Shown: piece after piece, positions 1-64,000 of the stretch
Numbering within the stretch: position 1 is the first letter of the stretch
How the letters are laid out: every line of letters begins with the position of its first letter
Source of the DNA: Planctomycetota bacterium
Lineage (GTDB): Bacteria; Planctomycetota; UBA1135; JAKEFM01
DNA: 64,000 nt
Assembly (NCBI GenBank): GCA_022616055.1
Contig: JAKEFM010000091.1
Coordinates: 1 to 64,000, forward strand
Direction of reading: 5' to 3'
Position numbers and translations under genes: made by a program
The notes under the pieces: model-generated
What the model saw: the letters and a program-made list of their open reading frames with translations, nothing else
Databases searched by the model: none
Told to the model about the DNA's origin: nothing

Positions 1-2
1 CG

Positions 3-686
3 ATGGAGGAAGCCGCGGCGAGCCTCCTCGCCCGGTACCGGGAGCCGGGCCTGTTCCGGTTCGAGACGAGGGTGAGGCGCGGGACGAACGACCTGCGCGT
101 GTCGACCTGGCTCCAGGGGGGACTCCTCCTCGAGGCCCTCGGGAAGTACCGGCTCGCCGGAGGGAAACGGCAGGTCGCGAGGGAGATGGGGGGCCTCGCG
201 CGGTTCCTCGCTCAGAACGCCCTCGACGGGCGTCGCGGCCGGCTCCACGGGTTCATCGAGGTCGATGGGGAGACCGGGCGCGTCATCGGGACCCGAGGCT
301 CGGTCCCGCCGCCGTACTCGATGTATCCGGTCGCGGGACTCCTCCGCGCGGCGGAGGCGACGGGCGATCTCTCCCTGGTCAGGGTGGCCAGGAACTGGGT
401 CGACGCGCTACGGCCGAGCCTCCCGGACTTCCGGCCGCGGTTTCCCGCGAACGGAATCTCGATCGCGCTGCGCTCTTTCCCCTTCGCGCGGGTCGGGCGC
501 CGATCGCTCAGCGCAGGACGACCTCGCCGAAGTACTCCTCCTCCCCGCGGGCGAGCCACACCCGGAGGACGCCTTTCGGCGGGATCCCCTGGAGGAGGGA
601 GGCGAGGTCCTCGGGCGTCGCGACGGCGGTCATGCCTCCGGAGCGGGGGGGGAGACCGACGCCGAGGAGGAGATCCCCGGTCTTGA
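3..686 (+). CDS. Hypothetical protein, possibly 5'-partial, 3' end doubtful
   Basis: No function recognised. Residues 1 to about 155 look genuinely coding, with helix-rich text such as STWLQGGLLLEALGKY and YPVAGLLRAAEATGD that resembles the repeated hairpins of alpha/alpha-toroid enzymes (sugar hydrolase or terpene cyclase folds). That resemblance is only an impression. The ATG lies at base 3, so the true start may be upstream of the window. From about residue 160 the translation turns into Arg/Pro/Gly-rich text exactly where the frame runs antisense to the htrA gene, an overlap of about 179 bases. The natural C-terminus is therefore probably lost, either by a frameshift or by a rearrangement near base 480-500. 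Confidence 0.5.
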   Translation: MEEAAASLLARYREPGLFRFETRVRRGTNDLRVSTWLQGGLLLEALGKYRLAGGKRQVAREMGGLARFLAQNALDGRRGRLHGFIEVDGETGRVIGTRGSVPPPYSMYPVAGLLRAAEATGDLSLVRVARNWVDALRPSLPDFRPRFPANGISIALRSFPFARVGRRSLSAGRPRRSTPPPRGRATPGGRLSAGSPGGGRRGPRASRRRSCLRSGGGDRRRGGDPRS

Positions 687-1878
687 AGCCGACCTTCTCG
701 GCCCGGGACTTCGGAACGAGGCCCGCGACCCGGAGCGCTCCTTCCCCGCGGGCGCGGATCGGCTCGACGGAGCAGCCGAGTCGCTCCCGAAGGTAGCGGT
801 TCGCGGCGGACCCGAGGATGACCGACGCCGTCCACTCCTTGTCGCCCCGCCGGAGGCGCAGCTGGATCCGCTCCCCGGCGCTGCGGGGGAGGAGGCGCTT
901 CGAGAGTTCGAGGGTGCTCGTGACGGAGGTACCCCCGGCTCCGACGACGCGGTCGCCCGCCTCGATCCCGGCGAGGGCGGCGGGCCCGCCGGGCTCGACG
1001 GAGGCGACCGTCGTCCCCTCCCCCTCCTCGAACTTCATCCCGAGCCAGAACCGGGTCGAGCGGTCGAGGTCGAAGAGGTTCCTGTGGAGGATGTCGAGGA
1101 CGCGGTCGACGGGGATCGCGAAGCCGATCCCCTGCGCCTGGGGGAGGATCGCGGTGTTGATGCCGATCAGCTCGCCCCGGAGATTGAGGAGGGGCCCGCC
1201 GGAGTTGCCGGGGTTGATCGCGGCGTCGGTCTGGAGGAGGCCGCGATAGCTCCTCCCCTCGGCCGGCAGGTGCAGCTCCCGGTCGACGGCGGAGAGGATC
1301 CCGGCGGAGACCGTGCTGGCGTGGGCGTTCAGCCCCTCCCCGAGGGCGTTGCCGATGGCGACCACCGTCTCGCCGATCAGGAGGTCGTCGGAGCGGCCGA
1401 GTCGGACGGCGTGGAAGGGCTGCGGCCCGTCGATCTTCAGGAGCGCCAGGTCGTTCTCGCGGTCGACGCCGACCGCCGTCGCGGAGTGCTCCCGCGGATC
1501 GTCCTGCCGGTCGAACCGGACGACGATCCGGGCCGCTCCGCGCACGACGTGCTCGTTCGTGACGATGTAGCCCATCGGGTCGATCACGACGCCGGACCCC
1601 TCGAGGTGGTCGGCCTCCTCCATCGTCCGGCCGCGGGGAAACCAACCCCAGTCGGCGATCGTCCGTTCCACCGTCCGCGTCGTCCGGATGTGGACGACGG
1701 CGGGGCGGGCGGCGAGGACGACGCGGACGACGGGCGTCGCCCGCTCCCCCTCGCCCGGGTCGCCGTCCTGATCCCCCTGCGCCGGTCGCGAGTCGGGAGC
1801 CCTCGTGTCCCCCGGCGGGAGCGCGAAGAAGAAGAGCGAGGGGACGAGTGCGCGGGCGATCCCGAGGCCCAGATACAT
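508..1878 (-). CDS. HtrA/DegP-like secreted serine protease with two PDZ domains
   Basis: Family S1C protease acting on misfolded or unassembled envelope proteins. From the chosen start (456 aa) it has a hydrophobic N-terminus (MYLGLGIARALVPSLFFFA) that looks like a signal peptide or anchor. A chymotrypsin-like domain follows with the triad His110 (TNEHVV), Asp143 (ENDLALL) and Ser226 (NPGNSGGPLL). The first PDZ domain covers about residues 270-350. A second, weaker PDZ covers about 365-450 (VGFKTGDLLLGV). The frame stays open to 2043, but the extra 55 residues are Arg/His-rich and would bury the signal peptide, so the ATG at 1878 is preferred; no strong ribosome site decides this. It is convergent with the damaged gene at the window start. 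Confidence 0.88.
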   Translation of the reverse strand: MYLGLGIARALVPSLFFFALPPGDTRAPDSRPAQGDQDGDPGEGERATPVVRVVLAARPAVVHIRTTRTVERTIADWGWFPRGRTMEEADHLEGSGVVIDPMGYIVTNEHVVRGAARIVVRFDRQDDPREHSATAVGVDRENDLALLKIDGPQPFHAVRLGRSDDLLIGETVVAIGNALGEGLNAHASTVSAGILSAVDRELHLPAEGRSYRGLLQTDAAINPGNSGGPLLNLRGELIGINTAILPQAQGIGFAIPVDRVLDILHRNLFDLDRSTRFWLGMKFEEGEGTTVASVEPGGPAALAGIEAGDRVVGAGGTSVTSTLELSKRLLPRSAGERIQLRLRRGDKEWTASVILGSAANRYLRERLGCSVEPIRARGEGALRVAGLVPKSRAEKVGFKTGDLLLGVGLPPRSGGMTAVATPEDLASLLQGIPPKGVLRVWLARGEEEYFGEVVLR

Positions 1879-2239
1879 GTAGGGGGAGGAGAGGGGCGTC
1901 GACCGGCATGGTACGGCCCGGAGCCCTTCCCGGTTGGTCCGCCGGAGCCGATGCCAGGATCGGGGGTGGAGGTCGTCGGCTTGCGAATGCCGGCGGCGGT
2001 CGCTGGCGGGTGCGGTCACGTGCGGGACGACGGGGCGTCGCATGTCGAGCGCCGCGGTTGCCGCCGCGTCCGCCTCGAACCCGCCGCGGGGTGGCCGCGA
2101 TCCCAGGCGACCGGACGGGCGCGAACCCTCACGGGAGTGCCCCCAGATCGAGCTGTTCGCAGCGTGAAGAGCGACCCTTTTCCGTGCAGCCCGCCAGACA
2201 TAAGCCGAGACTCCGCTGGATCTTGCATAGGTACGGAAT
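1879..2239. other. Intergenic, no supported gene
   Basis: Between the htrA start and the palindrome array the frames are open only because of high GC. Their translations are Arg/Gly/Pro-rich with no recognisable domain. The htrA promoter should lie here, but I see no convincing -35/-10 pair. Confidence 0.5.
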
Positions 2240-2538
2240 CGATCAAGCGAGAGTGCCCCGGGGGAACTCTCGCTCGACGAGGAGTGCCCCGGGGCGAAAT
2301 CGATCGAGCGAAATGGCCATATCGCGCGATCAAGACGGTCCCGGGGACCGTTTCGCTCGAGGAATAGGGCCCTATTGCGCGCTCAATTCGGACATGATGG
2401 CCGAATCGCTCGCGCGATAGGGCCTTATTGCTCGTTCAATTCTTCCCCCAGGGAGATATCGATCGCGCGATAAGGCCTTATTGCTCGTTCAATTTCGTCT
2501 CCGTGGCGAAATCGATCGAGCGATAGGGGCCTATCGCG
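2240..2538. repeat. Tandem array of 53-bp palindromic units
   Basis: Units begin with cgatcgagcg or a close variant at 2240, 2301, 2354, 2407, 2460 and 2513. Four units (2301-2512) are exactly 53 bp. The first is 61 bp and the last is partial. Each unit contains a near-perfect palindrome centred on ggcc, such as ataaggccttat, flanked by arms like gatcgagcg and tgctcgttca. A second inverted repeat spans the unit junction (attcgg/ccgaat at 2387-2406, atttcg/cgaaat at 2493-2512). The loops differ between units while the arms stay paired, so the array could fold as a chain of about ten hairpins. It is clearly less GC-rich than its surroundings. No function is known to me. Confidence 0.85.
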
Positions 2539-2750
2539 GCCCTCGGACGAGGCTCCCGGAGGAGTCGGTGCCGGAGCGAGCGCCGGGATGGCCGGAAGAG
2601 GCGCTGGGCCGTCCCTACCTGCGCGGGTACGGTCGCTCGCTCGAAGTTCTCGACTACGGACCCGTCGGGGCGTCCCAGGCCTCCGCCGAGGTCCCCGACC
2701 CGAAGCCCGGGTGCGCCCACCGGCGTCCCCGGAGCAGGGAGAGCGCGCCG

Positions 2751-3023
2751 ATGCTCTTCATGGTCATCGAACGGTTTCGGTCGGGCCGAGCGCCCGACGT
2801 CTACCGACGATTCCGGGATCGGGGGCGGATGGCTCCCGAGGGGGTGCGGTACGTCTCGAGCTGGGTCGACCTCGGTTTCCAGCGCTGCTTCCAGGTGATG
2901 GAGGCGAAGGACGAGGCGCTCCTCAGGGAGTGGACCCGACACTGGGAGGACCTGGTCGAGTTCGACATCGTCCCCGTCCTGACCTCGGAGGAGGCGGCCG
3001 CGGCGATGGCGCCGAACCTGTGA
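2751..3023 (+). CDS. DUF3303 family small protein
   Basis: A 90-aa protein resembling the DUF3303 family: it opens MLFMVIERFR, continues with a GVRYVSSWVD core and closes with an aromatic helix before FDIVPVLTSEE. These are small alpha/beta dimeric-barrel-like proteins of unknown role, often annotated as superfamily relatives of antibiotic monooxygenase. The ATG at 2751 is chosen because a purine-rich site (agggag) lies about 10 bases upstream and because family proteins begin at this motif. The open frame back to 2481 runs into the palindrome array and is not protein-like. The stop codon forms the first bases of a palindromic repeat shared with 3489-3510. Confidence 0.75.
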   Translation: MLFMVIERFRSGRAPDVYRRFRDRGRMAPEGVRYVSSWVDLGFQRCFQVMEAKDEALLREWTRHWEDLVEFDIVPVLTSEEAAAAMAPNL

Positions 3024-3025
3024 GG

Positions 3026-3041
3026 CGACCCACGTGGGTCG
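3026..3041. repeat. 16-bp palindrome, copy 1
   Basis: Perfect palindrome cgacccacgtgggtcg immediately after the DUF3303 stop. The same sequence, with the same preceding tga(g/a)g context, recurs at 3494-3509. The two copies bracket the vapBC remnant. It could act as a terminator stem or a protein-binding site. Confidence 0.8.
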
Positions 3042-3100
3042 AAGGAGCGGGTGCGACCGGGGAAAGGGGTTCCCCCGTCACGCTCCAGGCCCCCCGCTCG

Positions 3101-3187
3101 TCAGACCATCTCGACTCGGGCGCGGTGCCAGCCGCCCGCCGCAGGCAGGAGGACTTCTAGGAGCGCGGAGGAATCGACGACGATCAA
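3101..3187 (-). pseudogene. VapC-like PIN toxin, truncated remnant
   Basis: Starts with TTG overlapping the end of the antitoxin gene, as in many vapBC pairs. The first residues (IVVDSSALLEVLL) are the classic N-terminal strand of a PIN-domain ribonuclease including its first catalytic Asp. The frame then diverges and stops after 28 residues, against about 130 in intact toxins. The remaining acidic residues of the PIN active site are absent, so no toxin activity is expected. I found no continuation of the domain in the other frames before the DUF3303 gene, which points to a deletion rather than a single frameshift. Confidence 0.65.
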
Positions 3188-3414
3188 TGGCGCCCTCGCT
3201 CGCCGCGAACCGCCCGGATAGGGGAGATCCGGGGCTTCACCGGGGAGCGGCTCGCGATCCGCGCGCGCAACTCCTCGACCGTCGGGCGCTCCGCCGCCCG
3301 GCGAACCTCGCGCAGGAGGTAGTCGGAGAGCGTGAGGCCCTCGAGGGCCGCGCGCGCCTTGAGCTTGCGATGCAGGTCCTCGGGGACGTGACGGATCTGG
3401 AGCATGCGGGGCAT
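3184..3414 (-). CDS. VapB/FitA-like ribbon-helix-helix antitoxin
   Basis: A 76-aa protein with an N-terminal Arc/MetJ-type fold: strand MPRMLQIRHVPEDLHRKL, then helices ARAALEGLTLSDYLLREV. This matches FitA/VapB antitoxins, which bind the operon promoter and neutralise a PIN-domain toxin through the C-terminal tail. The tail (residues 45-76) is basic and unremarkable. The partner gene immediately downstream is reduced to 28 codons, so this antitoxin is orphaned. It may persist as a simple DNA-binding protein or as an antidote to another VapC elsewhere. Confidence 0.75.
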   Translation of the reverse strand: MPRMLQIRHVPEDLHRKLKARAALEGLTLSDYLLREVRRAAERPTVEELRARIASRSPVKPRISPIRAVRGERGRH

Positions 3415-3492
3415 GGAAGAACGTTATTCGCATGTGCTGTGCACGCCCACCAGCTGAGGGAGAGACTGCGGAGATGGCGTCGGATTCGTGAA

Positions 3493-3510
3493 GCGACCCA
3501 CGTGGGTCGC
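3493..3510. repeat. 18-bp palindrome, copy 2
   Basis: Perfect palindrome gcgacccacgtgggtcgc, identical in its 16-bp core to the copy at 3026-3041 and also preceded by tga. Copies 1 and 2 lie 468 bp apart in direct orientation and flank the vapB gene with its broken toxin. Confidence 0.8.
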
Positions 3511-3558
3511 GCGAGGCTCTCGCCCCCCGGGAAGGAGCCCTCGCGCAGCCGCGCGACT

Positions 3559-4245
3559 TCAGTCGAGGTCCTCGAAGCCGCCGTGCCGGTGGGCGGACAT
3601 GACGGGGCTCCCTCGGCGGGAGTCCGATACGAAGAGGTAGCGGTCCGCCGCCTTCCGGAAGAGGAGGGCGAGCCGCTCCCCGCCGTCCTCCATGACGGAG
3701 CCAACGAGCCCGCGCGCGGCGCAGGCCTTCGCACAGGGGCACTCCTGGTACCAGCCCTCCCGCATCGGGAGGAACGCCTCGACGCGCGCGCCCGGGTCCC
3801 AGCTCGGCCGCTCCCCGAGACGCGCCGGGCGCCGGGCGGGGTCGAGGACGAACGGCCGGGCGCGCTCCGCGTCGGAGGCGAGGCCTCGAAGCTCCTCCGC
3901 GACCGCCGTCGCGTGATCCCGGATCGTCTCCGGCGTGAACCGGAAGCCGGGCCGCCCGTCGGAGCGGGGACCCGCCCAGTCGTCCGCGGGCAGCCGGACG
4001 ATCCTTCCCCTCTCCCCGATGGAGGAGCCGTTCGGGTATCCGGTGCAGGCCATCTCGTCGGTGCCGCAGGCCGTCTCGCAGGAGCAGGAGAGGTAGGCGC
4101 CCGTCTCGTCGACCGCGACGTGGCCGAGGGAGCCGACGAGCGGGGCCCTGCGGAGGGCCGCCGCCGCGTGCTCGCGGAGTCGGTCCGCCACCTTCCTGAG
4201 GTGCCGCGCCATCTCCGCCGGCTGGACGAGGAACGTCCGATCCAC
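3559..4245 (-). CDS. Unknown protein with two CxCxxxC motifs
   Basis: A 228-aa soluble protein that I do not recognise. It has two similar cysteine motifs, one near residue 53 (CSCETACGTDEMAC) and one near residue 168 (CPCAKACAARG), each followed by a short conserved-looking stretch. This suggests an internal duplication and metal or iron-sulfur binding. A central helical segment (HATAVAEELRGLASDAERAR) separates them. The N-terminus MDRTFLVQPAEMARHL has no signal peptide. An 11-residue stretch (IGERGRIVRLP) is also encoded by a short orphan fragment at 7029-7063, so a second copy may have existed nearby. It is oriented away from the arsenic operon. Confidence 0.55.
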   Translation of the reverse strand: MDRTFLVQPAEMARHLRKVADRLREHAAAALRRAPLVGSLGHVAVDETGAYLSCSCETACGTDEMACTGYPNGSSIGERGRIVRLPADDWAGPRSDGRPGFRFTPETIRDHATAVAEELRGLASDAERARPFVLDPARRPARLGERPSWDPGARVEAFLPMREGWYQECPCAKACAARGLVGSVMEDGGERLALLFRKAADRYLFVSDSRRGSPVMSAHRHGGFEDLD

Positions 4246-4591
4246 GTCGACCGCTCCGCCGCACGGAGGGCTACGCCGCCCGGTCGGCCCGACGGAGTTC
4301 GGGCGGCGGGGCGGGAGCAGGGAACGCCCGGAGACTCTCCCCCTCTCCCCGGAGGGGCTCGAAGGTGCAGCGGTCCCTCATGGCCCCCCCTCTTCGGCCG
4401 GCCGGCCCGCGGACTTTCGGAGGCCCCCGGCCCTCGGAGCCCCGATAGAAAGCTGCTTTCGACGACCGCGCTTCTATCTCCTCCCGGGCAAGCGGTTAGG
4501 CCCGCGAGCGATCGTGCACTCGGGCCCCCTCTCCACCGGTGGCGGGAAGGCCCCGGTTGCGGAGGAGCGCGCAGGGACGAAGAATGCGTCC
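4246..4591. other. Intergenic region upstream of arsR
   Basis: Divergent gap between the cysteine-motif gene and arsR. I see no convincing gene. It contains a locally AT-richer segment (about 4444-4482) with an imperfect inverted repeat, listed separately. Confidence 0.5.
4444..4478. promoter_or_regulatory. Possible ars operator (inverted repeat)
   Basis: Arms gatagaaagc (4444-4453) and gcttctatc (4470-4478) are inverted with one base missing. The segment is AT-richer than its surroundings and sits about 115 bases upstream of arsR. ArsR proteins bind imperfect inverted repeats in their own promoters, so this is a candidate site only. Confidence 0.3.
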
Positions 4592-5026
4592 ATGCGCATA
4601 TCCGCAACCGAAGCGCTCGCGGTCCGCGGCCCGGAGCCGTCCCGGGTCCTCGGGGCGTTCGCCGAGCCGACCCGATTGCGGATCGTCGCGATCCTCCTCC
4701 ACGTCGAGGAGATCTGCGGCTGCGAAGTCGAGGCGGTCCTCGGGACGACCCAGTCCCGCGCCTCCCGGCACCTCGCGACGCTCCGCGCGGCGGGGATCGT
4801 CGAGGACGAGAGGCGCGGCGCCTGGGTCTACCACCGGCTCGCCGCGCGCGCGCCTCGATGGCTGCGGACGATCCTCGAGGCGGTCCACGACGCCGTCCGG
4901 GCCGATCCGGAGGTCCGGCGGGCGCTCGACCGGCTCGAGCGACGGGGACGTTCGAGGGAATGCGACGGACTCCCCCCGAGGGGGAGGGACCGGGTCCGGT
5001 CCGCCCGCCTCACCTGCTGCGGATGA
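4592..5026 (+). CDS. arsR: ArsR/SmtB-family arsenic-responsive repressor
   Basis: A 144-aa winged-helix repressor expected to release the ars promoter on binding trivalent arsenic. The core runs from [14 protein letters not shown] through the recognition helix [17 protein letters not shown] to the wing [11 protein letters not shown]. The segment [13 protein letters not shown] places Cys42 and Cys44 where the ELCVCDL As(III) motif sits in classical ArsR. The C-terminus ends in a Cys-Cys pair (LTCCG) that could give further thiol ligands. The ATG at 4592 is chosen over the GTG at 4514 because the extra residues lie outside the fold. Its stop overlaps the aquaporin start (ATGA). Confidence 0.88.
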
Positions 5027-5694
5027 GAGAGAACCGCCTCTGGCAGCGGTGCCTCGCGGAGGGGATCGGCGCGGGGTTCCTTGTCTTCGCGGGCTGCGGG
5101 GCGATCGTCGTCGACGCCGTTTCGGGCGGAGGGGTCACGCCCGTCGGGATCGGCGCGACGTTCGGGCTCGTCGTCCTCGCCCTCGTCTACGCCCTCGGAC
5201 ATGTCTCCGGTGCCCACCTCAATCCGGCCGTCACGGTCGCCTTCGCGGCGTGCCGGAGGTTCCCTCGCGGAGAGGTGCTCCCGTACGTGGCCGCCCAGGC
5301 CGTGGGCGCGATCGTCGGGGCCTCGCTCCTCCGCGTGCTCTTCGGAGCCGTCGGAGGGCTCGGGGCGACCCGTCCGGCCTCGAGCGCGTGGCAGGCCCTC
5401 GGCCTCGAGGCCGCCATGACGGCCGCTCTCATGTTCGTCGTCGCGGCCGTCGCGACGGACGGTCGAGCCGTGGGCTCGATGGCCGGAGTCGCGATCGGCG
5501 CCGTCGTCGGGCTCGAGGCGATCTTCGGCGGACCGATCTCGGGCGCGTCGATGAACCCGGCCCGATCGCTCGGTCCCGCCGTCGCGGCCCTCGACGGCCG
5601 ATTCCTCTGGATCTACGTCCTCGCGCCCCTCGTCGGCGCGGTCGCCGGGGCCTTCGCCTACGAGGCGGTGCGGGTCGAGGAGCCGCGCCGGTGA
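5023..5694 (+). CDS. aqpS: MIP-family channel, likely arsenite-permeable AqpS
   Basis: A 223-aa aquaporin/glyceroporin with six membrane segments and two NPA half-helices, Asn67-Pro68-Ala69 (HLNPAVT) and Asn178-Pro179-Ala180 followed by Arg181 (MNPARS), the usual selectivity-filter arginine. Length and motifs are normal for the family. Its position between arsR and arsC matches ars operons (for example in rhizobia) where AqpS lets arsenite made by ArsC leave the cell down its gradient in place of an ArsB/Acr3 pump. No Acr3 or ArsB gene is present here. Both ends overlap neighbours by 4 bases, implying translational coupling. Confidence 0.85.
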
Positions 5695-6143
5695 AGTCGG
5701 TCCTCTTCCTCTGCACCGGGAACTCCTGCCGCAGCCAGATGGGGGAGGGGTGGCTGCGGCGCCTCGGGGGGGACCGATTCGAAGGCGCGAGCGCGGGGAC
5801 GGAGCCGTCGGTCGTGAACCCGATGGCGATCGAGGTCATGGAGGAGGCGGGCGTCGACCTCTCGGGCCACCGCTCGAAGCACCTCCGGGAGTTCTCCGGG
5901 AGGCATTTCGACTTCGTCGTCACGGTCTGCGATCGGGCGAAGGAGTCCTGTCCGATCTTCCCGGGGGCGCCGACCCTCCTCCATTGGTCCATCCCGGACC
6001 CGGCGGCGTTCACGGGGACGGAGAAGGAGCGGCTCCGGGTGTTCCGGGACGCCCGGGACGAGATCCGGGATCGGATCCGGCAGTTCCTGGAGGATGTGGA
6101 GGGGAACCGACGCGGCGATTCCGACAGGCAGCCTCCCCGGTAG
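5691..6143 (+). CDS. arsC: Arsenate reductase, thioredoxin-coupled LMW-phosphatase type
   Basis: A 150-aa enzyme that reduces arsenate to arsenite in the cytoplasm. It begins with the low-molecular-weight phosphatase P-loop (CTGNSCRS, Cys8 to Ser15) and carries the redox pair Cys80 (VTVCDRA) and Cys87 (ESCPIFPG), the spacing of Bacillus/Staphylococcus-type ArsC. The general acid is probably Asp103 (SIPDP). The GTG start overlaps the aqpS stop (GTGA). The product arsenite is presumably exported through the upstream channel. Confidence 0.93.
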
Positions 6144-6158
6144 GGCTTCCGATTCAGC

Positions 6159-6485
6159 TCACCCGAGGATCTCCGGGCCGAGCCACCGGGCGGCCGCCCA
6201 GAGGGCCGTCCCCGCCGCGAAGAGCCCGATCAGGTAGGGGCGCTTCCCCGGGGGCGGAGCCGTCGTCGGGGAGCCCGGGTCGACCGCGTCCGCGGCGCGG
6301 TCGAGGACGCGCGCGATCGCGCAGGCCGCGAGCGTTCCGAAGTAGAGGAGGTGGATCCCGATCGCCCCGCCTGGATGCCCCGCCAGGGGAACCGCGAGGA
6401 CGATGAGGAGCGCGGGTCCCGCGAACAGCCAGAACGCGCGAAGCAGGCACCCGGAACGGGCGCCCTCAGGAGCGAGCTGCTCCAT
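6159..6485 (-). CDS. Small hypothetical membrane protein
   Basis: 108 aa with three predicted membrane helices: FWLFAGPALLIVLAVPLAG, an IHLLYFGTLAACAIA segment and LIGLFAAGTALWAAARWLG, separated by a short Pro-rich loop. No family is recognised. Its 3' end converges with arsC, leaving only 15 bases between the two stops. The codon pattern supports coding. Confidence 0.6.
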   Translation of the reverse strand: MEQLAPEGARSGCLLRAFWLFAGPALLIVLAVPLAGHPGGAIGIHLLYFGTLAACAIARVLDRAADAVDPGSPTTAPPPGKRPYLIGLFAAGTALWAAARWLGPEILG

Positions 6486-6560
6486 GGGTGAAGCCTCTCC
6501 GAAGAGGTCCGCGGAGACGCCGGGACCGCGAGGCGGCCCCGGCCTGAGACGACGCGCGGA

Positions 6561-6953
6561 CTAGCGGAGAGGTGGGGCGCGCGCGGGGGCCCCTCGCGGA
6601 GAGAGGGTGGATTTCCCGGGCGGCAGGGGCGAGCCGCGGAGCGGCCCGAGGACTTCGATCGAGAACGAGTAGCCGAAGGCGGCGAGGACGAGGGGGCCGG
6701 CGTTGCCGCGGACGGGGCGTGCCGTCCGGGTTTCCTCGGAGCGCGGCAGGGACCGCGCGCCGCGGAGGGAGGGACGGGCGGAGAGTTCGACCTGGAGATT
6801 CGACCGTTCGGGGCCCGAGCGCCTCGCTGCGTGAAAGCTCGGCGTCCCTCCGGGCCCGCCGGCCCAGGCAGCGCCTCCGACGACGGGCGCGCAAAGCGCC
6901 GCGATCGCGAGCAGCCTCCGTAGGGCGAGGCTCCAGCGAGTGTCGACCCGCAT
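6561..6953 (-). CDS. Hypothetical secreted protein
   Basis: About 130 aa. Starting at the internal ATG (6953), the N-terminus MRVDTRWSLALRRLLAIAA followed by a hydrophobic run ending GGAAWA resembles a Sec signal peptide. The remainder is Arg/Pro/Ser-rich with one plausible strand pair (AFGYSFSIEVLGPL). There are no recognisable domains. The longer frame back to 7001 would bury the signal. Confidence is limited because the mature part is low in complexity. Confidence 0.4.
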   Translation of the reverse strand: MRVDTRWSLALRRLLAIAALCAPVVGGAAWAGGPGGTPSFHAARRSGPERSNLQVELSARPSLRGARSLPRSEETRTARPVRGNAGPLVLAAFGYSFSIEVLGPLRGSPLPPGKSTLSPRGAPARAPPLR

Positions 6954-7028
6954 GCCGGCGTTCTCGATCGCCAGGGTACGCCTCCGGGCGCCGAGGGACA
7001 AAGCCAGGCTCCGCTCCTTTCGTCCCCT

Positions 7029-7063
7029 GGCAGACGTACGATCCGCCCCCTCTCGCCGATCCG
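7029..7063 (-). pseudogene. Orphan fragment similar to the gene at 3559-4245
   Basis: On the minus strand this encodes RIGERGRIVRLP, identical over 11 residues to part of the cysteine-motif protein. At DNA level 27 of 32 bases match 3989-4020. The flanks do not match, and no start or stop fits a gene. It is either a relic of a paralogue or coincidence. Confidence 0.35.
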
Positions 7064-7106
7064 GACACGCGCGATCCGATCGTGCCGTTTCCGGGACCGA
7101 TCCGGT

Positions 7107-8309
7107 TCAGCGCGACCCGGACGCGGGACGCGAGCCGGGTGCCACGGGGATCGGCTCGGCTCCGAGGCGCCGGAGGAACTCGGGGGACCACGTGGCGATC
7201 CCCTCGCCGCGCGCCCTTCGCTCCTCGGCCACGGGGTTGTAGGTGGCGAGGAGCCGCGCCGGATGGCGCATCCCCTCGACGAGGATCGCGCGCCCGAAGC
7301 GCTTCTCGACGAGGACGGCCATCCTCCAGCCGACGGTGTAGAAGGCCCCCTGCTCGCCGAAGAACGCGAGACCCTTCTCGCGGATCGCCTCTTCGGTCGC
7401 GAGGCGGCCCTCGAGGACGTCGAGGAAGAACGCCTGGAGGCTCCCGAGGTCCTGGTCGAAGCGCGCCACGTCGCGGTCCCAGCGCTCGCGATCGGCGGCC
7501 GGGCTCCGCTCGTGGGGGTGGACGTCGGGTCCCCCGGCGGCCGCGAGCATTGCAAACCCTTCCCCGAAGGCACCGACCCAGGGAAGGACCTTCTCGACTT
7601 CGGGGGAGTGTGCGGCGTCTCCCGCAGGGAGGCTCGCGAACCCGATGTGGTGCAGCTCGTGGGCGACCATGTTCTCGAACTGGTCGCGGGTGAGCGAAGG
7701 ATCGACGGCGAGGAAGATGGCCGGGTTCGTCGCGGGCTCGAAGACGAAGCTGTTCTTCCGGGGCTTGACGACGGGGAAGACGGTGGCGCGCACGCGCGCC
7801 TCGGGAGGGAGGTAAGCGAGGATCCGGCGCGCCGCGGAGTCGAGGTCGGCCTTCTTCCACTCGTCGAGGGTCCTTCGGAGGGCGGCCCGCTCGCGGGCCA
7901 GATCCTCGGAGAGCAGGAACGCCCGGAAGTCGTCGTCCGTCGCCCGACGCCCAATCTCCTTCTCGCGCCGCTGCAGGCGGCGGTAGCCGTCGGTTCCGGA
8001 CACGGCGGCCCACTCCTCGTCGGAGATCGCCGCTCGCGACCTCGCCCGCCCGGCCAGGTCGAGGGCGGCGTCGGCTTCCGCGGCGTCCAGATGGAGGTCG
8101 ATCCGGTCGTCGGCCTCCGGCTTCGACGAGACCTGCGCGCAGGCGAGGAGGACCGCGAGAACCGCCGGTCGGTCGACGCCGGCTACGAGGCGCCTCCTCG
8201 GACCCTGCGTCCGACCTCGAGGATGCGGCGGAGTCGGCGCCGCTCCGTTCGCTCGATGAGGAGCGTGAGCCCCACCCCAACCGCGAGACTCGAGACGAAC
8301 CACGGCCAC
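7107..8309 (-). CDS. Putative lipoprotein zinc metallopeptidase (HExxH)
   Basis: The 400-aa frame has MVAHELHHIGF (His217-Glu218...His221), a zincin motif, and a downstream GEGFAML (Glu250) that could be the third ligand, similar to DUF5700/DUF2268-like peptidases. Residues 38-57 read as a lipoprotein signal (basic RRR, then PAVLAVLLACAQ) with Cys57 as the lipidation site. The start is a problem. The only in-frame ATG/GTG/TTG codons before the signal are GTGs at 8309 and 8303, inside the small membrane gene upstream. A perfect AGGAGG lies at about 8192-8197, just before the signal, but no standard start codon follows in frame. Confidence 0.7.
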   Translation of the reverse strand: MAVVRLESRGWGGAHAPHRANGAAPTPPHPRGRTQGPRRRLVAGVDRPAVLAVLLACAQVSSKPEADDRIDLHLDAAEADAALDLAGRARSRAAISDEEWAAVSGTDGYRRLQRREKEIGRRATDDDFRAFLLSEDLARERAALRRTLDEWKKADLDSAARRILAYLPPEARVRATVFPVVKPRKNSFVFEPATNPAIFLAVDPSLTRDQFENMVAHELHHIGFASLPAGDAAHSPEVEKVLPWVGAFGEGFAMLAAAGGPDVHPHERSPAADRERWDRDVARFDQDLGSLQAFFLDVLEGRLATEEAIREKGLAFFGEQGAFYTVGWRMAVLVEKRFGRAILVEGMRHPARLLATYNPVAEERRARGEGIATWSPEFLRRLGAEPIPVAPGSRPASGSR

Positions 8310-8407
8310 CGCAGCCCGTACCCCCAGCAGATGGCGACACCCACAGGCACCGAGATCGCCAGCTGCAGGAGCAGGAGCCGGTGAAAGGGAATCGGGCCCG
8401 ACTTCAC
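8183..8407 (-). CDS. Small two-helix membrane protein
   Basis: 74 aa with membrane segments LLLLQLAISVPVGVAICWGY and WFVSSLAVGVGLTLLI, then a strongly basic cytoplasmic tail (ERTERRRLRRILEVGRRVR). Function unknown. It lies directly upstream of the metallopeptidase frame, which shares its last bases, so the two are probably cotranscribed. Confidence 0.55.
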   Translation of the reverse strand: MKSGPIPFHRLLLLQLAISVPVGVAICWGYGLRWPWFVSSLAVGVGLTLLIERTERRRLRRILEVGRRVRGGAS

Positions 8408-8560
8408 TCGGGGGATCTTACTCCCTGCGCCTGCGCCGTCCTCGCCGAGCGGCGGAACTCCGCGAGTGCGAGCTGCTCCGACGGAGTGCCGGGTCAGGCG
8501 CGAGCACAGGATTCCCCGACGTGTGGCGCGCCTATCCCGTAGACCGCCGCGACTTGGAGA

Positions 8561-8637
<77 letters not shown>

Positions 8638-8699
8638 GGCGCCGCGAAGGGGGGGAGGATAGCGGCGCTCACCAGCGGGGGCCAGAGGGCCGATAGCCT

Positions 8700-8728
8700 T
8701 TCCGCCACCGCTCGCGGGCTCCTAGAAT
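8700..8728 (+). promoter_or_regulatory. Possible promoter for ald
   Basis: The hexamer tagaat at 8723-8728 resembles a sigma-70 -10 box, with a weak ttccgc 17 bases upstream. It lies about 30 bases before the ald start. Confidence 0.35.
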
Positions 8729-8756
8729 CCGCCCCCTTCGCGTCGGTGGGTGAACC

Positions 8757-12595
<3,839 letters not shown>

Positions 12596-12599
<4 letters not shown>

Positions 12600-13792
12600 C
12601 GACCCCGGGCGAGGATCTTGCCGGAGGGGGCGTCCCCCTTCCGGAAGCGGTCGAGGTACGCCTGGAGCGTCCGCCCCGGGCACTCCGTCGTCCGCAGCCC
12701 GTAGTCGGCGCGGATCTCGCGGTGGGAGTAGACGCGGTTGGCGGCGATCCGGAAGCGCGTCATGCACTCCCCGAGGATCGCCCGCAGCCCCTCGGCCTGC
12801 CTCGGCGAGATCGGCTCCTCCTCGAAGTTGCCGAGGAGGCATATCCCGATGTTCCCGCGGTTGGCGTCGCGGTTGCCCGCGTGGGCCCCCTGGACGGAGA
12901 GGGGACGGCCCTCCCAGATGCGCCCCGTCCGGTCGACCACGTAGTGGTAGCCGATGTCGGCCCAGCCCGACTTGTCCTGGTGGATCCGCTGGATGGTCCG
13001 GATCTCGGTCGCCGTCTCCCTCTCGGAGGTCCCGGCGAAGGAGGTCGCGCTGTGGTGGATCGTGATCCGCTTCGGCGTCCCCATCGGCTCGACGTCGCGC
13101 CCCATCGGGCTCGGTCCCCAGGAGGCCCGCGGGACGACCTTGAGCGTGCGCCCCGTGGGGGCGGCGACCTTCCCGGCGGCCGGGGCGGGGACGATGGAGG
13201 GGGCGGGGATGGCGACGAGCTCCTTCTCGAGCTGCTGGAGGGTGGCGCGGTCGGGGCTCGCGATCGACCGTCGGAGGTCCGCCGCCTCCTTCGCGCGCCC
13301 GAGTCTCTCGAGGCAGATCGCGTGGAGGAGGCGCGCCTCGTCCGCCTCGGTCCCGGGCCGCGCGCGGAGCACGGCGCGGGCGAGGGAGCGCTCCGCGGAG
13401 GGGGCGTTCCCCTCCCGGAGGAAGGCCTCCCCGATCCCGCGCTCGTTCGAGGCGACGAGGCTCCCGGCCTCGTCGCGCTGGAGCGATCGATAGAAGAAGT
13501 GGCGCGCGCGCTCGGGGCGCTCGACCTCGAGGTAGGCGCGACCGAGCTCGTTCGCCAGGCGCGCGTACTCTCCGGAGTTCGAGCACTCCCCGAGCCGGTT
13601 CCCGAGGCGGTCGATCCGCTGCCAGGGGGTGAGGCTCGAGGAGAGGGGAGGGGGAGCCGACGGGGGGGGGGAGGAGTAGGAGGAGGAAGAAGGGTGCGAC
13701 GCGCAGGCCGCGAGGCCCACGGCGAGGAACGCCGCGAATCCTCTCGCCCCCCCGCCTCGAGAGGCGGGGGAGAAGCCGCCCGCGGGATTCAT
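12596..13792 (-). CDS. Lipoprotein N-acetylmuramoyl-L-alanine amidase (Amidase_2) with helical repeats
   Basis: 398 aa. The N-terminus has a lipoprotein signal (FAAFLAVGLAACAS), then a Ser/Pro linker. About residues 55-185 are TPR-like helices (LANELGRAYLEVERPERAR and similar). The C-terminal domain, from about 215, is an amidase_2/PGRP fold with the zinc ligands His (ITIHHSA), His (YSHREI) and Cys (TTECPG). It should cut the amide between MurNAc and the stem peptide in the periplasm. TPR plus amidase is less usual and may dock partner proteins. Convergent with the upstream reductase gene. Confidence 0.88.
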
Positions 13793-14003
13793 GGGGATTC
13801 TCTTACCGGTTGCCTCGGACCGGCGTCAAGCCAGGGGACTTCAGCCAGGTCCGAGCGCTCCCTATCGGTGTCCCCCGGTCAGGGCTGGAGGACTACGGAT
13901 AGCCCCCTCTGGGCGTGGAACGCCGCTCCGTCCGCGGCGTGGTCCCCGCCTTCAGCCCCCTCGGAGCCCGGTCCGATACCGGGAAGGGTTCCACCCTCTT
14001 CCG

Positions 14004-14201
14004 ATGAGAGAGCCGCCGACCGTCGTTTCGCTCGAGGGGGACGTCGACTTCGCGAACCGCCAGAGGGTCCGGGCGAGGCTCCTCGAGCTGGTCGGAGCCG
14101 AGCGCCCCCTCCTGCTCGTCGACCGCCTCCTGAGGGTCACGCGGCTCTCCCTCGCCTTCGAAGTCCTCCCCGATCTCGCGACGGGCCTTGAATCCTTCTG
14201 A
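14004..14201 (+). pseudogene. Truncated STAS-domain anti-anti-sigma factor
   Basis: 65 aa beginning MREPPTVVSLEGDVDFANRQ, which matches the first strands and helix of STAS proteins (SpoIIAA/RsbV). In the intact family LLLVD is followed by a strand and the DSSG-type phosphorylation loop. Here the frame continues as RLLRVTRLSLAFEVL and stops, so the regulatory serine and the second half of the domain are missing. The gene directly precedes the RsbW-like kinase that such a protein would bind. It is probably a frameshifted or deleted remnant, though a short functional form cannot be excluded. Confidence 0.55.
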
Positions 14202-14658
14202 TCCCCGAGCCGAGACCGTCCGCGTGCGGGTTCCGGCCTGCCCCGAGTTCCTCGCCCCCGTGCGCGCCCTCCTCGAGCGGTGCTTCGAGGCCTTCCTCGG
14301 GGAGGGGCTGATGAAGGAGGCGGCCGACGAGCTCCTCCTCGCCGTCCAGGAGGCCTTCACGAACGTCTCGCGCCACGCCTACGGAGGGGAGCCGAAGCCC
14401 CTGGAGATCGCGCTGACCGTCGACCGGGAGAGCGGGGAGGCTGAGGTGACCGTCCGCGACAAGGGGCGCCCGTTCGACCCCGCCTCCGTCCCTCCTCCCG
14501 ACTTCGCCCACCCGAGGCCCGGGGGATACGGCCTCCACATCATGAGGTCCTTCACCGACCGCTGTGCGTTCGGGCGCGAGGCGGGGACGAACTGGGTCCT
14601 CCTCGTCCGGCGTCTGCGGGTGCCCTGCGAGGCGCGGGAGAAGGCGAGGGCGCGATGA
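14188..14658 (+). CDS. RsbW/SpoIIAB-like serine kinase anti-sigma factor
   Basis: A 156-aa GHKL-type ATPase. The N box is LLAVQEAFTNVSRHAY (about residues 49-64), the G1 box VRDKGRPFDP and the G2 box GGYGLHIM. Such kinases phosphorylate STAS antagonists and hold sigma factors or other targets. The TTG at 14188 overlaps the end of the truncated STAS gene, and the stop overlaps the phosphatase start (ATGATG region at 14655). No sigma factor gene is adjacent, so the output may be a two-component or other partner. Confidence 0.85.
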   Translation: MNPSDPRAETVRVRVPACPEFLAPVRALLERCFEAFLGEGLMKEAADELLLAVQEAFTNVSRHAYGGEPKPLEIALTVDRESGEAEVTVRDKGRPFDPASVPPPDFAHPRPGGYGLHIMRSFTDRCAFGREAGTNWVLLVRRLRVPCEAREKARAR

Positions 14659-16292
14659 TGCGAAAGGGGATCGAAGGCCTCCTCGAGCGGGCCGCCGCCC
14701 TCGCCGCCGCGGGGAAGGGCGCCCCGCCCGCCCTCTACCTCGTCGACGCCTCGGGGAAGGAGATCGCCTCCGCCGTCCCGCCGGGGTCGCACCCCCGCGT
14801 CGCCTTCGCCGCGCGACCGGGCGGGGCGATCGAGCCCCTCGGCCTCGCCGCTCCCTGGACCGCCCGGATCCAGGCGGTGCGGACGTGGGGGACGAGCGGG
14901 CCGAGCGTCGCCCTCCTCCACCGGTCGCGGGGGAACGGCAAGGCCCTCGACCGCGCCTTCGACTTCGCCGTCGAGGCGATCTCGCTCTGCCTCGACCGGG
15001 TCTTCGAGATCGAGAGTCTGTCGGGCGCCCTCACCCGGCTCTTCGAGGAGCGCTCGATTCTCTCCGAGATCGGGAGGGAGATCGGGGAGGCGGACGATCT
15101 TCGGGAGTTCTGCCGGAGGCTCGCCCCGCGCCTCGCCGAGGTGCTCGGCGCGCAGAAGGTCGCCGTGGCGTTGCGGTCGCGGGACCGCTCCGAGTTCGTG
15201 CTCCTCGGCGTCCACGGGCTCGGGAGCGGGGCCGAGGGCCCCTGGAAGGTCGGGCAGGGAGTGACGGGCCGGTCGATCGAGCGGGGGATGAGCCGCCTCC
15301 TCGAGAACGTCTCCGAGCTCCCTCCCGACGCGCTCCCCTTCGAGGCGCAGGGGCGGCGCGACCTCTACGTCACGCCGGTCCGGGAGGCCTCCTCGGGCCG
15401 GGCGATGGGGGCGATCCTCGCCCTCGACTCGGTCAAGCCGGCGGGGTTCGGGAGCGAGGAGACGACCCTCCTCGACTTCGTCGCGGAGTACGTCGGCTCC
15501 GTCCTGACCGGGATCCGGGGGATCGAGCTGAAGAAGGAGATCGAGATCGCGCGGAGGATCGTCGAGGGGCTGCTGCCGGGCCGGCCGCCGGCGATGAGGG
15601 GGGTCGAGCTGGCCGGCAGACTCCGGCCGGCGAGCGAGGTGGGGGGGGACTACTACGACTTCCTCCGCCTCGGGGACGGGCGCGTCGGCCTGGTCGTCGC
15701 GGACGTCTCGGGCCACAACCTGCCGGCGACCCTCCTCATGACCTCGGCGCGCTCGGCCTTCCGCTGGGAGGCGGGGGGGGGCCGATCGGCCGCCGAGATC
15801 CTCTCTCGGGTGGCCCGCCACCTCCACGACGACCTCGTGCGGGCGGACCTCTTCATGTCGATGGCGCTCGTCCTCCTCGACGAGGAGGGAGGCGGGATCG
15901 AGTACGCCAACGCGGGCCACCCCGCGCCGCTCCTCCGCCGCCGGGACGGCTCGTTCGAGGAGCTCTTCGCCGAGGGGCCCGTGGCCGGGGTCATCGCGGA
16001 CGCCCGGTTCGAGGAGAGCCGCCACGATCTGCGGCCGGGCGACTGCCTCCTCCTCTACACGGACGGCCTGACGGAGGCGGCCCGCGACGGGGAGTTCTTC
16101 GGGATCGACCGCCTCCGGCGGGCGCTCGAGCGGGGCGCCGCGGCGCGCAGCGCCGAGGGGGTGGTGGAGGCGGTCTTCGGCGAAGTCGAAGCGTTCTGCG
16201 GAGGGCCCTCGGCCGACGACGTCACGGTCGCGGTCGCGAGGGCCCTGGACGGACGGACGAGGGCGGAGGCGCCCTCCGAGGAGGCGAGATGA
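14655..16292 (+). CDS. GAF-PP2C (SpoIIE/RsbU-type) serine phosphatase
   Basis: 545 aa. About residues 1-115 form an unrecognised N-terminal domain. About 125-285 is a GAF sensor domain (LSEIGREIGEADDLREFC through VGSVLTGI). About 295-525 is the PP2C domain with metal-binding motifs GGDYYDF, VVADVSGHN, YANAGHPAPLL, LYTDGLTEA and the final DDVTV. It would dephosphorylate a STAS antagonist in response to a signal sensed by GAF. The immediate neighbours are the matching kinase and a receiver protein, a complete partner-switching set except that the local STAS protein is truncated. Confidence 0.9.
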   Translation: MMRKGIEGLLERAAALAAAGKGAPPALYLVDASGKEIASAVPPGSHPRVAFAARPGGAIEPLGLAAPWTARIQAVRTWGTSGPSVALLHRSRGNGKALDRAFDFAVEAISLCLDRVFEIESLSGALTRLFEERSILSEIGREIGEADDLREFCRRLAPRLAEVLGAQKVAVALRSRDRSEFVLLGVHGLGSGAEGPWKVGQGVTGRSIERGMSRLLENVSELPPDALPFEAQGRRDLYVTPVREASSGRAMGAILALDSVKPAGFGSEETTLLDFVAEYVGSVLTGIRGIELKKEIEIARRIVEGLLPGRPPAMRGVELAGRLRPASEVGGDYYDFLRLGDGRVGLVVADVSGHNLPATLLMTSARSAFRWEAGGGRSAAEILSRVARHLHDDLVRADLFMSMALVLLDEEGGGIEYANAGHPAPLLRRRDGSFEELFAEGPVAGVIADARFEESRHDLRPGDCLLLYTDGLTEAARDGEFFGIDRLRRALERGAAARSAEGVVEAVFGEVEAFCGGPSADDVTVAVARALDGRTRAEAPSEEAR

Positions 16293-16693
16293 ACGGAAAG
16301 CGCGTGCTGGTCGTCGACGACGAACCCTACATCCTGCGGTCCCTCTCCTACGTGCTGCGGAAGGAGGGGTACGAGGTCCGCGAGGCGCGCTCCGGATTGG
16401 AGGCGCTCGAGGCCGTCAAGACGGAGCGGCCCGACCTCGTGTTCCTCGACGTCATGATCCCGGAGGTGAACGGCTTCGAGGTCTGCCGGACGATCCGGCA
16501 GAATCCCGCCCTCGCCGGGGTGCGGATCGTCATGCTGACGGCCCGCGGGCAGGACCACGAGCGCGGCAAGGCGAGCGGGGCGGACCTCTTCCTGACGAAG
16601 CCCTTCTCCCCCTCGAAGATCCTCGAGGTGACCCGGACGTTCACCTCGGGGGAGACCAACTCGGAGGACCGGGCGGAGCCCCTTCGCCGCTAG
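16289..16693 (+). CDS. Single-domain response regulator
   Basis: A 134-aa CheY-like receiver: acidic pair VVDDEP (Asp10, Asp11), phosphoacceptor Asp54 (VFLDVMIP), switch Thr in MLTARG and Lys in LTKPFSP. There is no output domain. A short charged tail follows. The ATG overlaps the phosphatase stop, so it belongs to the partner-switching operon and probably links it to a histidine kinase. Confidence 0.92.
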   Translation: MNGKRVLVVDDEPYILRSLSYVLRKEGYEVREARSGLEALEAVKTERPDLVFLDVMIPEVNGFEVCRTIRQNPALAGVRIVMLTARGQDHERGKASGADLFLTKPFSPSKILEVTRTFTSGETNSEDRAEPLRR

Positions 16694-16738
16694 GAGCCTT
16701 GCCGCGGCGAGCGCGGCGGGGTCCAATCGACGCTCGCC

Positions 16739-19654
16739 TTGAGCCGACCGCGCGGCCTCGTTCGCCTCCTCCTCCTGCTCGGGAGCCCCGCGCTCCTCCC
16801 CGGCCCGGCGCTCGCCCCGGCCCAGGACCCCGCCCCGCAGGAGGAGGCGGAGGAGGTCGAATCGACGGAGGAGGGGGAGGCCCTCCTCGCGCGCGGGGAG
16901 TACGAGCGCGCCCTCTCCCTCTTCGACCGGATCCTCGCGCGCGCGCCGGGGGAGGCGGGGGCGCTCCTGGGGAAGGCGAACGCCCTGCGGTCGATCGGCC
17001 GCTACGAGGCGGCGATCGAGGCGCTCGAGTGGGGGGCCGCCACCCCGGAGGCGCTCCGCGCGCTCGGGGAGGCCCGCGCGGCGCTCGGCCGGCGGGAGGG
17101 GGCCGAGGAGGCGCTGCGCGCGGCGGGGAAGGACCCCTCCGACCTCGTCTCGCGGGAGGCGCTCGCCGCGTTCCTGGAGGAGGTCGGCCGCCGCAAGGAG
17201 GCGGAGGAGATCCGGCGCGACCTCGCGCGCCTCGCGACGAGGACCGTCGTCGAGGACTCCGCGCGGCTGGTCGCGCTCGGCCGGGCGTACGCGGCGCTCG
17301 GCCGCGCCGAGGACGCCTCCGAGGTCTTCGTCGAGGCGCTGCGCCTGGAGGAAGGAAGGGGGGATGCGGCCGTGGCGCTCGGGGACCTCTACTTCCGCGT
17401 GTACCGCGACGCGCAGGGGAGCCCGAGCGCCGTCGAGGAGTACAACCAGGTCCTGCGACGCAACCCCCGGAACGTCGAGGCCCTCCTCGGATGCTTCCGG
17501 GTCTACCGCTCGAACTTCGCCCGGGATGGCTCGAAGACGGAGGGGTTCCTCCGCAAGGCCCTCGAGACGAACCCGAGGTGCGTCGAGGCGCTCGTCGAGC
17601 AGGCGGCGCTGCGGATCACGGACCGGCGGTTCGAGGAGGCCCGCGCGAGCCTCCTCGAGGCCCGCCGCGTGAACCCCCTCGACCGGGGGGCGCGGGCCAA
17701 CCTCGCCGCGCTCGACCTCCTCGAGGGGAAGCGGGAGGCCTACGAGGAGGGCGCGAAGGCCCTGGTCGAGGAGTGCCCCGGCTCGGGGGAGCCCTCGGCG
17801 ACGGCGGGGAAGGCGCTCGTCGAGCTCTACCGGTTCCCGGAGGCGGTCCCGTTCCTGCGGGAGGCGGTGCGCCTCGAGCCGGGCCTCGCGGAGGCGTGGA
17901 CCGACCTCGGGCGCGCCCTCGCGAACTGCGGGAACGAGAAGGAGGGGATCGAGGCGCTGCGCCGCGCCGAGGGGACCGACCGCGGCTTCCTCCACCCCTG
18001 GCGCAAGAACATGCTCTCGGTCCTGGAGAAGCTCGAGGGGACCTACGAGGACAAGGAGGCCTCCCCCTTCAAGTTCCGCCTCCATCCCGAGGAGGCTCCC
18101 GTCCTCGGCGAGCTCCTTCCTCCCCTCCTGCTCGAGGCCCTCGAGGACCTCTCGAAGCGCTACGGGTTCCGGCCGGAGGGGGAGGTCCTCGTCGAGGTGT
18201 TCCACGAGTACGGCGACTTCTCCGTCCGGACGGTGGGCTTCACCGGCTTCGGGGCCCTCGGGGTCTGCTTCGGGCCGGTGGTGACGGCGGTCTCCCCCCT
18301 CGCGGGTGAAGTGCGGGGGAAGTTCTCCTGGGAGGCGACGGTGTGGCACGAGTTCGCCCACGTCGTCACGATCGCGCTCTCCCGCGCCCGCGTCCCGCGC
18401 TGGCTCACGGAGGGGCTCTCCGTCCTCGAGGAGAAGCGCCGGGACCCGGGGTTCGACCGGGGGATGGACCTCGAGCTCGCCAACGCGCGCGCGAGCGGGA
18501 CGATCTACCCGATCGAGGAGCTGAACGGCGCCTTCCGGACGCCGAACATCCTCTTCGGCTACTACCAGGGGGGGCTCGTCTGCGAGTGGATCGAGAAGAA
18601 CTACCCCTTCGAGACCTTCCGGAAGATGCTCCGGCTCTACGGCGAGGACAAGAGCACGCGGGAGGTCCTGCGGGAGTCCCTCTCCCTCGAGCCGGCGGAG
18701 TTCGACAAGCGCTTCCTCGCCTTCGTCGACGAGAAGCTCGAGGACGTCCGGGTCGAGCCGACGCGGACGGAGGAGGGGCTCCGGCGGCTGCGCGCGCGCG
18801 TGCGGGAGGCGCCCCAGGATCTCGACGCGGCGATCTCCCTCGCCTGGGAGCAGGCGAAGCGGCGCAATCCCGTCGACGCGGAGGAGGGGCTGCGGCGCGT
18901 GCGGGCGCGCTCGCCCGACCACGCCAAAGCCCACCTGCTCGCGGGGGAGCTCGCCTTCGCGCGGGGGCGCACGGACGTCGCGCGGGCGGAGTACGAGGCG
19001 GGCTTCGCGGGCGGGGCGGAGGAGTTCTTCGCCCGCGCCCACTACGCGAGGCTCCTCGAGGGGGAGAAGGAGTTCGACCGGGCGATCGAGGCGTGGCGCG
19101 CGGCGAAGGCGGCCTTCCCCCGGTTCAGCGCGGACCCCACCCTCTCCCCGCACCTCGCCCTCCAGCGCCTCCTCGCCGGCGCGGGCCGGACGGAGGAGGC
19201 GCGGAAGGAGCTCGAGGAGTTCGCCGGGCTCGGGGTGAAGTCGTCCGATCCCTTCGTCGAGCTGGCGACCTACGCCGAGGGGAGCGAGGACGCCGCGGCG
19301 GCGGAGAAGTGGCTTCGCCGGGCGATCGGCGTCGAGCCCTTCCGGCGCGACCTCCACGCCCGCCTCGGCCGGGCGCAGCGCACGCTCGGGGCGCTCGAGG
19401 CGGCCGTCCGCTCCTTCCGGGTCGCGCGCGCCGTGCGTCCCGAGCTCGACGCGCTCGCCGGGCGCGGGGAGCGGGAGGAGGGGGCCGACGCGCGGGAGCG
19501 GGCCGAGCTCTTCCGCGAGGAGGCGGAGACCCAGCTTCTTCGGAAGGACCGGGCCGCCGCCGCCGAGGCGGCGCGGCGCGCCCTCGAGCTCGACCCGGGC
19601 GACGCGCGGGCGGCGGAGATCCTCGATCTCGCCGGGCGACCCTCCTCGGGTTGA
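16739..19654 (+). CDS. Secreted TPR protein with peptidase MA-like zincin domain
   Basis: 971 aa. A signal peptide (LVRLLLLLGSPALLPGPALA) is followed by about 440 residues of TPR repeats (GEYERALSLFDRILARAPGE and similar). About residues 450-660 form a peptidase MA-like (DUF1570-type) domain with HEFAH at 537-541 and VPRWLTEGLSVLEE downstream, the Glu-containing second motif. More TPR repeats fill 680-971. It is probably periplasmic or surface bound. The substrate is unknown and some relatives may be scaffolds. The start is TTG at 16739, set by the signal peptide. Confidence 0.85.
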   Translation: MSRPRGLVRLLLLLGSPALLPGPALAPAQDPAPQEEAEEVESTEEGEALLARGEYERALSLFDRILARAPGEAGALLGKANALRSIGRYEAAIEALEWGAATPEALRALGEARAALGRREGAEEALRAAGKDPSDLVSREALAAFLEEVGRRKEAEEIRRDLARLATRTVVEDSARLVALGRAYAALGRAEDASEVFVEALRLEEGRGDAAVALGDLYFRVYRDAQGSPSAVEEYNQVLRRNPRNVEALLGCFRVYRSNFARDGSKTEGFLRKALETNPRCVEALVEQAALRITDRRFEEARASLLEARRVNPLDRGARANLAALDLLEGKREAYEEGAKALVEECPGSGEPSATAGKALVELYRFPEAVPFLREAVRLEPGLAEAWTDLGRALANCGNEKEGIEALRRAEGTDRGFLHPWRKNMLSVLEKLEGTYEDKEASPFKFRLHPEEAPVLGELLPPLLLEALEDLSKRYGFRPEGEVLVEVFHEYGDFSVRTVGFTGFGALGVCFGPVVTAVSPLAGEVRGKFSWEATVWHEFAHVVTIALSRARVPRWLTEGLSVLEEKRRDPGFDRGMDLELANARASGTIYPIEELNGAFRTPNILFGYYQGGLVCEWIEKNYPFETFRKMLRLYGEDKSTREVLRESLSLEPAEFDKRFLAFVDEKLEDVRVEPTRTEEGLRRLRARVREAPQDLDAAISLAWEQAKRRNPVDAEEGLRRVRARSPDHAKAHLLAGELAFARGRTDVARAEYEAGFAGGAEEFFARAHYARLLEGEKEFDRAIEAWRAAKAAFPRFSADPTLSPHLALQRLLAGAGRTEEARKELEEFAGLGVKSSDPFVELATYAEGSEDAAAAEKWLRRAIGVEPFRRDLHARLGRAQRTLGALEAAVRSFRVARAVRPELDALAGRGEREEGADARERAELFREEAETQLLRKDRAAAAEAARRALELDPGDARAAEILDLAGRPSSG

Positions 19655-19678
19655 CCGCCGCCGCCGCGCTCTTACACT
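19651..19678 (+). promoter_or_regulatory. Sigma-70-like promoter for the dnaA-like/tmk/holB operon
   Basis: ttgacc at 19651-19656 and tacact at 19673-19678 with a 16-base spacer. The -35 overlaps the stop codon of the preceding gene. The -10 is about 30 bases before the TTG start. This is the best consensus-like promoter I found in the window. Confidence 0.55.
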
Positions 19679-19708
19679 CCGCCGCCTCCTCCGTCCCGAC
19701 CTCCTCCC

Positions 19709-20572
19709 TTGCTCGTCCCCCTGTTCCGCCGCTCCTCCCTCTCCGGCCACCGCGACGGTCACCGTCCGGGGACGAGGGCCTTCCCGCTGACGGAGGAGAA
19801 CCGCCACGCCGTCCTCGCGGCGCGGGAAGCGGCGGCGAATCCGGGGGGGATCTTCAATCCGCTCCTCCTCCTCGGCCCTCCGCGGGCCGGCAAGTCGGGG
19901 CTCCTCGCCGCGCTCGCCGCGGACTTCGCGCGCCAGGGGCTGCGCCCCTGCCTCCTGCGCGTGCGCGAGCTGGGGGCGCGCTTCGTGCGCGCCGCCCGGA
20001 GGGGACGGCTCGAGGATCTGACGCTCGGCCTCCTCGGCCACGGCGCCCTCCTCCTCGACGAGGCGGAGCGGTTCGCCGGCCGCGAGCGCCTCTGCCGCAC
20101 CTCGGCGGCGATCGTCGAGTCGTTCCTCTGCCGGCGCAGCCCCGTCGCCGCCGCGAGCCGGCTCCACCCCCGGGAGCTCCCGGGGTTCGATCCACGCCTT
20201 GCCGCCCTCCTCGACGGGGGATTCCGCGCCACGATCGGGGAGAGGAGCGGGAGGCCGACCCTCGAGGGGATCGCGGCCGATACGGCGAGGAGGACCGGCG
20301 TCGAGCCCGGGGCGCTGCGGGGACGCGGGCGCTCGGCGTCTCGCGCCTCCGCCCGGGGCGAGTTCGTCCTCGCGGCGCTCGAGGCGGGCTTCACCCTCCC
20401 CGAGGTCGGCCGCTTCCTCGGCGACCGGTCGGTGGAGGCGGTCGGGCACCTCGCGCACCGGGCGCGCGCGCGCGTCCGGTCGGCCGCCGCCGCGCCGGTG
20501 GGAGCGATCGTCGCGGCGGTGGGAGCGATCGCCGCGCCGGTCGGAGCGATTGGAGGCGCGTTCGCGGGATGA
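19709..20572 (+). CDS. Divergent DnaA-like AAA+ protein
   Basis: 287 aa. Residues about 25-190 resemble DnaA domain III: FNPLLLLGPPRAGKS (Walker A at 56-63), a Walker B-like ALLLDEAERF near 113-122 and a LHPRELPGFDPRL segment matching the DnaA HPxELPxLDxRL motif. About 195-260 resembles DnaA domain IV (GVEPGALRGRGRS, then FTLPEVGRFLGDRSVEAVGHL), but the DHSTV DNA-recognition signature is altered. Domains I-II are absent, so this is not the main initiator. An Hda/DnaA-paralogue regulating replication is possible. The C-terminus carries Ala/Gly/Val repeats from a 21-bp DNA repeat. Coupled to tmk by ATGA. Confidence 0.7.
   Translation: MLVPLFRRSSLSGHRDGHRPGTRAFPLTEENRHAVLAAREAAANPGGIFNPLLLLGPPRAGKSGLLAALAADFARQGLRPCLLRVRELGARFVRAARRGRLEDLTLGLLGHGALLLDEAERFAGRERLCRTSAAIVESFLCRRSPVAAASRLHPRELPGFDPRLAALLDGGFRATIGERSGRPTLEGIAADTARRTGVEPGALRGRGRSASRASARGEFVLAALEAGFTLPEVGRFLGDRSVEAVGHLAHRARARVRSAAAAPVGAIVAAVGAIAAPVGAIGGAFAG
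20498..20558 (+). repeat. Three 21-bp tandem repeats inside the dnaA-like gene
   Basis: Units start at 20498, 20519 and 20540, each containing gt(g/c)ggagcgat, and encode VGAIVAA, VGAIAAP and VGAIGG. The third unit is diverged. In-frame period and location at the extreme 3' end suggest slippage-driven length variation. Confidence 0.75.
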
Positions 20573-21180
20573 GGCGAGGGGTCTTCCTCGTGCTCGACGG
20601 GCCGGACGGGGCGGGGAAGACGACGCAGGTCGCGCGGCTCGCCCGACGGCTCCGGCGCAGCGGGAGGCGCGTCCTCGTCGTCCGGGAGCCGGGCGGGACC
20701 CCGCTCGGCGAGGCGCTGCGGCGACTCCTCCTTCACGGCTCGATCCCGATCGGGGCGGGGGCGCAGGCGCTCCTCTTCGGGGCCGCCCGCGCGGAGCTGC
20801 TCGAGCAGGTCGTCGGCCCCGCGCTGCGGCGCGGCTGGGTCGTCCTCTCCGACCGGGGGACCCCCTCGACCTTCGCCTATCAGGGGATCGCGGGGTCGGT
20901 GGGGGGGGAGCGCGTCCTCGCGCTCGCCCGGGCCTTCCACGGCGAGCCGGAGGCGAACCTCCTCCTCCTCCTCGACGTCCCCCCCGAGGTCGCGAGGGCC
21001 CGGCGGCGAGGGCGGGATCGCTTCGAGCGGAGGGGGCTCCCCTACGCGCGCGCCGTGCGCCGCGGATTCCAGGCCTTCGCCCGCCGCGGCGGCGGGCGCG
21101 TGCGCCTTCTCGACGGGTCGGCTCCGAGGGGCGAGGTCGAGGAGGCGATCTGGCGTGCCGTCCGCCCCCTCGTTTCCTGA
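20569..21180 (+). CDS. tmk: Thymidylate kinase
   Basis: 203 aa, the usual length. It phosphorylates dTMP to dTDP. P-loop GPDGAGKTTQ near residues 11-20, the VREPGGTPLGEALR dTMP-binding motif and the SDRGTPSTFAYQG motif (commonly DRYxxSxxAYQG; here Gly-Thr-Pro replaces the usual aromatic context). The lid is Arg-rich (ARARRRGRDRFERR). The ATG overlaps the dnaA-like stop. The end overlaps the holB start by 26 bases, the common tmk-holB arrangement. Confidence 0.93.
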   Translation: MRRGVFLVLDGPDGAGKTTQVARLARRLRRSGRRVLVVREPGGTPLGEALRRLLLHGSIPIGAGAQALLFGAARAELLEQVVGPALRRGWVVLSDRGTPSTFAYQGIAGSVGGERVLALARAFHGEPEANLLLLLDVPPEVARARRRGRDRFERRGLPYARAVRRGFQAFARRGGGRVRLLDGSAPRGEVEEAIWRAVRPLVS

Positions 21181-22201
21181 CGTCGCGGGGCACGAGGCGA
21201 GCCGGGCCTTCCTCGGGCGTCTATTCGGGGAGGGGAGGCTTCCTCACGCGATCCTCCTCGCCGGTCCGGACGGGATCGGGAAGACCCGGCTCGCCCGGGG
21301 GCTCGCGCGGGGGAAGCTCTGCGAGAGAGGGCCGGCGCAGGGGTGCGGGACCTGCGGCTCCTGCCGCCTCTTCGAGTCCGGGGCGCACGCCGACTTCCTC
21401 CTCGTCGATCCTCCCGGCGCGACGATCCCGATCGCCGCGATCCGGGGCGGGGAAGGGGAGGCGCAGGAGCCGGGAGCCGCGGGCCCCGGGCTCGTCGACT
21501 GGATCGGCCGCAGGGCCTCCGGTCCGAGGGGGAAGTGTGCGCTCGTGCGCGACGCGGGGCGGATGAACGTCTTCGCGCAGAACGCCCTCCTGAAGACCCT
21601 CGAGGAGCCGCCGGAGGGCTCCCTCCTCCTCCTCACGGCGACCTCGGTCGACTCCCTCCTCGGGACCGTCGCGTCCCGCTGCCTCTGCCTGCGCCTCCGA
21701 CCCCTGAAGGTGGAGGAGGTCGAGCGCCACCTGCGCGAGCGGGGGCTCGGCGCCGGGCGGGAGGCGGAGGCGGCGGCCTTCTCGGGGGGCTCGATCGGCG
21801 CCGCCCTCGCCTACCTCGAGGTCGCTCCGGGGAGGAAGGCGTGGGAGCAGGCGGAGCGCCTGATCTCGGGGGAGCCGTTCTCCCCCTCCCTCCGGGACGA
21901 GCTCTTCGCCTCCCTCGGCGCGAAGTCGGCGGCGGCCGACCGGCGCGCCCTGGCCCGGACGTTCCTCACCTGGACCGGCCTCCTCCTGCACCGGCGCTGG
22001 AGGGACGCGGTTGCGGGGGGGGGCGGGGCGGCCTATGTTCCTTCCCCGGATCCGACGCGGGCCCTCGAGGATCTCCTCGCGACGGCGGGTCGTGCCCTCC
22101 GCGACCTCGAGGCCAACGTCGAGCCCGGACTCCTCCTCGACCTCCTCGAGGCCGACGTCACGCGCGCGTGCAGGCTTTCGCCTCCGTCCGCTACGGCTTG
22201 A
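21155..22201 (+). CDS. holB: DNA polymerase III delta' subunit-like clamp-loader ATPase
   Basis: 348 aa. Features of HolB/DnaX-type proteins: Walker A GPDGIGKT near residue 38, a zinc module CGTCGSCRLFESGAHAD, the sensor region AQNALLKTLEEPPEG and the SRC-like ASRCLCLRLRPL arginine-finger region. It loads the sliding clamp with the DnaX and HolA proteins. The GTG start at 21155 lies inside tmk. The stop overlaps the internal ATG of the PSP1 gene. Confidence 0.9.
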   Translation: MPSAPSFPDVAGHEASRAFLGRLFGEGRLPHAILLAGPDGIGKTRLARGLARGKLCERGPAQGCGTCGSCRLFESGAHADFLLVDPPGATIPIAAIRGGEGEAQEPGAAGPGLVDWIGRRASGPRGKCALVRDAGRMNVFAQNALLKTLEEPPEGSLLLLTATSVDSLLGTVASRCLCLRLRPLKVEEVERHLRERGLGAGREAEAAAFSGGSIGAALAYLEVAPGRKAWEQAERLISGEPFSPSLRDELFASLGAKSAAADRRALARTFLTWTGLLLHRRWRDAVAGGGGAAYVPSPDPTRALEDLLATAGRALRDLEANVEPGLLLDLLEADVTRACRLSPPSATA

Positions 22202-23025
22202 TGCGCTACAAGGGGACGTTCCGGACGTCCCTCCTCGACCTGCGCGCAGGGGAGGAGTGCGTCGTGCGGACGCCCAGGGGACAGGAGGGAGGGGTCGTGC
22301 TGGCTCCCCCGCGGACCGCCGCGGACCACCCTTGCAGCGCCTGCAGCCTGACCGGGGACCTCCTGCGGCGCGCGAACGAGGAGGACCGGTCGCAGGCCCG
22401 GGCGCTCGCGGTGCGGGGGACGGCCCGGGAGGCCCGGATCTGCCGGGAGAGGATCGCCGCCCAGGGACTGCCGATCCGCCTGGCGGGGGTCGAGGCGCTC
22501 CTCGGCGGGGAGAGGCTCGTCGTCTACTTCGTCTCCGAGGAGAGGATCGACTTCCGCGCCCTCGTGCGCGACCTCTCCGAGCGCCTCGCGGCGCGCGTCG
22601 AGATGCGCCAGATCGGGGCGCGCGACGACGCCCGGCTCGTCGGGGAGTACGGCCACTGCGGCCGGCGGCTGTGCTGCAAGGCGTGGCTCCCGGAGATCAA
22701 GCCGATCTCGATGCGGATGGCGAAGGTCCAGAAGTCGACCCTCGACCCGACGAAGATCTCGGGGCAGTGCGGGAGGCTCCTCTGCTGCCTGCGCTACGAG
22801 GACGAGGTCTACACGGAGTTCCGCCAGACCCTCCCGAGGCGCGGGGAGCGCGTCGACACGCCCCGCGGGCCCGGCGAGGTCCTCGAGCAGGAGATCCTCC
22901 CCCGCCGCGTGCGCGTCCTCCTCGGGAGCGGGGAGCGCGCCGTCTACCCCGCCTCCGAGGTCGTGCGGCGCCCCGAGCCCGGCCGCGGGGCGAGCGCGGC
23001 GCAGGAACCGGAAGGCGGGGAGTGA
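22168..23025 (+). CDS. PSP1/RicT (YaaT)-like protein
   Basis: 285 aa. PSP1 core at about residues 70-190 with the cysteine clusters HPCSACS, YGHCGRRLCC and SGQCGRLLCCLRYE. In RicT-type proteins these belong to a complex with RicA and RicF carrying iron-sulfur clusters and influencing RNA processing. Location after holB is widely conserved. The GTG at 22168 is preferred over the ATG at 22201 because the family's N-terminal VRYG strand would otherwise be lost. Confidence 0.88.
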   Translation: MQAFASVRYGLMRYKGTFRTSLLDLRAGEECVVRTPRGQEGGVVLAPPRTAADHPCSACSLTGDLLRRANEEDRSQARALAVRGTAREARICRERIAAQGLPIRLAGVEALLGGERLVVYFVSEERIDFRALVRDLSERLAARVEMRQIGARDDARLVGEYGHCGRRLCCKAWLPEIKPISMRMAKVQKSTLDPTKISGQCGRLLCCLRYEDEVYTEFRQTLPRRGERVDTPRGPGEVLEQEILPRRVRVLLGSGERAVYPASEVVRRPEPGRGASAAQEPEGGE

Positions 23026-23028
23026 GGC

Positions 23029-23430
23029 GTGGAGAACCTCGAGGCGCGGCTGCGGGCGCTCGCGGGGAAGGACCCGCGCTATCCCGCGATCGCCTACGCG
23101 TTCGTCTTCGAGGCCCTCGAGTACACGATCCGGACGACCGGGAGGGACGCCTCGAAGGGGGAGGCGCGGCACGTCTCGGGCCGCGAGCTCCTCGAGGGGA
23201 TCCGCAGCTTCGCCCGGGAGGAGTTCGGCCCCCTCGCGCGGGCCGTCCTCGGATCGTGGAACATCCAGAAGACGGAGGACTTCGGCGAGATCGTCTTCAA
23301 CCTCGTCGAGGAGAAGCTCCTCTCGCGGAGGGAGCAGGACACGAAGGCCGACTTCGCCGGCGGGTACGACTTCGCCGAGGCGTTCGAGGAGCGGCCGACC
23401 CTGGGCGGGGAGCGGCCGGCGGGAGGCTAG
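23029..23430 (+). CDS. Minf_1886 family protein
   Basis: 133 aa matching the family found in Planctomycetes and Verrucomicrobia: YPAIAYAFVFEALEYT, HVSGRELLEGIRSFA, FGPLARAVLGSWNI, TEDFGEIVFNLVEE and the final DFAGGYDFAEAF. Function unknown. Only three bases separate it from the PSP1 gene, so it belongs to the replication-linked operon. It is also a taxonomic hint. Its stop overlaps the convergent protease stop by CTAG. Confidence 0.82.
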   Translation: MENLEARLRALAGKDPRYPAIAYAFVFEALEYTIRTTGRDASKGEARHVSGRELLEGIRSFAREEFGPLARAVLGSWNIQKTEDFGEIVFNLVEEKLLSRREQDTKADFAGGYDFAEAFEERPTLGGERPAGG

Positions 23431-25790
23431 CGGGGCTCGCCGGGGGCGGTGGCCCCCGGCATCGGCGGCTGCTCGGCGGGCCGCGCCATCTTCGCGAAGA
23501 CGACCCGGTACTCCGCGACCTTGTCGGGCTCCGTCCCGATCTCGGTCAGGAGGATCCGGATCGCCTGCTGGAGCTGGGTGTCCTCCTCGTAGTCGCCGAG
23601 GAACATCGTGCCGGGGAAGACCTTCTTGCGGTCGTCCGCGACGACCTGGCGCACCTGCAGGCGCACCCAGCGGCGGATCTCGTCGCGGTCGAGGGACGTC
23701 TTGAGGGAGGCGTAGAAGACGTCGAAGTCGGGGTAGGGGGAGGTCTCCCCCCCGTCCCCCTCGGCGAGCTTCACGAAGAGATCGCGGTTCCCCTCGAAGT
23801 GCTCGTCGACGTAGCGCCGGAAGGCGTTCGCCTCGAGGAGCCGGTCGAGCTCCTCGATCTTCCAGGCGGGGATGCGGGCGAACTCGACCGCCGCGTCGGG
23901 GAAGATCCCCCCCGGCTGGACGACGCGCCCCTGCTTGTCCGTCTCCGTGTGGATGCTGCGGCCGCTCGGGAGGAGGTAGCGGGCGACGGTGAGCTTGATC
24001 CGCGGCCCGAGGTCGTGCTTGCCGTTCGGCACGACGTTGTCGGAGCTCTTCTCCCACTCGTCGAAGATGCCGTTCTCGTTCTCGTCCTGGAACTGCTCGT
24101 CGGGGAGCCACTGGAGCGGGATCAGGGTCTGGACGGAGCCCTTCCCGTAGGTCGGCTCGCCGACGATCTTCGCGCGGCCGTGGTCCTGGAGGGCGCCCGC
24201 CACGATCTCGGAGGCCGAGGCGGAGAACTCGTTCGCGAGGACGACCATCGGGAAGTCCTCGGGGATCGCGAGCTTCCCCGTGGAGACGTGGTCCTCCTTG
24301 CCGTCGCGCTCCCCCTCCGTCGAGACGATCTTCCTCCCCTTGGCGAGGAAGCGGCTGGCGACCTCGATCGCCGCCTTGAGGAGCCCCCCCTCGTTGTTCC
24401 GCAGGTCGAGGACGAGCCCCTTCATCCCGCGGCGCTTCAGGTCCTCGACGGCCCGGTCGATCTCGGGGGCGGAGTTCTCGGCGAACCCGACGAGCTCGAC
24501 GTAGCCGACGCCGGCCGGGAGGAGCTCCGACTGGAGGACGGGGACGGAGATCTCGGCGCGCGTGATCTCGAACTCCCGCGGCTCGGGCCACCCCTGCCGC
24601 AGGACCTTCACCTTCACCTTCGTCCCGGGCTTCCCCTTGAGGCGCTTGATCACCTCGTCCTCGCCGTGGCCGCGGGTGTCCCAGCCGTCGACCGCGAAGA
24701 CCTTGTCCCCCGAGCGCAGCCCCGTCGTGGCGGCCGGGCCGGGGTAGATCGGGCGCACGATCGTGAAGACGTTCCCGATCGTGCGGACGAAGGCCCCGAT
24801 CCCGCCGTACTCGGGCTTGAGGTCGAAGGAGAAGCGCTTGTACTCCTCCCCGCTGAAGAAGGTCGAGTGGGGGTCGAGGAGGCCGAGCATCCCGCGCGCG
24901 GCCGCCGCGATCAGCTCCTCGCGCGTGAACTGGTCCCCGCGGATGTGGAACTGGCCGATGTCCCGGATGATCTCCTCGAGGATCTGCGGGTCCCCCGCGT
25001 CGAGGGGCTTGCGGGGCCGGGCGGTCAGGTCCTTCTCGTAGGAGTCGCGCTGCTTCTTGAGGACCCTCTCGTAGAAGCGCTCCTTCCCCTCCGCCTCGAG
25101 GAACGCCCGCGCGAGGTCCCCTCGCGGCGTGGGCTCGGCCGACATCCGCTTCAGCTCCGTCCGGGAGGACTCGAGGTCGCCGAGGGAGGCGAGGGCGAGC
25201 GCGCCCTCGGCCCGCAGCCCCTCCTCCTCCGACCGCAGGAAGGCCCGCAGCTCCGCCTTCGCCCGCGTCTTCTCGGCCACCCCGCCGAGCCGGAAGAGGC
25301 TCGTCGCGGCGCGCAGGCGCACGAGGGGAGGAAGCTTCCCCGCCTCGATCTTCGCCAGGAGGGCCTTGCCGAGCTCCCGCCCCTCGGACGAGAAGGGGGG
25401 AAGTCCGAGGAGAGTCGCGGAGGCCTCGGCGACCTCCTCCGGGCTCTCCCCCTCGAGGAGGGGGAGGAGGGCGTCCTTCCCCGCGGCCGCCTCGCCCGCC
25501 TCCGCCAGCGCCGCCCCGAGGGCGAGGCGCGCCATCGGGCCCGCCTCGGGGAGCTCGCGGGAGATCTCCTCGCGGATCGAGGCGTTCTGGCGGGCGGCCC
25601 GGCCGAGCTCGCGGCCGAGCTCGAGCGCCTTCCCGAGGCCGACCTTCTCCGCCTGCGCGACGACCTCGTCGGCGGCGGGGGGGGGAGGGGTCTCCTGTCC
25701 CCGGCACGGGAGGGCGAGGAGGAACGCGGCGAGGCCCATCTCCAGCGCGGGGAGCGGGAGCCGCCGGAGGCGGGTTGCGTGGATCCGCAT
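23427..25790 (-). CDS. S41-family carboxyl-terminal processing protease with helical N-terminal domain
   Basis: 787 aa. A signal peptide (LPALEMGLAAFLLALPCRG) is followed by about 220 residues of helical HEAT/TPR-like repeats. Next come the CtpA-type helical segment (ILEEIIRDIGQFHIRGDQFT), a PDZ domain (about 330-420, PGPAATTGLRSGDKVFAVDG) and the tail-specific protease domain with the catalytic Ser in SASASEIVAGAL and Lys in TYGKGSVQT. It should cleave C-termini of periplasmic proteins. The ATG at 25790 is chosen because it gives the signal peptide; the frame runs further into the divergent moaC region. Confidence 0.9.
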   Translation of the reverse strand: MRIHATRLRRLPLPALEMGLAAFLLALPCRGQETPPPPAADEVVAQAEKVGLGKALELGRELGRAARQNASIREEISRELPEAGPMARLALGAALAEAGEAAAGKDALLPLLEGESPEEVAEASATLLGLPPFSSEGRELGKALLAKIEAGKLPPLVRLRAATSLFRLGGVAEKTRAKAELRAFLRSEEEGLRAEGALALASLGDLESSRTELKRMSAEPTPRGDLARAFLEAEGKERFYERVLKKQRDSYEKDLTARPRKPLDAGDPQILEEIIRDIGQFHIRGDQFTREELIAAAARGMLGLLDPHSTFFSGEEYKRFSFDLKPEYGGIGAFVRTIGNVFTIVRPIYPGPAATTGLRSGDKVFAVDGWDTRGHGEDEVIKRLKGKPGTKVKVKVLRQGWPEPREFEITRAEISVPVLQSELLPAGVGYVELVGFAENSAPEIDRAVEDLKRRGMKGLVLDLRNNEGGLLKAAIEVASRFLAKGRKIVSTEGERDGKEDHVSTGKLAIPEDFPMVVLANEFSASASEIVAGALQDHGRAKIVGEPTYGKGSVQTLIPLQWLPDEQFQDENENGIFDEWEKSSDNVVPNGKHDLGPRIKLTVARYLLPSGRSIHTETDKQGRVVQPGGIFPDAAVEFARIPAWKIEELDRLLEANAFRRYVDEHFEGNRDLFVKLAEGDGGETSPYPDFDVFYASLKTSLDRDEIRRWVRLQVRQVVADDRKKVFPGTMFLGDYEEDTQLQQAIRILLTEIGTEPDKVAEYRVVFAKMARPAEQPPMPGATAPGEPR

Positions 25791-25853
25791 GGAGTACCTT
25801 TTCGGCGTTCGGTGGACGGAGACGGGAGCGGGTACGGACGGCGGCGATCGGAT

Positions 25854-25872
25854 GGTAGTAGGGGTCCCTACC
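25854..25872. promoter_or_regulatory. Palindrome between the divergent S41 and moaC genes
   Basis: Nested inverted arms ggtag/ctacc around taggg-gt-cccta. It lies 64 bases from the protease start and about 57 from moaC, a position suited to a shared operator. Confidence 0.35.
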
Positions 25873-25889
25873 CTTTCAAGCGAGGCGCC

Positions 25890-25918
25890 TTCCGGCGGGG
25901 GAGCGCTCCGGCTATTCT
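25890..25918 (+). promoter_or_regulatory. Possible promoter for moaC-accBC
   Basis: ttccgg at 25890-25895 and tattct at 25913-25918, spacer 17. The -10 is 10 bases before the TTG start. The sequence after the -10 (ccgcc) resembles that after the dnaA-like and ald candidate promoters. Confidence 0.35.
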
Positions 25919-25928
25919 CCGCCGCCTC

Positions 25929-26420
25929 TTGGGCCGAGCGCGCAAGTCCCTCACGCACCTCTCCGAGTCGGGGGAGCTCCGGATGGTCGACGTCTCCGGC
26001 AAGTCCCCGACCCGCCGGCGGGCGCGGGCCTCCGCCTCCGTCGTCTTCCCGGCCGGCTCCCTCGCCCGGGTGCTCCGGGAGGGGAGCCCGAAGGGGGACC
26101 TCTTCGCCGCCGCCCGCGTCGCGGGGGTCCAGGCGGCGAAGCGCACCTCCGAGCTGATCCCCCTCTGCCACCCCCTCCCCCTCTCGCGGGTGGGGATCGA
26201 CATCGAGGTGCGGGGGGGCTCGGAGCTGGCCGTCGAGTGCGAGGCGAGCGCGGAGGCGAGGACCGGCGTCGAGATGGAGGCGCTCACCGGGGCGGCCGTC
26301 GCCGCGCTCACGATCTACGACATGGTGAAGGCCCTCGGCCCCGGGATCGAGGTCCGGCGACTCCGGCTCCTCGAGAAGACCGGGGGCCTGTCCGGGGACT
26401 GGCGCGCGGCGGGGAGGTAG
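25929..26420 (+). CDS. moaC: Cyclic pyranopterin monophosphate synthase
   Basis: A 163-aa protein of the molybdenum cofactor pathway, acting after MoaA. Signatures: [20 protein letters not shown] at the start, [18 protein letters not shown] with the active-site Lys and His, [19 protein letters not shown], and DMVKALGPG. The TTG at 25929 is chosen because family proteins begin a few residues before LTH. No other mo- gene is nearby. It is followed after three bases by accB. Confidence 0.94.
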
Positions 26421-26423
26421 CCG

Positions 26424-26867
26424 GTGGACTGGAAGAGCCTCGGCCGACTCGTCCGATTCATGGTCCGTCAGGACCTCGTCGAGGTGGAGGTCGAGGAGGA
26501 GGGGAAGCGCCTGCGCGTGCGCCGCCGGGACGGGAGGCCCGCCCCCGAGGGGGGAGCGGGCCCCGGGCCCGCCGCGGCCGCGGCCTCCCCCGTCCCCTCG
26601 GCGGCCGCCGCCCCCGCCGAGCCGGGGATCGCCGAGTTCCGCTCCCCGATGGTCGGGACCTTCTACCGGGCGGCGAACCCGGAGGCCGAGCCCTTCGTCC
26701 AGCCCGGGAGCAAGGTCGAGCCCGAGACGGTGATCTGCATCATCGAGGCGATGAAGGTGATGAACGAGGTGCGGGCGGAGACGGCCGGCGAGATCCTCGA
26801 GGTCCTCGCGGAGAACGGCCAGCCGGTCGAGTTCGGCCAGCCCCTCTTCCGCATCCGGACCGGCTAG
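26424..26867 (+). CDS. accB: Biotin carboxyl carrier protein of acetyl-CoA carboxylase
   Basis: 147 aa. The N-terminal helical part is followed by a Pro/Ala linker (residues 38-66) and a biotinyl domain with the EAMKVMNEV site, in which Lys111 is biotinylated. The GTG start at 26424 is preceded by the gaggtag of the moaC end. It carries carboxybiotin between AccC, encoded next, and the carboxyltransferase; accA and accD are not in this window. Confidence 0.94.
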
Positions 26868-26875
26868 GCGCCGCC

Positions 26876-28221
<1,346 letters not shown>

Positions 28222-28228
<7 letters not shown>

Positions 28229-28252
28229 AAACCGAGGCCCCTTCTCGATAAT
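28222..28252 (+). promoter_or_regulatory. Possible promoter of the polysaccharide operon
   Basis: gataat at 28247-28252 resembles a -10 box, with ttcatg about 19 bases upstream. It is followed by a gggcccgggtccc palindrome just before the GTG at 28271. Weak evidence because the spacer is long. Confidence 0.3.
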
Positions 28253-28270
28253 GGGGCCCGGGTCCCCCCC

Positions 28271-28921
28271 GTGGCGACCAAGCGTTCCCTCCACCTCCTC
28301 CTCCCCCTCCTCGGCTCCGCCTGCACGTCGGCCGTCCCGGTGCTCGAATCGCGCCCGGCGCGCCCCGCCCCTCCCTCCGGAGGGACCGAGGCCCTCGTGT
28401 GGCGCAGCGCCGACCCGGTCTCCGTCGTCCCGGCGGGCGCCGAGGGGGCGCGTCCGCTCTTCCACTACGACAAGAGCCTGCGCGTCGGGCGCGGCTCCTG
28501 GCTCCTCGTCGGGCCGGGGGGGCTGGCGACGGTCGCCTTCGCCGACGGCTCCTTCGTCTCCGCGAGCGGGGAGTGCGCCCTCGAGATCCTAGGGCCTGGG
28601 GAAGGGGGGCCGGGGGAGGGGGGAGGGGAGGGGGAACCGAGCGGAGTCCTCTTCCGCACCTCCTCGGCGAGGCGCCTCACCGTCGGCCTCAAGGGGGAAT
28701 CGAGGGCCGGGCTCCCCGGAGGCGCGCTCGCGGAGGGGGACGGGGCGAAGTTCGTCACCCGATCGGTCGAGGGGGGGCCGGTCAAGGGGGGGAAGGTGCG
28801 CGTCGAGAGCCGCGGGCCCGTCCCGATCCGGATCCGGGTCGGGGGGGAGACCGTCGTCCTCGACGGCGCCCGCTCGATTGACCTCCCCTCCGGAGGGATC
28901 CCGGGAAAGACGGGGCCGTAG
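28271..28921 (+). CDS. Hypothetical FecR-like lipoprotein
   Basis: 216 aa with a lipoprotein signal (LHLLLPLLGSACTS, Cys18). A beta-rich region follows in which LRVGRGSWLLVGPGGLATVAF and ADGSFVSASGECALEIL recall FecR-type domains. A Gly/Glu-rich loop (GEGGPGEGGGEGE) interrupts the domain. The start is GTG. It precedes the UDP-xylose synthase gene by three bases, so it may be the first gene of the long polysaccharide operon. Role unknown. Confidence 0.6.
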   Translation: MATKRSLHLLLPLLGSACTSAVPVLESRPARPAPPSGGTEALVWRSADPVSVVPAGAEGARPLFHYDKSLRVGRGSWLLVGPGGLATVAFADGSFVSASGECALEILGPGEGGPGEGGGEGEPSGVLFRTSSARRLTVGLKGESRAGLPGGALAEGDGAKFVTRSVEGGPVKGGKVRVESRGPVPIRIRVGGETVVLDGARSIDLPSGGIPGKTGP

Positions 28922-28924
28922 GTC

Positions 28925-29911
28925 ATGCCGCGCGCCGTCGTCACGGGCGGAGCCGGCTTCCTCGGCTCCCACCTCTGCACCCGCCTCCTCGAGGAGGGGT
29001 GGGAGGTCCTCTGCCTCGACAACCTGATCACGGGGGACGCCCGCAACATCGAGCACCTGATCGGGCGGGAGGGGTTCCAGTTCGCGAAGCTCGACGTCAC
29101 GAACTACCTCCACGTCCCCGGCGCGGTCGACGCGGTGCTCCACTTCGCCTCCCCGGCGAGCCCCGTCGACTACCTCGAGCTGCCGATCCAGACCCTCAAG
29201 GTCGGGGCCCTCGGCACCCACAAGGCCCTCGGCCTCGCCAAGGCGAAGAAGGCGGCCTTCCTCCTCGCGTCCACCTCGGAGGTCTACGGGGATCCCCTGG
29301 TCCATCCCCAGCGAGAGGACTACTGGGGGAACGTGAACCCGATCGGGCCCCGGGGGGTCTACGACGAGGCGAAGCGCTTCGCCGAGGCGATGACCATGGC
29401 CTACCACCGGGCCCACGGCGTCGACACGCGGATCGTCCGGATCTTCAACACCTACGGGGAGAGGATGCGCCTCCACGACGGGCGCGCGCTGCCGGCGCTC
29501 CTCACGCAGGCCCTGCGCGGGGAGCCGATGACCGTCTTCGGGGACGGGACGCAGACCCGCTCCTTCTGCTACGTCTCCGACCTGATCGAGGGGATCGTGC
29601 GCCTCCTGCGCTCGGGGGAGCACCTCCCCGTCAACCTCGGCAATCCCCGGGAGATGACCCTCCTCGAGTTCGCCGAGACGATCCGCCGCCTCACGGGGAC
29701 GAAGAGCGGGATCGTCTTCTGCCCCCTCCCCATCGACGACCCGAAGGTCCGCCAGCCCGACACGAACCGGGCGCGCACGATCCTCGGCTGGGAGGCGAAG
29801 GTCCGCCTCGAGGAGGGGCTCGCGCGGACGATCCCCTACTTCGCCCGGCGCCTGGAGGAGGAGATCGCGCAGGCGCGCCGGCCCCCCGCCCCGAGAGCGC
29901 CGGGCTCCTAG
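28925..29911 (+). CDS. UDP-glucuronate decarboxylase (UDP-xylose synthase)
   Basis: A 328-aa extended SDR converting UDP-glucuronate to UDP-xylose. Characteristic text: [19 protein letters not shown], the [16 protein letters not shown] segment, [19 protein letters not shown] (a UXS hallmark), the STSEVYGDP active-site strand, [19 protein letters not shown] with Tyr-x3-Lys, and [10 protein letters not shown]. Its substrate could come from the UDP-sugar dehydrogenase three genes downstream. It starts three bases after the preceding gene. Confidence 0.9.
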
Positions 29912-29913
29912 CC

Positions 29914-31791
29914 ATGTGCGGGATCTTCGGAGCCGTCGCGCGCGAGGGGGACGTCTCGGGGGCGCTCCTCGAGGGGCTGCGCCGCCTCGAGTACCGCGGC
30001 TACGACTCCGCCGGGCTCGCCGTCGTCACGACGCGCGGGGACCTCGAGGTGCGGCGGGCCGAGGGGAGGCTCGCCGCGCTCGCCGCGCGCCTGCGGGAGT
30101 CCTCCTTCGGCGGGAGCGCGAGCGTCGGGATCGGCCACACGCGCTGGGCGACCCACGGCGCCCCGGTCGAGCGCAACGCCCATCCCCACCGCGACTGCGG
30201 GGGGGAGCTCGTCGTCGTCCACAACGGGATCATCGAGAACTACCTCGACCTGCGCCGCGACCTCGCCGCGCGCGGGCACCGCTTCGCCTCGGAGACCGAC
30301 ACGGAGGTCCTCGCCCACCTCGTCGAGGAGAACCTCAAGGCGGGGGCCGGCGGGCCGGCGGACGCCGGGGCCCTCGCCCGCGCCGTGCACGTCTCCCTCG
30401 CCGGGGTCCGCGGCGCCTACGCTCTCGTCGTCCTCTCCCGGAGCCACCCCCACACCCTCGTCGCGGCGCGGGCGGACGTCCCCCTGTGCCTCGGCCTCGC
30501 GCGCGACGCGACCTACTGCGCCTCCGACGTCCCCGCCTTCCTCGACCGCACCCGCGAGGTGATCTTCCTCCACAACGGGGAGGTCGCCGAGATCACGGCG
30601 GGGGGCTACGCGCTGCGGCGCCTCGAGGGGGAGCGGGTCGAGCGCGCCCCCACCCGCATCGACTGGGACGCCGCGGCGGTCGAGCGGGGGGGCTACCCCC
30701 ACTTCATGCTGAAGGAGATCCACGAGCAGCCCGACGTCCTCGCGGCCGCCGCCTTCGACCGGCTCGACGAGGCGCGCGGGGACGTGCGCTTCGAGGATCC
30801 CCTCTTCGACGACGACGAGCGCTGGAGGAAGGTCTCCCGGATCGACCTCGTCGCCTGCGGCTCGGCGCTCCACGCGGGGTTCGTCGGCCGCTTCTACTTC
30901 GAGCGGCTGGCGCGCCTGCCCGCGCAGGCCGACTTCGCCTCCGAGTACCGCTACCGCGCCCCCCTCCCGGCCGACGGGGCCTTGTTCCTCGCGATCTCCC
31001 AGTCGGGGGAGACGGCCGACACCCTCGGAGCGGCGCGCGAGGCCGCCCGCCGGGGCCTTCCGGTCGCGGCGATCGTCAACGCCGTCGGCTCGACGCTCTG
31101 GAGGGAGGCGCACGGCGTCGTCGGGACGCACGCGGGACCCGAGGTGGGGGTGGCCGCGACGAAGACCTTCCTCGCGCAGCTCGTGGCCCTCTACCTCCTC
31201 GCGATCCGGGCGGGCCGGGCACGTGGAGCGCTCACGGTTGAACAGGGTCGCTCGCGGATCCACGACCTGCGGGCGCTGCGCGCCCACCTCGGGGCGCTCC
31301 TCGAGGGGCAGACGCGGGCGGCGATCGCCCGGATCGCGGAGAGGGAGAAGGACGCGAAGGGATTCCTCTTCCTCGGCCGGGGCCTGCAGTACCCGATCGC
31401 CCTCGAGGGGGCCCTCAAGCTCAAGGAGATCTCCTACCTCCACGCGGAGGGGTATCCGGCCGGCGAGATGAAGCACGGGCCGATCGCCCTCGTCGAGAAG
31501 GCGCTCCCCGTCGTCGCGCTCGCGACCTCCTCCCCCCTCCTCGAGAAGACCTTCACGAACATGCAGGAGGTTCGCGCGCGGGGCGGGAAGCTGATCGCGA
31601 TCTGCTCCCGGGGCGAGGCGGCGGCCTCCGAGGTCGCCGACGAGGTCCTCGAGGTCCCCGCAGTGCCGGAGGACCTCGCCCCCCTCGTCAACGTCATCCC
31701 CCTCCAGCTCCTCGCCTACGAGATCGCGCGGCTGCGGGGGTGCGACATCGACATGCCCCGCAACCTGGCGAAGTCGGTGACCGTCGAATGA
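29914..31791 (+). CDS. glmS: Glutamine-fructose-6-phosphate aminotransferase
   Basis: 625 aa, typical for GlmS. Cys2 (MCGIFGAV) is the glutaminase nucleophile. The N-terminal Ntn domain shows RRLEYRGYDSAG, GHTRWATHG and HNGIIENY. Two SIS domains follow (CGSALHAG, SQSGETADT and LGRGLQYPIALEGALKLKE). The C-terminal KSVTVE carries the catalytic lysine. It makes glucosamine-6-phosphate for UDP-GlcNAc. A tag stop lies in the two-base gap before the ATG. The stop overlaps the next start (ATGA). Confidence 0.97.
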   Translation: MCGIFGAVAREGDVSGALLEGLRRLEYRGYDSAGLAVVTTRGDLEVRRAEGRLAALAARLRESSFGGSASVGIGHTRWATHGAPVERNAHPHRDCGGELVVVHNGIIENYLDLRRDLAARGHRFASETDTEVLAHLVEENLKAGAGGPADAGALARAVHVSLAGVRGAYALVVLSRSHPHTLVAARADVPLCLGLARDATYCASDVPAFLDRTREVIFLHNGEVAEITAGGYALRRLEGERVERAPTRIDWDAAAVERGGYPHFMLKEIHEQPDVLAAAAFDRLDEARGDVRFEDPLFDDDERWRKVSRIDLVACGSALHAGFVGRFYFERLARLPAQADFASEYRYRAPLPADGALFLAISQSGETADTLGAAREAARRGLPVAAIVNAVGSTLWREAHGVVGTHAGPEVGVAATKTFLAQLVALYLLAIRAGRARGALTVEQGRSRIHDLRALRAHLGALLEGQTRAAIARIAEREKDAKGFLFLGRGLQYPIALEGALKLKEISYLHAEGYPAGEMKHGPIALVEKALPVVALATSSPLLEKTFTNMQEVRARGGKLIAICSRGEAAASEVADEVLEVPAVPEDLAPLVNVIPLQLLAYEIARLRGCDIDMPRNLAKSVTVE

Positions 31792-33107
31792 CGCCCGACC
31801 TCGCCGGCTCGCTGCGGGAGAAGCTCGCGTCCCGGAAGGCGCGGGTCGGGGTCGTCGGCCTCGGCTACGTGGGGCTCCCCCTCGCCGCGGCGTTCGCCGA
31901 GGCGGGATTCCCCGTCCTCGGGATCGACGCCGACCCCCGCCGGGTCGAGGACCTGCGCCGGGGCCGCTCCCCGACGCCGGACGTGGGCCCCGAGCGCCTG
32001 GCGACGCTCCTCGCGGAGAAGCGCCTCGAGGTCGGGGAGAGCCCCGACGCGCTGCGGGAGGCCGACGCGGTCTCGATCTGCGTCCCGACCCCGCTCCGGA
32101 AGACGCGCGAGCCCGACCTCTCCTTCGTCGTCGCGGCCGCCGACGCGGTGGCGGCGCGGGCGCGGCCCGGGCAGCTCGTCGTCCTCGAGAGCACGACCTA
32201 TCCCGGCACGACGCGGGAGGTCCTCCAGCCGAGGCTCGAGGCGCGAGGCCTGAAGCCGGGGGTCGACGTCTTCCTCGCCTTCTCCCCCGAGCGGATCGAC
32301 CCGGGCAACCGCGCCTTCGGCGTCCGCAACACCCCGAAGGTCGTCGCCGGCCTCTCGAAGGAGTGCGCCTCCCTCGCCGCCACCCTCTACGGCGCGATCG
32401 TCGACCGGGTCGTCCCGGTCTCGAGCCTGGAGGCCGCCGAGACGGTGAAGCTCCTCGAGAACACCTTCCGCGCGGTCAACATCGCCCTCGTGAACGAGAT
32501 CGCGCTCGTCTGCCGCCGCCTCGGCCTCGACGTCTGGGAGGTCGTGGAGGCGGCGGGGACGAAGCCCTTCGGGTTCCTCCCCTTCCGCCCGGGCCCCGGC
32601 ATCGGCGGGCACTGCCTGCCGACCGACCCGCACTACCTCTCCTGGCGGATGCGCGCCCTCGACTACCGAGTGCGCTTCATCGAGCTCGCCGACGAGGTGA
32701 ACCGCGCGATGCCGGGGGTCGTCGTCGAGCGGGTCGCCGAGGCCCTGAACGAGCAGAGGAAGTCCGTGAACGGGACCCGCCTCCTCCTCCTCGGCCTCGC
32801 CTACAAGGCGGGGGTGGGGGACACGCGGGAGTCCCCCGCCCTCGACGTCGCGAAGGGGCTGCGGGAGAGGGGCGCGACCCTCGAGGCGCACGACCCCTTC
32901 GTCCCCGCCGCCGCCTTCGAGGCGCTCGGGCTTCCCCGCCTGCCGGCCCTCGAGAAGGGGGACCTGAAGCGTTTCGACGCGGCGGTCGTGACGACCGACC
33001 ACCCCGGCGTCGACTACCCCCTCCTCGTCTCCTCCGTCCCCGTCGTCGTCGACGCGCGCAACGCCTGCGCCGGTCTCGACGGCCTCGGGCGCGTGCGCAG
33101 GCTCTAG
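31788..33107 (+). CDS. Nucleotide-sugar 6-dehydrogenase (UDP-GlcNAc/UDP-Glc type)
   Basis: A 439-aa NAD-dependent four-electron dehydrogenase. Rossmann motif VGLGYVGLPLA (about 23-33), VLESTTYPGTT, FSPERIDPGN, and the catalytic Cys276 in GPGIGGHCLPTDPHYL. The ESTTYPGTT and SPERIDPGN variants are closest to WbpA/TviB-type enzymes acting on UDP-GlcNAc or its epimers, though UDP-glucose remains possible. Substrate choice decides whether it feeds the UXS and GAE enzymes or an uronamide pathway. Coupled to glmS by ATGA. Confidence 0.9.
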   Translation: MTPDLAGSLREKLASRKARVGVVGLGYVGLPLAAAFAEAGFPVLGIDADPRRVEDLRRGRSPTPDVGPERLATLLAEKRLEVGESPDALREADAVSICVPTPLRKTREPDLSFVVAAADAVAARARPGQLVVLESTTYPGTTREVLQPRLEARGLKPGVDVFLAFSPERIDPGNRAFGVRNTPKVVAGLSKECASLAATLYGAIVDRVVPVSSLEAAETVKLLENTFRAVNIALVNEIALVCRRLGLDVWEVVEAAGTKPFGFLPFRPGPGIGGHCLPTDPHYLSWRMRALDYRVRFIELADEVNRAMPGVVVERVAEALNEQRKSVNGTRLLLLGLAYKAGVGDTRESPALDVAKGLRERGATLEAHDPFVPAAAFEALGLPRLPALEKGDLKRFDAAVVTTDHPGVDYPLLVSSVPVVVDARNACAGLDGLGRVRRL

Positions 33108-34085
33108 ATGCGGACCCTCCTCGTCACGGGAGGAGCCGGGTTCATCGGCTCCCACCTCTGCGAGGCGCTCCTCGCCCGCGGGGACCGCGTCGTCGTCTTC
33201 GACAACTTCGACCCCTTCTACGCCCCGGCGATCAAGGAGAGGAACATCGAGCGGGCGAGGGACAATCCGCGCTACCGGCTCGTGCGCGGGGACCTCGGGG
33301 ACGAGAAGGCGCTCGCGGCGCTCTTCGCCGAGGAGCCCTTCGACGGCGTCGTCCACCTCGCGGCGCTGGCGGGCGTGCGCCCCTCGATCAAGAACCCCGC
33401 GGCCTACGAGAGGGTGAACGGCCTCGGGACGGTCCACCTGCTCGAGCGGCTGCGGGAGAGGCCGATCCCCTTCGTCTTCGGCTCCTCCTCCTCCGTCTAC
33501 GGGGCGCGCGACCGCGTCCCGTTCCGGGAGGACGACGCCTGCGCCACCCCCGCCTCCCCGTACGCCGCGACGAAGCGGGCCGGGGAGCTCCTCGCCTACG
33601 CGAGCCACCGGCTGTTCGGCATCCCGACGGCGTGCCTGCGCTTCTTCACCGTCTTCGGCCCGCGCCAGCGGCCGGAGATGGCGATCCACAAGTTCGCGCG
33701 CCAGATCGAGGAGGGGGGCGCCGTCCCGATGTTCGGGGACGGATCGACCCGGCGCGACTACACCTACGTCGACGACGTCGTCTCCGGTACGCTCGCGGCC
33801 CTCGACCGATGCGCGGGTTACGAGATCTACAACCTCGGGGGCTCCCGGATGGTCACGCTCGCCGACCTGATCGAGAAGATCGCGCAGGCCCTCGGGAAGC
33901 GCCCGCGGATCGAGCGGCGCCCGGAGGAGCCCGGCGACGTCCCCGTCACCTGCGCCGACGTCACGAAGGCGGGGGAGCGCCTCGGCTACGCCCCGCGGGT
34001 GCCGCTCGAGGAGGGCCTCGCGCGCTTCGTCGCCTGGTTCCGGGCCGACCGGGAGCGGGGGACACCCCTGGAAGGCAGAGGATGA
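33108..34085 (+). CDS. NAD-dependent epimerase, probably UDP-glucuronate 4-epimerase
   Basis: A 325-aa extended SDR: TGGAGFIGSHLCEALLARG, VVFDNFDPFYAPAIKERNI (a GAE/LpsL-like loop), LAALAGVRPSIKNP, SSSSVYG, YAATKRAGE with Tyr-x3-Lys, and FFTVFGPRQRPEMAIHKF. These details are usual for UDP-GlcA 4-epimerases. Starts directly after the dehydrogenase stop and overlaps the next epimerase (ATGA). Confidence 0.85.
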   Translation: MRTLLVTGGAGFIGSHLCEALLARGDRVVVFDNFDPFYAPAIKERNIERARDNPRYRLVRGDLGDEKALAALFAEEPFDGVVHLAALAGVRPSIKNPAAYERVNGLGTVHLLERLRERPIPFVFGSSSSVYGARDRVPFREDDACATPASPYAATKRAGELLAYASHRLFGIPTACLRFFTVFGPRQRPEMAIHKFARQIEEGGAVPMFGDGSTRRDYTYVDDVVSGTLAALDRCAGYEIYNLGGSRMVTLADLIEKIAQALGKRPRIERRPEEPGDVPVTCADVTKAGERLGYAPRVPLEEGLARFVAWFRADRERGTPLEGRG

Positions 34086-35017
34086 GGCGCGCGCTCGTCA
34101 CGGGAGGCGCGGGCTTCATCGGGAGCCACATCGTCGAGGCGCTCCGGGCGCGCGGGGACTCCGTCCGCGTCCTCGACAACTTCTCGACCGGCCGGCGCGA
34201 GAACCTCCCGGGCGACGGGGGGGTCGAGGTGGTCGAGGGGGACCTCCGAGACCTCGCGACCGTCCGGCGGGCCTGCAGGGGCGTCGAGGTCGTCTTCCAC
34301 GAGGGGGCGCTCGCCTCGGTCCCGCGCTCCGTCGAGGACCCCCTCACGACGGAGGCGGTGAACGGCGGGGGGACCCTCCACGTCCTCCTCGCCGCGAAGG
34401 AGGCGGGGGTGCGCCGCCTCCTCTTCGCCGGATCCTCCTCCGTCTACGGCGAGGACCCGCGCCTCCCGAAGGAGGAGGAGGCCCGCCTCGAGCCGGTCTC
34501 CCCGTACGGCGCGAGCAAGGCGGTGGGGGAGGTCTACTGCCGCGCCTTCGCCCGGGTCTACGGGACCCCGGCGGTCGTGCTCCGCTACTTCAACGTCTTC
34601 GGCCCGCGCCAGCGGGGGGACTCCCCCTACAGCGGGGTGATCGCGCGCTTCGCCGACGCGCTCCTGCGCGGGGAGAGCGCGACGATCGAGGGGGACGGGA
34701 GCCAGACGCGCGACTTCACCTACGTCTCCGACGTCGTGGCGGCGAACCTCCTCGCGGCGGACGCCGACCTCGAGCCCGGCACGACCCTGAACATCGCCGC
34801 CGGGCGCGAGACGAGCGTGCGGGCCCTCTTCGAGACGATGCGGGAGATCCTCGGCGGGGCCCCCGAGCCGCGGACGGCGCCCCCGCGGCAGGGGGACATC
34901 CACCGATCGCGCGCCTCGATCGAGCGCGCGCGCCGCCGCCTCGGCTTCGAGCCCTCCGCCTCGCTCCGCGAGGGGCTCGAGCGCACGCTCGCCTGGTACC
35001 GGGGGGTCGCGCGATGA
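34082..35017 (+). CDS. NAD-dependent epimerase, WbpP-like UDP-GlcNAc 4-epimerase
   Basis: A 311-aa extended SDR with TGGAGFIGSHIVEALRARG, LDNFSTGRRENL, HEGALASVPRSVEDP, the SSSVYGEDP active-site strand, YGASKAVGE and GDGSQTRDFTYVSDVV. The ALASVPRSVEDP text and SPYSGVI segment are typical of GalE/WbpP proteins that accept N-acetylated UDP-hexoses. Together with the dehydrogenase and GlmS it could supply UDP-GalNAc or its uronic acid. ATGA overlaps on both sides. Confidence 0.85.
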   Translation: MRRALVTGGAGFIGSHIVEALRARGDSVRVLDNFSTGRRENLPGDGGVEVVEGDLRDLATVRRACRGVEVVFHEGALASVPRSVEDPLTTEAVNGGGTLHVLLAAKEAGVRRLLFAGSSSVYGEDPRLPKEEEARLEPVSPYGASKAVGEVYCRAFARVYGTPAVVLRYFNVFGPRQRGDSPYSGVIARFADALLRGESATIEGDGSQTRDFTYVSDVVAANLLAADADLEPGTTLNIAAGRETSVRALFETMREILGGAPEPRTAPPRQGDIHRSRASIERARRRLGFEPSASLREGLERTLAWYRGVAR

Positions 35018-35751
35018 AGGGGGTGATCCTCGCCGGGGGACTCGGCACGCGCCTCAACCCCCTGACGAAGGTGACGAACAAGCACCTCCTGCCGGTCTAC
35101 GACCGGCCGATGATCCACTACCCCGTCCGGACCCTGGTCGAGGCGGGGATCCGCGACCTCCTCCTCGTCACGGGGGGAAACAACGCGGGGGACTTCCTCC
35201 GCCTCCTCGGGAACGGCTCGGAGTTCGGCCTGAAGCACCTGAACTACACCTACCAGGCGGGGGAGGGGGGGATCGCCGACGCGCTCAAACTCGCCGAGCA
35301 CTTCGCCGACGGCGAGAAGGTCTGCGTCTTCCTCGGGGACAACCTCGTCGAGCGCTCGATCCGGCGCGAGGTGGAGGCCTTCCAGCGCCAGCCCTCCGGG
35401 GCGCGGATCCTCCTCAAGGAGGTCCCGGACCCCGAGCGCTTCGGGGTCGCCGAGGTCGAGGGGGACCGGGTGAGGCGGATCGAGGAGAAGCCCGCCCATC
35501 CCCGCTCGCGGCTCGCCGTCGTCGGGATCTACTTCTACGACGCGAAGGTCTTCGAGATCCTGCGGCCGCTCGAGCCCTCCGCGCGCGGGGAGCTCGAGAT
35601 CACGGACGTGAACAACGCCTACCTCCGCGCCGGGGTCCTCACCTACGGCGTCCTCGAGGGGTGGTGGACCGACGCGGGGACGTTCCCGAGCCTGCTGCGC
35701 GCGAACACCCTCGTCGCCGCCGCACGGGATCGCGGGGAGAGCTTCCCGTGA
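35014..35751 (+). CDS. rfbA: Glucose-1-phosphate thymidylyltransferase, short form
   Basis: 245 aa. It makes dTDP-glucose from glucose-1-phosphate and dTTP. Signature LAGGLGTRLNPLTKVTNKHL, then PMIHYPVRTL, the metal-binding FLGDNLVE and IEEKPAHPRS. It is about 45 residues shorter than E. coli RmlA, lacking the C-terminal regulatory extension, as in many short homologues. First enzyme of the dTDP-rhamnose pathway; rfbD and rfbB follow but rfbC is absent. Start and stop overlap neighbours. Confidence 0.92.
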   Translation: MKGVILAGGLGTRLNPLTKVTNKHLLPVYDRPMIHYPVRTLVEAGIRDLLLVTGGNNAGDFLRLLGNGSEFGLKHLNYTYQAGEGGIADALKLAEHFADGEKVCVFLGDNLVERSIRREVEAFQRQPSGARILLKEVPDPERFGVAEVEGDRVRRIEEKPAHPRSRLAVVGIYFYDAKVFEILRPLEPSARGELEITDVNNAYLRAGVLTYGVLEGWWTDAGTFPSLLRANTLVAAARDRGESFP

Positions 35752-36626
35752 GGAAGCCGATCCGCCGCGTCCTCGTGACCGGAGCGCAGGGGCTCCTCGG
35801 CCGGGCCCTCGCCGCGGCGATCCCGCGCGCGGACGGCGCCGTCGAGGTCGACCTCGCCTCGCGGGCGGACCTCGACGTGACCGACCCCGCCGCGGTCGCG
35901 GAGCGGTTCCGGCGCTCCTCCCCGGACGCGGTCGTCCACGCGGCCGCGTTCACCGACGTCGACGGGGCGGAGGCGGACCCCGAGACCTGCTACCGGGTGA
36001 ACGCCCTCGCCGCGGGCACGGTGGCGCGGGAGGCGGGTTCCTCGAGGGCGGCCCTCGCCTTCGTCAGCACGGACTTCGTCTTCGACGGGTCGAAGGGGGT
36101 CGCCTACTGCGAGTGGGACGAGCCCCGCCCGCGCGGGGTCTACGCCCGCTCGAAGCGGTGGGGGGAGGAGCTCGTCCTCGCCGCCCACCCGGGGGCGCTC
36201 GTCCTGCGCACGGCGTGGCTCTTCGGCCCCGGCGGGAGGAGCTTCGTCGAGAAGATCCTCGAGCGGGGGGCGGGCGGCGCGCCCTTCGACGTCGTCGACG
36301 GGCAGTTCGGCACCCCCTCCTACGCCCCCGACGTCGCCGCCACCCTCTGGAAGCTCCTCTCCCGGGGGGAGAGCGGGATCGTCCACTGCGTGAACCGGGG
36401 GGTCGCCTCCCGGCTCGAGTTCGCCCGCGCGATCCTCGAGGCGGGCGGCCTCGATCCCTCCCTGGCGAGGCCGACGACGGAGGCGCGCCTCGCCCGCCCG
36501 GCGCCGCGCCCCACCTTCTCCGCCCTGGCGAACCTGCGGCTCGAGGCCGCGGGGATCCGCATGCGCCCCTGGCGGGAGGCGCTCCTGGAGCACCTGGGCG
36601 TCCGGGTCCCCGGAGGCGCGCGGTGA
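35748..36626 (+). CDS. rfbD: dTDP-4-dehydrorhamnose reductase
   Basis: A 292-aa SDR: LVTGAQGLLGRALA, the HAAAFTDVDGAEADPETCYRVN segment typical of RmlD, STDFVFDGSKG, YARSKRWGEE with Tyr-x3-Lys, and LRTAWLFGPGG. It performs the last step to dTDP-L-rhamnose using the product of RmlC, which is not encoded here. The start is a GTG overlapping the rfbA stop. Confidence 0.92.
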   Translation: MRKPIRRVLVTGAQGLLGRALAAAIPRADGAVEVDLASRADLDVTDPAAVAERFRRSSPDAVVHAAAFTDVDGAEADPETCYRVNALAAGTVAREAGSSRAALAFVSTDFVFDGSKGVAYCEWDEPRPRGVYARSKRWGEELVLAAHPGALVLRTAWLFGPGGRSFVEKILERGAGGAPFDVVDGQFGTPSYAPDVAATLWKLLSRGESGIVHCVNRGVASRLEFARAILEAGGLDPSLARPTTEARLARPAPRPTFSALANLRLEAAGIRMRPWREALLEHLGVRVPGGAR

Positions 36627-37666
36627 CGTTCCGGCGCGTCCTCGTCACGGGCGGGTACGGCTTCATCGGGAGCCACTTCGTGCGGGCGCTCCTGCGGACG
36701 ACCTCGGAGACGCAGGTGACGAACCTCGACCTCCTCACCTACTCGGCGAACCCGGAGAACCTCCGCGACCTCGAGAAGCACCCCCGCCACCGGCTCGTGA
36801 AGGGGGACGTCGCGGACCCGGAGGTCGCCGACCGCGTCTTCGGCGGGGGCGTCGACGCGGTCGTCCACTTCGCGGCGGAGAGCCACGTCGACCGCTCGAT
36901 CCTCGACGCGACCCCGTTCCTCCGGACGAACGTCCTCGGGACGCAGACGCTCCTCGACGCGGCCGTCCGCCACCGCGCGAAGCGCTTCGTCCACGTCTCG
37001 ACCGACGAGGTCTACGGCTCCCTCGGCCCGGAGGGGCGCTTCACGGAGGAGAGCCCCCTCGCCCCGAACTCCCCCTACGCCGCGAGCAAGGCGGGCTCCG
37101 ACCTCCTCGTGCGCGCGGCGTGGAAGACCCACGGCCTCCACGCGACGGTCACCCGCGCCTCGAACAACTTCGGGCCGAACCAGTTCCCCGAGAAGCTCCT
37201 CCCCCTCGCGATCACGAACGCGATCGACGGGAGGAAGATCCCGGTCTACGGGGACGGGGCCCAGGTCCGCGACTGGATCTACGTCGAGGACCACTGCGAG
37301 GCGCTCCTGGCGGTCCTCGAGCGGGGAGAGGCCGGGGAGATCTACAACATCGGGGGGGGGAACGAGCGGGCGAACCTCCCCCTCCTCGAGGCGGTCCTCC
37401 GCCTCCTCGGCAAGGGGAAGGATCTCCTCGAGTCCGTCGCCGACCGCCCCGGCCACGATCGCCGCTACGCCCTCGACTCCTCTAAGATGCGGCGCACGCT
37501 CGGCTGGGCGCCCGCCGTCCCCTTCGAGGAGCGGCTGGCGCAGACGGTCGGGTGGTACCGCGCGAACGAGGCGTGGTGGCGTCCCCTGAAGAAGAAGCGG
37601 GAGTACACGGAGCACGCGCGCGCCTGGTACGGGGCGAAGCTCGCCGCGCCGGGAGGCGCGCCGTGA
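36623..37666 (+). CDS. rfbB: dTDP-glucose 4,6-dehydratase
   Basis: A 347-aa SDR converting dTDP-glucose to the 4-keto-6-deoxy sugar: TGGYGFIGSHFVRALL, LDLLTYSANPENL, HFAAESHVDRSI, the STDEVYGSL catalytic strand with Asp-Glu, YAASKAGSDLLVRA, and RASNNFGPNQFPEKLLPL. All are RmlB signatures. The start is GTG overlapping rfbD. The stop overlaps the GTG of the export lipoprotein. Confidence 0.96.
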   Translation: MTFRRVLVTGGYGFIGSHFVRALLRTTSETQVTNLDLLTYSANPENLRDLEKHPRHRLVKGDVADPEVADRVFGGGVDAVVHFAAESHVDRSILDATPFLRTNVLGTQTLLDAAVRHRAKRFVHVSTDEVYGSLGPEGRFTEESPLAPNSPYAASKAGSDLLVRAAWKTHGLHATVTRASNNFGPNQFPEKLLPLAITNAIDGRKIPVYGDGAQVRDWIYVEDHCEALLAVLERGEAGEIYNIGGGNERANLPLLEAVLRLLGKGKDLLESVADRPGHDRRYALDSSKMRRTLGWAPAVPFEERLAQTVGWYRANEAWWRPLKKKREYTEHARAWYGAKLAAPGGAP

Positions 37667-38430
37667 GGCTCGCCGGGCTCCTCCTCGTCGTCTCCCTCGC
37701 CCCCCTGGCCTCGGCGTGCTCCTCCCTCGAGGACAAGCGGGTCTTCCAGGTCCTCAACCGCTCCGGGTTCGGGCATCGCTACCACGGCGACGCGACCGAG
37801 GAGAACTACGCGGCCGTCGGGGACCTGGTCCTCGTCACGGACCCCCTGAACGCCGAGTTCCTGACGACCCCCCCCCAGACGGTCGACATCGACGGGACGA
37901 TCGAGATGCCGGAGATCGGCTCCGTCCACGTGGCCGGCCTGACGGAGGGGGAGATCGCCGCGCTCCTGACGGGCCTCTACCGCCCGTACTTCGACGACAT
38001 GCGGATCTCCGTCCGGATCAAGACGCAGTCGAAGTGGTTCTTCGTCTTCGGCGAGGTCGCCAAGGAGGGGCGCCACGCCCTCGGCGCAGTGGGGTCGGGG
38101 GACGTCACCGTCCTCGAGGCGGCCATGCTCGCGGGGCCGAACAAGGTCATCTCGAACCTGAGCCGCGTGAAGCTCATCCGGGGCGACCCGGTCGACCCCC
38201 TGATCATCGTCGTCGACCTCGAGCGCCTCATGAGGACGGGGGACACGACCTACAACATCCGCATCCGCGAGAACGACATCCTCATCGTCCCGCCGACCCT
38301 GATCGGCGCGGTCGGAAACGCCCTGACCCAGCTCGTCTACCCCGTGACCCAGGTCGTCGGCACCCTCGTCAGCCTGCTCAGCGCGGCCACCTACTACCAG
38401 ACCTACCGGTTCAACCGGGACTACTTCTGA
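37663..38430 (+). CDS. Polysaccharide biosynthesis/export (Wza-like) lipoprotein
   Basis: 255 aa. Lipoprotein signal LLLVVSLAPLASACSS, then the Poly_export domain (GDLVLVTDP through IDGTIEMPEIGSVHVAGLTEGEI) and a SLBB-type domain (VFGEVAKEGRHAL, VTVLEAAMLAGPN). This family forms the outer-membrane exit channel for capsule or EPS. It is shorter than E. coli Wza and has only one clear SLBB repeat. The C-terminus has a hydrophobic stretch (LVYPVTQVVGTLVSLLSAA) in place of the amphipathic barrel helix. GTG start coupled to rfbB. Confidence 0.88.
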   Translation: MRLAGLLLVVSLAPLASACSSLEDKRVFQVLNRSGFGHRYHGDATEENYAAVGDLVLVTDPLNAEFLTTPPQTVDIDGTIEMPEIGSVHVAGLTEGEIAALLTGLYRPYFDDMRISVRIKTQSKWFFVFGEVAKEGRHALGAVGSGDVTVLEAAMLAGPNKVISNLSRVKLIRGDPVDPLIIVVDLERLMRTGDTTYNIRIRENDILIVPPTLIGAVGNALTQLVYPVTQVVGTLVSLLSAATYYQTYRFNRDYF

Positions 38431-40082
38431 TGCCCCCCGGCAGCGGCGCTCTCCCCGAGAACCAGATGCGCGAGTTCCTCGGCGTCCTCGGGCGCCGGCG
38501 CGCCTGGTGGATCGTCCCCACGATCGGGGGGGTGATCGTCGGGATCGCGCTCGTCGCCCTCGTCCCGCGCAAGTACGTCGTCCACACGACGGTCGAGATC
38601 CTCTCGACCTACGCGGAGGAGCTCACCTCCCGCGGGAAGGAGACGACCGTCGACAAGGAGCTCGCCACCGTCACGAACGATCTCCGCTCCCACGCCCGCG
38701 TGCGCAAGGTCCTCGAGGAGGACATGCCGACCCCCGAGTTCGGGGTCCTCACCGAGACGGGGAAGCAGGCGAGGATCCAGGAGCTGATCCCCCGGATCGA
38801 GGTGGGCCTCGCCCCCAAGCCGCGGCCGGGGGGGGAGGTCGTGTACATCCACTTCCGGGACCACGACAAGTACTTCGCGGCGGACTTCGCGAACAAGCTG
38901 CGGGACCGCTGGATGCGGGAGACGAAGGACCGCGTCGTCGGGGAGGTGAGGGGGGAGCTGCAGCGCCACAACGACAAGCTCGCCGAGCGCGTGAAGGACT
39001 ACGAGAAGGCCGCCCGGAAGGTCCAGGACCACGTCCAGCGCCACAACCTCTCCCCCCAGCTCGCCTCCGGCACCGGGATCGCCCCGCGCGATCCCGTCGA
39101 GGAGGAGGCCGGGGCGCTCCGGAAGACCCTCGACTCGAAGGAGGACGAGCTCGCCACCGCGCAGCGCAACCTCGCCGTCGCTCAGAAGCAGTTCGACTCG
39201 ATCGAGCCGACGATCCTCGTCCCGCCTCCGCCCCCGCCGACCCTCACGGGACCGGCCGCCAACCCCAGGGTCGCGCAGCTGTTTCGCCTGATCGCGGAGG
39301 GGGACGCGAAGGTCGCGAACCTCAAGCCGGCGCACCCCATGTGGCAGCGCTGGCAGGAACTGAGGGGGCAGTACGAGCGGGAGCTGAAGGATCTGATCCC
39401 CGCCCCCGTCAAGCCGGCCCCCGGAAAGGCCGGCCCGATCCGGCAGCGCAATCCCCGCTACGAGGAGAAGGAGCTCGAGGTGAAGGGGCTCGAGACGAGG
39501 GTCGAGGGGCTCACGGCCGAGGTCGAGAAGTTCCGGGTGAAGGCGAAGGAGGCCTCCGATCGGGCGGCGGGGCGCCCGGCCCTCTACCACACGTGCCAGA
39601 TCCTCCAGGACGAGCGGGAGATGGCGGAGAAGGCGCGCGCGAAGGCCGACCAGGATCAGGAGGCGAGCCGGGCCCTCTACGAGAAGCTGCGCGACACCGA
39701 TCCCTTCGAGGTCACCCAGGCCGCCTTCCCGCCGATCCGCCCCACGGAGCCCGACCCCCTCGCCCTCTTCGCCGTCTCCCTCCTCGTCGGGGGAGGGCTC
39801 GGCCTCGCCGCCGCCGCCCTGCGCGAGTACGGGCGCACCTCCTACCGGACCCTCGAGGACGCCGCGCGCTCGCTCCCCGTCCCCGTCCTCGGGGCGGTCG
39901 CGTGGGTGCGGACGGAGATCGAGCGGCGCACGATCCGGCGCCGGAGGCTCGCGGCGACCTTCGCGACGTCGACGGCCGCCATCCTCCTGACGGCCCTCTT
40001 CGTCGCCTACTGGCAGAAGCCCGAGTTCCTCCCGAGCTCCGTGTCGACCTTCCTCGACTCGATCCGCCGCTCCCTGCGGTAG
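38430..40082 (+). CDS. Wzz/GumC-like polysaccharide chain-length and export protein
   Basis: 550 aa. An inner-membrane helix near residues 26-44 (WWIVPTIGGVIVGIALVAL), a Wzz periplasmic region with long coiled coils (about 170-260 and 370-450), a Pro-rich loop (VPPPPPPTL) and two C-terminal membrane helices (LALFAVSLLVGGGLGLAAAA; ATFATSTAAILLTALFVAY). There is no tyrosine-kinase domain. It probably bridges the inner membrane to the Wza-like lipoprotein, as XrtA-associated PCP proteins do. The start overlaps the previous stop (TGATG). Confidence 0.85.
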   Translation: MPPGSGALPENQMREFLGVLGRRRAWWIVPTIGGVIVGIALVALVPRKYVVHTTVEILSTYAEELTSRGKETTVDKELATVTNDLRSHARVRKVLEEDMPTPEFGVLTETGKQARIQELIPRIEVGLAPKPRPGGEVVYIHFRDHDKYFAADFANKLRDRWMRETKDRVVGEVRGELQRHNDKLAERVKDYEKAARKVQDHVQRHNLSPQLASGTGIAPRDPVEEEAGALRKTLDSKEDELATAQRNLAVAQKQFDSIEPTILVPPPPPPTLTGPAANPRVAQLFRLIAEGDAKVANLKPAHPMWQRWQELRGQYERELKDLIPAPVKPAPGKAGPIRQRNPRYEEKELEVKGLETRVEGLTAEVEKFRVKAKEASDRAAGRPALYHTCQILQDEREMAEKARAKADQDQEASRALYEKLRDTDPFEVTQAAFPPIRPTEPDPLALFAVSLLVGGGLGLAAAALREYGRTSYRTLEDAARSLPVPVLGAVAWVRTEIERRTIRRRRLAATFATSTAAILLTALFVAYWQKPEFLPSSVSTFLDSIRRSLR

Positions 40083-40103
40083 CGGGGAGGGAGGGGGCGC
40101 GGG

Positions 40104-41480
40104 ATGGGGCTGCGGGACGTCCTCGTCCTCGCCATCGTCTTCGGCTGCCTCCCCGCCGCCTTCCGCCGCCCCTACGTCGGCCTCCTCCTCTTCTCCTGGC
40201 TCGGCTACATGCGGGTCCAGGACCTCGCCTGGTCGATCGGGCACTGGCGGCTCTCCTTCCTCGTCGCCGCCGCCCTCTTCGGGGGGTTCTTCCTCTTCGA
40301 GTGGGGGAGGCGCCGGCTGTGGCTCCCGGACCTGCGCTGCCGGCTCATGCTCCTCCTCCTCGGCATCGTCGGCCTCTCGGCCCTCCTCGTCGCCGGGATG
40401 AACGGCTTCATCTTCGGCCAGTACGTCCAGTTCGCGAAGATCCTCGCCGTCGCGCTGATCACGACGAGCCTCGTCGACTCGAGGGGTCGGATGCGCGGGC
40501 TCCTCCTCGTGATCGGCCTCTCCCTCGGCTTCTTCGGGCTGAAGGGAGGGCTCTTCGTGGTCCTCCGGGGGGGGGAGATCCTGCGGGGCCCGGGGGGATT
40601 CATCCAGGACAACAACGACTTCTCCCTCGCCCTCGTCATGGCGATCCCCCTCCTCGTCTACGGGGCGCTGGGGGAGAAGGACCGGCGCCTGAGGTGGCTG
40701 ATGTGGGGGACCGCGGCGGGGTGCGTCGGGACGATCGCCCTCACCCACTCGCGCGGGGGCTTCCTCGCCCTCGCCGCCGCCGGCGCCGTCATGGTCTGGA
40801 ACTCGCGGCAGCGGATGCTCGGGATCGCGCTCGGCCTGGTCGCGTGCCTCGTCCTCCTCTTCTCCCTCCCCCAGTCGGTCTGGGAGCGCCTCTCCACGAT
40901 CAAGGAGTACCAGCTCGACAGCTCGGCGATGGCGCGCCTGAAGGCGTGGGGGATCGCGGCGCGGATGATCAAGGACCAGCCGGTCCTCGGCGTGGGCTTC
41001 TGGAACTTCCAGGTCGCCTACCCGCGCTACGACCCGGCGACGGCGCTCCTCGGCGTCCAGGAGGGGAGGTCGATCGTCGCCCACAACTCCTACCTCCAGA
41101 TCTGGGCCGAGTGCGGCACGCCCGCGATCCTCACCTACCTCCTCCTCTTCTTCGTCTCCTTCTTCGACCTGCGGCGCCTGAGGCGCACCTCCGACGCGGG
41201 GCTCCTCCCACCGTGGATCGGGCCGACGGCGCGCGCCTTCGAGGCGAGCCTCGCCGGCTTCATGGTCGGGGCGGTCTTCCTCAACCGGGCCCACTTCGAC
41301 CTCGCCTACCACCTCGTCGGGGCGGCGGTCGCCCTCTCGGCGATCGCCCGCGCCGAAGGGGCCGCGCAGGGCGCCCGGGCGCCCGCGCCCGGGTTCCCGG
41401 CGGCAGAGGTCCGCGCCGCCCCCCTCCGGCCCGTCTTCGGGGCGGCTCCGCCGAGGCCCCGGGGGAGCCCGACCTGGTGA
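40104..41480 (+). CDS. O-antigen-ligase-like protein, exosortase-system type
   Basis: 458 aa with about ten to twelve membrane helices. The start MGLRDVLVLAIVFGCLPAAF and early LLLFSWLGYMRVQDLAW closely recall the putative O-glycosylation ligase associated with exosortase A systems (PEP_O_lig type). A Wzy_C-like region contains THSRGGFLALA, VGFWNFQVAYPRY and AHNSYLQIWAECG, with the loop His and Arg expected in ligases and polymerases. It may polymerise EPS or transfer glycan to protein. It has a Pro/Ala-rich tail and a GTG coupling to the next gene. Confidence 0.82.
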   Translation: MGLRDVLVLAIVFGCLPAAFRRPYVGLLLFSWLGYMRVQDLAWSIGHWRLSFLVAAALFGGFFLFEWGRRRLWLPDLRCRLMLLLLGIVGLSALLVAGMNGFIFGQYVQFAKILAVALITTSLVDSRGRMRGLLLVIGLSLGFFGLKGGLFVVLRGGEILRGPGGFIQDNNDFSLALVMAIPLLVYGALGEKDRRLRWLMWGTAAGCVGTIALTHSRGGFLALAAAGAVMVWNSRQRMLGIALGLVACLVLLFSLPQSVWERLSTIKEYQLDSSAMARLKAWGIAARMIKDQPVLGVGFWNFQVAYPRYDPATALLGVQEGRSIVAHNSYLQIWAECGTPAILTYLLLFFVSFFDLRRLRRTSDAGLLPPWIGPTARAFEASLAGFMVGAVFLNRAHFDLAYHLVGAAVALSAIARAEGAAQGARAPAPGFPAAEVRAAPLRPVFGAAPPRPRGSPTW

Positions 41481-42574
41481 GGGAGGGGAAGGCTCTCGTC
41501 GTCGAGCTCGCCTCGAGCCTCGCCGCCGGCGGCGTCGAGCGCGTCGTCGCCGAGCTCGCACGGGGCCTCGACCGCCGCCGGTTCGAGACCGCCGTCGTGC
41601 TCTTCGATGGACTCGGACCCCTCGCGCAGGACCTCGAGTCGGCCGGCGTCCCGATGCGCCTCCTTCCGAGGAGGCCCGGGCTCGACGGGCGCTATCCCCT
41701 GCGGCTCGCCCGGGAACTGAAGTCCCTCGGGGCGGCCTGCCTCCACGCCCACAACTCGACGGCCCTCTTCTATGGCGCGATCGCCGCGCGACTCGCGAGG
41801 GTCCCCTGCGTCTACACGGAGCACGACCGCAGCCACCCCGACCGCCTCCGCGTCCGCCTCCTCCACCGCGCGCTCTCCCCCCTCCTCTCCCGGGCGGTCG
41901 CCGTCTCCGGCGCCCTGCAGGGCGCCCTCCTCCGTCACGAGGGGTTCGCCGCGAAGCGGCTGCGCGTCGTCCCGAACGGCGTCCCCTCCTGCGACCGGGT
42001 CCCGCGCGCGCAGGCGCGGGCGGCGCTCGGGATCGGGAACGGCGAGCGGAGCCTCCTCTGGGCGGGACACTTCACCGAAGTGAAGGACCCCGCCAACCTC
42101 CTCCTCGCCTTCGCCCGCGCCCGCGTCGGGGAGGCACGCCTCTATCTGGCGGGGGAGGGGCCCCTGCGTGGGGAGGCGGAGGGGATCGCCCGCCGGGAGG
42201 GGATCGCCGACCGGGTCGTCTTCCTCGGCGTGCGCCGGGACCTGCGCGACCTCTACACCGCCTTCGACCTCTTCGTCCTCTCCTCCCGCAGCGAGGGGCT
42301 CCCCCTATCGATCCTCGAGGCGATGTCGGCCGCCGTCCCGGTCGTCGCCACCGACGTCGGGGCCTGCTCGGAGGTGGTGGAGGGGAGCGGCTGCGGCCGG
42401 ACGGTCCCGCCCGGGGACCCCGCCGCCCTCGGCGCCGCGATCCGCGCGACCCTCGAGGACCCCTCGCTCGCCGCCGCGATGGGGGAGCGGGGCCGCCTCG
42501 CGCACCGCGCGCGCTACTCCCTCGAGGCGATGCTCCGCGGCTACGAGGCCGTCCTCGAGGAGGCGCTCGCCTGA
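41477..42574 (+). CDS. GT4 family glycosyltransferase
   Basis: A 365-aa GT-B enzyme. The N-terminal domain has the AAGGVERVVAELARGL loop and LHAHNSTALFYG. The C-terminal domain has VPNGVP, GHFTEVKDP, LYLAGEGPLRGE, and SSRSEGLPLSILEAMSAAVPVVATDVG with the E-x7-E donor-sugar motif. It adds a sugar from a nucleotide donor to the lipid-linked glycan on the cytoplasmic face. Coupled to both neighbours (GTGA and TGATG). Confidence 0.9.
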   Translation: MREGKALVVELASSLAAGGVERVVAELARGLDRRRFETAVVLFDGLGPLAQDLESAGVPMRLLPRRPGLDGRYPLRLARELKSLGAACLHAHNSTALFYGAIAARLARVPCVYTEHDRSHPDRLRVRLLHRALSPLLSRAVAVSGALQGALLRHEGFAAKRLRVVPNGVPSCDRVPRAQARAALGIGNGERSLLWAGHFTEVKDPANLLLAFARARVGEARLYLAGEGPLRGEAEGIARREGIADRVVFLGVRRDLRDLYTAFDLFVLSSRSEGLPLSILEAMSAAVPVVATDVGACSEVVEGSGCGRTVPPGDPAALGAAIRATLEDPSLAAAMGERGRLAHRARYSLEAMLRGYEAVLEEALA

Positions 42575-44454
42575 TGTGCGGGATCGCCGGGTCCTTCGCG
42601 GTGCGCGGGGGCGCCCCCCTCGCCGAGGTCGGGCTGCGGGCGATGGTGGGGAGCCTGCGCCACCGCGGGCCCGACTCGGAGGGGTTCTTCCGCGAGGGTC
42701 CCGCCGCGCTCGGCTACCGCCGCCTCGCGATCCTCGACCTCGCCGGGGGGAACCAGCCGATCTTCAACGAGGACGGCTCGGTCGCCGTCTTCCAGAACGG
42801 GGAGATCTACAACTTCGCGGAGCTGCGCGCGGAGCTCGAGGGGAAGGGGCACGCGTTCAAGACGGCCTCCGACACGGAGGTGATCGCCCACCTCTACGAG
42901 GAGGAGGGGGAGGACTTCCCCCGCCGCCTCCGCGGGATGTTCGCGGTCGCCTTGCTCGACCGCCCGCGCCGACGCCTCCTCCTCGCGCGCGACCGGCTCG
43001 GCAAGAAGCCCCTCTACTACGCCGACCTCCCCGGCCTCTTCCTCTACGGCTCGGAGCTGAAGTCGCTCCTCGCCGTCCCCGCCTTCCCGCGGGCGCTCGA
43101 CCAGACGGCGCTGCTCGACTACTTCACCTACCGCGCGGTCCCCTCGCCGAAGTCGATCTTCGCCGCCGCCCGCAAGCTCCCCCCGGGCCACCTCCTCGTC
43201 GTCGAGGAGCGGGGTCCCGGGGCGCCGCGGCCGTACTGGCGGCTCTCCTTCGCGGAGCCCTTCGACGATCCTCCCGAGCGCCTCGCCGAGCGCCTGCGGG
43301 GGCTTCTCGAGGAGAGCGTCCGCCTCCGCCTCGTCTCGGACGTCCCCCTCGGCGCATTCCTCTCGGGCGGGATCGACTCGGCCGCCGTCGTCGCGGCGAT
43401 GGCCCGCGCCGGCGGGGAGGTGCAGACCTGCACGGTCGGGTTCGACGACCCCCGCCACGACGAGAGGGAGGCGGCGCGCGAGACGGCGGCGGCGCTCAAG
43501 ACCTCCCACCGCGAGGAGGTCGTCCCCCTCGACCCCGCCGCCGCCCTCGAGCGGCTCGCGCTCCACTTCGACGAGCCCTTCTCCGACGCCTCCGCCGTGC
43601 CGACCTGGGCGGTCTCGGCCGTCGCCCGCCGGACGGTGACCGTCGCCCTCTCCGGGGACGGCGGGGACGAGAACTTCGCGGGCTACCGCCGCTACGTCTA
43701 CGACCGGCTGGAGGGGCGGCTGCGCAAGGTTCTCCCGGCGCCCCTGCGGGCGTTCGTCGCCACCCTCGCCGCCGCCTACCCGAAGGGGGACTGGATGCCG
43801 CGCCCCCTGCGGGCGAAGACGCTCCTCCGGAACGTCGCGGACGACCCGCTGCGCGCCTACTTCCGCAGCGTCCGCGCGAACGATCCCGACGCCGTCCGCA
43901 AGCTCCTCGGGGGGGACCTGCGCGAGCGGCTGCGCGGCTACGACCCCTTCGGCCTCCTCGCGGACGCCCACGCGCAGGCCGACGCGCCCGATCCCCTCGG
44001 GAAGATCCTCCAGACCGACCTCGCGACCTACCTCCCCGACGACATCCTCGCGAAGGTCGACCGCGCGAGCATGGCCGTCTCCCTCGAGGTGCGCTGCCCG
44101 CTCCTCGACCACAAGTTCGTCGAGTTCGCCGCGCGCATCCCCTCGGCATGGAAGATCCGGCACGGGCGGGGGAAGTGGATCCTGCGCCGGGCGGTGGAGG
44201 GTCTCGTCCCGCCGGAGGCGCTGCGGCGCCGCAAGCACGGCTTCGACGTGCCGCTGCGCTCCTGGACCCGCGGGGTGCTCCGGGGGGCGATCGAGGAGGC
44301 CCAGCGCGAGGCGCCCGCCGGCCTCTACGACCGCTCCGCGCTCTCCGCCGCCTGGAAGGGCCACCTCGCGGGGACCGCCGATCGCTCCGAGCTCTTCTGG
44401 GCGGTCCTCTTCCTCCACAGATGGCGGCGGGCCCACTCGATCCCGTTTCCCTAG
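42574..44454 (+). CDS. Asparagine-synthase-like amidotransferase, XrtA-associated type
   Basis: 626 aa. Cys2 (MCGIAGSF) is the class II glutaminase nucleophile, with RHRGPDSEG, RLAILDL and QNGEIYNF in the glutaminase half. The synthetase half has the PP-loop LSGGIDSAAVVA, VALSGDGGDENFAGY and ILAKVDRASMAVSLEVRCP. Such proteins (amidotransferase 1) are constant members of XrtA polysaccharide loci and probably amidate a glycan sugar acid rather than free aspartate. That fits the UDP-sugar dehydrogenase in the same operon. Confidence 0.9.
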   Translation: MCGIAGSFAVRGGAPLAEVGLRAMVGSLRHRGPDSEGFFREGPAALGYRRLAILDLAGGNQPIFNEDGSVAVFQNGEIYNFAELRAELEGKGHAFKTASDTEVIAHLYEEEGEDFPRRLRGMFAVALLDRPRRRLLLARDRLGKKPLYYADLPGLFLYGSELKSLLAVPAFPRALDQTALLDYFTYRAVPSPKSIFAAARKLPPGHLLVVEERGPGAPRPYWRLSFAEPFDDPPERLAERLRGLLEESVRLRLVSDVPLGAFLSGGIDSAAVVAAMARAGGEVQTCTVGFDDPRHDEREAARETAAALKTSHREEVVPLDPAAALERLALHFDEPFSDASAVPTWAVSAVARRTVTVALSGDGGDENFAGYRRYVYDRLEGRLRKVLPAPLRAFVATLAAAYPKGDWMPRPLRAKTLLRNVADDPLRAYFRSVRANDPDAVRKLLGGDLRERLRGYDPFGLLADAHAQADAPDPLGKILQTDLATYLPDDILAKVDRASMAVSLEVRCPLLDHKFVEFAARIPSAWKIRHGRGKWILRRAVEGLVPPEALRRRKHGFDVPLRSWTRGVLRGAIEEAQREAPAGLYDRSALSAAWKGHLAGTADRSELFWAVLFLHRWRRAHSIPFP

Positions 44455-44455
44455 C

Positions 44456-45667
44456 GTGCGCTTCACGACCTTCACCTCCCTCTTCCCGAACGCGGCGTTC
44501 CCGGCCTTGGGCGCCTTCGTCCGGGAGCGCCTGCGCGCGGTCCTGCGCCGCGGCGGCGGGGAGGCGAGCGTCGTCGCCCCGGTCCCCTGGTTCCCGCCGG
44601 TCTCCGGCTTCGGGAGCTGGTCGAGGTGGGGGAGCGTCCCCGCGGTCGAGAAGGACGGAGGGATCGACGTCCACCATCCGCGGTTCCCGCTCCTCCCGCG
44701 CGTCTCCGAGCGCTTCCACCCCCTCCTCCTCGAGGCGGGGGCGCGCCGGACGGTCCGCCGCGTGGCCGGCGGATCGGGCCTCCTCGACGCGCATGTCCTC
44801 TACCCCGACGGCGTCGCCGCGGTCCGGCTCGGGACGAGGCTTCGGCTCCCCGTCGTCGTCACCGCCCGGGGATCGGACGTCAACCGGCTCCCCGAGATCC
44901 CCTCGGGCGTCCAGAAGGTCCGTCGCTGCCTCGCCGGGGCCGCGGCCGTCGTGGCCGTCTCCGAGAGCCTGCGCCGGCGGCTCGCCGCGCAGACCGGATT
45001 CCCGGAGGAGCGGGTCCTCGTCGTGCGCAACGGCGTCGACCGGGGCCGGTTCGCCCCCGGAGACCGGGTCCGGGCCCGCCGGCACCTGGGCCTCCCCGTG
45101 GACGGGCGGATCCTCCTCGCCGCCGCCCGCCTCGCCCCGGGAAAGAGGTTCGACCTTCTGCTCGGAGCCCTCGCGCTCCTCCCGAAGTCCCTCCCCCGTC
45201 CGCTCCTCGCATGCGTCGGCGACGGGCCCGACCGCCGCGGCCTCGAGCGTCGCTCCCTGGAGCTGGGCCTCGCCGGCGTCGTCCACTTCGCCGGTGAAAA
45301 GGCCCCCGAGGAGATGCCCGAGTGGTACCGGGCCGCGGACGCCTTCGTCCTCGCCTCCGATCGGGAGGGCCACCCCAACGTCCTCCTCGAGGCGCTCGCG
45401 AGCGGCCTGCCGGTCGTCGCCTCCTCGGTCGGCGGGGTCCCGGAGACGATCGATTCGACCGTCGGGATCCTCGTCCCCGAGAACACGGCGGAGGCCTTCG
45501 CCGGGGCGATCGGGGAGGTCTTCCGCGGGCGGTTCACCCCCTCGGCGATCGAGCGGCGCGCCGCGGAGTTCTCCTGGGACGCCGTGGGGGACCGGCTCGC
45601 CGCCCTCTTCGAGCGGGTCGCGGCGGAGGGGGCGAGGGGGGGGGAGGGATCGAGGGGACGGCCGTGA
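44456..45667 (+). CDS. GT4 family glycosyltransferase
   Basis: A 403-aa GT-B enzyme. The start MRFTTFTSLFPNAAFPALG is typical of GTs in exosortase loci. The middle has VVVTARGSDVNRLP, then VVRNGVDRGRF, AARLAPGKRFDLLLGAL, ACVGDGPDRRGLE and ASDREGHPNVLLEALASG with the E-x7-E donor motif. GTG start one base after the amidotransferase stop. The acceptor and sugar are unknown. Confidence 0.9.
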   Translation: MRFTTFTSLFPNAAFPALGAFVRERLRAVLRRGGGEASVVAPVPWFPPVSGFGSWSRWGSVPAVEKDGGIDVHHPRFPLLPRVSERFHPLLLEAGARRTVRRVAGGSGLLDAHVLYPDGVAAVRLGTRLRLPVVVTARGSDVNRLPEIPSGVQKVRRCLAGAAAVVAVSESLRRRLAAQTGFPEERVLVVRNGVDRGRFAPGDRVRARRHLGLPVDGRILLAAARLAPGKRFDLLLGALALLPKSLPRPLLACVGDGPDRRGLERRSLELGLAGVVHFAGEKAPEEMPEWYRAADAFVLASDREGHPNVLLEALASGLPVVASSVGGVPETIDSTVGILVPENTAEAFAGAIGEVFRGRFTPSAIERRAAEFSWDAVGDRLAALFERVAAEGARGGEGSRGRP

Positions 45668-46851
45668 GGATCCTCTACGCGCACCGGACCCGGGCGCGCG
45701 ACGGCTCGGCCGTCCACATCCGCGGCCTCGTCGAGGCTCTGCGCTCCCGCGGGCACGAGGTCCGCGAGGTCGGCCCTCCGATCCGCGCGGGAGGAGGCTC
45801 CTCCCGCGAACGGCCCGGGTGGCTCCTGCGCGCCGTCCGCGAGGCGGCGGAGTACGCCTACACCCCGTTCGGGACCTGGCGCCTCGCGCGGGCGGCGCGG
45901 GCGTTCCGCCCCGATCTCCTCTACCAGCGCTACGCCTTCGCCGACGCCTCGGGGGTCCGCGTCGCCGAGCGACGCGGCTTGCCGATTTGTCTCGAGGTGA
46001 ACGCCCCCCTCGCACGCGAGATCCACCGCACCCGGGGCCTCCTCTTTCCCGGCCTGGCGAGACGCCTCGAGCGCTCGATTCTCACCCGGGCCTCCCGGAT
46101 CGCCGCCGTCTCGGGGGTCCTGCGCGACGAGCTGGCTGGCGAGGGGGTCGACCCCTCCCGGATCCTCGTCACCCCGAACGGCGCCGACCTCTCCCGGTTC
46201 CGCCCCGACCTCGACGGGACGGAGGTCCGCCGGCGGCACTCCCTCCCCGAGGGCCGGGTCCTCGGCTTCGTCGGATACCTCCGGGAATGGCACCGCCTCG
46301 ACCTCGTCCTCGAGGCGATGGCCGCGCCTCGCCTCCGGGAGGCCCGTCTCCTCGTCGTCGGGGACGGGCCGGCGCGTGGGCCCCTCGAGGGGAGGGCGAG
46401 GTCCGCGGGCCTCTCCGATCGCGTCCGGTTCACGGGGGAGGTCGCTCACGCGGAGATCCCGCTCCACATCGCGGCGTTCGACGTCGCGCTCCTCCCCGCG
46501 ATCAACGCCTACGCCTCCCCGCTCAAGCTCTTCGAGTACCTGGCCTGTGGAAAAGCGGTCGTCGCGCCGAAACAGGGGAACCTCGAGGAAGTCGTGCGCG
46601 ACGGGAAGGAAGCCCTCCTCTTCTCCCCGGGCGACGCCCGCGCCCTCGGGGAGGCCGCCGCGGGCCTCCTCGAGCGGCCGCAGGCGCGCGCGGCCCTCGG
46701 CCACGCCGGGAGGGAGCGCCTCCTCGCCGGGAAGTTCACCTGGGAGGGGAACGCGCAGCGCCTGGAGGAGGCGGTCGTCCCCCTCCTCGGCCGCCCGCTG
46801 CCGCGGGGGACGACGGCCCCGGTCCTCGGAGGGGAGGTCGGGGGGCGATGA
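45664..46851 (+). CDS. GT4 family glycosyltransferase
   Basis: A 395-aa GT-B enzyme: VRILYAHRTRARDGSAVHIR at the start, RPDLLYQRYAFAD, LEVNAPLA, VTPNGADLSRFRPD, FVGYLREWHRLDLVLEAM, LLVVGDGPARGPLE, and INAYASPLKLFEYLACGKAVVAP holding the donor-binding acidic residues. GTG start overlapping the previous stop. Its stop overlaps the exosortase ATG. Confidence 0.9.
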   Translation: MRILYAHRTRARDGSAVHIRGLVEALRSRGHEVREVGPPIRAGGGSSRERPGWLLRAVREAAEYAYTPFGTWRLARAARAFRPDLLYQRYAFADASGVRVAERRGLPICLEVNAPLAREIHRTRGLLFPGLARRLERSILTRASRIAAVSGVLRDELAGEGVDPSRILVTPNGADLSRFRPDLDGTEVRRRHSLPEGRVLGFVGYLREWHRLDLVLEAMAAPRLREARLLVVGDGPARGPLEGRARSAGLSDRVRFTGEVAHAEIPLHIAAFDVALLPAINAYASPLKLFEYLACGKAVVAPKQGNLEEVVRDGKEALLFSPGDARALGEAAAGLLERPQARAALGHAGRERLLAGKFTWEGNAQRLEEAVVPLLGRPLPRGTTAPVLGGEVGGR

Positions 46852-48323
46852 AGTGGATCCTCCCGCGCCTCTGGGCGGGTCTCCTCGCGGGAGCCTACGC
46901 TCCGACCCTCTACTGGCTCTTCGACCGCTGGCTCGCCGCCGACTCTCCCTACGCGCACGGGCCGGTCGTCGCCGCGGCGGCGGGCTTCCTCGCCGCCCGG
47001 CGCATCCGCGAGGCCCCTCCCGAGCCGCGCGGGAAGGCCGCTCTTCCCCTCCTCGCGGCGGGGCTCTTCCTCCACCTCGTCGGCCTCCTCGGGCGCGTCG
47101 ACTCGATCAGCGGCTTCTCCCTCCTCCTCGTCCTCCCCGGGCTCGCCGGCTCCCTCCGCGGGCGCGCGGCGCTTCGGGGGAGCCTCCCTCCTCTCCTCTT
47201 CCTCGTCTTCGCGATCCCGATCCCGATCAAGTTCGTCTCCGACCTCTCCTTCCACCTGAAGGAGGCCTCCGCCGCCGCGGCGGTCGTCGCGGCGAACCTC
47301 CTCGGCCTCGGCGTGCAGCGCTCGGGCCCGTGGCTCCGGCTCCCCGGGGGGACGACCCTCGCGGTGGGGGACGCGTGCAGCGGGCTGCGCTCGCTCCTCG
47401 CCTTCGGGACCCTCGCCTACGCCTACGGATTCCTCTTCGCGCGCCGCCGGTTCCTCCCGGCCCTCGGCGTCCTCCTCCTCTCGGCCCCCCTCTCCTTCCT
47501 CGCGAACGCCGTCCGGCTCCTCGGGATCCTCCTCTACGCCCGCTCCTTCGGCACGCGGCACCTGGAGGGATTCGCGCATGAGGCGGCGGCCCTCCCGCTC
47601 TACCTCGGGGCCTTCGCGCTCCTCGTCGTCCTCGACCGGCGGCTCTTCGGCTCCACCGTCCCGCCTCCGGCCCCCGCTCCGACGAGCGACGCCTCCCCGC
47701 CACGCCGCGCGCCCGCGCTCTCCCTCCTCGCGGTCGCCTCCACGCTCGCGATCCTGCTCCAGCTCTCCCGCGGGAGCCCGCCGCCCGCCCTCACCCCCCT
47801 CGAGGCGACCGTCCCGCGCGCCCTGGCGGGGTGGAATGCCCGCGACCTCGAGGTGACGGAGCGGATGATCACCTTCCTCGAGACCCGCGACGTGGTCTAC
47901 CGCCGCTACGAGAAAGAGGAGGAGCCGCCCGTCACCGTGGCTCTCATCCGCGGCGCGGGTCGCCGCAAGGCCGCGCACCCTCCGGAGGTCTGCTATGCCG
48001 GGTCGGGCTTCGACATCCTCGACCGAGGGAGCCTCCACCTCGCGGACGGGAACTTCGACCTCGAGGCGCGCACCCTCTCGGCGACCGGACCCGGAGGAAG
48101 GCTCCTCTGCGCCTACTACTATCTCAGCGGCCGCCGGGCCACGGCCTCCTACCTGCGCCACCAGTGGGACTTCCTCCTCGACGCCTTCTCGGGCGGAGGG
48201 GGGAGGAGCCTCCTCGTCCGCCTCGACACATTCGTCGAGAGAGGGGAGACGGAGGAGTCCGCGCGGGAACGGCTCCGCGCCCTCGGGGGGGAGCTCCTCC
48301 CGATCCTGCTCCCTCGGCCTTGA
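46848..48323 (+). CDS. Exosortase fused to an EpsI domain (XrtA-like)
   Basis: 491 aa. Residues 1-270 form an eight-helix exosortase, a membrane transpeptidase that cuts PEP-CTERM sorting signals. The proposed catalytic Cys177 (GDACSGLRS), Arg223 (NAVRLLGI) and His244 (HEAAALP) are all present. Residues about 285-491 form an EpsI/DUF3485-like periplasmic domain (LAGWNARDLEVTERMITFL, HPPEVCYAGSGFD, YYYLSGRRATASYLRHQWD). The fusion is known in exosortase A-type systems. No PEP-CTERM substrate lies in this window. Coupled to GT4 upstream and to the deacetylase downstream. Confidence 0.93.
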   Translation: MKWILPRLWAGLLAGAYAPTLYWLFDRWLAADSPYAHGPVVAAAAGFLAARRIREAPPEPRGKAALPLLAAGLFLHLVGLLGRVDSISGFSLLLVLPGLAGSLRGRAALRGSLPPLLFLVFAIPIPIKFVSDLSFHLKEASAAAAVVAANLLGLGVQRSGPWLRLPGGTTLAVGDACSGLRSLLAFGTLAYAYGFLFARRRFLPALGVLLLSAPLSFLANAVRLLGILLYARSFGTRHLEGFAHEAAALPLYLGAFALLVVLDRRLFGSTVPPPAPAPTSDASPPRRAPALSLLAVASTLAILLQLSRGSPPPALTPLEATVPRALAGWNARDLEVTERMITFLETRDVVYRRYEKEEEPPVTVALIRGAGRRKAAHPPEVCYAGSGFDILDRGSLHLADGNFDLEARTLSATGPGGRLLCAYYYLSGRRATASYLRHQWDFLLDAFSGGGGRSLLVRLDTFVERGETEESARERLRALGGELLPILLPRP

Positions 48324-49177
48324 GCGAACCGATCCGCGACGCCCTCACCTTCGACCTCGAGGAGTACTTCCAGGTCGCGAACTACCGCCGGGCGATCCCC
48401 CGCGATTCCTGGGAGAGCCTCCCCCGGCGGACTCCCTCCCAGGTGGCCCTGCTCCTCGACCTCCTCGCCTCCGCGCGCGCCCGGGCCACCTTCTTCACGC
48501 TCGGCTGGGTGGCGGAGCGGGAGCCCTCCCTCGTCCGGGAGATCGCCGCCGCGGGGCACGAGATCGCGAGCCACGGCTACGACCACCGGTTCGTCCTCGA
48601 CCTCGGGCCCGAGGGGTTCCGCGAGGACCTCCGCCGCAGCCGGGGGATCCTCGAGGGGCTAGTCGGGAAGTCCATCCGGGGATTCCGCGCCTCGACCTTC
48701 ACGGTGACCCTCAGGACCCCCTGGGCGCTCCCGACGATCGCGGAGGAGGGGTTCCTCTACGACTCGAGCGTGTTCCCCGTCCGGCACCCGACCTACGGGA
48801 TCCCCGACTTCCCGAGGTTTCCCGTGTGGCTCCCCTTCGAGAAGGGGAGGAGGCTCCTCGAGTTCCCTCCCCTCACCCTCCGAGTCGCCGGGACCAACCT
48901 CCCGGTGGGGGGGGGAGGCTATTTCCGGCTCTTTCCCCTCTCCCTCCTCGAGCACTCCCTCCGGAAGGTCCACGGCGCCGGACATGCGGGGGCGATCTAC
49001 CTCCACCCCTGGGAGTTCGACCCCGACCAGCCCCGCGTCGCGGCCGGGGCGATCGCCCGCTTCCGCCATCGCGTCGGGCTCAAGGGCTCGCGCGCGAAGC
49101 TCGAGCGGCTGCTGCGCGACTTCTCGTTCGCGCCGATGGGGGAGATCGTCGAGGAGAGATACGACGAAGCCGGTTGA
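48320..49177 (+). CDS. Polysaccharide deacetylase, XrtA-associated (DUF3473 type)
   Basis: A 285-aa NodB-fold enzyme. It opens with LTFDLEEYFQVANYRR (catalytic Asp and metal Asp-Glu variant), then ATFFTLGWVAE, HEIASHGYDHRFV (metal His residues), GFRASTFTVT, and a C-terminal DUF3473-like part with GGGYFRLFPLSLLEHSL and IYLHPWEFDPDQPR. Members of this group accompany exosortase and probably deacetylate the exported glycan. The TTG start overlaps the exosortase stop. It is the last gene of the operon. Confidence 0.9.
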   Translation: MSEPIRDALTFDLEEYFQVANYRRAIPRDSWESLPRRTPSQVALLLDLLASARARATFFTLGWVAEREPSLVREIAAAGHEIASHGYDHRFVLDLGPEGFREDLRRSRGILEGLVGKSIRGFRASTFTVTLRTPWALPTIAEEGFLYDSSVFPVRHPTYGIPDFPRFPVWLPFEKGRRLLEFPPLTLRVAGTNLPVGGGGYFRLFPLSLLEHSLRKVHGAGHAGAIYLHPWEFDPDQPRVAAGAIARFRHRVGLKGSRAKLERLLRDFSFAPMGEIVEERYDEAG

Positions 49178-49216
49178 ACCTCGAGGTCACGACGGTCACG
49201 GACCTGTGATTGCGCC
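49177..49216 (+). pseudogene. 3'-end relic of an FG-GAP-type secreted protein gene
   Basis: These 40 bases match 52124-52163, the end of the FG-GAP gene, at 36 positions, including the stop codon and the following seven bases. Read in the matching frame they encode NLEVTTVTDL-stop, against NLEVATLTNL-stop in the intact gene. It starts at the last base of the deacetylase stop codon. No other part of such a gene is visible upstream. Confidence 0.65.
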
Positions 49217-49636
49217 AGGAACCGTCGCGAGGGACTCCGAGGAGGGAAGGGGGGCCGGGTCACGGGAGTGCCGGAGGGAAAGATGTCGGAGACTTCGAGC
49301 TCCGAGAGCGTCTCGACGAAACTCCTGCACCTCGCGATCGGGGGCGGGGCGGCGACTTGCCGGCCCGCAGCGAGGCCGTGCCCCGGCCCGCCGGATGCGT
49401 CAATCGAGCACGACCGGATCTGCAGGAAGCCGGGGCGGGCGACCGCCCCGGCGCACCCGGCCCGGCGCGCGATCGCCTCTGCAAGGAGCGAACCTCGCCC
49501 CGTCCGTCTCGGGGGTTTCGCGTAGCCTTTGCGTAACAGGGTGGTTCGACCGGGCGAATTGAACCTACCCTTCGCGGCGCTGCGCGCGCCGGGGAGGCCG
49601 GAACGAGTCTTGCGGCTGGCCGGGGCAGGTCCCCCC
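49217..49636. other. Intergenic region before the FG-GAP gene
   Basis: Frames open here (for example 49268-49525) give Arg/Pro/Ala-rich text without domains. Base composition is more mixed than in the operon. Apart from the relic at its left edge I see no supported gene or clear promoter. Confidence 0.45.
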
Positions 49637-52156
49637 GTGCGCCTGGTCGGTCTCCTCCGTTCCGCGGCACTCCTCGCCGGAGCGTTCGTGGTCTCTGTCC
49701 GGGCCCAGACCATGCGTTTCGGCGAGCTGCACCGGATGCTCCCGCCGGCCGACGATCTTTCCCTGGCCGCCGTCCTGGGGGATGTCGACGGGGACGGGGA
49801 TCTCGACGCCCTGATCGGGAACCTCGAGCAGGACCGTCTCTACCTGAACGACAGCTCGGGGGTCTTCGCCGACGCGACCGCCCGGCTCCCCGCGGTTCTC
49901 GACAACACCTGGGACGTCGCCCTTGGGGACGTGGACGGGGACGGCGATCTCGACGCATGGATCGGGAACAACGGGCCGGACCGTCTCCACCTGAACGACG
50001 GCTCGGGGGTCTTCACCGATGCCACGTCCCAGATCCCCCTGGTCTTCGACTACACCTTCGACGTCGCCCTGGGGGACGTGGACGGCGACGGGGACCTCGA
50101 CGCCCTGACCGGAAACGGCGGCTCCCTCCCTGGACAACTGGACGGTCTCTATCTCAACGACGGCTCGGGGGTCTTCACCGACGCTACCGTCCAGCTCTCC
50201 ACGGTCCCCGCGCTCACCCGGGCCGTCGGCCTCGGGGACGTGGACGGGGACGGCGACCTCGACGCCCTGTTCGGGAACATCGGGCAAGACGGTCTCTTCC
50301 TGAACGACGGCTCGGGAGTCTTCACCGACGCCACCTCGCAGCTCCCGGCAATCGTCGACAACACCTTTGCCCTCGCGCTGGGAGACGTGGACGGGGACGG
50401 AGATGTCGACGCCCTGACCGGGAACTTCGGGTTTCAAGTCCGTCTCTACCTGAACGGCGGCTCAGGCGTCTTCACCGACGCCCCGGCGCAGATCCCCTTG
50501 ATCTTCGACGCCACCGCCGCCCTCGCCCTCGGGGACGTAGACGCGGACGGGGATCTCGACAGCTTCCTCGGGAACGGCGGCGGAACCTTGGCGCAGGCGG
50601 AGCGCCTCTGGCTCAACAACGGCGCAGGGGTCTTCGCCAATGCCTCCCTTCCATTCCCCGCGATCCCCGACCGCACCTTCGCCGTCGCCCTGGGGGACCT
50701 CGACGGGGACGGGGACCTCGACGCCCTCGCCGGGAACGTCGGGCAGGACCGTCTCTATCTGAACGACGGCTCCGGTGCGTTCGCTCACGCGACCGCATCG
50801 CTGTCCCCCACGCCCCACCTGACCCCGGAGATCGCGTTGGGCGACGTCGAGGGGGACGGCGACCTCGACGCCCTGATAGGCGGGGACCCGGCGAGTCTTC
50901 TCTTCATCAACGACGGGTCCGGGCTCTTCACCCAGGCCGCATCGAGCCCTCCGCTCTCGGGGGGCACCTGCCTCGCCCTGGGAGACGTGGACGGGGATGC
51001 GGACCTCGACGTGATGATCGGGAGGGTCGTGGGGAACCGCCTCTACGTGAACAACGGCTCCGGCGCCTTCGCCGACGCCACCGCCCAGCTCCCCGCGTTG
51101 TTTGACTGGACCTACGCCGTAGCCCTCGGGGACGTGGACGGGGACGGGGACCTCGACGCGCTCGTCGGGAACGGAGGCAACTTCCCCGCATCGCAGGACC
51201 GCCTCTATCTCAACAACGGGGCGGGCGTCTTCTCGAATGCCGCCTCCCCGCTTCCGGCGATCGTCGACGAGACCTTGGCCCTCGCCCTGGGGGACGTCGA
51301 CGGGGACGGCGACCTCGACGCCCTGTTCGGGAACGGCGGCTCCTACCCCGGCCAACAGAACCGTCTCTACCTCAATGACGGCTCGGGCGTCTTCGCCGAC
51401 GCGACCGCACAGCTCCCCGCCGTGCTCGACGACACGCGGGCCGTCGCCCTGGGGGACGTCGACGGGGATGGGGACCTCGACGTCCTCGTCGGGAACTTCG
51501 GGCAGGACCGGCTCCACCTGAATGGCGGCTCGGGCGCCTTCACGGACGCCACCGCCCAGCTCCCCGCCAGCTTCGATTCCACCCAAGCGGTCGCCCTGGG
51601 GGACGTCGACGGGGACGGGGACCTCGACGCGCTGATCGGGACCGACTACGGGCAGCAGGAGCGTCTCTATTCGAACGACGGCTCGGGCCTGTTCTCGGAC
51701 GCCACCGCCCAGCTCCCCGCGGTCCTCGACTCCACGGAGGCGCTCGCCCTGGGGGACGTCGACGGGGACGGGGACCTCGACGCCTTGATCGGGTACGACG
51801 AGACGGAGCCAAGCCTCCTCTCGAACCTCAGCCGCCAGCTCGCCTGGAGGGGGATCCCGCGCGTCGGGAAGCCTCTCACGCTGGATCTCTTCGGGCCTTC
51901 CCTGGGAGCCTGGTTCCTCGGCGTCTCGCTTGGGACCGCGAGCGTGCCGATCCCGCCCCTCGGGACGCTGCGGCTCGATCCGGCGAGCTTCTCCTTCGTG
52001 TCCGCGGCCCTCCTCGACGCCCAGGGGCGGGCGTCGATCACCTTCCCCGTGCCGGCGAACGCCTCCTTGATCGGGGCTTCGGTCTACTGGCAGGCCGTCG
52101 TCGTCGGTCCGGCGAGGTTGACGAACCTCGAGGTCGCGACACTCACGAACCTGTGA
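49637..52156 (+). CDS. Secreted FG-GAP/VCBS repeat protein, 14 repeats
   Basis: 839 aa from the chosen GTG. It begins with a signal peptide (LVGLLRSAALLAGAFVVSVRAQ). Fourteen repeats of about 49 residues follow, each with an LGDVDGDGDLDAL-type calcium loop, then a GN..DRLYLNDGSGVF segment and a TAQLPAV segment. Repeats 6, 8, 9 and 14 deviate most. Fourteen would suit two seven-bladed propellers. The last about 110 residues (LAWRGIPRVGKPLTLDLFG to the NLEVATLTNL end) form a separate beta-rich module. The frame is open to a TTG at 49529, but the GTG at 49637 starts directly before the signal. Surface or extracellular location is likely. Confidence 0.85.
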   Translation: MRLVGLLRSAALLAGAFVVSVRAQTMRFGELHRMLPPADDLSLAAVLGDVDGDGDLDALIGNLEQDRLYLNDSSGVFADATARLPAVLDNTWDVALGDVDGDGDLDAWIGNNGPDRLHLNDGSGVFTDATSQIPLVFDYTFDVALGDVDGDGDLDALTGNGGSLPGQLDGLYLNDGSGVFTDATVQLSTVPALTRAVGLGDVDGDGDLDALFGNIGQDGLFLNDGSGVFTDATSQLPAIVDNTFALALGDVDGDGDVDALTGNFGFQVRLYLNGGSGVFTDAPAQIPLIFDATAALALGDVDADGDLDSFLGNGGGTLAQAERLWLNNGAGVFANASLPFPAIPDRTFAVALGDLDGDGDLDALAGNVGQDRLYLNDGSGAFAHATASLSPTPHLTPEIALGDVEGDGDLDALIGGDPASLLFINDGSGLFTQAASSPPLSGGTCLALGDVDGDADLDVMIGRVVGNRLYVNNGSGAFADATAQLPALFDWTYAVALGDVDGDGDLDALVGNGGNFPASQDRLYLNNGAGVFSNAASPLPAIVDETLALALGDVDGDGDLDALFGNGGSYPGQQNRLYLNDGSGVFADATAQLPAVLDDTRAVALGDVDGDGDLDVLVGNFGQDRLHLNGGSGAFTDATAQLPASFDSTQAVALGDVDGDGDLDALIGTDYGQQERLYSNDGSGLFSDATAQLPAVLDSTEALALGDVDGDGDLDALIGYDETEPSLLSNLSRQLAWRGIPRVGKPLTLDLFGPSLGAWFLGVSLGTASVPIPPLGTLRLDPASFSFVSAALLDAQGRASITFPVPANASLIGASVYWQAVVVGPARLTNLEVATLTNL

Positions 52157-52205
52157 TTGCGCCCCTCGCCATCCCCGCGCGGGCGATCCGCGGCGGAGGG
52201 CGGGG

Positions 52206-55200
52206 CTATCGGGGCGGGGGAGCCGGCAGCCCGTAGCGCAGGTCGAGGAGCGCTTCTCGCAGGGGGCCCCCGGCGGAGACGATCTCGTCATCGGCCCCCT
52301 CGAGCAGGGAGGAGGCCTCGGCCGCGCGGCCCGCGAACGCGAGGGCGCAGGCCTCGAGGAAGAGCGCCCAGGGAGTCCGGGCGGCGGCGCGCGCGCGGCG
52401 CGCGAAGGTGACGGCCTCCTCGGCGCGCCCCTCGAGGAGGGCCGCCTGTGCGCGCAGGGCGTCGGCGGTCCCCGCCTCGACGTCGGCGAGCCAGCCCTCG
52501 AGGCCGCGGTCCGGGGCCTCGCGCGCGGCGGCTTCGAGGGCGGCCTTGACCGCGCCCGCGCCGATCCGGCCCTCCGCCCGGACGTCCGTCCCGACCCGGG
52601 TGGGGGAGCCCTCGAAGTAGGAGATCGGGCGAACCCACGAGCGCGGATCCTCGTCGGGAACGGGGCTGCGGCGAGCGATCCTCCGCGCGACGGCGAGCCT
52701 CGCCTGGAGACCCCCGTGGATCTCCGCGTCCCGGACGAGGAGGCCGAAGGCCCTCGCGCGCTCGCCGATCCTCTCGAGGAAGGCCGCGTAGAGGCGGAGG
52801 AGCTCGCGATCGGAGGGGTCGAGGGAACGGAGCGCGGAGAGGAGCGTGCCCGCGACCGCGGCCTCCCCTTCGAGGAGCGGCGGGACGAACTCGAGGAGGA
52901 AGCGCGGCGGGGGAGGGGAGAGGCTCCCGTCGCGGATCCCGGCCACGGCCGCGGTCAGGGCGGCGCGCCGGTCGGGCCCCTTCTCGTCGAGGGCTCGGAG
53001 GAGCGCCACCGCTCCCACGTTCGAGAGGCGCTCGAGACCGCCGAGGGATCCGCCCCCCTCCTCCCCTCGCGCGCGGAGAAGGTGGAGGGCCACGTCGTCG
53101 GCCGCCTGATCCCGGAACCCGGCGGGGAGGGCGTCGACGACGGCGAGGAGGTCCTCCGCGCCGAGCGGGGCCTTCCCGGTCTGCGGCCCCGGTCGCAGGG
53201 CCGCCCAGGCCGCGAGCGGGTGGCGACGCGCAAGGGAGGCGGGCGATTCCCCTCCGGCCAGATCCGGCAGGCGGACCCGGGCGAGGGGATCGGACCGATC
53301 TTCCGCGCAGGCCCGGGCGAAGGCCTCGAGGAGGGGGAGGGAGCGCGGCTCCCGTTCGAGGGCGAGGGCGATCTCCTCGATCGCCTGGGGGGCGCGACCG
53401 GATCGGAGGAGGGGGGCGCTCCGGAACGCCGCCACGTCGGGGTCTCCCCGCGACGCGTCCGTGCGCGCGAGGAGGAACGCCTCCCATCCGGGCGCGCGGT
53501 CGGCGGAGCGCAGGAACTGCGCGTCGAGCGAATCCCGCGTCTCCGGTCCGGGGCGCGATTCGCCCGTCCAGAGACCGAAGAGGACGAGGTCGCCCGCGGC
53601 CAGCGCGGAGCCCATCCCGTGCGCGCGGTCGATGGCGTCGCGCGCCCCCGCGATGTCGCTCCGGAGGAGGAGGGCGATGCCGCGGAGGCGGAGGACCGCC
53701 GCGGAACCCTCGGCCGGGAGGAGCCGGAGGGCCTGCTCCGGGAAGCCCAGGGAGAGGAGCCGCTGTCCCGCCGCGGTGCGCTCCGCCTCGGGGATGGTCG
53801 GCAGGAGGAAGGACGTCGCGGCGGAGGCGGCATCCCCGGGCGAGCCGGTGGAGGCGGCGAGCGCGAGCCACTCCCGGGCGAGGGCGATCGGCTCGGCGCG
53901 GTCGGGTCCGACCTTCTCGAGGACCTCTCTCGCCTCCTCCGGCCGCCGCAGGGCGCGGAGGGCGCGGGCGCGGAGGAGCGCCGTCTCGGGGCCGGTCGAC
54001 GCGAGGAGGTCGAGCGCGCCCTTCGGGTCCCCGTTCTCGAGCCTCAGGCGCGCGAGGGGGGCCCTCGCCTCGTCGAGCGGGGCCCGATCGAGGAAGAGGA
54101 GCATCGCCTCCTTCGGGGCGTCCGGTCCGACCGAGGCGCAGGCGCGCATCGCCTCGAGGTCGTCGGGCGCCGCGCGGAGGACCGACCGGAGGGTCTCCCC
54201 TCCCTGCGAGGGCTGGCCGAGCCGGATCTGCATGAGCCCGAAGGCGCGCGCCGTCGGGACGAAGTCCCCCATCCGGAGGACCGCCTCCTCGGCGTTGCGC
54301 AGGGCGGCCTCCGGCTTCCCGAGCGCCTCGAGCTCCCGCGCGACGAGGAGGAAGAGGGAGGGGGAGGGATAGGAGGGATCGACCGGCCGCCACTCCTTCA
54401 GGAGCCGCGCGGCGAGGGCGGCGGGCTGGCGGCCGAAGCCCCGCTGGACGATCTCCTCGGCCTCCTCCCACGCGGAGGCGAGGTCGGCCCCCGCCGAGGG
54501 GTCGATCTCGATCGCCCGCGCGAGCGTCTCGGCCGCCCGGCCGGCCTCCCCGCCGAGCCGGAGCTCGGCGAGGCCGCGGAGCGCGAGGGCGTCGGCGTCC
54601 CTCTCGTCGAGGACGAGGAGACCGTCCACCGCCTCCCGGACGAGGGGGAGCTCCCCGCGGGCGAGGGAGACTCGGCCGAGGAGACGGCCGGCGACGGCCG
54701 CGCGCGCGCGGTCGCGGTCCGCGCGCGCGGCGGTCTTCCGGAGCGGGGCGACCGCCGAGTCGAGGTCCCCCCTGAGGACGAGCACGACGCCCTTGAGGTA
54801 GTCCCCCACGAACGCCACCGAGGGGTCGGAGATCCCCCACTCCCGGAACTTCTCCGTCTGCGTCGCGCCCTCGAATCCCCGGAAGTCGCGGCCGTCGACG
54901 AGGCGCTCGAAGATCGTGGGCCAGGAGGTGGAGGTCGCGGATCGGAAGGCCTTCGTGCGGACCTCCTCCGTCTCGTTGAAGAGATTGCGCAGGGGGCGCA
55001 GGGACAGGGAGGGCCCGGTGCGGTGGACCCCGACGAGGCTGGCGGCGAGGACCGTCTCGAGGTCCCTCCCGGCCGAGGGGATCGAGGGGACGAGCGCCAG
55101 ACCCGCGAGCGTCTCCTCCTCGAACCCCCCGCGGTACGCGAGGAGGAGGAGGCCCTCGAGCGAGCGCAGGGTGGGGTCCCCGGGGCGGAGCCGGAAGGAC

Positions 55201-55919
55201 CTCCGGTACCGGTCGAGGGCGGCGCCGCGCGCGGCGCGGGCCTCCCCGACCGCCTCGAGCGCCCCGGCGAGGAGCTCGGGGGGGAGGATCGACTCCTCCA
55301 TCTCGCGGGCGAGGCGAAGCGCGCGCGGGTCCCCCTCCGGCAGGTAGGCGAGGGCGTCGGACGTCTCGGCCGCCTCCCGCGTCTGGCGCGGCGCGAGGAG
55401 GGGCTCGAGGCGCTCGCGGAGTTTCTCGATGTGGCGGTTGGCGCGCCGGCGATGGGCGTCCGCCGACCAGAAGAGGGCGACGGCGTTGTCCGGGTCGCTC
55501 TCGAGGACCTGGTCGAGGATGGGGATCGCCTTCTCCTCCAGCGCGAGGGTCCCGTAGAGGACGCCGAGGTCGAGGAGGGCCGAGGGGTCCCCGGGGTCGA
55601 TCCGCTCGAGGATCTGGCGCAGGTCTCCCACCGCGAGGCTGCCGGCCCCGGTCCGGGAGAGGACCTGCGCCCGCAGGAGGAGAGCCTCGCGGAGCCGGAC
55701 GAGGTCCTTCACCTCCCCGGCCTCGACCACGGCGGCGTCGAGCTCGGCGACGACCCGAAGGCGGACGGCTGCGGTGAGCTCCTCGGGACGTCGGGAGCCC
55801 GCGAACGCCCGTGCGGACTGGAGGTGGTCCTCCGCGGTGCGCCGGAGCTTCCCGGCGAGGAAGACGGCGGTCGCGGGAATGAGGAGGAGGCCTCCGATCA
55901 GGAGGCGGAGCCGGGCCAT
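52206..55919 (-). CDS. Very large membrane-anchored TPR-repeat protein
   Basis: 1237 aa. An N-terminal membrane anchor (LRLLIGGLLLIPATAVFLAG) is followed by almost continuous TPR-like helical pairs with motifs such as LLDLGVLYGTLALEEKAIPI, LALRGLAELRLGGEAGRAAE and LLEACALAF-type repeats. No catalytic domain is visible. Similar proteins sit in XrtA/EPS loci (PrsT-like TPR lipoproteins), but I cannot show a direct match. It lies 33 bases downstream of the NtrC gene on the same strand and may be cotranscribed with it. Confidence 0.8.
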   Translation of the reverse strand: MARLRLLIGGLLLIPATAVFLAGKLRRTAEDHLQSARAFAGSRRPEELTAAVRLRVVAELDAAVVEAGEVKDLVRLREALLLRAQVLSRTGAGSLAVGDLRQILERIDPGDPSALLDLGVLYGTLALEEKAIPILDQVLESDPDNAVALFWSADAHRRRANRHIEKLRERLEPLLAPRQTREAAETSDALAYLPEGDPRALRLAREMEESILPPELLAGALEAVGEARAARGAALDRYRRSFRLRPGDPTLRSLEGLLLLAYRGGFEEETLAGLALVPSIPSAGRDLETVLAASLVGVHRTGPSLSLRPLRNLFNETEEVRTKAFRSATSTSWPTIFERLVDGRDFRGFEGATQTEKFREWGISDPSVAFVGDYLKGVVLVLRGDLDSAVAPLRKTAARADRDRARAAVAGRLLGRVSLARGELPLVREAVDGLLVLDERDADALALRGLAELRLGGEAGRAAETLARAIEIDPSAGADLASAWEEAEEIVQRGFGRQPAALAARLLKEWRPVDPSYPSPSLFLLVARELEALGKPEAALRNAEEAVLRMGDFVPTARAFGLMQIRLGQPSQGGETLRSVLRAAPDDLEAMRACASVGPDAPKEAMLLFLDRAPLDEARAPLARLRLENGDPKGALDLLASTGPETALLRARALRALRRPEEAREVLEKVGPDRAEPIALAREWLALAASTGSPGDAASAATSFLLPTIPEAERTAAGQRLLSLGFPEQALRLLPAEGSAAVLRLRGIALLLRSDIAGARDAIDRAHGMGSALAAGDLVLFGLWTGESRPGPETRDSLDAQFLRSADRAPGWEAFLLARTDASRGDPDVAAFRSAPLLRSGRAPQAIEEIALALEREPRSLPLLEAFARACAEDRSDPLARVRLPDLAGGESPASLARRHPLAAWAALRPGPQTGKAPLGAEDLLAVVDALPAGFRDQAADDVALHLLRARGEEGGGSLGGLERLSNVGAVALLRALDEKGPDRRAALTAAVAGIRDGSLSPPPPRFLLEFVPPLLEGEAAVAGTLLSALRSLDPSDRELLRLYAAFLERIGERARAFGLLVRDAEIHGGLQARLAVARRIARRSPVPDEDPRSWVRPISYFEGSPTRVGTDVRAEGRIGAGAVKAALEAAAREAPDRGLEGWLADVEAGTADALRAQAALLEGRAEEAVTFARRARAAARTPWALFLEACALAFAGRAAEASSLLEGADDEIVSAGGPLREALLDLRYGLPAPPPR

Positions 55920-55952
55920 CGGGAGAGAGGATAGGACGCCCGGCGCCCGGCG

Positions 55953-57338
55953 TTAACGGCCCGCCCCCTCGCGGCGGTGGAGCAGGCCGTACTTGCGCAT
56001 CTTGTTGAAGAGGGTCGTCCGGTTGACGCCGAGCATGGCCGCCGTCTTCTGCCGGTTGCCGCCGTTCCTCGTCAAGGCGTTCTCGATCAGGCGCCGCTCG
56101 GGCCCCTCGAGGGCGACTTTGAGCGGGAGGACCTCCGACCCCGCCTCCTCCACGGGGGCCCCGCCCGTGGTGAGGGAGGTCGGGAGGTCCTCGACGCCGA
56201 TCGAGCGGCCCCGGCACAGGACGACGGCGCGCTCCATCACGTTCTCGAGTTCGCGCACGTTGCCCGGCCAGGTGTGGCGGACGAGCGCCTCCATCGCCTC
56301 GCGGGTGAAGCCGCGGACCTTGCGCTCGTTCTCCTCGCTGAAGCGCTCGAGGAAGCCCTCCGCCAGGATCGGGACGTCCCCGGGCCGCTCCCGCAGCGGG
56401 GGGACGTCGATCGTCACGACCTGGATCCGGTAGAAGAGGTCCTCGCGGAAGCGCCCCGAGCGGACCTCCTCCCCGAGGTCCCGGTTCGTCGCGAGGAGCA
56501 CCCGGACGTCGACGCGGCGGGGGCGCGCCTCCCCGATGCGCTCGACGACCCGGTCCTGGAGGACCCGCAGCAGCTTCACCTGGAGCGCGGCGGAGGCGGT
56601 CGCGATCTCGTCCAGGAAGATCGTCCCCCCCTCGGCCGCCTCGAACTTCCCGGGCCGGTCCTTGACGGCCCCGGTGAAGGAGCCCCGCGCGTGGCCGAAG
56701 AGCTCCGACTCGAGGAGCGTCTCGGGCAGGGCGCCGCAGTTGACCTCGACGAAGGCCTTCGACCAGCGGGGGGAGCGGCGGTGGACCTCGCGCGCCAAGA
56801 CGGTCTTCCCCGTCCCGGACTCCCCCGTGAGGAGGACGGTCGCGCGGGTCGGGGCGACTGCCTCGATCGTCTCGAGGATGCGCTGCATCCTCGGGTCGCT
56901 CCCGACGATCCGGCTCGCCCCCGCGGGCATCCGGAGGCGGGCCCGCAGCGTCTCGTTCTCGCGGCGCAGCTGCCGGCTCTCGATCGCCCGTTTTACGGTG
57001 AGCAGGACGACGTCGTCGACGAGGGGCTTGGCGAGGAAGTCGAAGGCCCCCTCCCGCATGGCGGAGACCGCCGCCTCGACGGTGCCGAAGCCCGTGACGA
57101 GGACGACGGCGGTGGCGGAGTCCCCGCGGCGGATCTCCCGCAGGAGGGAGACCCCGTCGAGCTTCGGGAGGTTGACGTCGGCGATGACGACCTCGAAGGG
57201 GCGGTCGCGGACCGCCGCGGCCGCCTCGAGCCCGTCGGAGGCGGTGGCGACCTGGAACCCCTCCCGGCCGAGGATCCCTGCGAGCGAGCGGGTGACGAAG
57301 GGGTCGTCGTCGACGAGGAGGATGCGGGGCTCGGTCAC
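55953..57338 (-). CDS. NtrC-family sigma-54-dependent response regulator
   Basis: 461 aa. A receiver domain (Asp10-12 acidic patch, phosphoacceptor Asp54 in VIADVNLP, Lys104) is followed by an AAA+ domain with Walker A GESGTGKT (172-179) and GSFTGA at 219-224, the sigma-54 contact loop (usually GAFTGA). A Fis-type helix-turn-helix lies at about 418-456 (NRQKTAAMLGVNRTTLFNKM). The GTG start overlaps the kinase stop, so the pair is cotranscribed. In XrtA loci a similar pair (PrsK/PrsR) controls PEP-CTERM genes. This pair may do so, but the kinase here is much smaller than PrsK. Confidence 0.93.
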   Translation of the reverse strand: MTEPRILLVDDDPFVTRSLAGILGREGFQVATASDGLEAAAAVRDRPFEVVIADVNLPKLDGVSLLREIRRGDSATAVVLVTGFGTVEAAVSAMREGAFDFLAKPLVDDVVLLTVKRAIESRQLRRENETLRARLRMPAGASRIVGSDPRMQRILETIEAVAPTRATVLLTGESGTGKTVLAREVHRRSPRWSKAFVEVNCGALPETLLESELFGHARGSFTGAVKDRPGKFEAAEGGTIFLDEIATASAALQVKLLRVLQDRVVERIGEARPRRVDVRVLLATNRDLGEEVRSGRFREDLFYRIQVVTIDVPPLRERPGDVPILAEGFLERFSEENERKVRGFTREAMEALVRHTWPGNVRELENVMERAVVLCRGRSIGVEDLPTSLTTGGAPVEEAGSEVLPLKVALEGPERRLIENALTRNGGNRQKTAAMLGVNRTTLFNKMRKYGLLHRREGAGR

Positions 57339-58051
57339 GGGGAGGGCTCCCCGCTCCGGGCCGACAGGGGCAGCACGACCAGCGCCGCCGTCCCCTCCCC
57401 CGGCCGGCTCTGCAGCAGGAGCCGCGCGCCGTGGCGCCGGGCCACGTGCCGGGCGATCGGGAGGCCGAGGCCCGTCCCCTCTGGCTTCGTCGTGAAGAAG
57501 GGCTCGAAGACGCGCCCCAGCGCGGGAGAGGCGATGCCGGGCCCGTCGTCGCGGATCGCGACGACCCATCGCCCCCGGCGCGTGCGGCGGAGCGAGACCT
57601 CGACGCGCCCCCGCGCCGCCTCGTGGGCGTTGCGCAGGAGGTTCGTGAAGACGGGGAAGAGCCCGCCCGCCGCCCGCGCCAGGCCGGGGGCGAGGCCGGT
57701 GAACGTCGTGCGCGTCCCGTCCACCCGGACGGAGCGGGCGGCCTGCGTCAGGAGCTCGTGGAGGTCGACCTCGCGCGTCTCGAGGGCGGCGCCCCGCGCG
57801 AAGGCCAGGAGCTCGCGGACGACCTCCGCCATCCGGCCGAGCCCCTCCTTCGCCTGGAGGAGGAACTCCCGGCGCTTCCCCGCCTTCGTCCGCCGGTCGA
57901 GGGCGAGCTCGAGGAACCGCAGGCACCCGTCGAGGGGGTTGTTCAGCTCGTGGGCGATGCAGGCGGCGAGGCGGCCGAGAGGGCCGAGGGGATCCTCCTC
58001 GCCCCTTGTGCTCGCACGAGGAGCGTCGGTGATAGAGCTTTCCCGGACCAT
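57335..58051 (-). CDS. Short histidine kinase without sensor domain
   Basis: 238 aa. Only the transmitter is present: dimerisation helix with His34 (CIAHELNNPLDG), then the ATPase domain with the N box (TNLLRNAHEAARG), G1 (IRDDGPGIASP), F box (FEPFFTTKPEG) and G2 (GTGLGLPIA). No membrane segment or PAS/GAF domain is seen, so its signal must come from another protein, perhaps the receiver-like protein encoded just upstream. Partner of the NtrC-type regulator by overlap. Confidence 0.92.
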   Translation of the reverse strand: MVRESSITDAPRASTRGEEDPLGPLGRLAACIAHELNNPLDGCLRFLELALDRRTKAGKRREFLLQAKEGLGRMAEVVRELLAFARGAALETREVDLHELLTQAARSVRVDGTRTTFTGLAPGLARAAGGLFPVFTNLLRNAHEAARGRVEVSLRRTRRGRWVVAIRDDGPGIASPALGRVFEPFFTTKPEGTGLGLPIARHVARRHGARLLLQSRPGEGTAALVVLPLSARSGEPSP

Positions 58052-58087
58052 GCGGGGACGCCGGGACGTATCGGAGGCCGCGCGAGC

Positions 58088-59107
58088 CTAGCTTGAACGG
58101 CCGGCGAGGATCGCGACCCGCAGCCCTCCGCCCGCGTCCCGCGCGAGGGAACAGGACCAGCCGAGCGCCTGGCAGAAGCCCTGGAACGCGAGGAGCCGCG
58201 TGCCGGCGCCGTCGACGGAGGAGGCGAGCGCGTCGAGGTCGGCGGGCTCGAGGCTCTCCCCGGCCGGAGCGGGGCTCATCGCCACCTCGAAGCGGGGCGG
58301 GTCGCCCGGCGCGACGGCGACCTCGACGCTCCCGTCGGCCGGGGAGAGGGCCCCGGCGAAGGAGAGGAGCTCCCCGCACGCGCGCTCGAGGGGGAGGCGG
58401 GGCGCCTCGACGAGGATCCCGCGCTCGCCGTGGAGGCGGATCCTCGGTCCCTCGCCCGTCCCCTCCCGCAGCGCCGCGATCCGCTGGTCGAGGAGGTCCT
58501 TCAGGTCGAGGCGCTCCCGCGGAAGGGTCGGGAGGGAACCCTTCTCCGCGGCGAGGGCGTCGAGCCGGGTGGCGAGGTCGAGGAGCTCGCGCGCGGCGGC
58601 CCGGCTCGCCGCCGCGGGAGGGGCCCGGGATCCGGACGGCTCGAGGACCCGCGCGATCCCCCGCAGCTCCGCGGAGAAGCGGGCCGCGAGGAGCTCGCGC
58701 TCGGTCGACTTCGCCCGGGGCGCGGCCGCTCCGACCGTGAGTCGGCCGAGCGCCTCGAGGTCCTCGACGAGGAGGGGCTTCCGCAGTCCGAGCGCTCCGG
58801 CGCCGCGCAGGGCGAGAGTCGCCTCCCCCTCCCGCGCGAAGGCGAAGACCGCGCGCGCCTCGGGGTGCGCCGCAAGGTGGAGCGAGACCTCGGTCGCCTC
58901 CGCGGGGCGCAGCGCGTCGGCGTCTACGAGGAGGAGGAGGCATCCCTCCCGCTCGATCGCCGCGAGCGCCTCCCGGGCGGTCGTGAACCGGCGGACGCCC
59001 CCCGCCCGCAGGGCGCCCGCGAGGGCGGCGGGGGCGGCCTGGCCACCCTCGAAGCCGAGGACGAAGAGGGGTTGGGTCACCGCAGCGCCGGAGGGCGGAG
59101 GGAACAT
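58088..59107 (-). CDS. Degenerate receiver/kinase-like protein
   Basis: 339 aa. The first about 125 residues look like a receiver fold: LLLLVDADALRP has an Asp at the phosphoacceptor strand and GLRKPLLVEDL has a Lys, but the N-terminal acidic pair is missing. The rest resembles a kinase dimerisation and ATPase scaffold (DLKDLLDQRIAALREG and a final FCQALGWSCSLARDAGGG) without a phospho-His or the N and G boxes. It may be an allosteric partner of the kinase at 57335. The ATG at 59107 is used; a GTG at 59080 is equally possible. Confidence 0.65.
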   Translation of the reverse strand: MFPPPSGAAVTQPLFVLGFEGGQAAPAALAGALRAGGVRRFTTAREALAAIEREGCLLLLVDADALRPAEATEVSLHLAAHPEARAVFAFAREGEATLALRGAGALGLRKPLLVEDLEALGRLTVGAAAPRAKSTERELLAARFSAELRGIARVLEPSGSRAPPAAASRAAARELLDLATRLDALAAEKGSLPTLPRERLDLKDLLDQRIAALREGTGEGPRIRLHGERGILVEAPRLPLERACGELLSFAGALSPADGSVEVAVAPGDPPRFEVAMSPAPAGESLEPADLDALASSVDGAGTRLLAFQGFCQALGWSCSLARDAGGGLRVAILAGRSS

Positions 59108-59168
59108 AGGAGGGGCTGCGGACGCGTCAAGCCAAACGCCGATAGGGGCCCCCAGGAGGTCGCGAGGG

Positions 59169-60161
59169 ATGCCCACTCCGGTCCTCGGCGAGGAGAGGGG
59201 GACGACGGCGCGCGCGGGGATGGTGCGTGTGCCCGCCGGCCCCTTCCTCTTCGGCCCTCGCCGGGACGTCCGGACGCTCGCGGAGTTCTGGATCGACCGC
59301 GACCCCGTGACGAACGGGGAGTTCGCCCGATTCGCGCGACAGACGGGGGCGAGGCTCCCCGAGCACCTCCGCCAGGCCGGATTCCTCGACCGCAAGCGGG
59401 AGCATCCCGTCGTGGGGGTGACCTTCGCCCAGGCCCTCTCCTTCGCCCGCCACGCCGGGAAGGACCTCCCGACGGAGGAGGAGTGGGAGAAGGCGGCGCG
59501 CGGAACGGACGGCCGGGCCTATCCCTGGGGCGAGAACTACGTGCCGGGTAGGTGCAACGCCTCGGACAGCCTCCGCCGGGACACGGTCGCGGTGGGCTCC
59601 CTCCCGAAAGGGGAGAGCCCCTGCGGCTGCCACGACCTCGCGGGGAACGTCTGGGAGTGGACGCGCACGATCGCGGCGCGGAGCCTCTACGTCGTGAAGG
59701 GGGGGTCGTGGTACGACCCGCCGATCGCCGTGCGCGCCGACCGGCGCTCGAGCGCGCGCCCCGCCTTCGCCTCCGCCTCCCTCGGCTTCCGGTGCGTCGT
59801 GCGCAGCGAGCCGCTCCCTCCGCTCCCGCTCGAGGCGCACGCTCCGAGGACGCGCCTTCCGGGTGCGGAGGGGGACGGGGAGGAATGGGGCCACCTCGTC
59901 ACCGACCTGCGATCGGAGGCCCTCCGCGCGCTCCCGGAGGGCCCGGAGGGATTCCCGGCGCTCGAGTTCGGTTGCGAGGAGCTCGACGCCGCCCTGGAGA
60001 GGGCGCTCACCCCGCTCCCCGCGCCCGAGACGTCCGCGGAGCCCCTCCCGGTCCCGCCCCCGCCGGCGCGCCTGCGCCTCGCCCCCACGCGGAGCGAGGT
60101 CCTCGTCGGGCTCTTCGTCGCCCTGGGGTCCTTCCTCGGGCTGCGTCTCCTCCTCGGCTGA
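59169..60161 (+). CDS. SUMF1/FGE-like protein with C-terminal membrane anchor
   Basis: 330 aa. Residues about 17-215 have the formylglycine-generating-enzyme fold: MVRVPAGPFLFG, FWIDRDPVTNGEFARF, LPTEEEWEKAARG, YPWGENY, DLAGNVWEWT and LGFRCV. The two active-site cysteines of true FGE are absent: the GGSW segment continues as YDPPIAVRADRR. So it is probably a binding domain, not a sulfatase-maturing enzyme. A Pro-rich stretch and a final helix (EVLVGLFVALGSFLGLRLLL) suggest tail anchoring. First gene of the downstream glycan unit. Confidence 0.85.
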   Translation: MPTPVLGEERGTTARAGMVRVPAGPFLFGPRRDVRTLAEFWIDRDPVTNGEFARFARQTGARLPEHLRQAGFLDRKREHPVVGVTFAQALSFARHAGKDLPTEEEWEKAARGTDGRAYPWGENYVPGRCNASDSLRRDTVAVGSLPKGESPCGCHDLAGNVWEWTRTIAARSLYVVKGGSWYDPPIAVRADRRSSARPAFASASLGFRCVVRSEPLPPLPLEAHAPRTRLPGAEGDGEEWGHLVTDLRSEALRALPEGPEGFPALEFGCEELDAALERALTPLPAPETSAEPLPVPPPPARLRLAPTRSEVLVGLFVALGSFLGLRLLLG

Positions 60162-60199
60162 TTGATCGGCCCTCCCCCCGACCCCCAGAATCGCGCCCG

Positions 60200-61159
60200 A
60201 TGGCCTCCCCGCTCCGCGAGCCCCCGGCCCTCTCCGTGGTCGTCCCGGTCTACAACGAGGAGGAGAGCCTCCCGATCCTCCACCCGGAGCTGGTCGCCGC
60301 CCTCGAGAGGGGGGGGGAGGAGTTCGAGATCCTCTACGTCGACGACGGCTCGACGGACGGGAGCGCGCGGATCCTGCGCGCCCTGGCCGGGTCGGACCCC
60401 CGCGTGCGCCGCGTCGCCCTGCGGCGCAACTTCGGGCAGACGGCGGCCCTCGCCGCGGGCTTCGACCACGCGCGGGGGGAGACGGTCGTGACGATGGACG
60501 CGGACCTGCAGAACGACCCCGCGGACATCCCCGCCCTCCTCGCCCGGATCCGGGGGGGGTACGACATCGCGAGCGGCTGGCGCCGCCGGCGCCGGGACCG
60601 GCTCCTCACGCGCCGGCTCCCCTCCGCCCTCGCGAACCGGATCCTCCGCCGGATGACCGGGGTCCCGATCCACGACAGCGGGTGCACGCTCAAGGCCTAC
60701 CGCGCGACGCTCCTGCGCCGCCTCCCCCTCTACGCCGAGCTGCACCGCTTCCTCCCCGCCCTCGGCGCCTTCGCCGGGGCCCGGGTGACGGAGGTCGAGG
60801 TGGGGCACCGCCCGCGCCGCTTCGGGCGCTCGAAGTACGGCATCACCCGGACGTTCCGGGTCATCCTCGACCTGATGACGGTGAAGATGCTCGTCCAGTT
60901 CGCGGCGAGGCCGCTCCACTGGTTCGGCGTGTTCGCCTTCCCCGTCCTCCTCCTCTCCTTCGCCTTCTTCCTCCTCGCCCTCCTCCGCGGGGGGGAGGAG
61001 CTCGCCTTCGGGACGGTCGTCTACCCCGCGATCTCCGTCCTCCTCTTCCTCACCTCGATGGACCTCCTCCTCCTCGGTCTCCTCGCCGAGCTCGCCGTCC
61101 GGGCGGGGCACCGGCCGGGGAGCGCCCTCGTCGAGGGGCTGCAGGCGCAGGTCGGATGA
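60200..61159 (+). CDS. GT2 family glycosyltransferase with two membrane helices (DPM1/GtrB type)
   Basis: 319 aa. The catalytic domain opens with LSVVVPVYNEEESLPIL and YVDDGSTDGS. The metal-binding motif is in VVTMDADLQNDP (DAD), and acceptor-site text is HDSGCTLKAYRA. Two C-terminal membrane helices (FAFPVLLLSFAFFLLALL; YPAISVLLFLTSMDLLLLGL) place it with polyprenyl-phosphate sugar transferases. It would load a sugar onto a lipid carrier for transfer outside. Followed by a paralogue that lacks the metal motif. Confidence 0.9.
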   Translation: MASPLREPPALSVVVPVYNEEESLPILHPELVAALERGGEEFEILYVDDGSTDGSARILRALAGSDPRVRRVALRRNFGQTAALAAGFDHARGETVVTMDADLQNDPADIPALLARIRGGYDIASGWRRRRRDRLLTRRLPSALANRILRRMTGVPIHDSGCTLKAYRATLLRRLPLYAELHRFLPALGAFAGARVTEVEVGHRPRRFGRSKYGITRTFRVILDLMTVKMLVQFAARPLHWFGVFAFPVLLLSFAFFLLALLRGGEELAFGTVVYPAISVLLFLTSMDLLLLGLLAELAVRAGHRPGSALVEGLQAQVG

Positions 61160-62133
61160 GCGGCTCCGTCCTCGAGGCCGCGGCGAAGAGCGGCGCGGTC
61201 CTCCCCGCGATCGACGTCTCCGTCGTCGTCCCGGTCGAGGACGTCGGCGCCGAGATCGAGGACCTCGTCGAGGCCTACTCGAGCGAGCTCGGGCGCCTCG
61301 GCCGCAGCCACGAGTTCGTCTTCGTCCTCGACGGGGTCGGGGGGGAGCCCCGCTCGGCGCTGGAAGCCTTGAAGGCCCGGCGACCCGACGTGGCGATCGT
61401 CACCCTCGCGCGCCGCTTCGGGGAGTCCGTCGCCCTCTCGGCGGGCTTCGAGCGCGCCTCGGGAGCCGTGATCCTCACCGCCCCGGCCTACCTCCAGGTC
61501 GACCCGGTCGAGGTCCGCCGGCTCCTCTCGGCGATCGACGGGGGGGCGGACTTCGTGACCCCCTGGCGCCACCCGCGCGTCGACGCCTTCCTGAACCGCC
61601 TGCAGTCCCGCTTCTTCAACTGGGTGCTCCGCCGCTCGATGCGGATCTCCTTCCACGACGTGAACTGCATCTTCCGGGCGATGCGGCGGGCGGTCCTCGA
61701 GGAGATCACCGTCTACGGCGACCTCTACCGCTTCCTCCCCGTCCTCGCCGAGCGCCAGGGCTTCCGCGTCGTCGAGCTCAAGGTGCGCCACCTGAAGGAG
61801 CGCGGCAAGTCGGGCTTCTTCGGCTTCGGGGCCTACGCCCGGCGCGTCCTGGACATCCTCGCGATCCTATTTCTCGCGAAGTTCACCCACCGGCCGCTGC
61901 GCTTCTTCGGGACGATCGGGCTCCTCCTGTTCCTCGTCGGGGTCGCGATCTCGGCCGTCACGACGATCCAGAAGTTCCAGGGGAAGCCCCTGAGCGAGCG
62001 GCCGCTCCTCCTCCTCGGCGTGCTCCTGATGATGCTCGGCGTCCAGGTCGTCGGGTTCGGCCTCGTCGGCGAGATCATCATCTTCACGCAGGCCCGCCAC
62101 CTGCGGGAATACAAGGTCGAACGGATCGAATGA
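61156..62133 (+). CDS. GT2-like glycosyltransferase paralogue lacking the DXD motif
   Basis: 325 aa with the same fold and two membrane helices as its upstream neighbour (FFGTIGLLLFLVGVAISAV; LLLLGVLLMMLGVQVVGFG). VVVPVEDVGAEIEDL and FVFVLDGVGGEP replace the usual YNEE and DDGS segments, and ILTAPAYLQVDP replaces the DAD-L-Q motif. FHDVNCIFRAM and RHLKERGKSGFFG are retained. It is probably catalytically impaired or uses an altered mechanism, and may act as a subunit. Overlaps both neighbours by 4 bases. Confidence 0.82.
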   Translation: MSGSVLEAAAKSGAVLPAIDVSVVVPVEDVGAEIEDLVEAYSSELGRLGRSHEFVFVLDGVGGEPRSALEALKARRPDVAIVTLARRFGESVALSAGFERASGAVILTAPAYLQVDPVEVRRLLSAIDGGADFVTPWRHPRVDAFLNRLQSRFFNWVLRRSMRISFHDVNCIFRAMRRAVLEEITVYGDLYRFLPVLAERQGFRVVELKVRHLKERGKSGFFGFGAYARRVLDILAILFLAKFTHRPLRFFGTIGLLLFLVGVAISAVTTIQKFQGKPLSERPLLLLGVLLMMLGVQVVGFGLVGEIIIFTQARHLREYKVERIE

Positions 62134-63215
62134 GCGCGCCCGCGGCGGCGGCGACGGCGGTCGGGGAGGGGGCGGAAAGGGGGGTGCGAGTCCGGCACGC
62201 CCGACCCGCGGACGAGGCGACCTGGCTAGCGCTCGTGATGGCGCACCCGGGAGGGACGCCGTTCCACCTCCCGGCGTGGTCGCGGTGCATCGAAGCGACC
62301 TTCGGGCACGAGGCGCGCCACCTCCTCGCCGAGCGCGACGGCGAGGCGGTGGGGATCCTCCCCCTGTTCCACGTCCGCTCCCCCTTCCTCGGGCGCAACC
62401 TCGTCTCGATCCCCTACGCCGTCTACGGCGGTCCCCTGGCGGCGGACCGGGAGGCGGAGGAGGCGCTCCTGCGCGCCGGGAGCGCCCTCGCGAAGGATCT
62501 CAACGTCGGCTACCTCGAGCTGCGCTTCCGCGACGCTCCCGCCAACGACCTCCCGGAGAACGACCTCTACGTCACCTTCCGCCGGGAGCTTCCTCCCCCG
62601 GGGTCGGACACCCTCCTCCTCCTTCCGCGCAAGGCGCGCGCCGCCGCCCGGCAGGCGCGCGATCGCCACCGCCTCGAGTTCGCGGAGGGGATGTGGTACC
62701 TCCCCGATCTCGTCCGGCTCTTCGCGATCAACAAGCGGCACCTCGGCTCCCCGGGCCTCCCGCCCGACCACTTCGCCCGGCTCCGGGAGGAGTTCCGCGG
62801 CGCGCTCCACCTCCACGTGGTCCGGATCGGCTCGGAGCCGATCGCCGCCGTCCTCTCCTTCGCCTTCCGCGACACGATCCTCCCGTACTACTCCGGCGCC
62901 CTGACCGAGGCGGCCGAGCGCAGCCACGCGAACAACCTCCTCTACTGGGGCCTCCTCGACTGGGCGAGCGCGAAGGGCTTCCGCTGGTTCGACTTCGGCC
63001 GCAGCCGCCGCGGGACGGGGGCGGCCGACTTCAAGAAGAACCAGGGGTTCGAGCCGAGCCCGCTCCACTACCGCTACGTCCTCGTCCGCCGCCGCCGCGT
63101 GCCGACCTTCACCCCTTCCAACCCGCAGCTCGCCCCCCTGCGCCGTCTCTGGCGCGCGATGCCGATGCGGGTGACCGACTTCCTCTCCCGCCGGTTCTCC
63201 CGCTACCTCCCCTGA
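62130..63215 (+). CDS. FemAB-like protein, XrtA/PEP-CTERM-associated
   Basis: A 361-aa acyltransferase of the FemAB/GNAT fold. Text such as GTPFHLPAWSRCIEATFGHE, PLFHVRSPFLGRNLVSIPYAVYGGPLA, SHANNLLYWGLLDWASAKGF and WFDFGRSRRGTGAADFKKNQGFEP matches the FemAB-related family that accompanies exosortase loci. It may transfer an amino acid to the glycan or its lipid carrier. ATGA overlap with the GT2-like gene. Its 3' end overlaps the convergent gmhB by 13 bases. Confidence 0.88.
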   Translation: MSAPAAAATAVGEGAERGVRVRHARPADEATWLALVMAHPGGTPFHLPAWSRCIEATFGHEARHLLAERDGEAVGILPLFHVRSPFLGRNLVSIPYAVYGGPLAADREAEEALLRAGSALAKDLNVGYLELRFRDAPANDLPENDLYVTFRRELPPPGSDTLLLLPRKARAAARQARDRHRLEFAEGMWYLPDLVRLFAINKRHLGSPGLPPDHFARLREEFRGALHLHVVRIGSEPIAAVLSFAFRDTILPYYSGALTEAAERSHANNLLYWGLLDWASAKGFRWFDFGRSRRGTGAADFKKNQGFEPSPLHYRYVLVRRRRVPTFTPSNPQLAPLRRLWRAMPMRVTDFLSRRFSRYLP

Positions 63216-63745
63216 TCGCGGGCGAGGATCCACGCCGCGACCCCCTCCAGATCGGCCGCCTGATGGGAGGCCCTCGCGTCGGAGAACCCCAGCGCCACGA
63301 ACGGGACCCCGGCGGCGGAGGCCGCCTCGAGGTCTCGCGGGGAGTCCCCGACGGAGAAGGAGCGCTTCGGATCGAGGTCGAGCTCGCGCAGGGCCTGGAG
63401 GAGGAGCCCCGGGCGCGGCTTGCGGCAGGCGCAGTCGGTCCGGTAGGGGGGGCGGCCTTCCTCCGGGTGATGGGGGCAGACGTAGATCCCGTCGATCTCC
63501 GCCCCCTCCGCCGCGAGGAGGTCCCGCAGTCGCCCGTGGATCGCCTCCAGGGTCGCCTCGTCGAACATCCCTCGCGCGATGCCCGACTGGTTCGTGACGA
63601 CGGCGATGCGGAATCCGGCCCGCCGGAGGTCCCGGAGCGCCGAGGCGGCGCCCGGCAGGAGCCTCACCTGCTCCGGGGCGCGCAGGAAGCCGGGATCCTC
63701 GACGATCGTCCCGTCGCGATCGAGGAGGACGCCACGGCCCTTCAA
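63203..63745 (-). CDS. gmhB: D-glycero-D-manno-heptose 1,7-bisphosphate 7-phosphatase-like HAD phosphatase
   Basis: 180 aa. HAD-IIIA signature LLDRDGTIVED (Asp9, Asp11), the TNQSGIARG motif II region, CRKPRPG motif III and VGDSPRDLEAA motif IV. Zinc ligands are in CPHHPEEG and CACRKP, typical of GmhB. It makes ADP-heptose precursor for LPS or glycoprotein. The TTG start at 63745 overlaps the stop of the upstream gene at the window edge (TTGA). Confidence 0.9.
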   Translation of the reverse strand: MKGRGVLLDRDGTIVEDPGFLRAPEQVRLLPGAASALRDLRRAGFRIAVVTNQSGIARGMFDEATLEAIHGRLRDLLAAEGAEIDGIYVCPHHPEEGRPPYRTDCACRKPRPGLLLQALRELDLDPKRSFSVGDSPRDLEAASAAGVPFVALGFSDARASHQAADLEGVAAWILARDQGR

Positions 63746-64000
63746 AGGGGGAGGAGCTTCAGGTGGACGCGTCCCGGGGTGGCGCGCGTGTAGAACCGGA
63801 TCGGGACGAGGAAGTCGAGGGGGGTGAGGTAGTAGGGGAGCGGGAAGTAGAGGTAGTCCTTGCTCCGCGTCGCGCGCCAGACGATCCCGTCCCAGAGCGT
63901 GCCGCTGCCGACGCGGAAGCTCTCCTCCCGGTGCCCGGGCAGGCGCAGCGTGACCCGGGACTCGCCGGGCAGGTCGGGCGGGAGCCAGGTCGGCGTCGTG
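63742..64000 (-). CDS. Partial unknown protein, cut by the window end
   Basis: Only the last 86 codons are inside the window. The protein ends with GRVHLKLLPL and contains strand-like text such as ESRVTLRLPGHREES, LWDGIVWRA and YLYFPLPYYLTPLDFLVPI. The frame is clean and aromatic-rich, which supports real coding. The stop overlaps the gmhB start, so both are translationally linked. No family assigned. Confidence 0.65.
   Translation of the reverse strand, partial: TTPTWLPPDLPGESRVTLRLPGHREESFRVGSGTLWDGIVWRATRSKDYLYFPLPYYLTPLDFLVPIRFYTRATPGRVHLKLLPL

Follow-up and report, generated by a model that had tools for sequence, protein, structure and literature searches.

An intergenic array of alternating hairpins with BIME-like organisation and co-varying arms in a Planctomycetota genome

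Layout of the locus

The window (the whole 64,000-nt stretch of DNA that was analysed) comes from a 5.78-Mb draft assembly of a Planctomycetota bacterium, which is high in GC, divided into 394 contigs and 94.6% complete, and the closest relatives compared share only its order. The array, a chain of about 11 short arms of alternating orientation (2238-2540), is 2.2 kb away from one end of a 71.7-kb contig and lies in the intergenic gap between two divergent genes, a DegP-like protease on the minus strand and a DUF3303 gene on the plus strand (Table 1). The true start of the protease may lie at about 1878, judging from a signal-peptide-like start in the predicted protein, and the right border of the array lies ~210 bp upstream of the start of DUF3303. 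The initial annotation had described the array as free of any coding frame and AT-richer than its surroundings. Open frames do cross the region mechanically, but the only frame with a Pfam match (DUF3303) starts that match 3' of the array, and the difference in composition is borne out (56% GC in 2295-2530 as against 73.6% in the window).

Two other features of the window lie outside the array. To its right, at 3101-3414, a small RHH antitoxin-like protein is encoded (ParD/FitA-like, slightly under the Pfam cut-offs), with a possible remnant of a PIN-type partner. A long coding-type tandem repeat of ~147-162 bp (GDVDGDGDLD-like), resembling FG-GAP repeats, occupies 49765-51800.

Table 1. Coordinates of the array, its parts and flanking genes in the window, and of ParB-like genes with related hairpins on other contigs of the same assembly
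Feature	Position	Strand	Basis
Trypsin-like/PDZ (DegP-like) protease, flanking; longest frame	508..2043	-	ORF and Pfam
Whole hairpin array, intergenic	2238..2540	.	Repeat search and folding
Hairpin Y0, upstream, centred on CCCCGGGG; its 17-nt arms are 88% complementary	2243..2277	.	Inverted-repeat search; belongs to dispersed family R2 (55.7 bits; on the circularity of R2 scores see text)
Third arm (GAGGAGTGCCCCGGGG), which nearly repeats the left arm of Y0	2279..2294	.	Direct repeat
Unit 1, 53 bp: GGCC stem 2299-2333 and variable stem ACGGTCC/GGACCGT 2335-2351	2299..2351	.	
Unit 2, 53 bp: GGCC stem and variable stem ATTCGG/CCGAAT	2352..2404	.	
Unit 3, 53 bp: GGCC stem and variable stem ATTCTTCCC/GGGAGATAT	2405..2457	.	
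Unit 4, 53 bp: GGCC stem and variable stem ATTTCG/CGAAAT	2458..2510	.	
Half unit: core plus displaced GGGGCC stem (GATAGG/CCTATC)	2511..2538	.	
12-bp cores (TYGNNCGNNCRA)	starts 2300, 2322, 2375, 2406, 2428, 2459, 2481, 2512 (within 2300..2523)	.	
Diverged core (TCGCTCGAGGAA)	start 2353	.	
DUF3303 protein gene, flanking, divergent from the protease	2751..3023	+	ORF and Pfam
ParB-like gene, contig C378; hairpin at about 21102	20095-20997		
ParB-like gene, contig C153; hairpin at 2309	1290-2192		
Shorter ParB-like gene, contig C98; hairpins at about 2441 and about 3733	4898-5485		

In a repeat search, 53-nt copies start at 2299, 2352, 2405 and 2458 (spacing 53, 53 and 53) and a fifth, partial copy covers 2501-2538; the TRF score of the array is 171. 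Of the five and a half units proposed in the initial annotation, four of them of exactly 53 bp, those four and the half unit stand, whereas the upstream part (2238-2298) differs from the unit and consists of a separate CCCCGGGG-centred hairpin at 2243-2277 together with an arm, GAGTGCCCCGGGG, that occurs at both 2251 and 2282. Each unit contains an imperfect GGCC-centred stem in columns 2-35 and a second stem in columns 37-53, the letters of which differ from unit to unit. This combination of a GGCC palindrome and a second inverted repeat, which had been claimed for every unit, is present in units 1-4, but the GGCC stem of the fifth is displaced by one or two bases (GGGGCC). A 12-bp near-palindromic core, about TCGMTCGMGCGA, forms the conserved element. 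Its sense flips at alternate cores, and the core-to-core spacing alternates between 22 and 31 bp. Between the cores, the GGCC-centred stem alternates with the stem of variable sequence, which stays complementary, and the whole array is self-complementary about position 2396 (72% over 101 nt).

Paired changes, third arms and dispersed relatives

Compared with dinucleotide shuffles, the folding energy of 2238-2545 gives z scores of -8.7 on the plus strand and -9.7 on the minus strand. When the window was scanned in 532 overlapping stretches of 240 nt (mean -0.3, sd 1.2), the extreme was the stretch starting at 2281 (2281-2520, z -11.3); the next stretch in the array ranks second (-4.2), ahead of one elsewhere in the window (-4.1). 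In DNA this rich in GC, the array does not stand out by a palindrome count that ignores composition, whereas it does by this comparison with shuffled sequence. The claim that the arms remain complementary while their sequences change is upheld, with Watson-Crick pairs in 25 of 32 cells of the variable stem as against 8.7 ± 2.5 in shuffles. Unit-to-unit identity is 80% in the GGCC part and just 44% in the variable stem, which is nevertheless still paired. Since a nine-row set including reversed units counts each hairpin twice, covariation was counted over the four independent plus-strand units only. Across these, 89.5% of cells pair, a slide of one side by any 1-3 columns reduces this to 31-49%, and both sides have changed in 7 of 19 pairs, compared with 3.5 ± 1.2 after shuffling (5 of 500 shuffles as high). 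The paired changes in the array are thus real, and its wobble pairs (6 G-T and 5 A-C) show no strand bias.

Approximately six related single hairpins are scattered through the intergenic DNA of the genome, outside the Pfam-matched genes examined beside them. A direct search found hairpins resembling the array in both arms and centre on contigs C98 (about 2444 and about 3739), C378 (about 21105) and C365 (34252). The outer-base pattern GCGAAA..TTTCRC has 15 matches (8 forward, 7 reverse) as against none for the reversed pattern, and four of these, once both-strand duplicates are set aside, are near-perfect hairpins with a TTTCAC end. Two hairpins are new from this pattern (C52:102 and C153:2309), both having already been weak matches to covariance model R2. 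Most of the members that R2 finds had also served to train it, so that its scores for those are circular. Seven hairpin rows, drawn from six loci, are a small sample; in them 87% of cells pair, both sides have changed in 4 of 9 pairs, and the covariation score is reached by none of 500 shuffles. The C52 hairpin is linked to the family by its 12 outer bases only. T-rich tails follow the hairpins at C52, C153 and C365, which could be ordinary look-alike terminators, and the hairpins at C153 and C378 sit between convergent genes.

A separate ~160-bp MITE-like element, which has no plasmid match, lies on C378 at 34.46-34.63 kb (L052 ~1340-1515); its ends, GTGAATCTGCCCC/GGGGCAGTTTCGTCAC, form an imperfect inverted pair and resemble the arms of the hairpins on C98. 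This similarity provides a lead, namely that the single hairpins might be joined transposon ends.

The hairpins Y0, C98a, C378, C153 and C365 are each adjoined by a third copy of the variable half-stem, written in the letters of its own locus (p about 0.005-0.01 each, by shuffling); this third arm is absent at C52. The C378 and C153 hairpins occupy paralogous positions, ~110 bp 3' of ParB-like genes (79% amino acid identity) and of the same terminator hairpin. Alignment of these two loci continues through the element (GAGAAA .. TTTCGCTCGAG), within which all three arms differ by coordinated changes. Selection on a single hairpin would tie two arms. A three-way change suggests either that the arms are copied from one another or that the inverted arm is obliged to pair with both of its neighbours.

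Likeness to known systems

BIMEs consist of REPs that are regularly spaced and alternate in orientation (PMC2817692). The array is organised in the same way, with palindromic stem-loops of ~20-40 bp, cores regularly spaced at 22/31 bp in alternating orientation, and an extragenic position shared with the single hairpins. Clustered and solitary forms likewise occur together among the BIMEs of Xanthomonas campestris and E. coli BIME-2 (PMC2817692). Among the identities initially put forward, a REP-like element is the one best supported by this architecture. However, three usual REP features are missing. Copy number is low (one array and about six singles in 5.8 Mb, compared with usually >100 REPs per genome and hundreds of copies for BIMEs), GTAG is absent and CGTC occurs at one of the seven hairpins, and the Y1 tyrosine transposase (RAYT, PF01797) is absent from the 94.6% complete genome, whereas control genomes were positive. 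For this reason the array is described as organised like a BIME and not as a member of the tagged REP families. BIME stems are also near-identical, whereas here they vary from unit to unit. REP-like families without the tag do exist (PMC3733652). Both the GTAG/CGTC-tagged super-families and the untagged repeats share with the array stem-loops of 20-40 bp, dimers or groups, structured spacers and complementary stem changes (PMC3733652), although the present elements are untagged, low in copy number and have a basic form of three arms.

Further copies of the array were sought more widely. A DNA search and covariance model R1 recovered no second array elsewhere in the 5.8-Mb genome and none in 40 to 60 genomes of the same order; a convincing hairpin was likewise absent from the 60 genomes, where R1 matches were weak (E 0.0007 and above) and those inspected looked coding or due to chance. 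A degenerate GGCC-hairpin pattern gave 19 single matches in the genomes of 84,980 species, which were judged to be chance, many being apparently coding, and showed no adjoining tandem array in the contexts displayed; the same pattern had zero matches in viral contigs, and plasmids had no DNA similarity to the array. Regions upstream of the DegP homologues of relatives are non-syntenic and have no DUF3303 neighbour. Matches to the core on contigs C30 and C37 proved to be an ordinary terminator and a chance occurrence, respectively.

Several known systems were ruled out. A CRISPR array does not fit 18-bp 'spacers' that are palindromic and 'repeats' that are 74-94% identical. The integron attC core strings RYYYAAC and GTTRRRY (mutual reverse complements, so that both strands are covered) are absent from the array. 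The window contains no match to parS (TGTTTCACGTGAAACA-like 16-mer) at up to 3 mismatches, no Rfam covariance model matches over the array, and no intrinsic terminator (GC-rich stem followed by a T-run) is present in 1700-3100.

Explanations of the array

The array is best read, with confidence that is evenly balanced, as a local cluster, organised like a BIME, of a REP-like palindrome family that is untagged and low in copy number. The best reading of its complementarity is that this is kept by arm-templated copying and/or by selection on structure. The basic element would consist of an arm, an inverted arm and a further arm in succession, with centres of two kinds between them, one conserved (TCGCTCGAGCGA-type) and one of variable sequence, and in the window this element would have grown to ~11 arms by 53-bp tandem duplication. 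Neighbouring arms may fold into hairpins in single-stranded or negatively supercoiled DNA, such as that of a divergent-promoter region, and template switching during replication would then repeatedly re-copy arms from each other, so that the hairpins stay complementary while their letters drift between units and loci. Such DNA-level folding and re-copying would explain the paired and triple changes, the drift from unit to unit and the lack of strand preference, suggesting that the element acts as DNA. Template switching in quasipalindromes is known to homogenise palindrome arms and thereby to produce paired changes (PMC7202029, PMC8604942), although in the present case its substrate would be a repeated element that has a conserved core, and several adjacent arms would be involved. 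Conservation of the core falls outside the template-switch account and requires a separate explanation, most simply that a protein recognises the 12-bp core. Both template switching and recognition by a protein are proposed from the pattern and from papers on other organisms.

The initial annotation took the paired changes as a sign of selection on structure, which is one of two explanations, the rival being template-switch homogenisation of the palindrome arms. Overall, what it observed is confirmed and its interpretation is partly supported, with a function for the array being put forward here by inference. The array constitutes a compact natural case in which adjacent palindrome arms co-evolve and their sequence drifts, with a conserved core between them. 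It allows selection on structure to be separated from template-switch homogenisation, which bears on how covariation in bacterial repeats is read, and it broadens REP/BIME-like organisation to include a genome that lacks the usual tag and transposase.

It is rather unlikely that the array instead serves a dimeric protein binding several TCGMTCGMGCGA palindromes in a row on B-DNA, thereby providing the divergent promoters with an operator or silencer, or else forming a centromere-like site. The multimeric binding site already envisaged in the initial annotation would fit the sequence of the conserved 12-bp core at its fixed spacing, as well as a period of 53 bp (about five helical turns) and the divergent-gene setting, but a plain operator would not need complementary variable stems. 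The candidate binder for the cores is a ParB-like paralogue family (HTH_ParB, ParB_N), members of which lie near three related hairpin sites (C378, C153 and C98); the C98 member is also followed directly by a further strong palindrome cluster (5612-5718). However, the C378 and C153 sites are one duplicated segment, so that this association amounts to two events at most, and no ParB-like gene is present on the 71.7-kb contig of the window or in the examined parts of C365 and C52; the family is therefore a lead only. The parS sites of ParB (and the NBS sites of Noc) are similarly short and palindromic, but the core here differs from them, the window lacks a parS match, as described above, and no ParA was seen. 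A more specific proposal, in which the array and the single hairpins are targets of a solitary ParB-like family without ParA that reads the core plus freely varying self-complementary stems, with arrays growing arm by arm, is very improbable.

It is improbable that the array is transcribed either into the leader of the DUF3303 mRNA or into a small RNA of 5-10 hairpins. The structured RNA suggested initially agrees with the very low folding energy, with the covariation and with a DUF3303 start only ~210 bp past the end of the array. However, the two strands fold equally well and the wobble pairs favour neither, Rfam offers no match, and the array is not conserved in relatives; no sigma-70-like promoter was found either, which is weak evidence in a high-GC organism.

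A functionless by-product, in which a terminator or random palindrome was expanded by slippage and owes its complementarity to the mutation process alone, appears quite improbable. The adjacent units 3 and 4 resemble each other most closely (94% in their GGCC part), as if recently duplicated, and the joint change of all arms at a locus fits concerted copying, unlike selection on one hairpin. Nevertheless, the 12-bp core is kept across units and loci and the adjoining stems are not, a difference that a purely mutational process would not predict. The chain of intrinsic terminators also raised at the outset is scarcely tenable, since the T-rich tails and convergent settings of some single relatives would suit it but the array itself has no T-tracts, 1700-3100 contains no terminator-like site and both neighbouring genes point away from the array.

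Other repeats and palindromes were noted around ParB genes of this genome. Four tandem units of 108-115 bp (AAAAAACC..GGGCSTCTCGATCGTCCTT..palindrome) lie at 19488-19860 on C378 (L196 7488-7859), upstream of the ParB-like gene, and also precede its paralogue (at C153:764-1100); they might represent promoters in tandem or an array of small RNAs. Directly 3' of the ParB-like gene of C98, at 5612-5718, are nested palindromes, GTGAGACTTCG/CGAAGTCTCAC and CCGAGTCTCC/GGAGACTCGG, with fold z scores of -4.6/-5.8. A canonical chromosomal ParB gene, on C341 (L144 17600), holds a parS-like site, GTTTCACGTGGAACAC.

Follow-up and report, generated by a model that had tools for sequence, protein, structure and literature searches.

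A DnaA-like gene that runs directly into tmk and holB, in a genome with an ordinary dnaA elsewhere, raises the question of what it is: a displaced initiator, a remnant of one, or a DnaA relative with a role of its own. We examined one such gene, here called dnaA2 (Table 1), in the window, meaning the whole 64-kb stretch of DNA that was analysed. The window belongs to a 5.78-Mb assembly in 394 contigs (94.6 per cent complete), the sole member of family f1 among the relatives searched.

Table 1. Features of the dnaA2 locus, with positions in the window.
Feature	Position	Strand	Remarks
Upstream TPR / peptidase-MA-like gene	16739..19654	+	
Sigma-70-type promoter-like site TTGACC-16-TACACT	19651..19678	+	Single match in 4.5 kb
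dnaA2 ('DnaL'), reduced DnaA paralogue	19709..20572	+	287 aa, TTG start
Walker A LGPPRAGKSGL	19871..19903	+	Lys62 = E. coli Lys178
Walker B ALLLDE	20045..20062	+	DE where DnaA has DD
Sensor-1 region ASRLHP	20153..20170	+	Arg151 at E. coli Asp269 position
AAA+ lid-less junction, core straight into domain IV	20237..20254	+	
Domain IV-like helix-turn-helix	20255..20482	+	Recognition motif GDRSVEAV
Three 21-nt direct repeats	20488..20550	+	Encode C-terminal tail rich in Ala, Gly, Val
tmk (thymidylate kinase)	20569..21180	+	TIGR00041 136.4 bits, cut-off 83.25
holB (DNA polymerase III delta')	21155..22201	+	PF13177 111.7 bits; TIGR00678 160.4 bits, cut-off 180.6
PSP1-domain (RicT/YaaT-type) gene	22201..23025	+	PF04468 77.9 bits

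The protein matched the Pfam family Bac_DnaA (PF00308) over residues 28–172 with 38.3 bits (cut-off 23, E 1.9e-9) and, weakly, Bac_DnaA_C (PF08299) over residues 188–242 with 15.6 bits (cut-off 31.5). Its score against the DnaA equivalog TIGR00362 was 45.6 bits, far under the cut-off of 343.9. A PDB profile search with the protein returned the DnaA structures 1l8q, 2hcb, and 8btg as its top matches. GC content at the three codon positions (0.80/0.61/0.92) resembles that of the neighbouring genes and is coding-like. A preliminary description of this DNA had reported a DnaA-type ATPase core, an HPxELPxLDxRL-like motif, the loss of domain I, and a changed DNA-recognition motif. All four were borne out: the core matches PF00308 above its cut-off and the 1l8q fold with Z 24.0; the motif reads ASRLHPRELPGFDPRL at residues 149–164; the AAA+ domain is preceded by just 20 residues, compared with a median of 170 in ordinary DnaA; and GDRSVEAV replaces GG(R/K)DHTTV. 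Its account of the domains was right about domain I but missed the deletion of the whole AAA+ lid, to which we return below.

PF00308 found two genes in the window genome, namely the window gene (39.8 bits in this search) and an ordinary DnaA (DnaA1, locus L082 on contig C341; 208.9 bits, 490-codon frame). DnaA1 has domains I, III, and IV all above Pfam cut-offs, and its gene adjoins dnaN and gyrB, away from tmk-holB. A DciA match (33.4 bits, G000:C341) lies about 2 kb from dnaA1. Elsewhere in the order, the dnaA1 loci of family f6 (L172–L177 and L179) have neither dnaN nor gyrB beside dnaA.

We built a maximum-likelihood tree from seventy-four rows and 336 columns spanning the AAA+ domain and all that follows it, with twenty-eight further rows left out (Hda, near-duplicate DnaA1 and f5 sequences, and one cut row). 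The tree places DnaA1 and E. coli DnaA on one side and every second copy on the other (100/99), and the thirty-six tmk-linked rows form one group (96/97) with the window row inside. The window row falls near f2 and f7, and its exact place within the group is unsure because its branch is long (2.1). An AU test rejected the pairing of the window gene with the DnaA1 of its own genome (p 0.0012). Long branches may attract each other, and the shared place 5' of tmk gives independent support for the grouping. The preliminary description had held that this was not the housekeeping DnaA and had named clustering with canonical dnaA as the outcome that would speak against it; that clustering did not occur. 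The tree, the AU test, and the separate DnaA1 locus together rule out a canonical or recently duplicated dnaA. We are highly confident that the window gene belongs to a group of DnaA paralogues of long standing in Planctomycetota, which we call DnaA2.

The conservation of gene order was assessed across forty-one genomes of the order (the window genome and forty relatives), which were searched with the window protein and thymidylate kinase and whose tmk loci were then read. In nineteen of them a DnaA paralogue stands directly 5' of tmk-holB (one genome from f1, one from f2, eight from f5, seven from f6, and two from f7). Additional to these is G035 (f6), where one gene is inserted between DnaA2 and tmk. 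The remaining twenty-one comprise ten f4 and nine f8 genomes without DnaA2, plus two excluded from judging: G002, which lacks a full tmk, and G034, which lacks both tmk and DnaA2. When named genomes were scanned with the f5 version, twenty-six loci came up, twenty-four from Planctomycetota (one of them CL500-15) and two labelled only as bacterium. Across 246 genomes of the phylum, a DnaA paralogue was found directly 5' of tmk in at least fourteen genomes from eight other families (f11, f15, f24, f27, f33, f43, f47, and f54). These copies from outside the order are mostly about 430–490 aa long and less reduced. Eight further divergent second copies in other families (L148, L150, L153, L154, L156, L159, L161, and L163) had no tmk in the fetched flanks. 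The dnaA-like/tmk/holB order, which the preliminary description had named as a point to check, is therefore conserved among relatives of the same order, and the place 5' of tmk is conserved beyond it. The absence of the gene from relatives, which that description had listed as counting against its proposal, was not what we found, although f4 and f8 are without it. On the sequences compared, DnaA2 is judged to predate the order.

The two families without the gene were examined separately. None of the thirteen f4 and f8 loci fetched had DnaA2 near tmk, though tmk-holB was present. A PF00308 search of thirty-one f4 and f8 genomes gave no match judged to be DnaA2 in any of them, the weaker matches in G020, G042, G107, and G108 being judged by partial match and repeated copies alone. 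The matches consisted of DnaA1, one second ordinary DnaA, and partial matches that we judge IstB-like; of the extra ones that were opened, L167, L168, and L169 were IstB-like and L170 was the second ordinary DnaA. Two f8 genomes, G020 and G107, each carry several near-identical partial PF00308 matches, probably the IstB of IS21-type elements. In f8 loci L092, L093, L094, and L098 tmk is directly preceded by a gene related to the window's TPR/peptidase gene, so these neighbourhoods match the window's in other respects and dnaA2 is plainly missing from them. At L087 and L091 other ORFs lie between these two genes.

Key DnaA residues were tallied in one alignment of forty-seven DnaA1, forty-five tmk-linked, and eight other second copies, using E. 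coli numbering; left out beforehand were sixteen f5 loci that were near-duplicates or cut, as well as both ORF halves of L162. The forty-five rows called tmk-linked include some assigned by hand: L074 and L136 (adjacent by position), L080 (one gene between), L138 (at the edge of its contig, tmk not seen), as well as L103, L118, and L120, which were counted as f5-type relatives although the tmk check gave no flag. L074, L080, L136, and L138 belong to the tree's group of thirty-six.

Walker A and B are kept. The Walker A Lys is present in 47/47 DnaA1 and in all forty-four tmk-linked rows that cover the site (the forty-fifth is cut there), and the second Asp of Walker B is Glu in forty of forty-five tmk-linked rows. 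The sensors and contact surfaces have changed. Asp269 of sensor 1 is Asp in 47/47 DnaA1 and 1/45 tmk-linked rows, with Arg in forty-four of the forty-five. Sensor-2 Arg334 (47/47 versus 1/45) is deleted in the window copy, Arg227 goes from 47/47 to 3/45, and the arginine finger Arg285 goes from 47/47 to 14/45, the latter including all eight f6 rows; the window copy has Leu167 at this position. Within domain IV, the DNA-backbone residue Arg407 is kept throughout (47/47 and 45/45), while His434 of the DnaA-box motif is found in 47/47 DnaA1 and 4/45 tmk-linked rows. At D433, H434, T435, and T436 the window copy has S, V, E, and A. The recognition motif is constant inside families and differs among them; most f5 rows, for instance, read RTRAAVSY and most f6 rows SASS.

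In DnaA, residues D433, H434, T435, R399, and R407 have roles in reading DNA. A unique Asp in sensor 1 is reportedly required for the high affinity of DnaA for ATP and ADP, going by the title of a 2006 paper by Kawakami et al. that PMC5835720 lists among its references. In the portions available of a review (PMC5742627), sensor-1 motifs add to the very high ATP/ADP affinity of DnaA, Arg285 and Arg227 are needed for contacts of domain III, and Arg334 serves ATP hydrolysis. Judged from its sequences, DnaA2 has lost the residues of the nucleotide switch, of head-to-tail filament formation, and of DnaA-box reading. The eight other second copies are intermediate (Arg285 in 8/8, Arg334 in 6/8, and Asp269 in 5/8), and these copies, listed above, seem to stand at an earlier point in the history of this paralogue.

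The window copy is among the most reduced members of DnaA2 and marks the reduced end of the paralogue group. Its AAA+ lid (domain IIIb) is deleted, with ten residues at the place where the medians are eighty-three in DnaA1 and seventy in tmk-linked DnaA2. An AlphaFold2 model of the protein (mean pLDDT 84.8, pTM 0.61, residues 1–21 below pLDDT 50) shows a RecA-like core and then domain IV helices from residue 185, with no lid helices. The model of L099, an f5 relative (mean pLDDT 87.4), contains an N-terminal domain and the core, with helices at 250–297 where the lid would be, as well as domain IV helices; an f5 relative also retains the DnaA_N domain I at 49.1 bits. We considered whether a frameshift might hide the missing domains and rejected this: the core passes directly into domain IV within one frame, and the window model has no lid whereas the f5 relative shows lid helices. 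Without the lid, ATP binding by the window copy is doubtful. In a fold search with the window model, DnaA 1l8q was the best match (Z 24.0; DnaA rows 23–24), with an alignment that takes in domain IV of DnaA. Hda followed at Z 17.5–17.8 and DnaC, DnaI, and IstB at Z 15–17.5. At the C-terminus, relatives mostly stop before the window's tail, and the repeat-coded tail was absent by eye from nineteen relatives in alignment A1, with L078 and L079 having tails unlike it. An IstB/IS21 helper was also considered for the gene on account of weak Pfam and NCBIfam matches, but domain IV, synteny, and the tree assign it to DnaA2.

The operon structure agrees with the preliminary description, which had pointed to an ATGA link to tmk-holB and to a promoter of the gene's own. 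dnaA2 and tmk overlap by ATGA (20569–20572), tmk and holB by 26 nt, and holB and the PSP1-domain gene by TGATG (22199–22203). The promoter-like site just 5' of dnaA2 is of a type expected 0.0 times (sd 0.2) in shuffles of the 4.5 kb searched. By the same rule there was no sigma-70 match in any of thirty-four other dnaA2 upstream stretches scanned, so the promoter form seen in the window is not conserved. A different element, [CT]TAG[CG]GTT, recurs by eye shortly 5' of f5 dnaA2 (e.g. L066, L100, L102, and L107), and is possibly a promoter of the operon or an operator. No DnaA boxes of the usual kind were found near the window dnaA2, and the whole 64 kb contains two matches with at most one mismatch versus 1.63 expected. 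The window genome also has three further thymidylate-kinase-like matches on contigs C264 and C190, two of them adjacent on C264.

What, then, might DnaA2 do? Because the sensor-1 Asp, sensor 2, and in most rows the arginine finger are lost, and given their published roles, DnaA2 should not cycle between ATP and ADP or build an ATP-linked filament, and it would presumably be unable to serve as an ATP-switched initiator. Its ancestry, kept DNA-binding domain, kept ATP-site core, and operon suggest that it is most likely a regulator or partner of DnaA1. We put the probability that DnaA2 is a replication regulator or DnaA partner, rather than a protein with another role, at about 0.5. Such a protein would bind DNA with its own specificity and adjust initiation or early replication. 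It might join DnaA1, accept a neighbour, and offer no arginine finger, acting as a cap or poison subunit, or it might occupy sites close to oriC. Since DnaA2 is made together with Tmk, delta', and the PSP1 protein, its amount would track the supply of dTTP and the production of the clamp loader. Against a regulatory role, f4 and f8, two large families of the order, manage without DnaA2, no usual DnaA box lies near the gene, and a place next to replication genes says little about function.

Capping of DnaA filaments specifically is a tentative proposal, and it does not fit all tmk-linked rows because fourteen of the forty-five keep Arg285. Hda, YabA, SirA, and SeqA are known factors in the control of initiation. 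Just as tentatively, we can picture something unlike any of these four: a second DnaA lineage, genetically tied to dTMP kinase and the clamp loader, its nucleotide switch rewired and its filament surfaces gone, that would antagonise or cap DnaA filaments as a built-in control and would have DNA sites of its own. The near-invariant sensor-1 Arg might then work in cis on the ATP site. In the window lineage even the AAA+ lid could be done without, and what is left would be a minimal plug joined to a DNA-binding domain.

Two rival readings concern transcription and decay. DnaA2 might be a transcription factor that recognises a new operator through domain IV and controls the expression of its own operon or of other genes, with no direct part in initiation. 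The kept domain IV alongside a lost nucleotide switch, the invariant Arg407, the family-specific recognition motifs, and the element recurring upstream of f5 dnaA2 are all consistent with this. We regard it as unlikely. Against it, a simple repressor would have no need of the Walker A Lys (44/44) or of the Walker B acidic pair kept in most rows, and tmk-holB functions without DnaA2 in f4 and f8. Alternatively, the window copy could be a decaying remnant of a functional family, on its way out. The long branch of its row, the deletion of the lid together with the loss of domain I and the finger, and the complete loss of dnaA2 from f4 and f8 would fit decay. Yet its frame is intact with coding-like composition, it is exactly coupled to tmk, and its model is confident despite the missing lid. 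Moreover, K62, D117, E118, R121, R151, P154, and R216 are invariant across the window copy and twenty-one aligned f5 relatives. Decay of the window copy seems to us quite improbable. As for the f5 gene, it is about as well conserved as the genes beside it: identities among four genomes (45–57 per cent for DnaA2) are close to those of tmk (44–52 per cent) and holB (41–48 per cent) and below those of DnaA1 (59–65 per cent).

The remaining readings look to other AAA+ proteins. A helicase-loading or restart factor of the DnaC/DnaI type, working at forks and perhaps substituting for DciA in some families, would fit the finding that DciA (PF05258) was unmatched in 8/8 f6 genomes and matched in 33/33 others, and for the Arg285 kept in all eight f6 DnaA2 rows; the cores of DnaC, DnaI, and IstB do align with the window model. 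But DnaA rows align clearly better and cover domain IV, the window copy is without an N-terminal domain, the window genome has its own DciA match, and the DciA of f6 may merely be too divergent for detection. We think this role has little chance of being correct for DnaA2. The f6 genomes concerned are G005, G010, G015, G019, G023, G027, G031, and G035, and for them either a swap of the helicase-loading factor or a very divergent DciA is possible. Least probable is the suggestion of the preliminary description that the protein is perhaps like Hda, a factor that works on the sliding clamp and stimulates DnaA to hydrolyse ATP. It is indeed a small AAA+ protein related to DnaA that has neither domain I nor domain II, and Hda structures are among its fold matches. 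Its score against the Hda equivalog TIGR03420, however, is 16.7 bits where the cut-off is 194.8, and its first forty-five residues contain no clamp-binding motif by a scan that does find the motif of E. coli Hda. The same N-terminal motif is missing from forty-four of forty-five rows, with one loose match in L076. The arginine finger is Leu in the window protein and Arg in Hda, and DnaA2 retains the domain IV that Hda is without. On the equivalog score, the clamp scan, and the residue comparison we rejected membership in the Hda family.

Within open-licence PubMed Central, a collection outside of which most subscription papers and preprints lie, we found no paper that treats such a DnaA from Planctomycetota, whether as a tmk-linked gene or as a second copy of this type. 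This fits the earlier remark that such a factor is not described in the lineage, although extra dnaA copies are on record for Candidatus Kuenenia, which has three dnaA genes, one of them beside dnaN and gyrB (PMC7709395, in the part available). That case is alike in having multiple dnaA-annotated genes in the same phylum; it differs in that, within that part of the source, they were used only for placing the origin. What is known here is a DnaA-family protein; the phylum-level tmk-linked paralogue, the near-invariant Asp-to-Arg change in sensor 1, and the lid-less member are apparently new, as they were found in no paper searched. Replication timing in Planctomycetota appears to be little studied in the open-licence literature searched, and the loss of DnaA2 from two families of one order offers a natural comparison with and without a defined gene. 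DnaA2 would also be a case of a DnaA-family protein that has shed the ATP switch, the residues for box reading, and even the lid, and still retains its core and its DNA-binding domain. If genes are annotated by the DnaA domain alone, DnaA2 can be mistaken for the true initiator in the assignment of origins.

Among known systems, DnaA itself (TIGR00362; 1l8q, 8btg) is the closest in both sequence and fold, sharing the AAA+ core with its two-helix initiator insertion and domain IV. The window copy differs from it at Asp269, Arg285, Arg334, and the DnaA-box residues, is without domain I and the lid, and does not lie at the dnaA-dnaN locus. Hda (TIGR03420; 3bos, 5x06) is likewise a DnaA paralogue in reduced form, with domains I and II missing, but it keeps the equivalents of Asp269, Arg285, and Arg334 along with an N-terminal clamp motif, and has no domain IV. 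For the clamp motif, Asp269, Arg285, and domain IV the window protein shows the reverse of each state, and its Arg334 region is missing altogether. The loaders DnaC, DnaI, and IstB (3ecc, 2w58, 8q3w) have the same initiator/loader-type AAA+ core and align at Z 15–17.5 against 24 for DnaA; to our knowledge they have no DnaA-type domain IV. YabA of Firmicutes is, as far as we know, no relative of DnaA, and in B. subtilis we take the gene order to be tmk-holB-yaaT-yabA. By analogy YabA would be a parallel in gene place only, with no homology: in the pneumococcus, according to the portion available of one source (PMC8387234), this DnaA regulator is encoded in one operon with tmk and holB.
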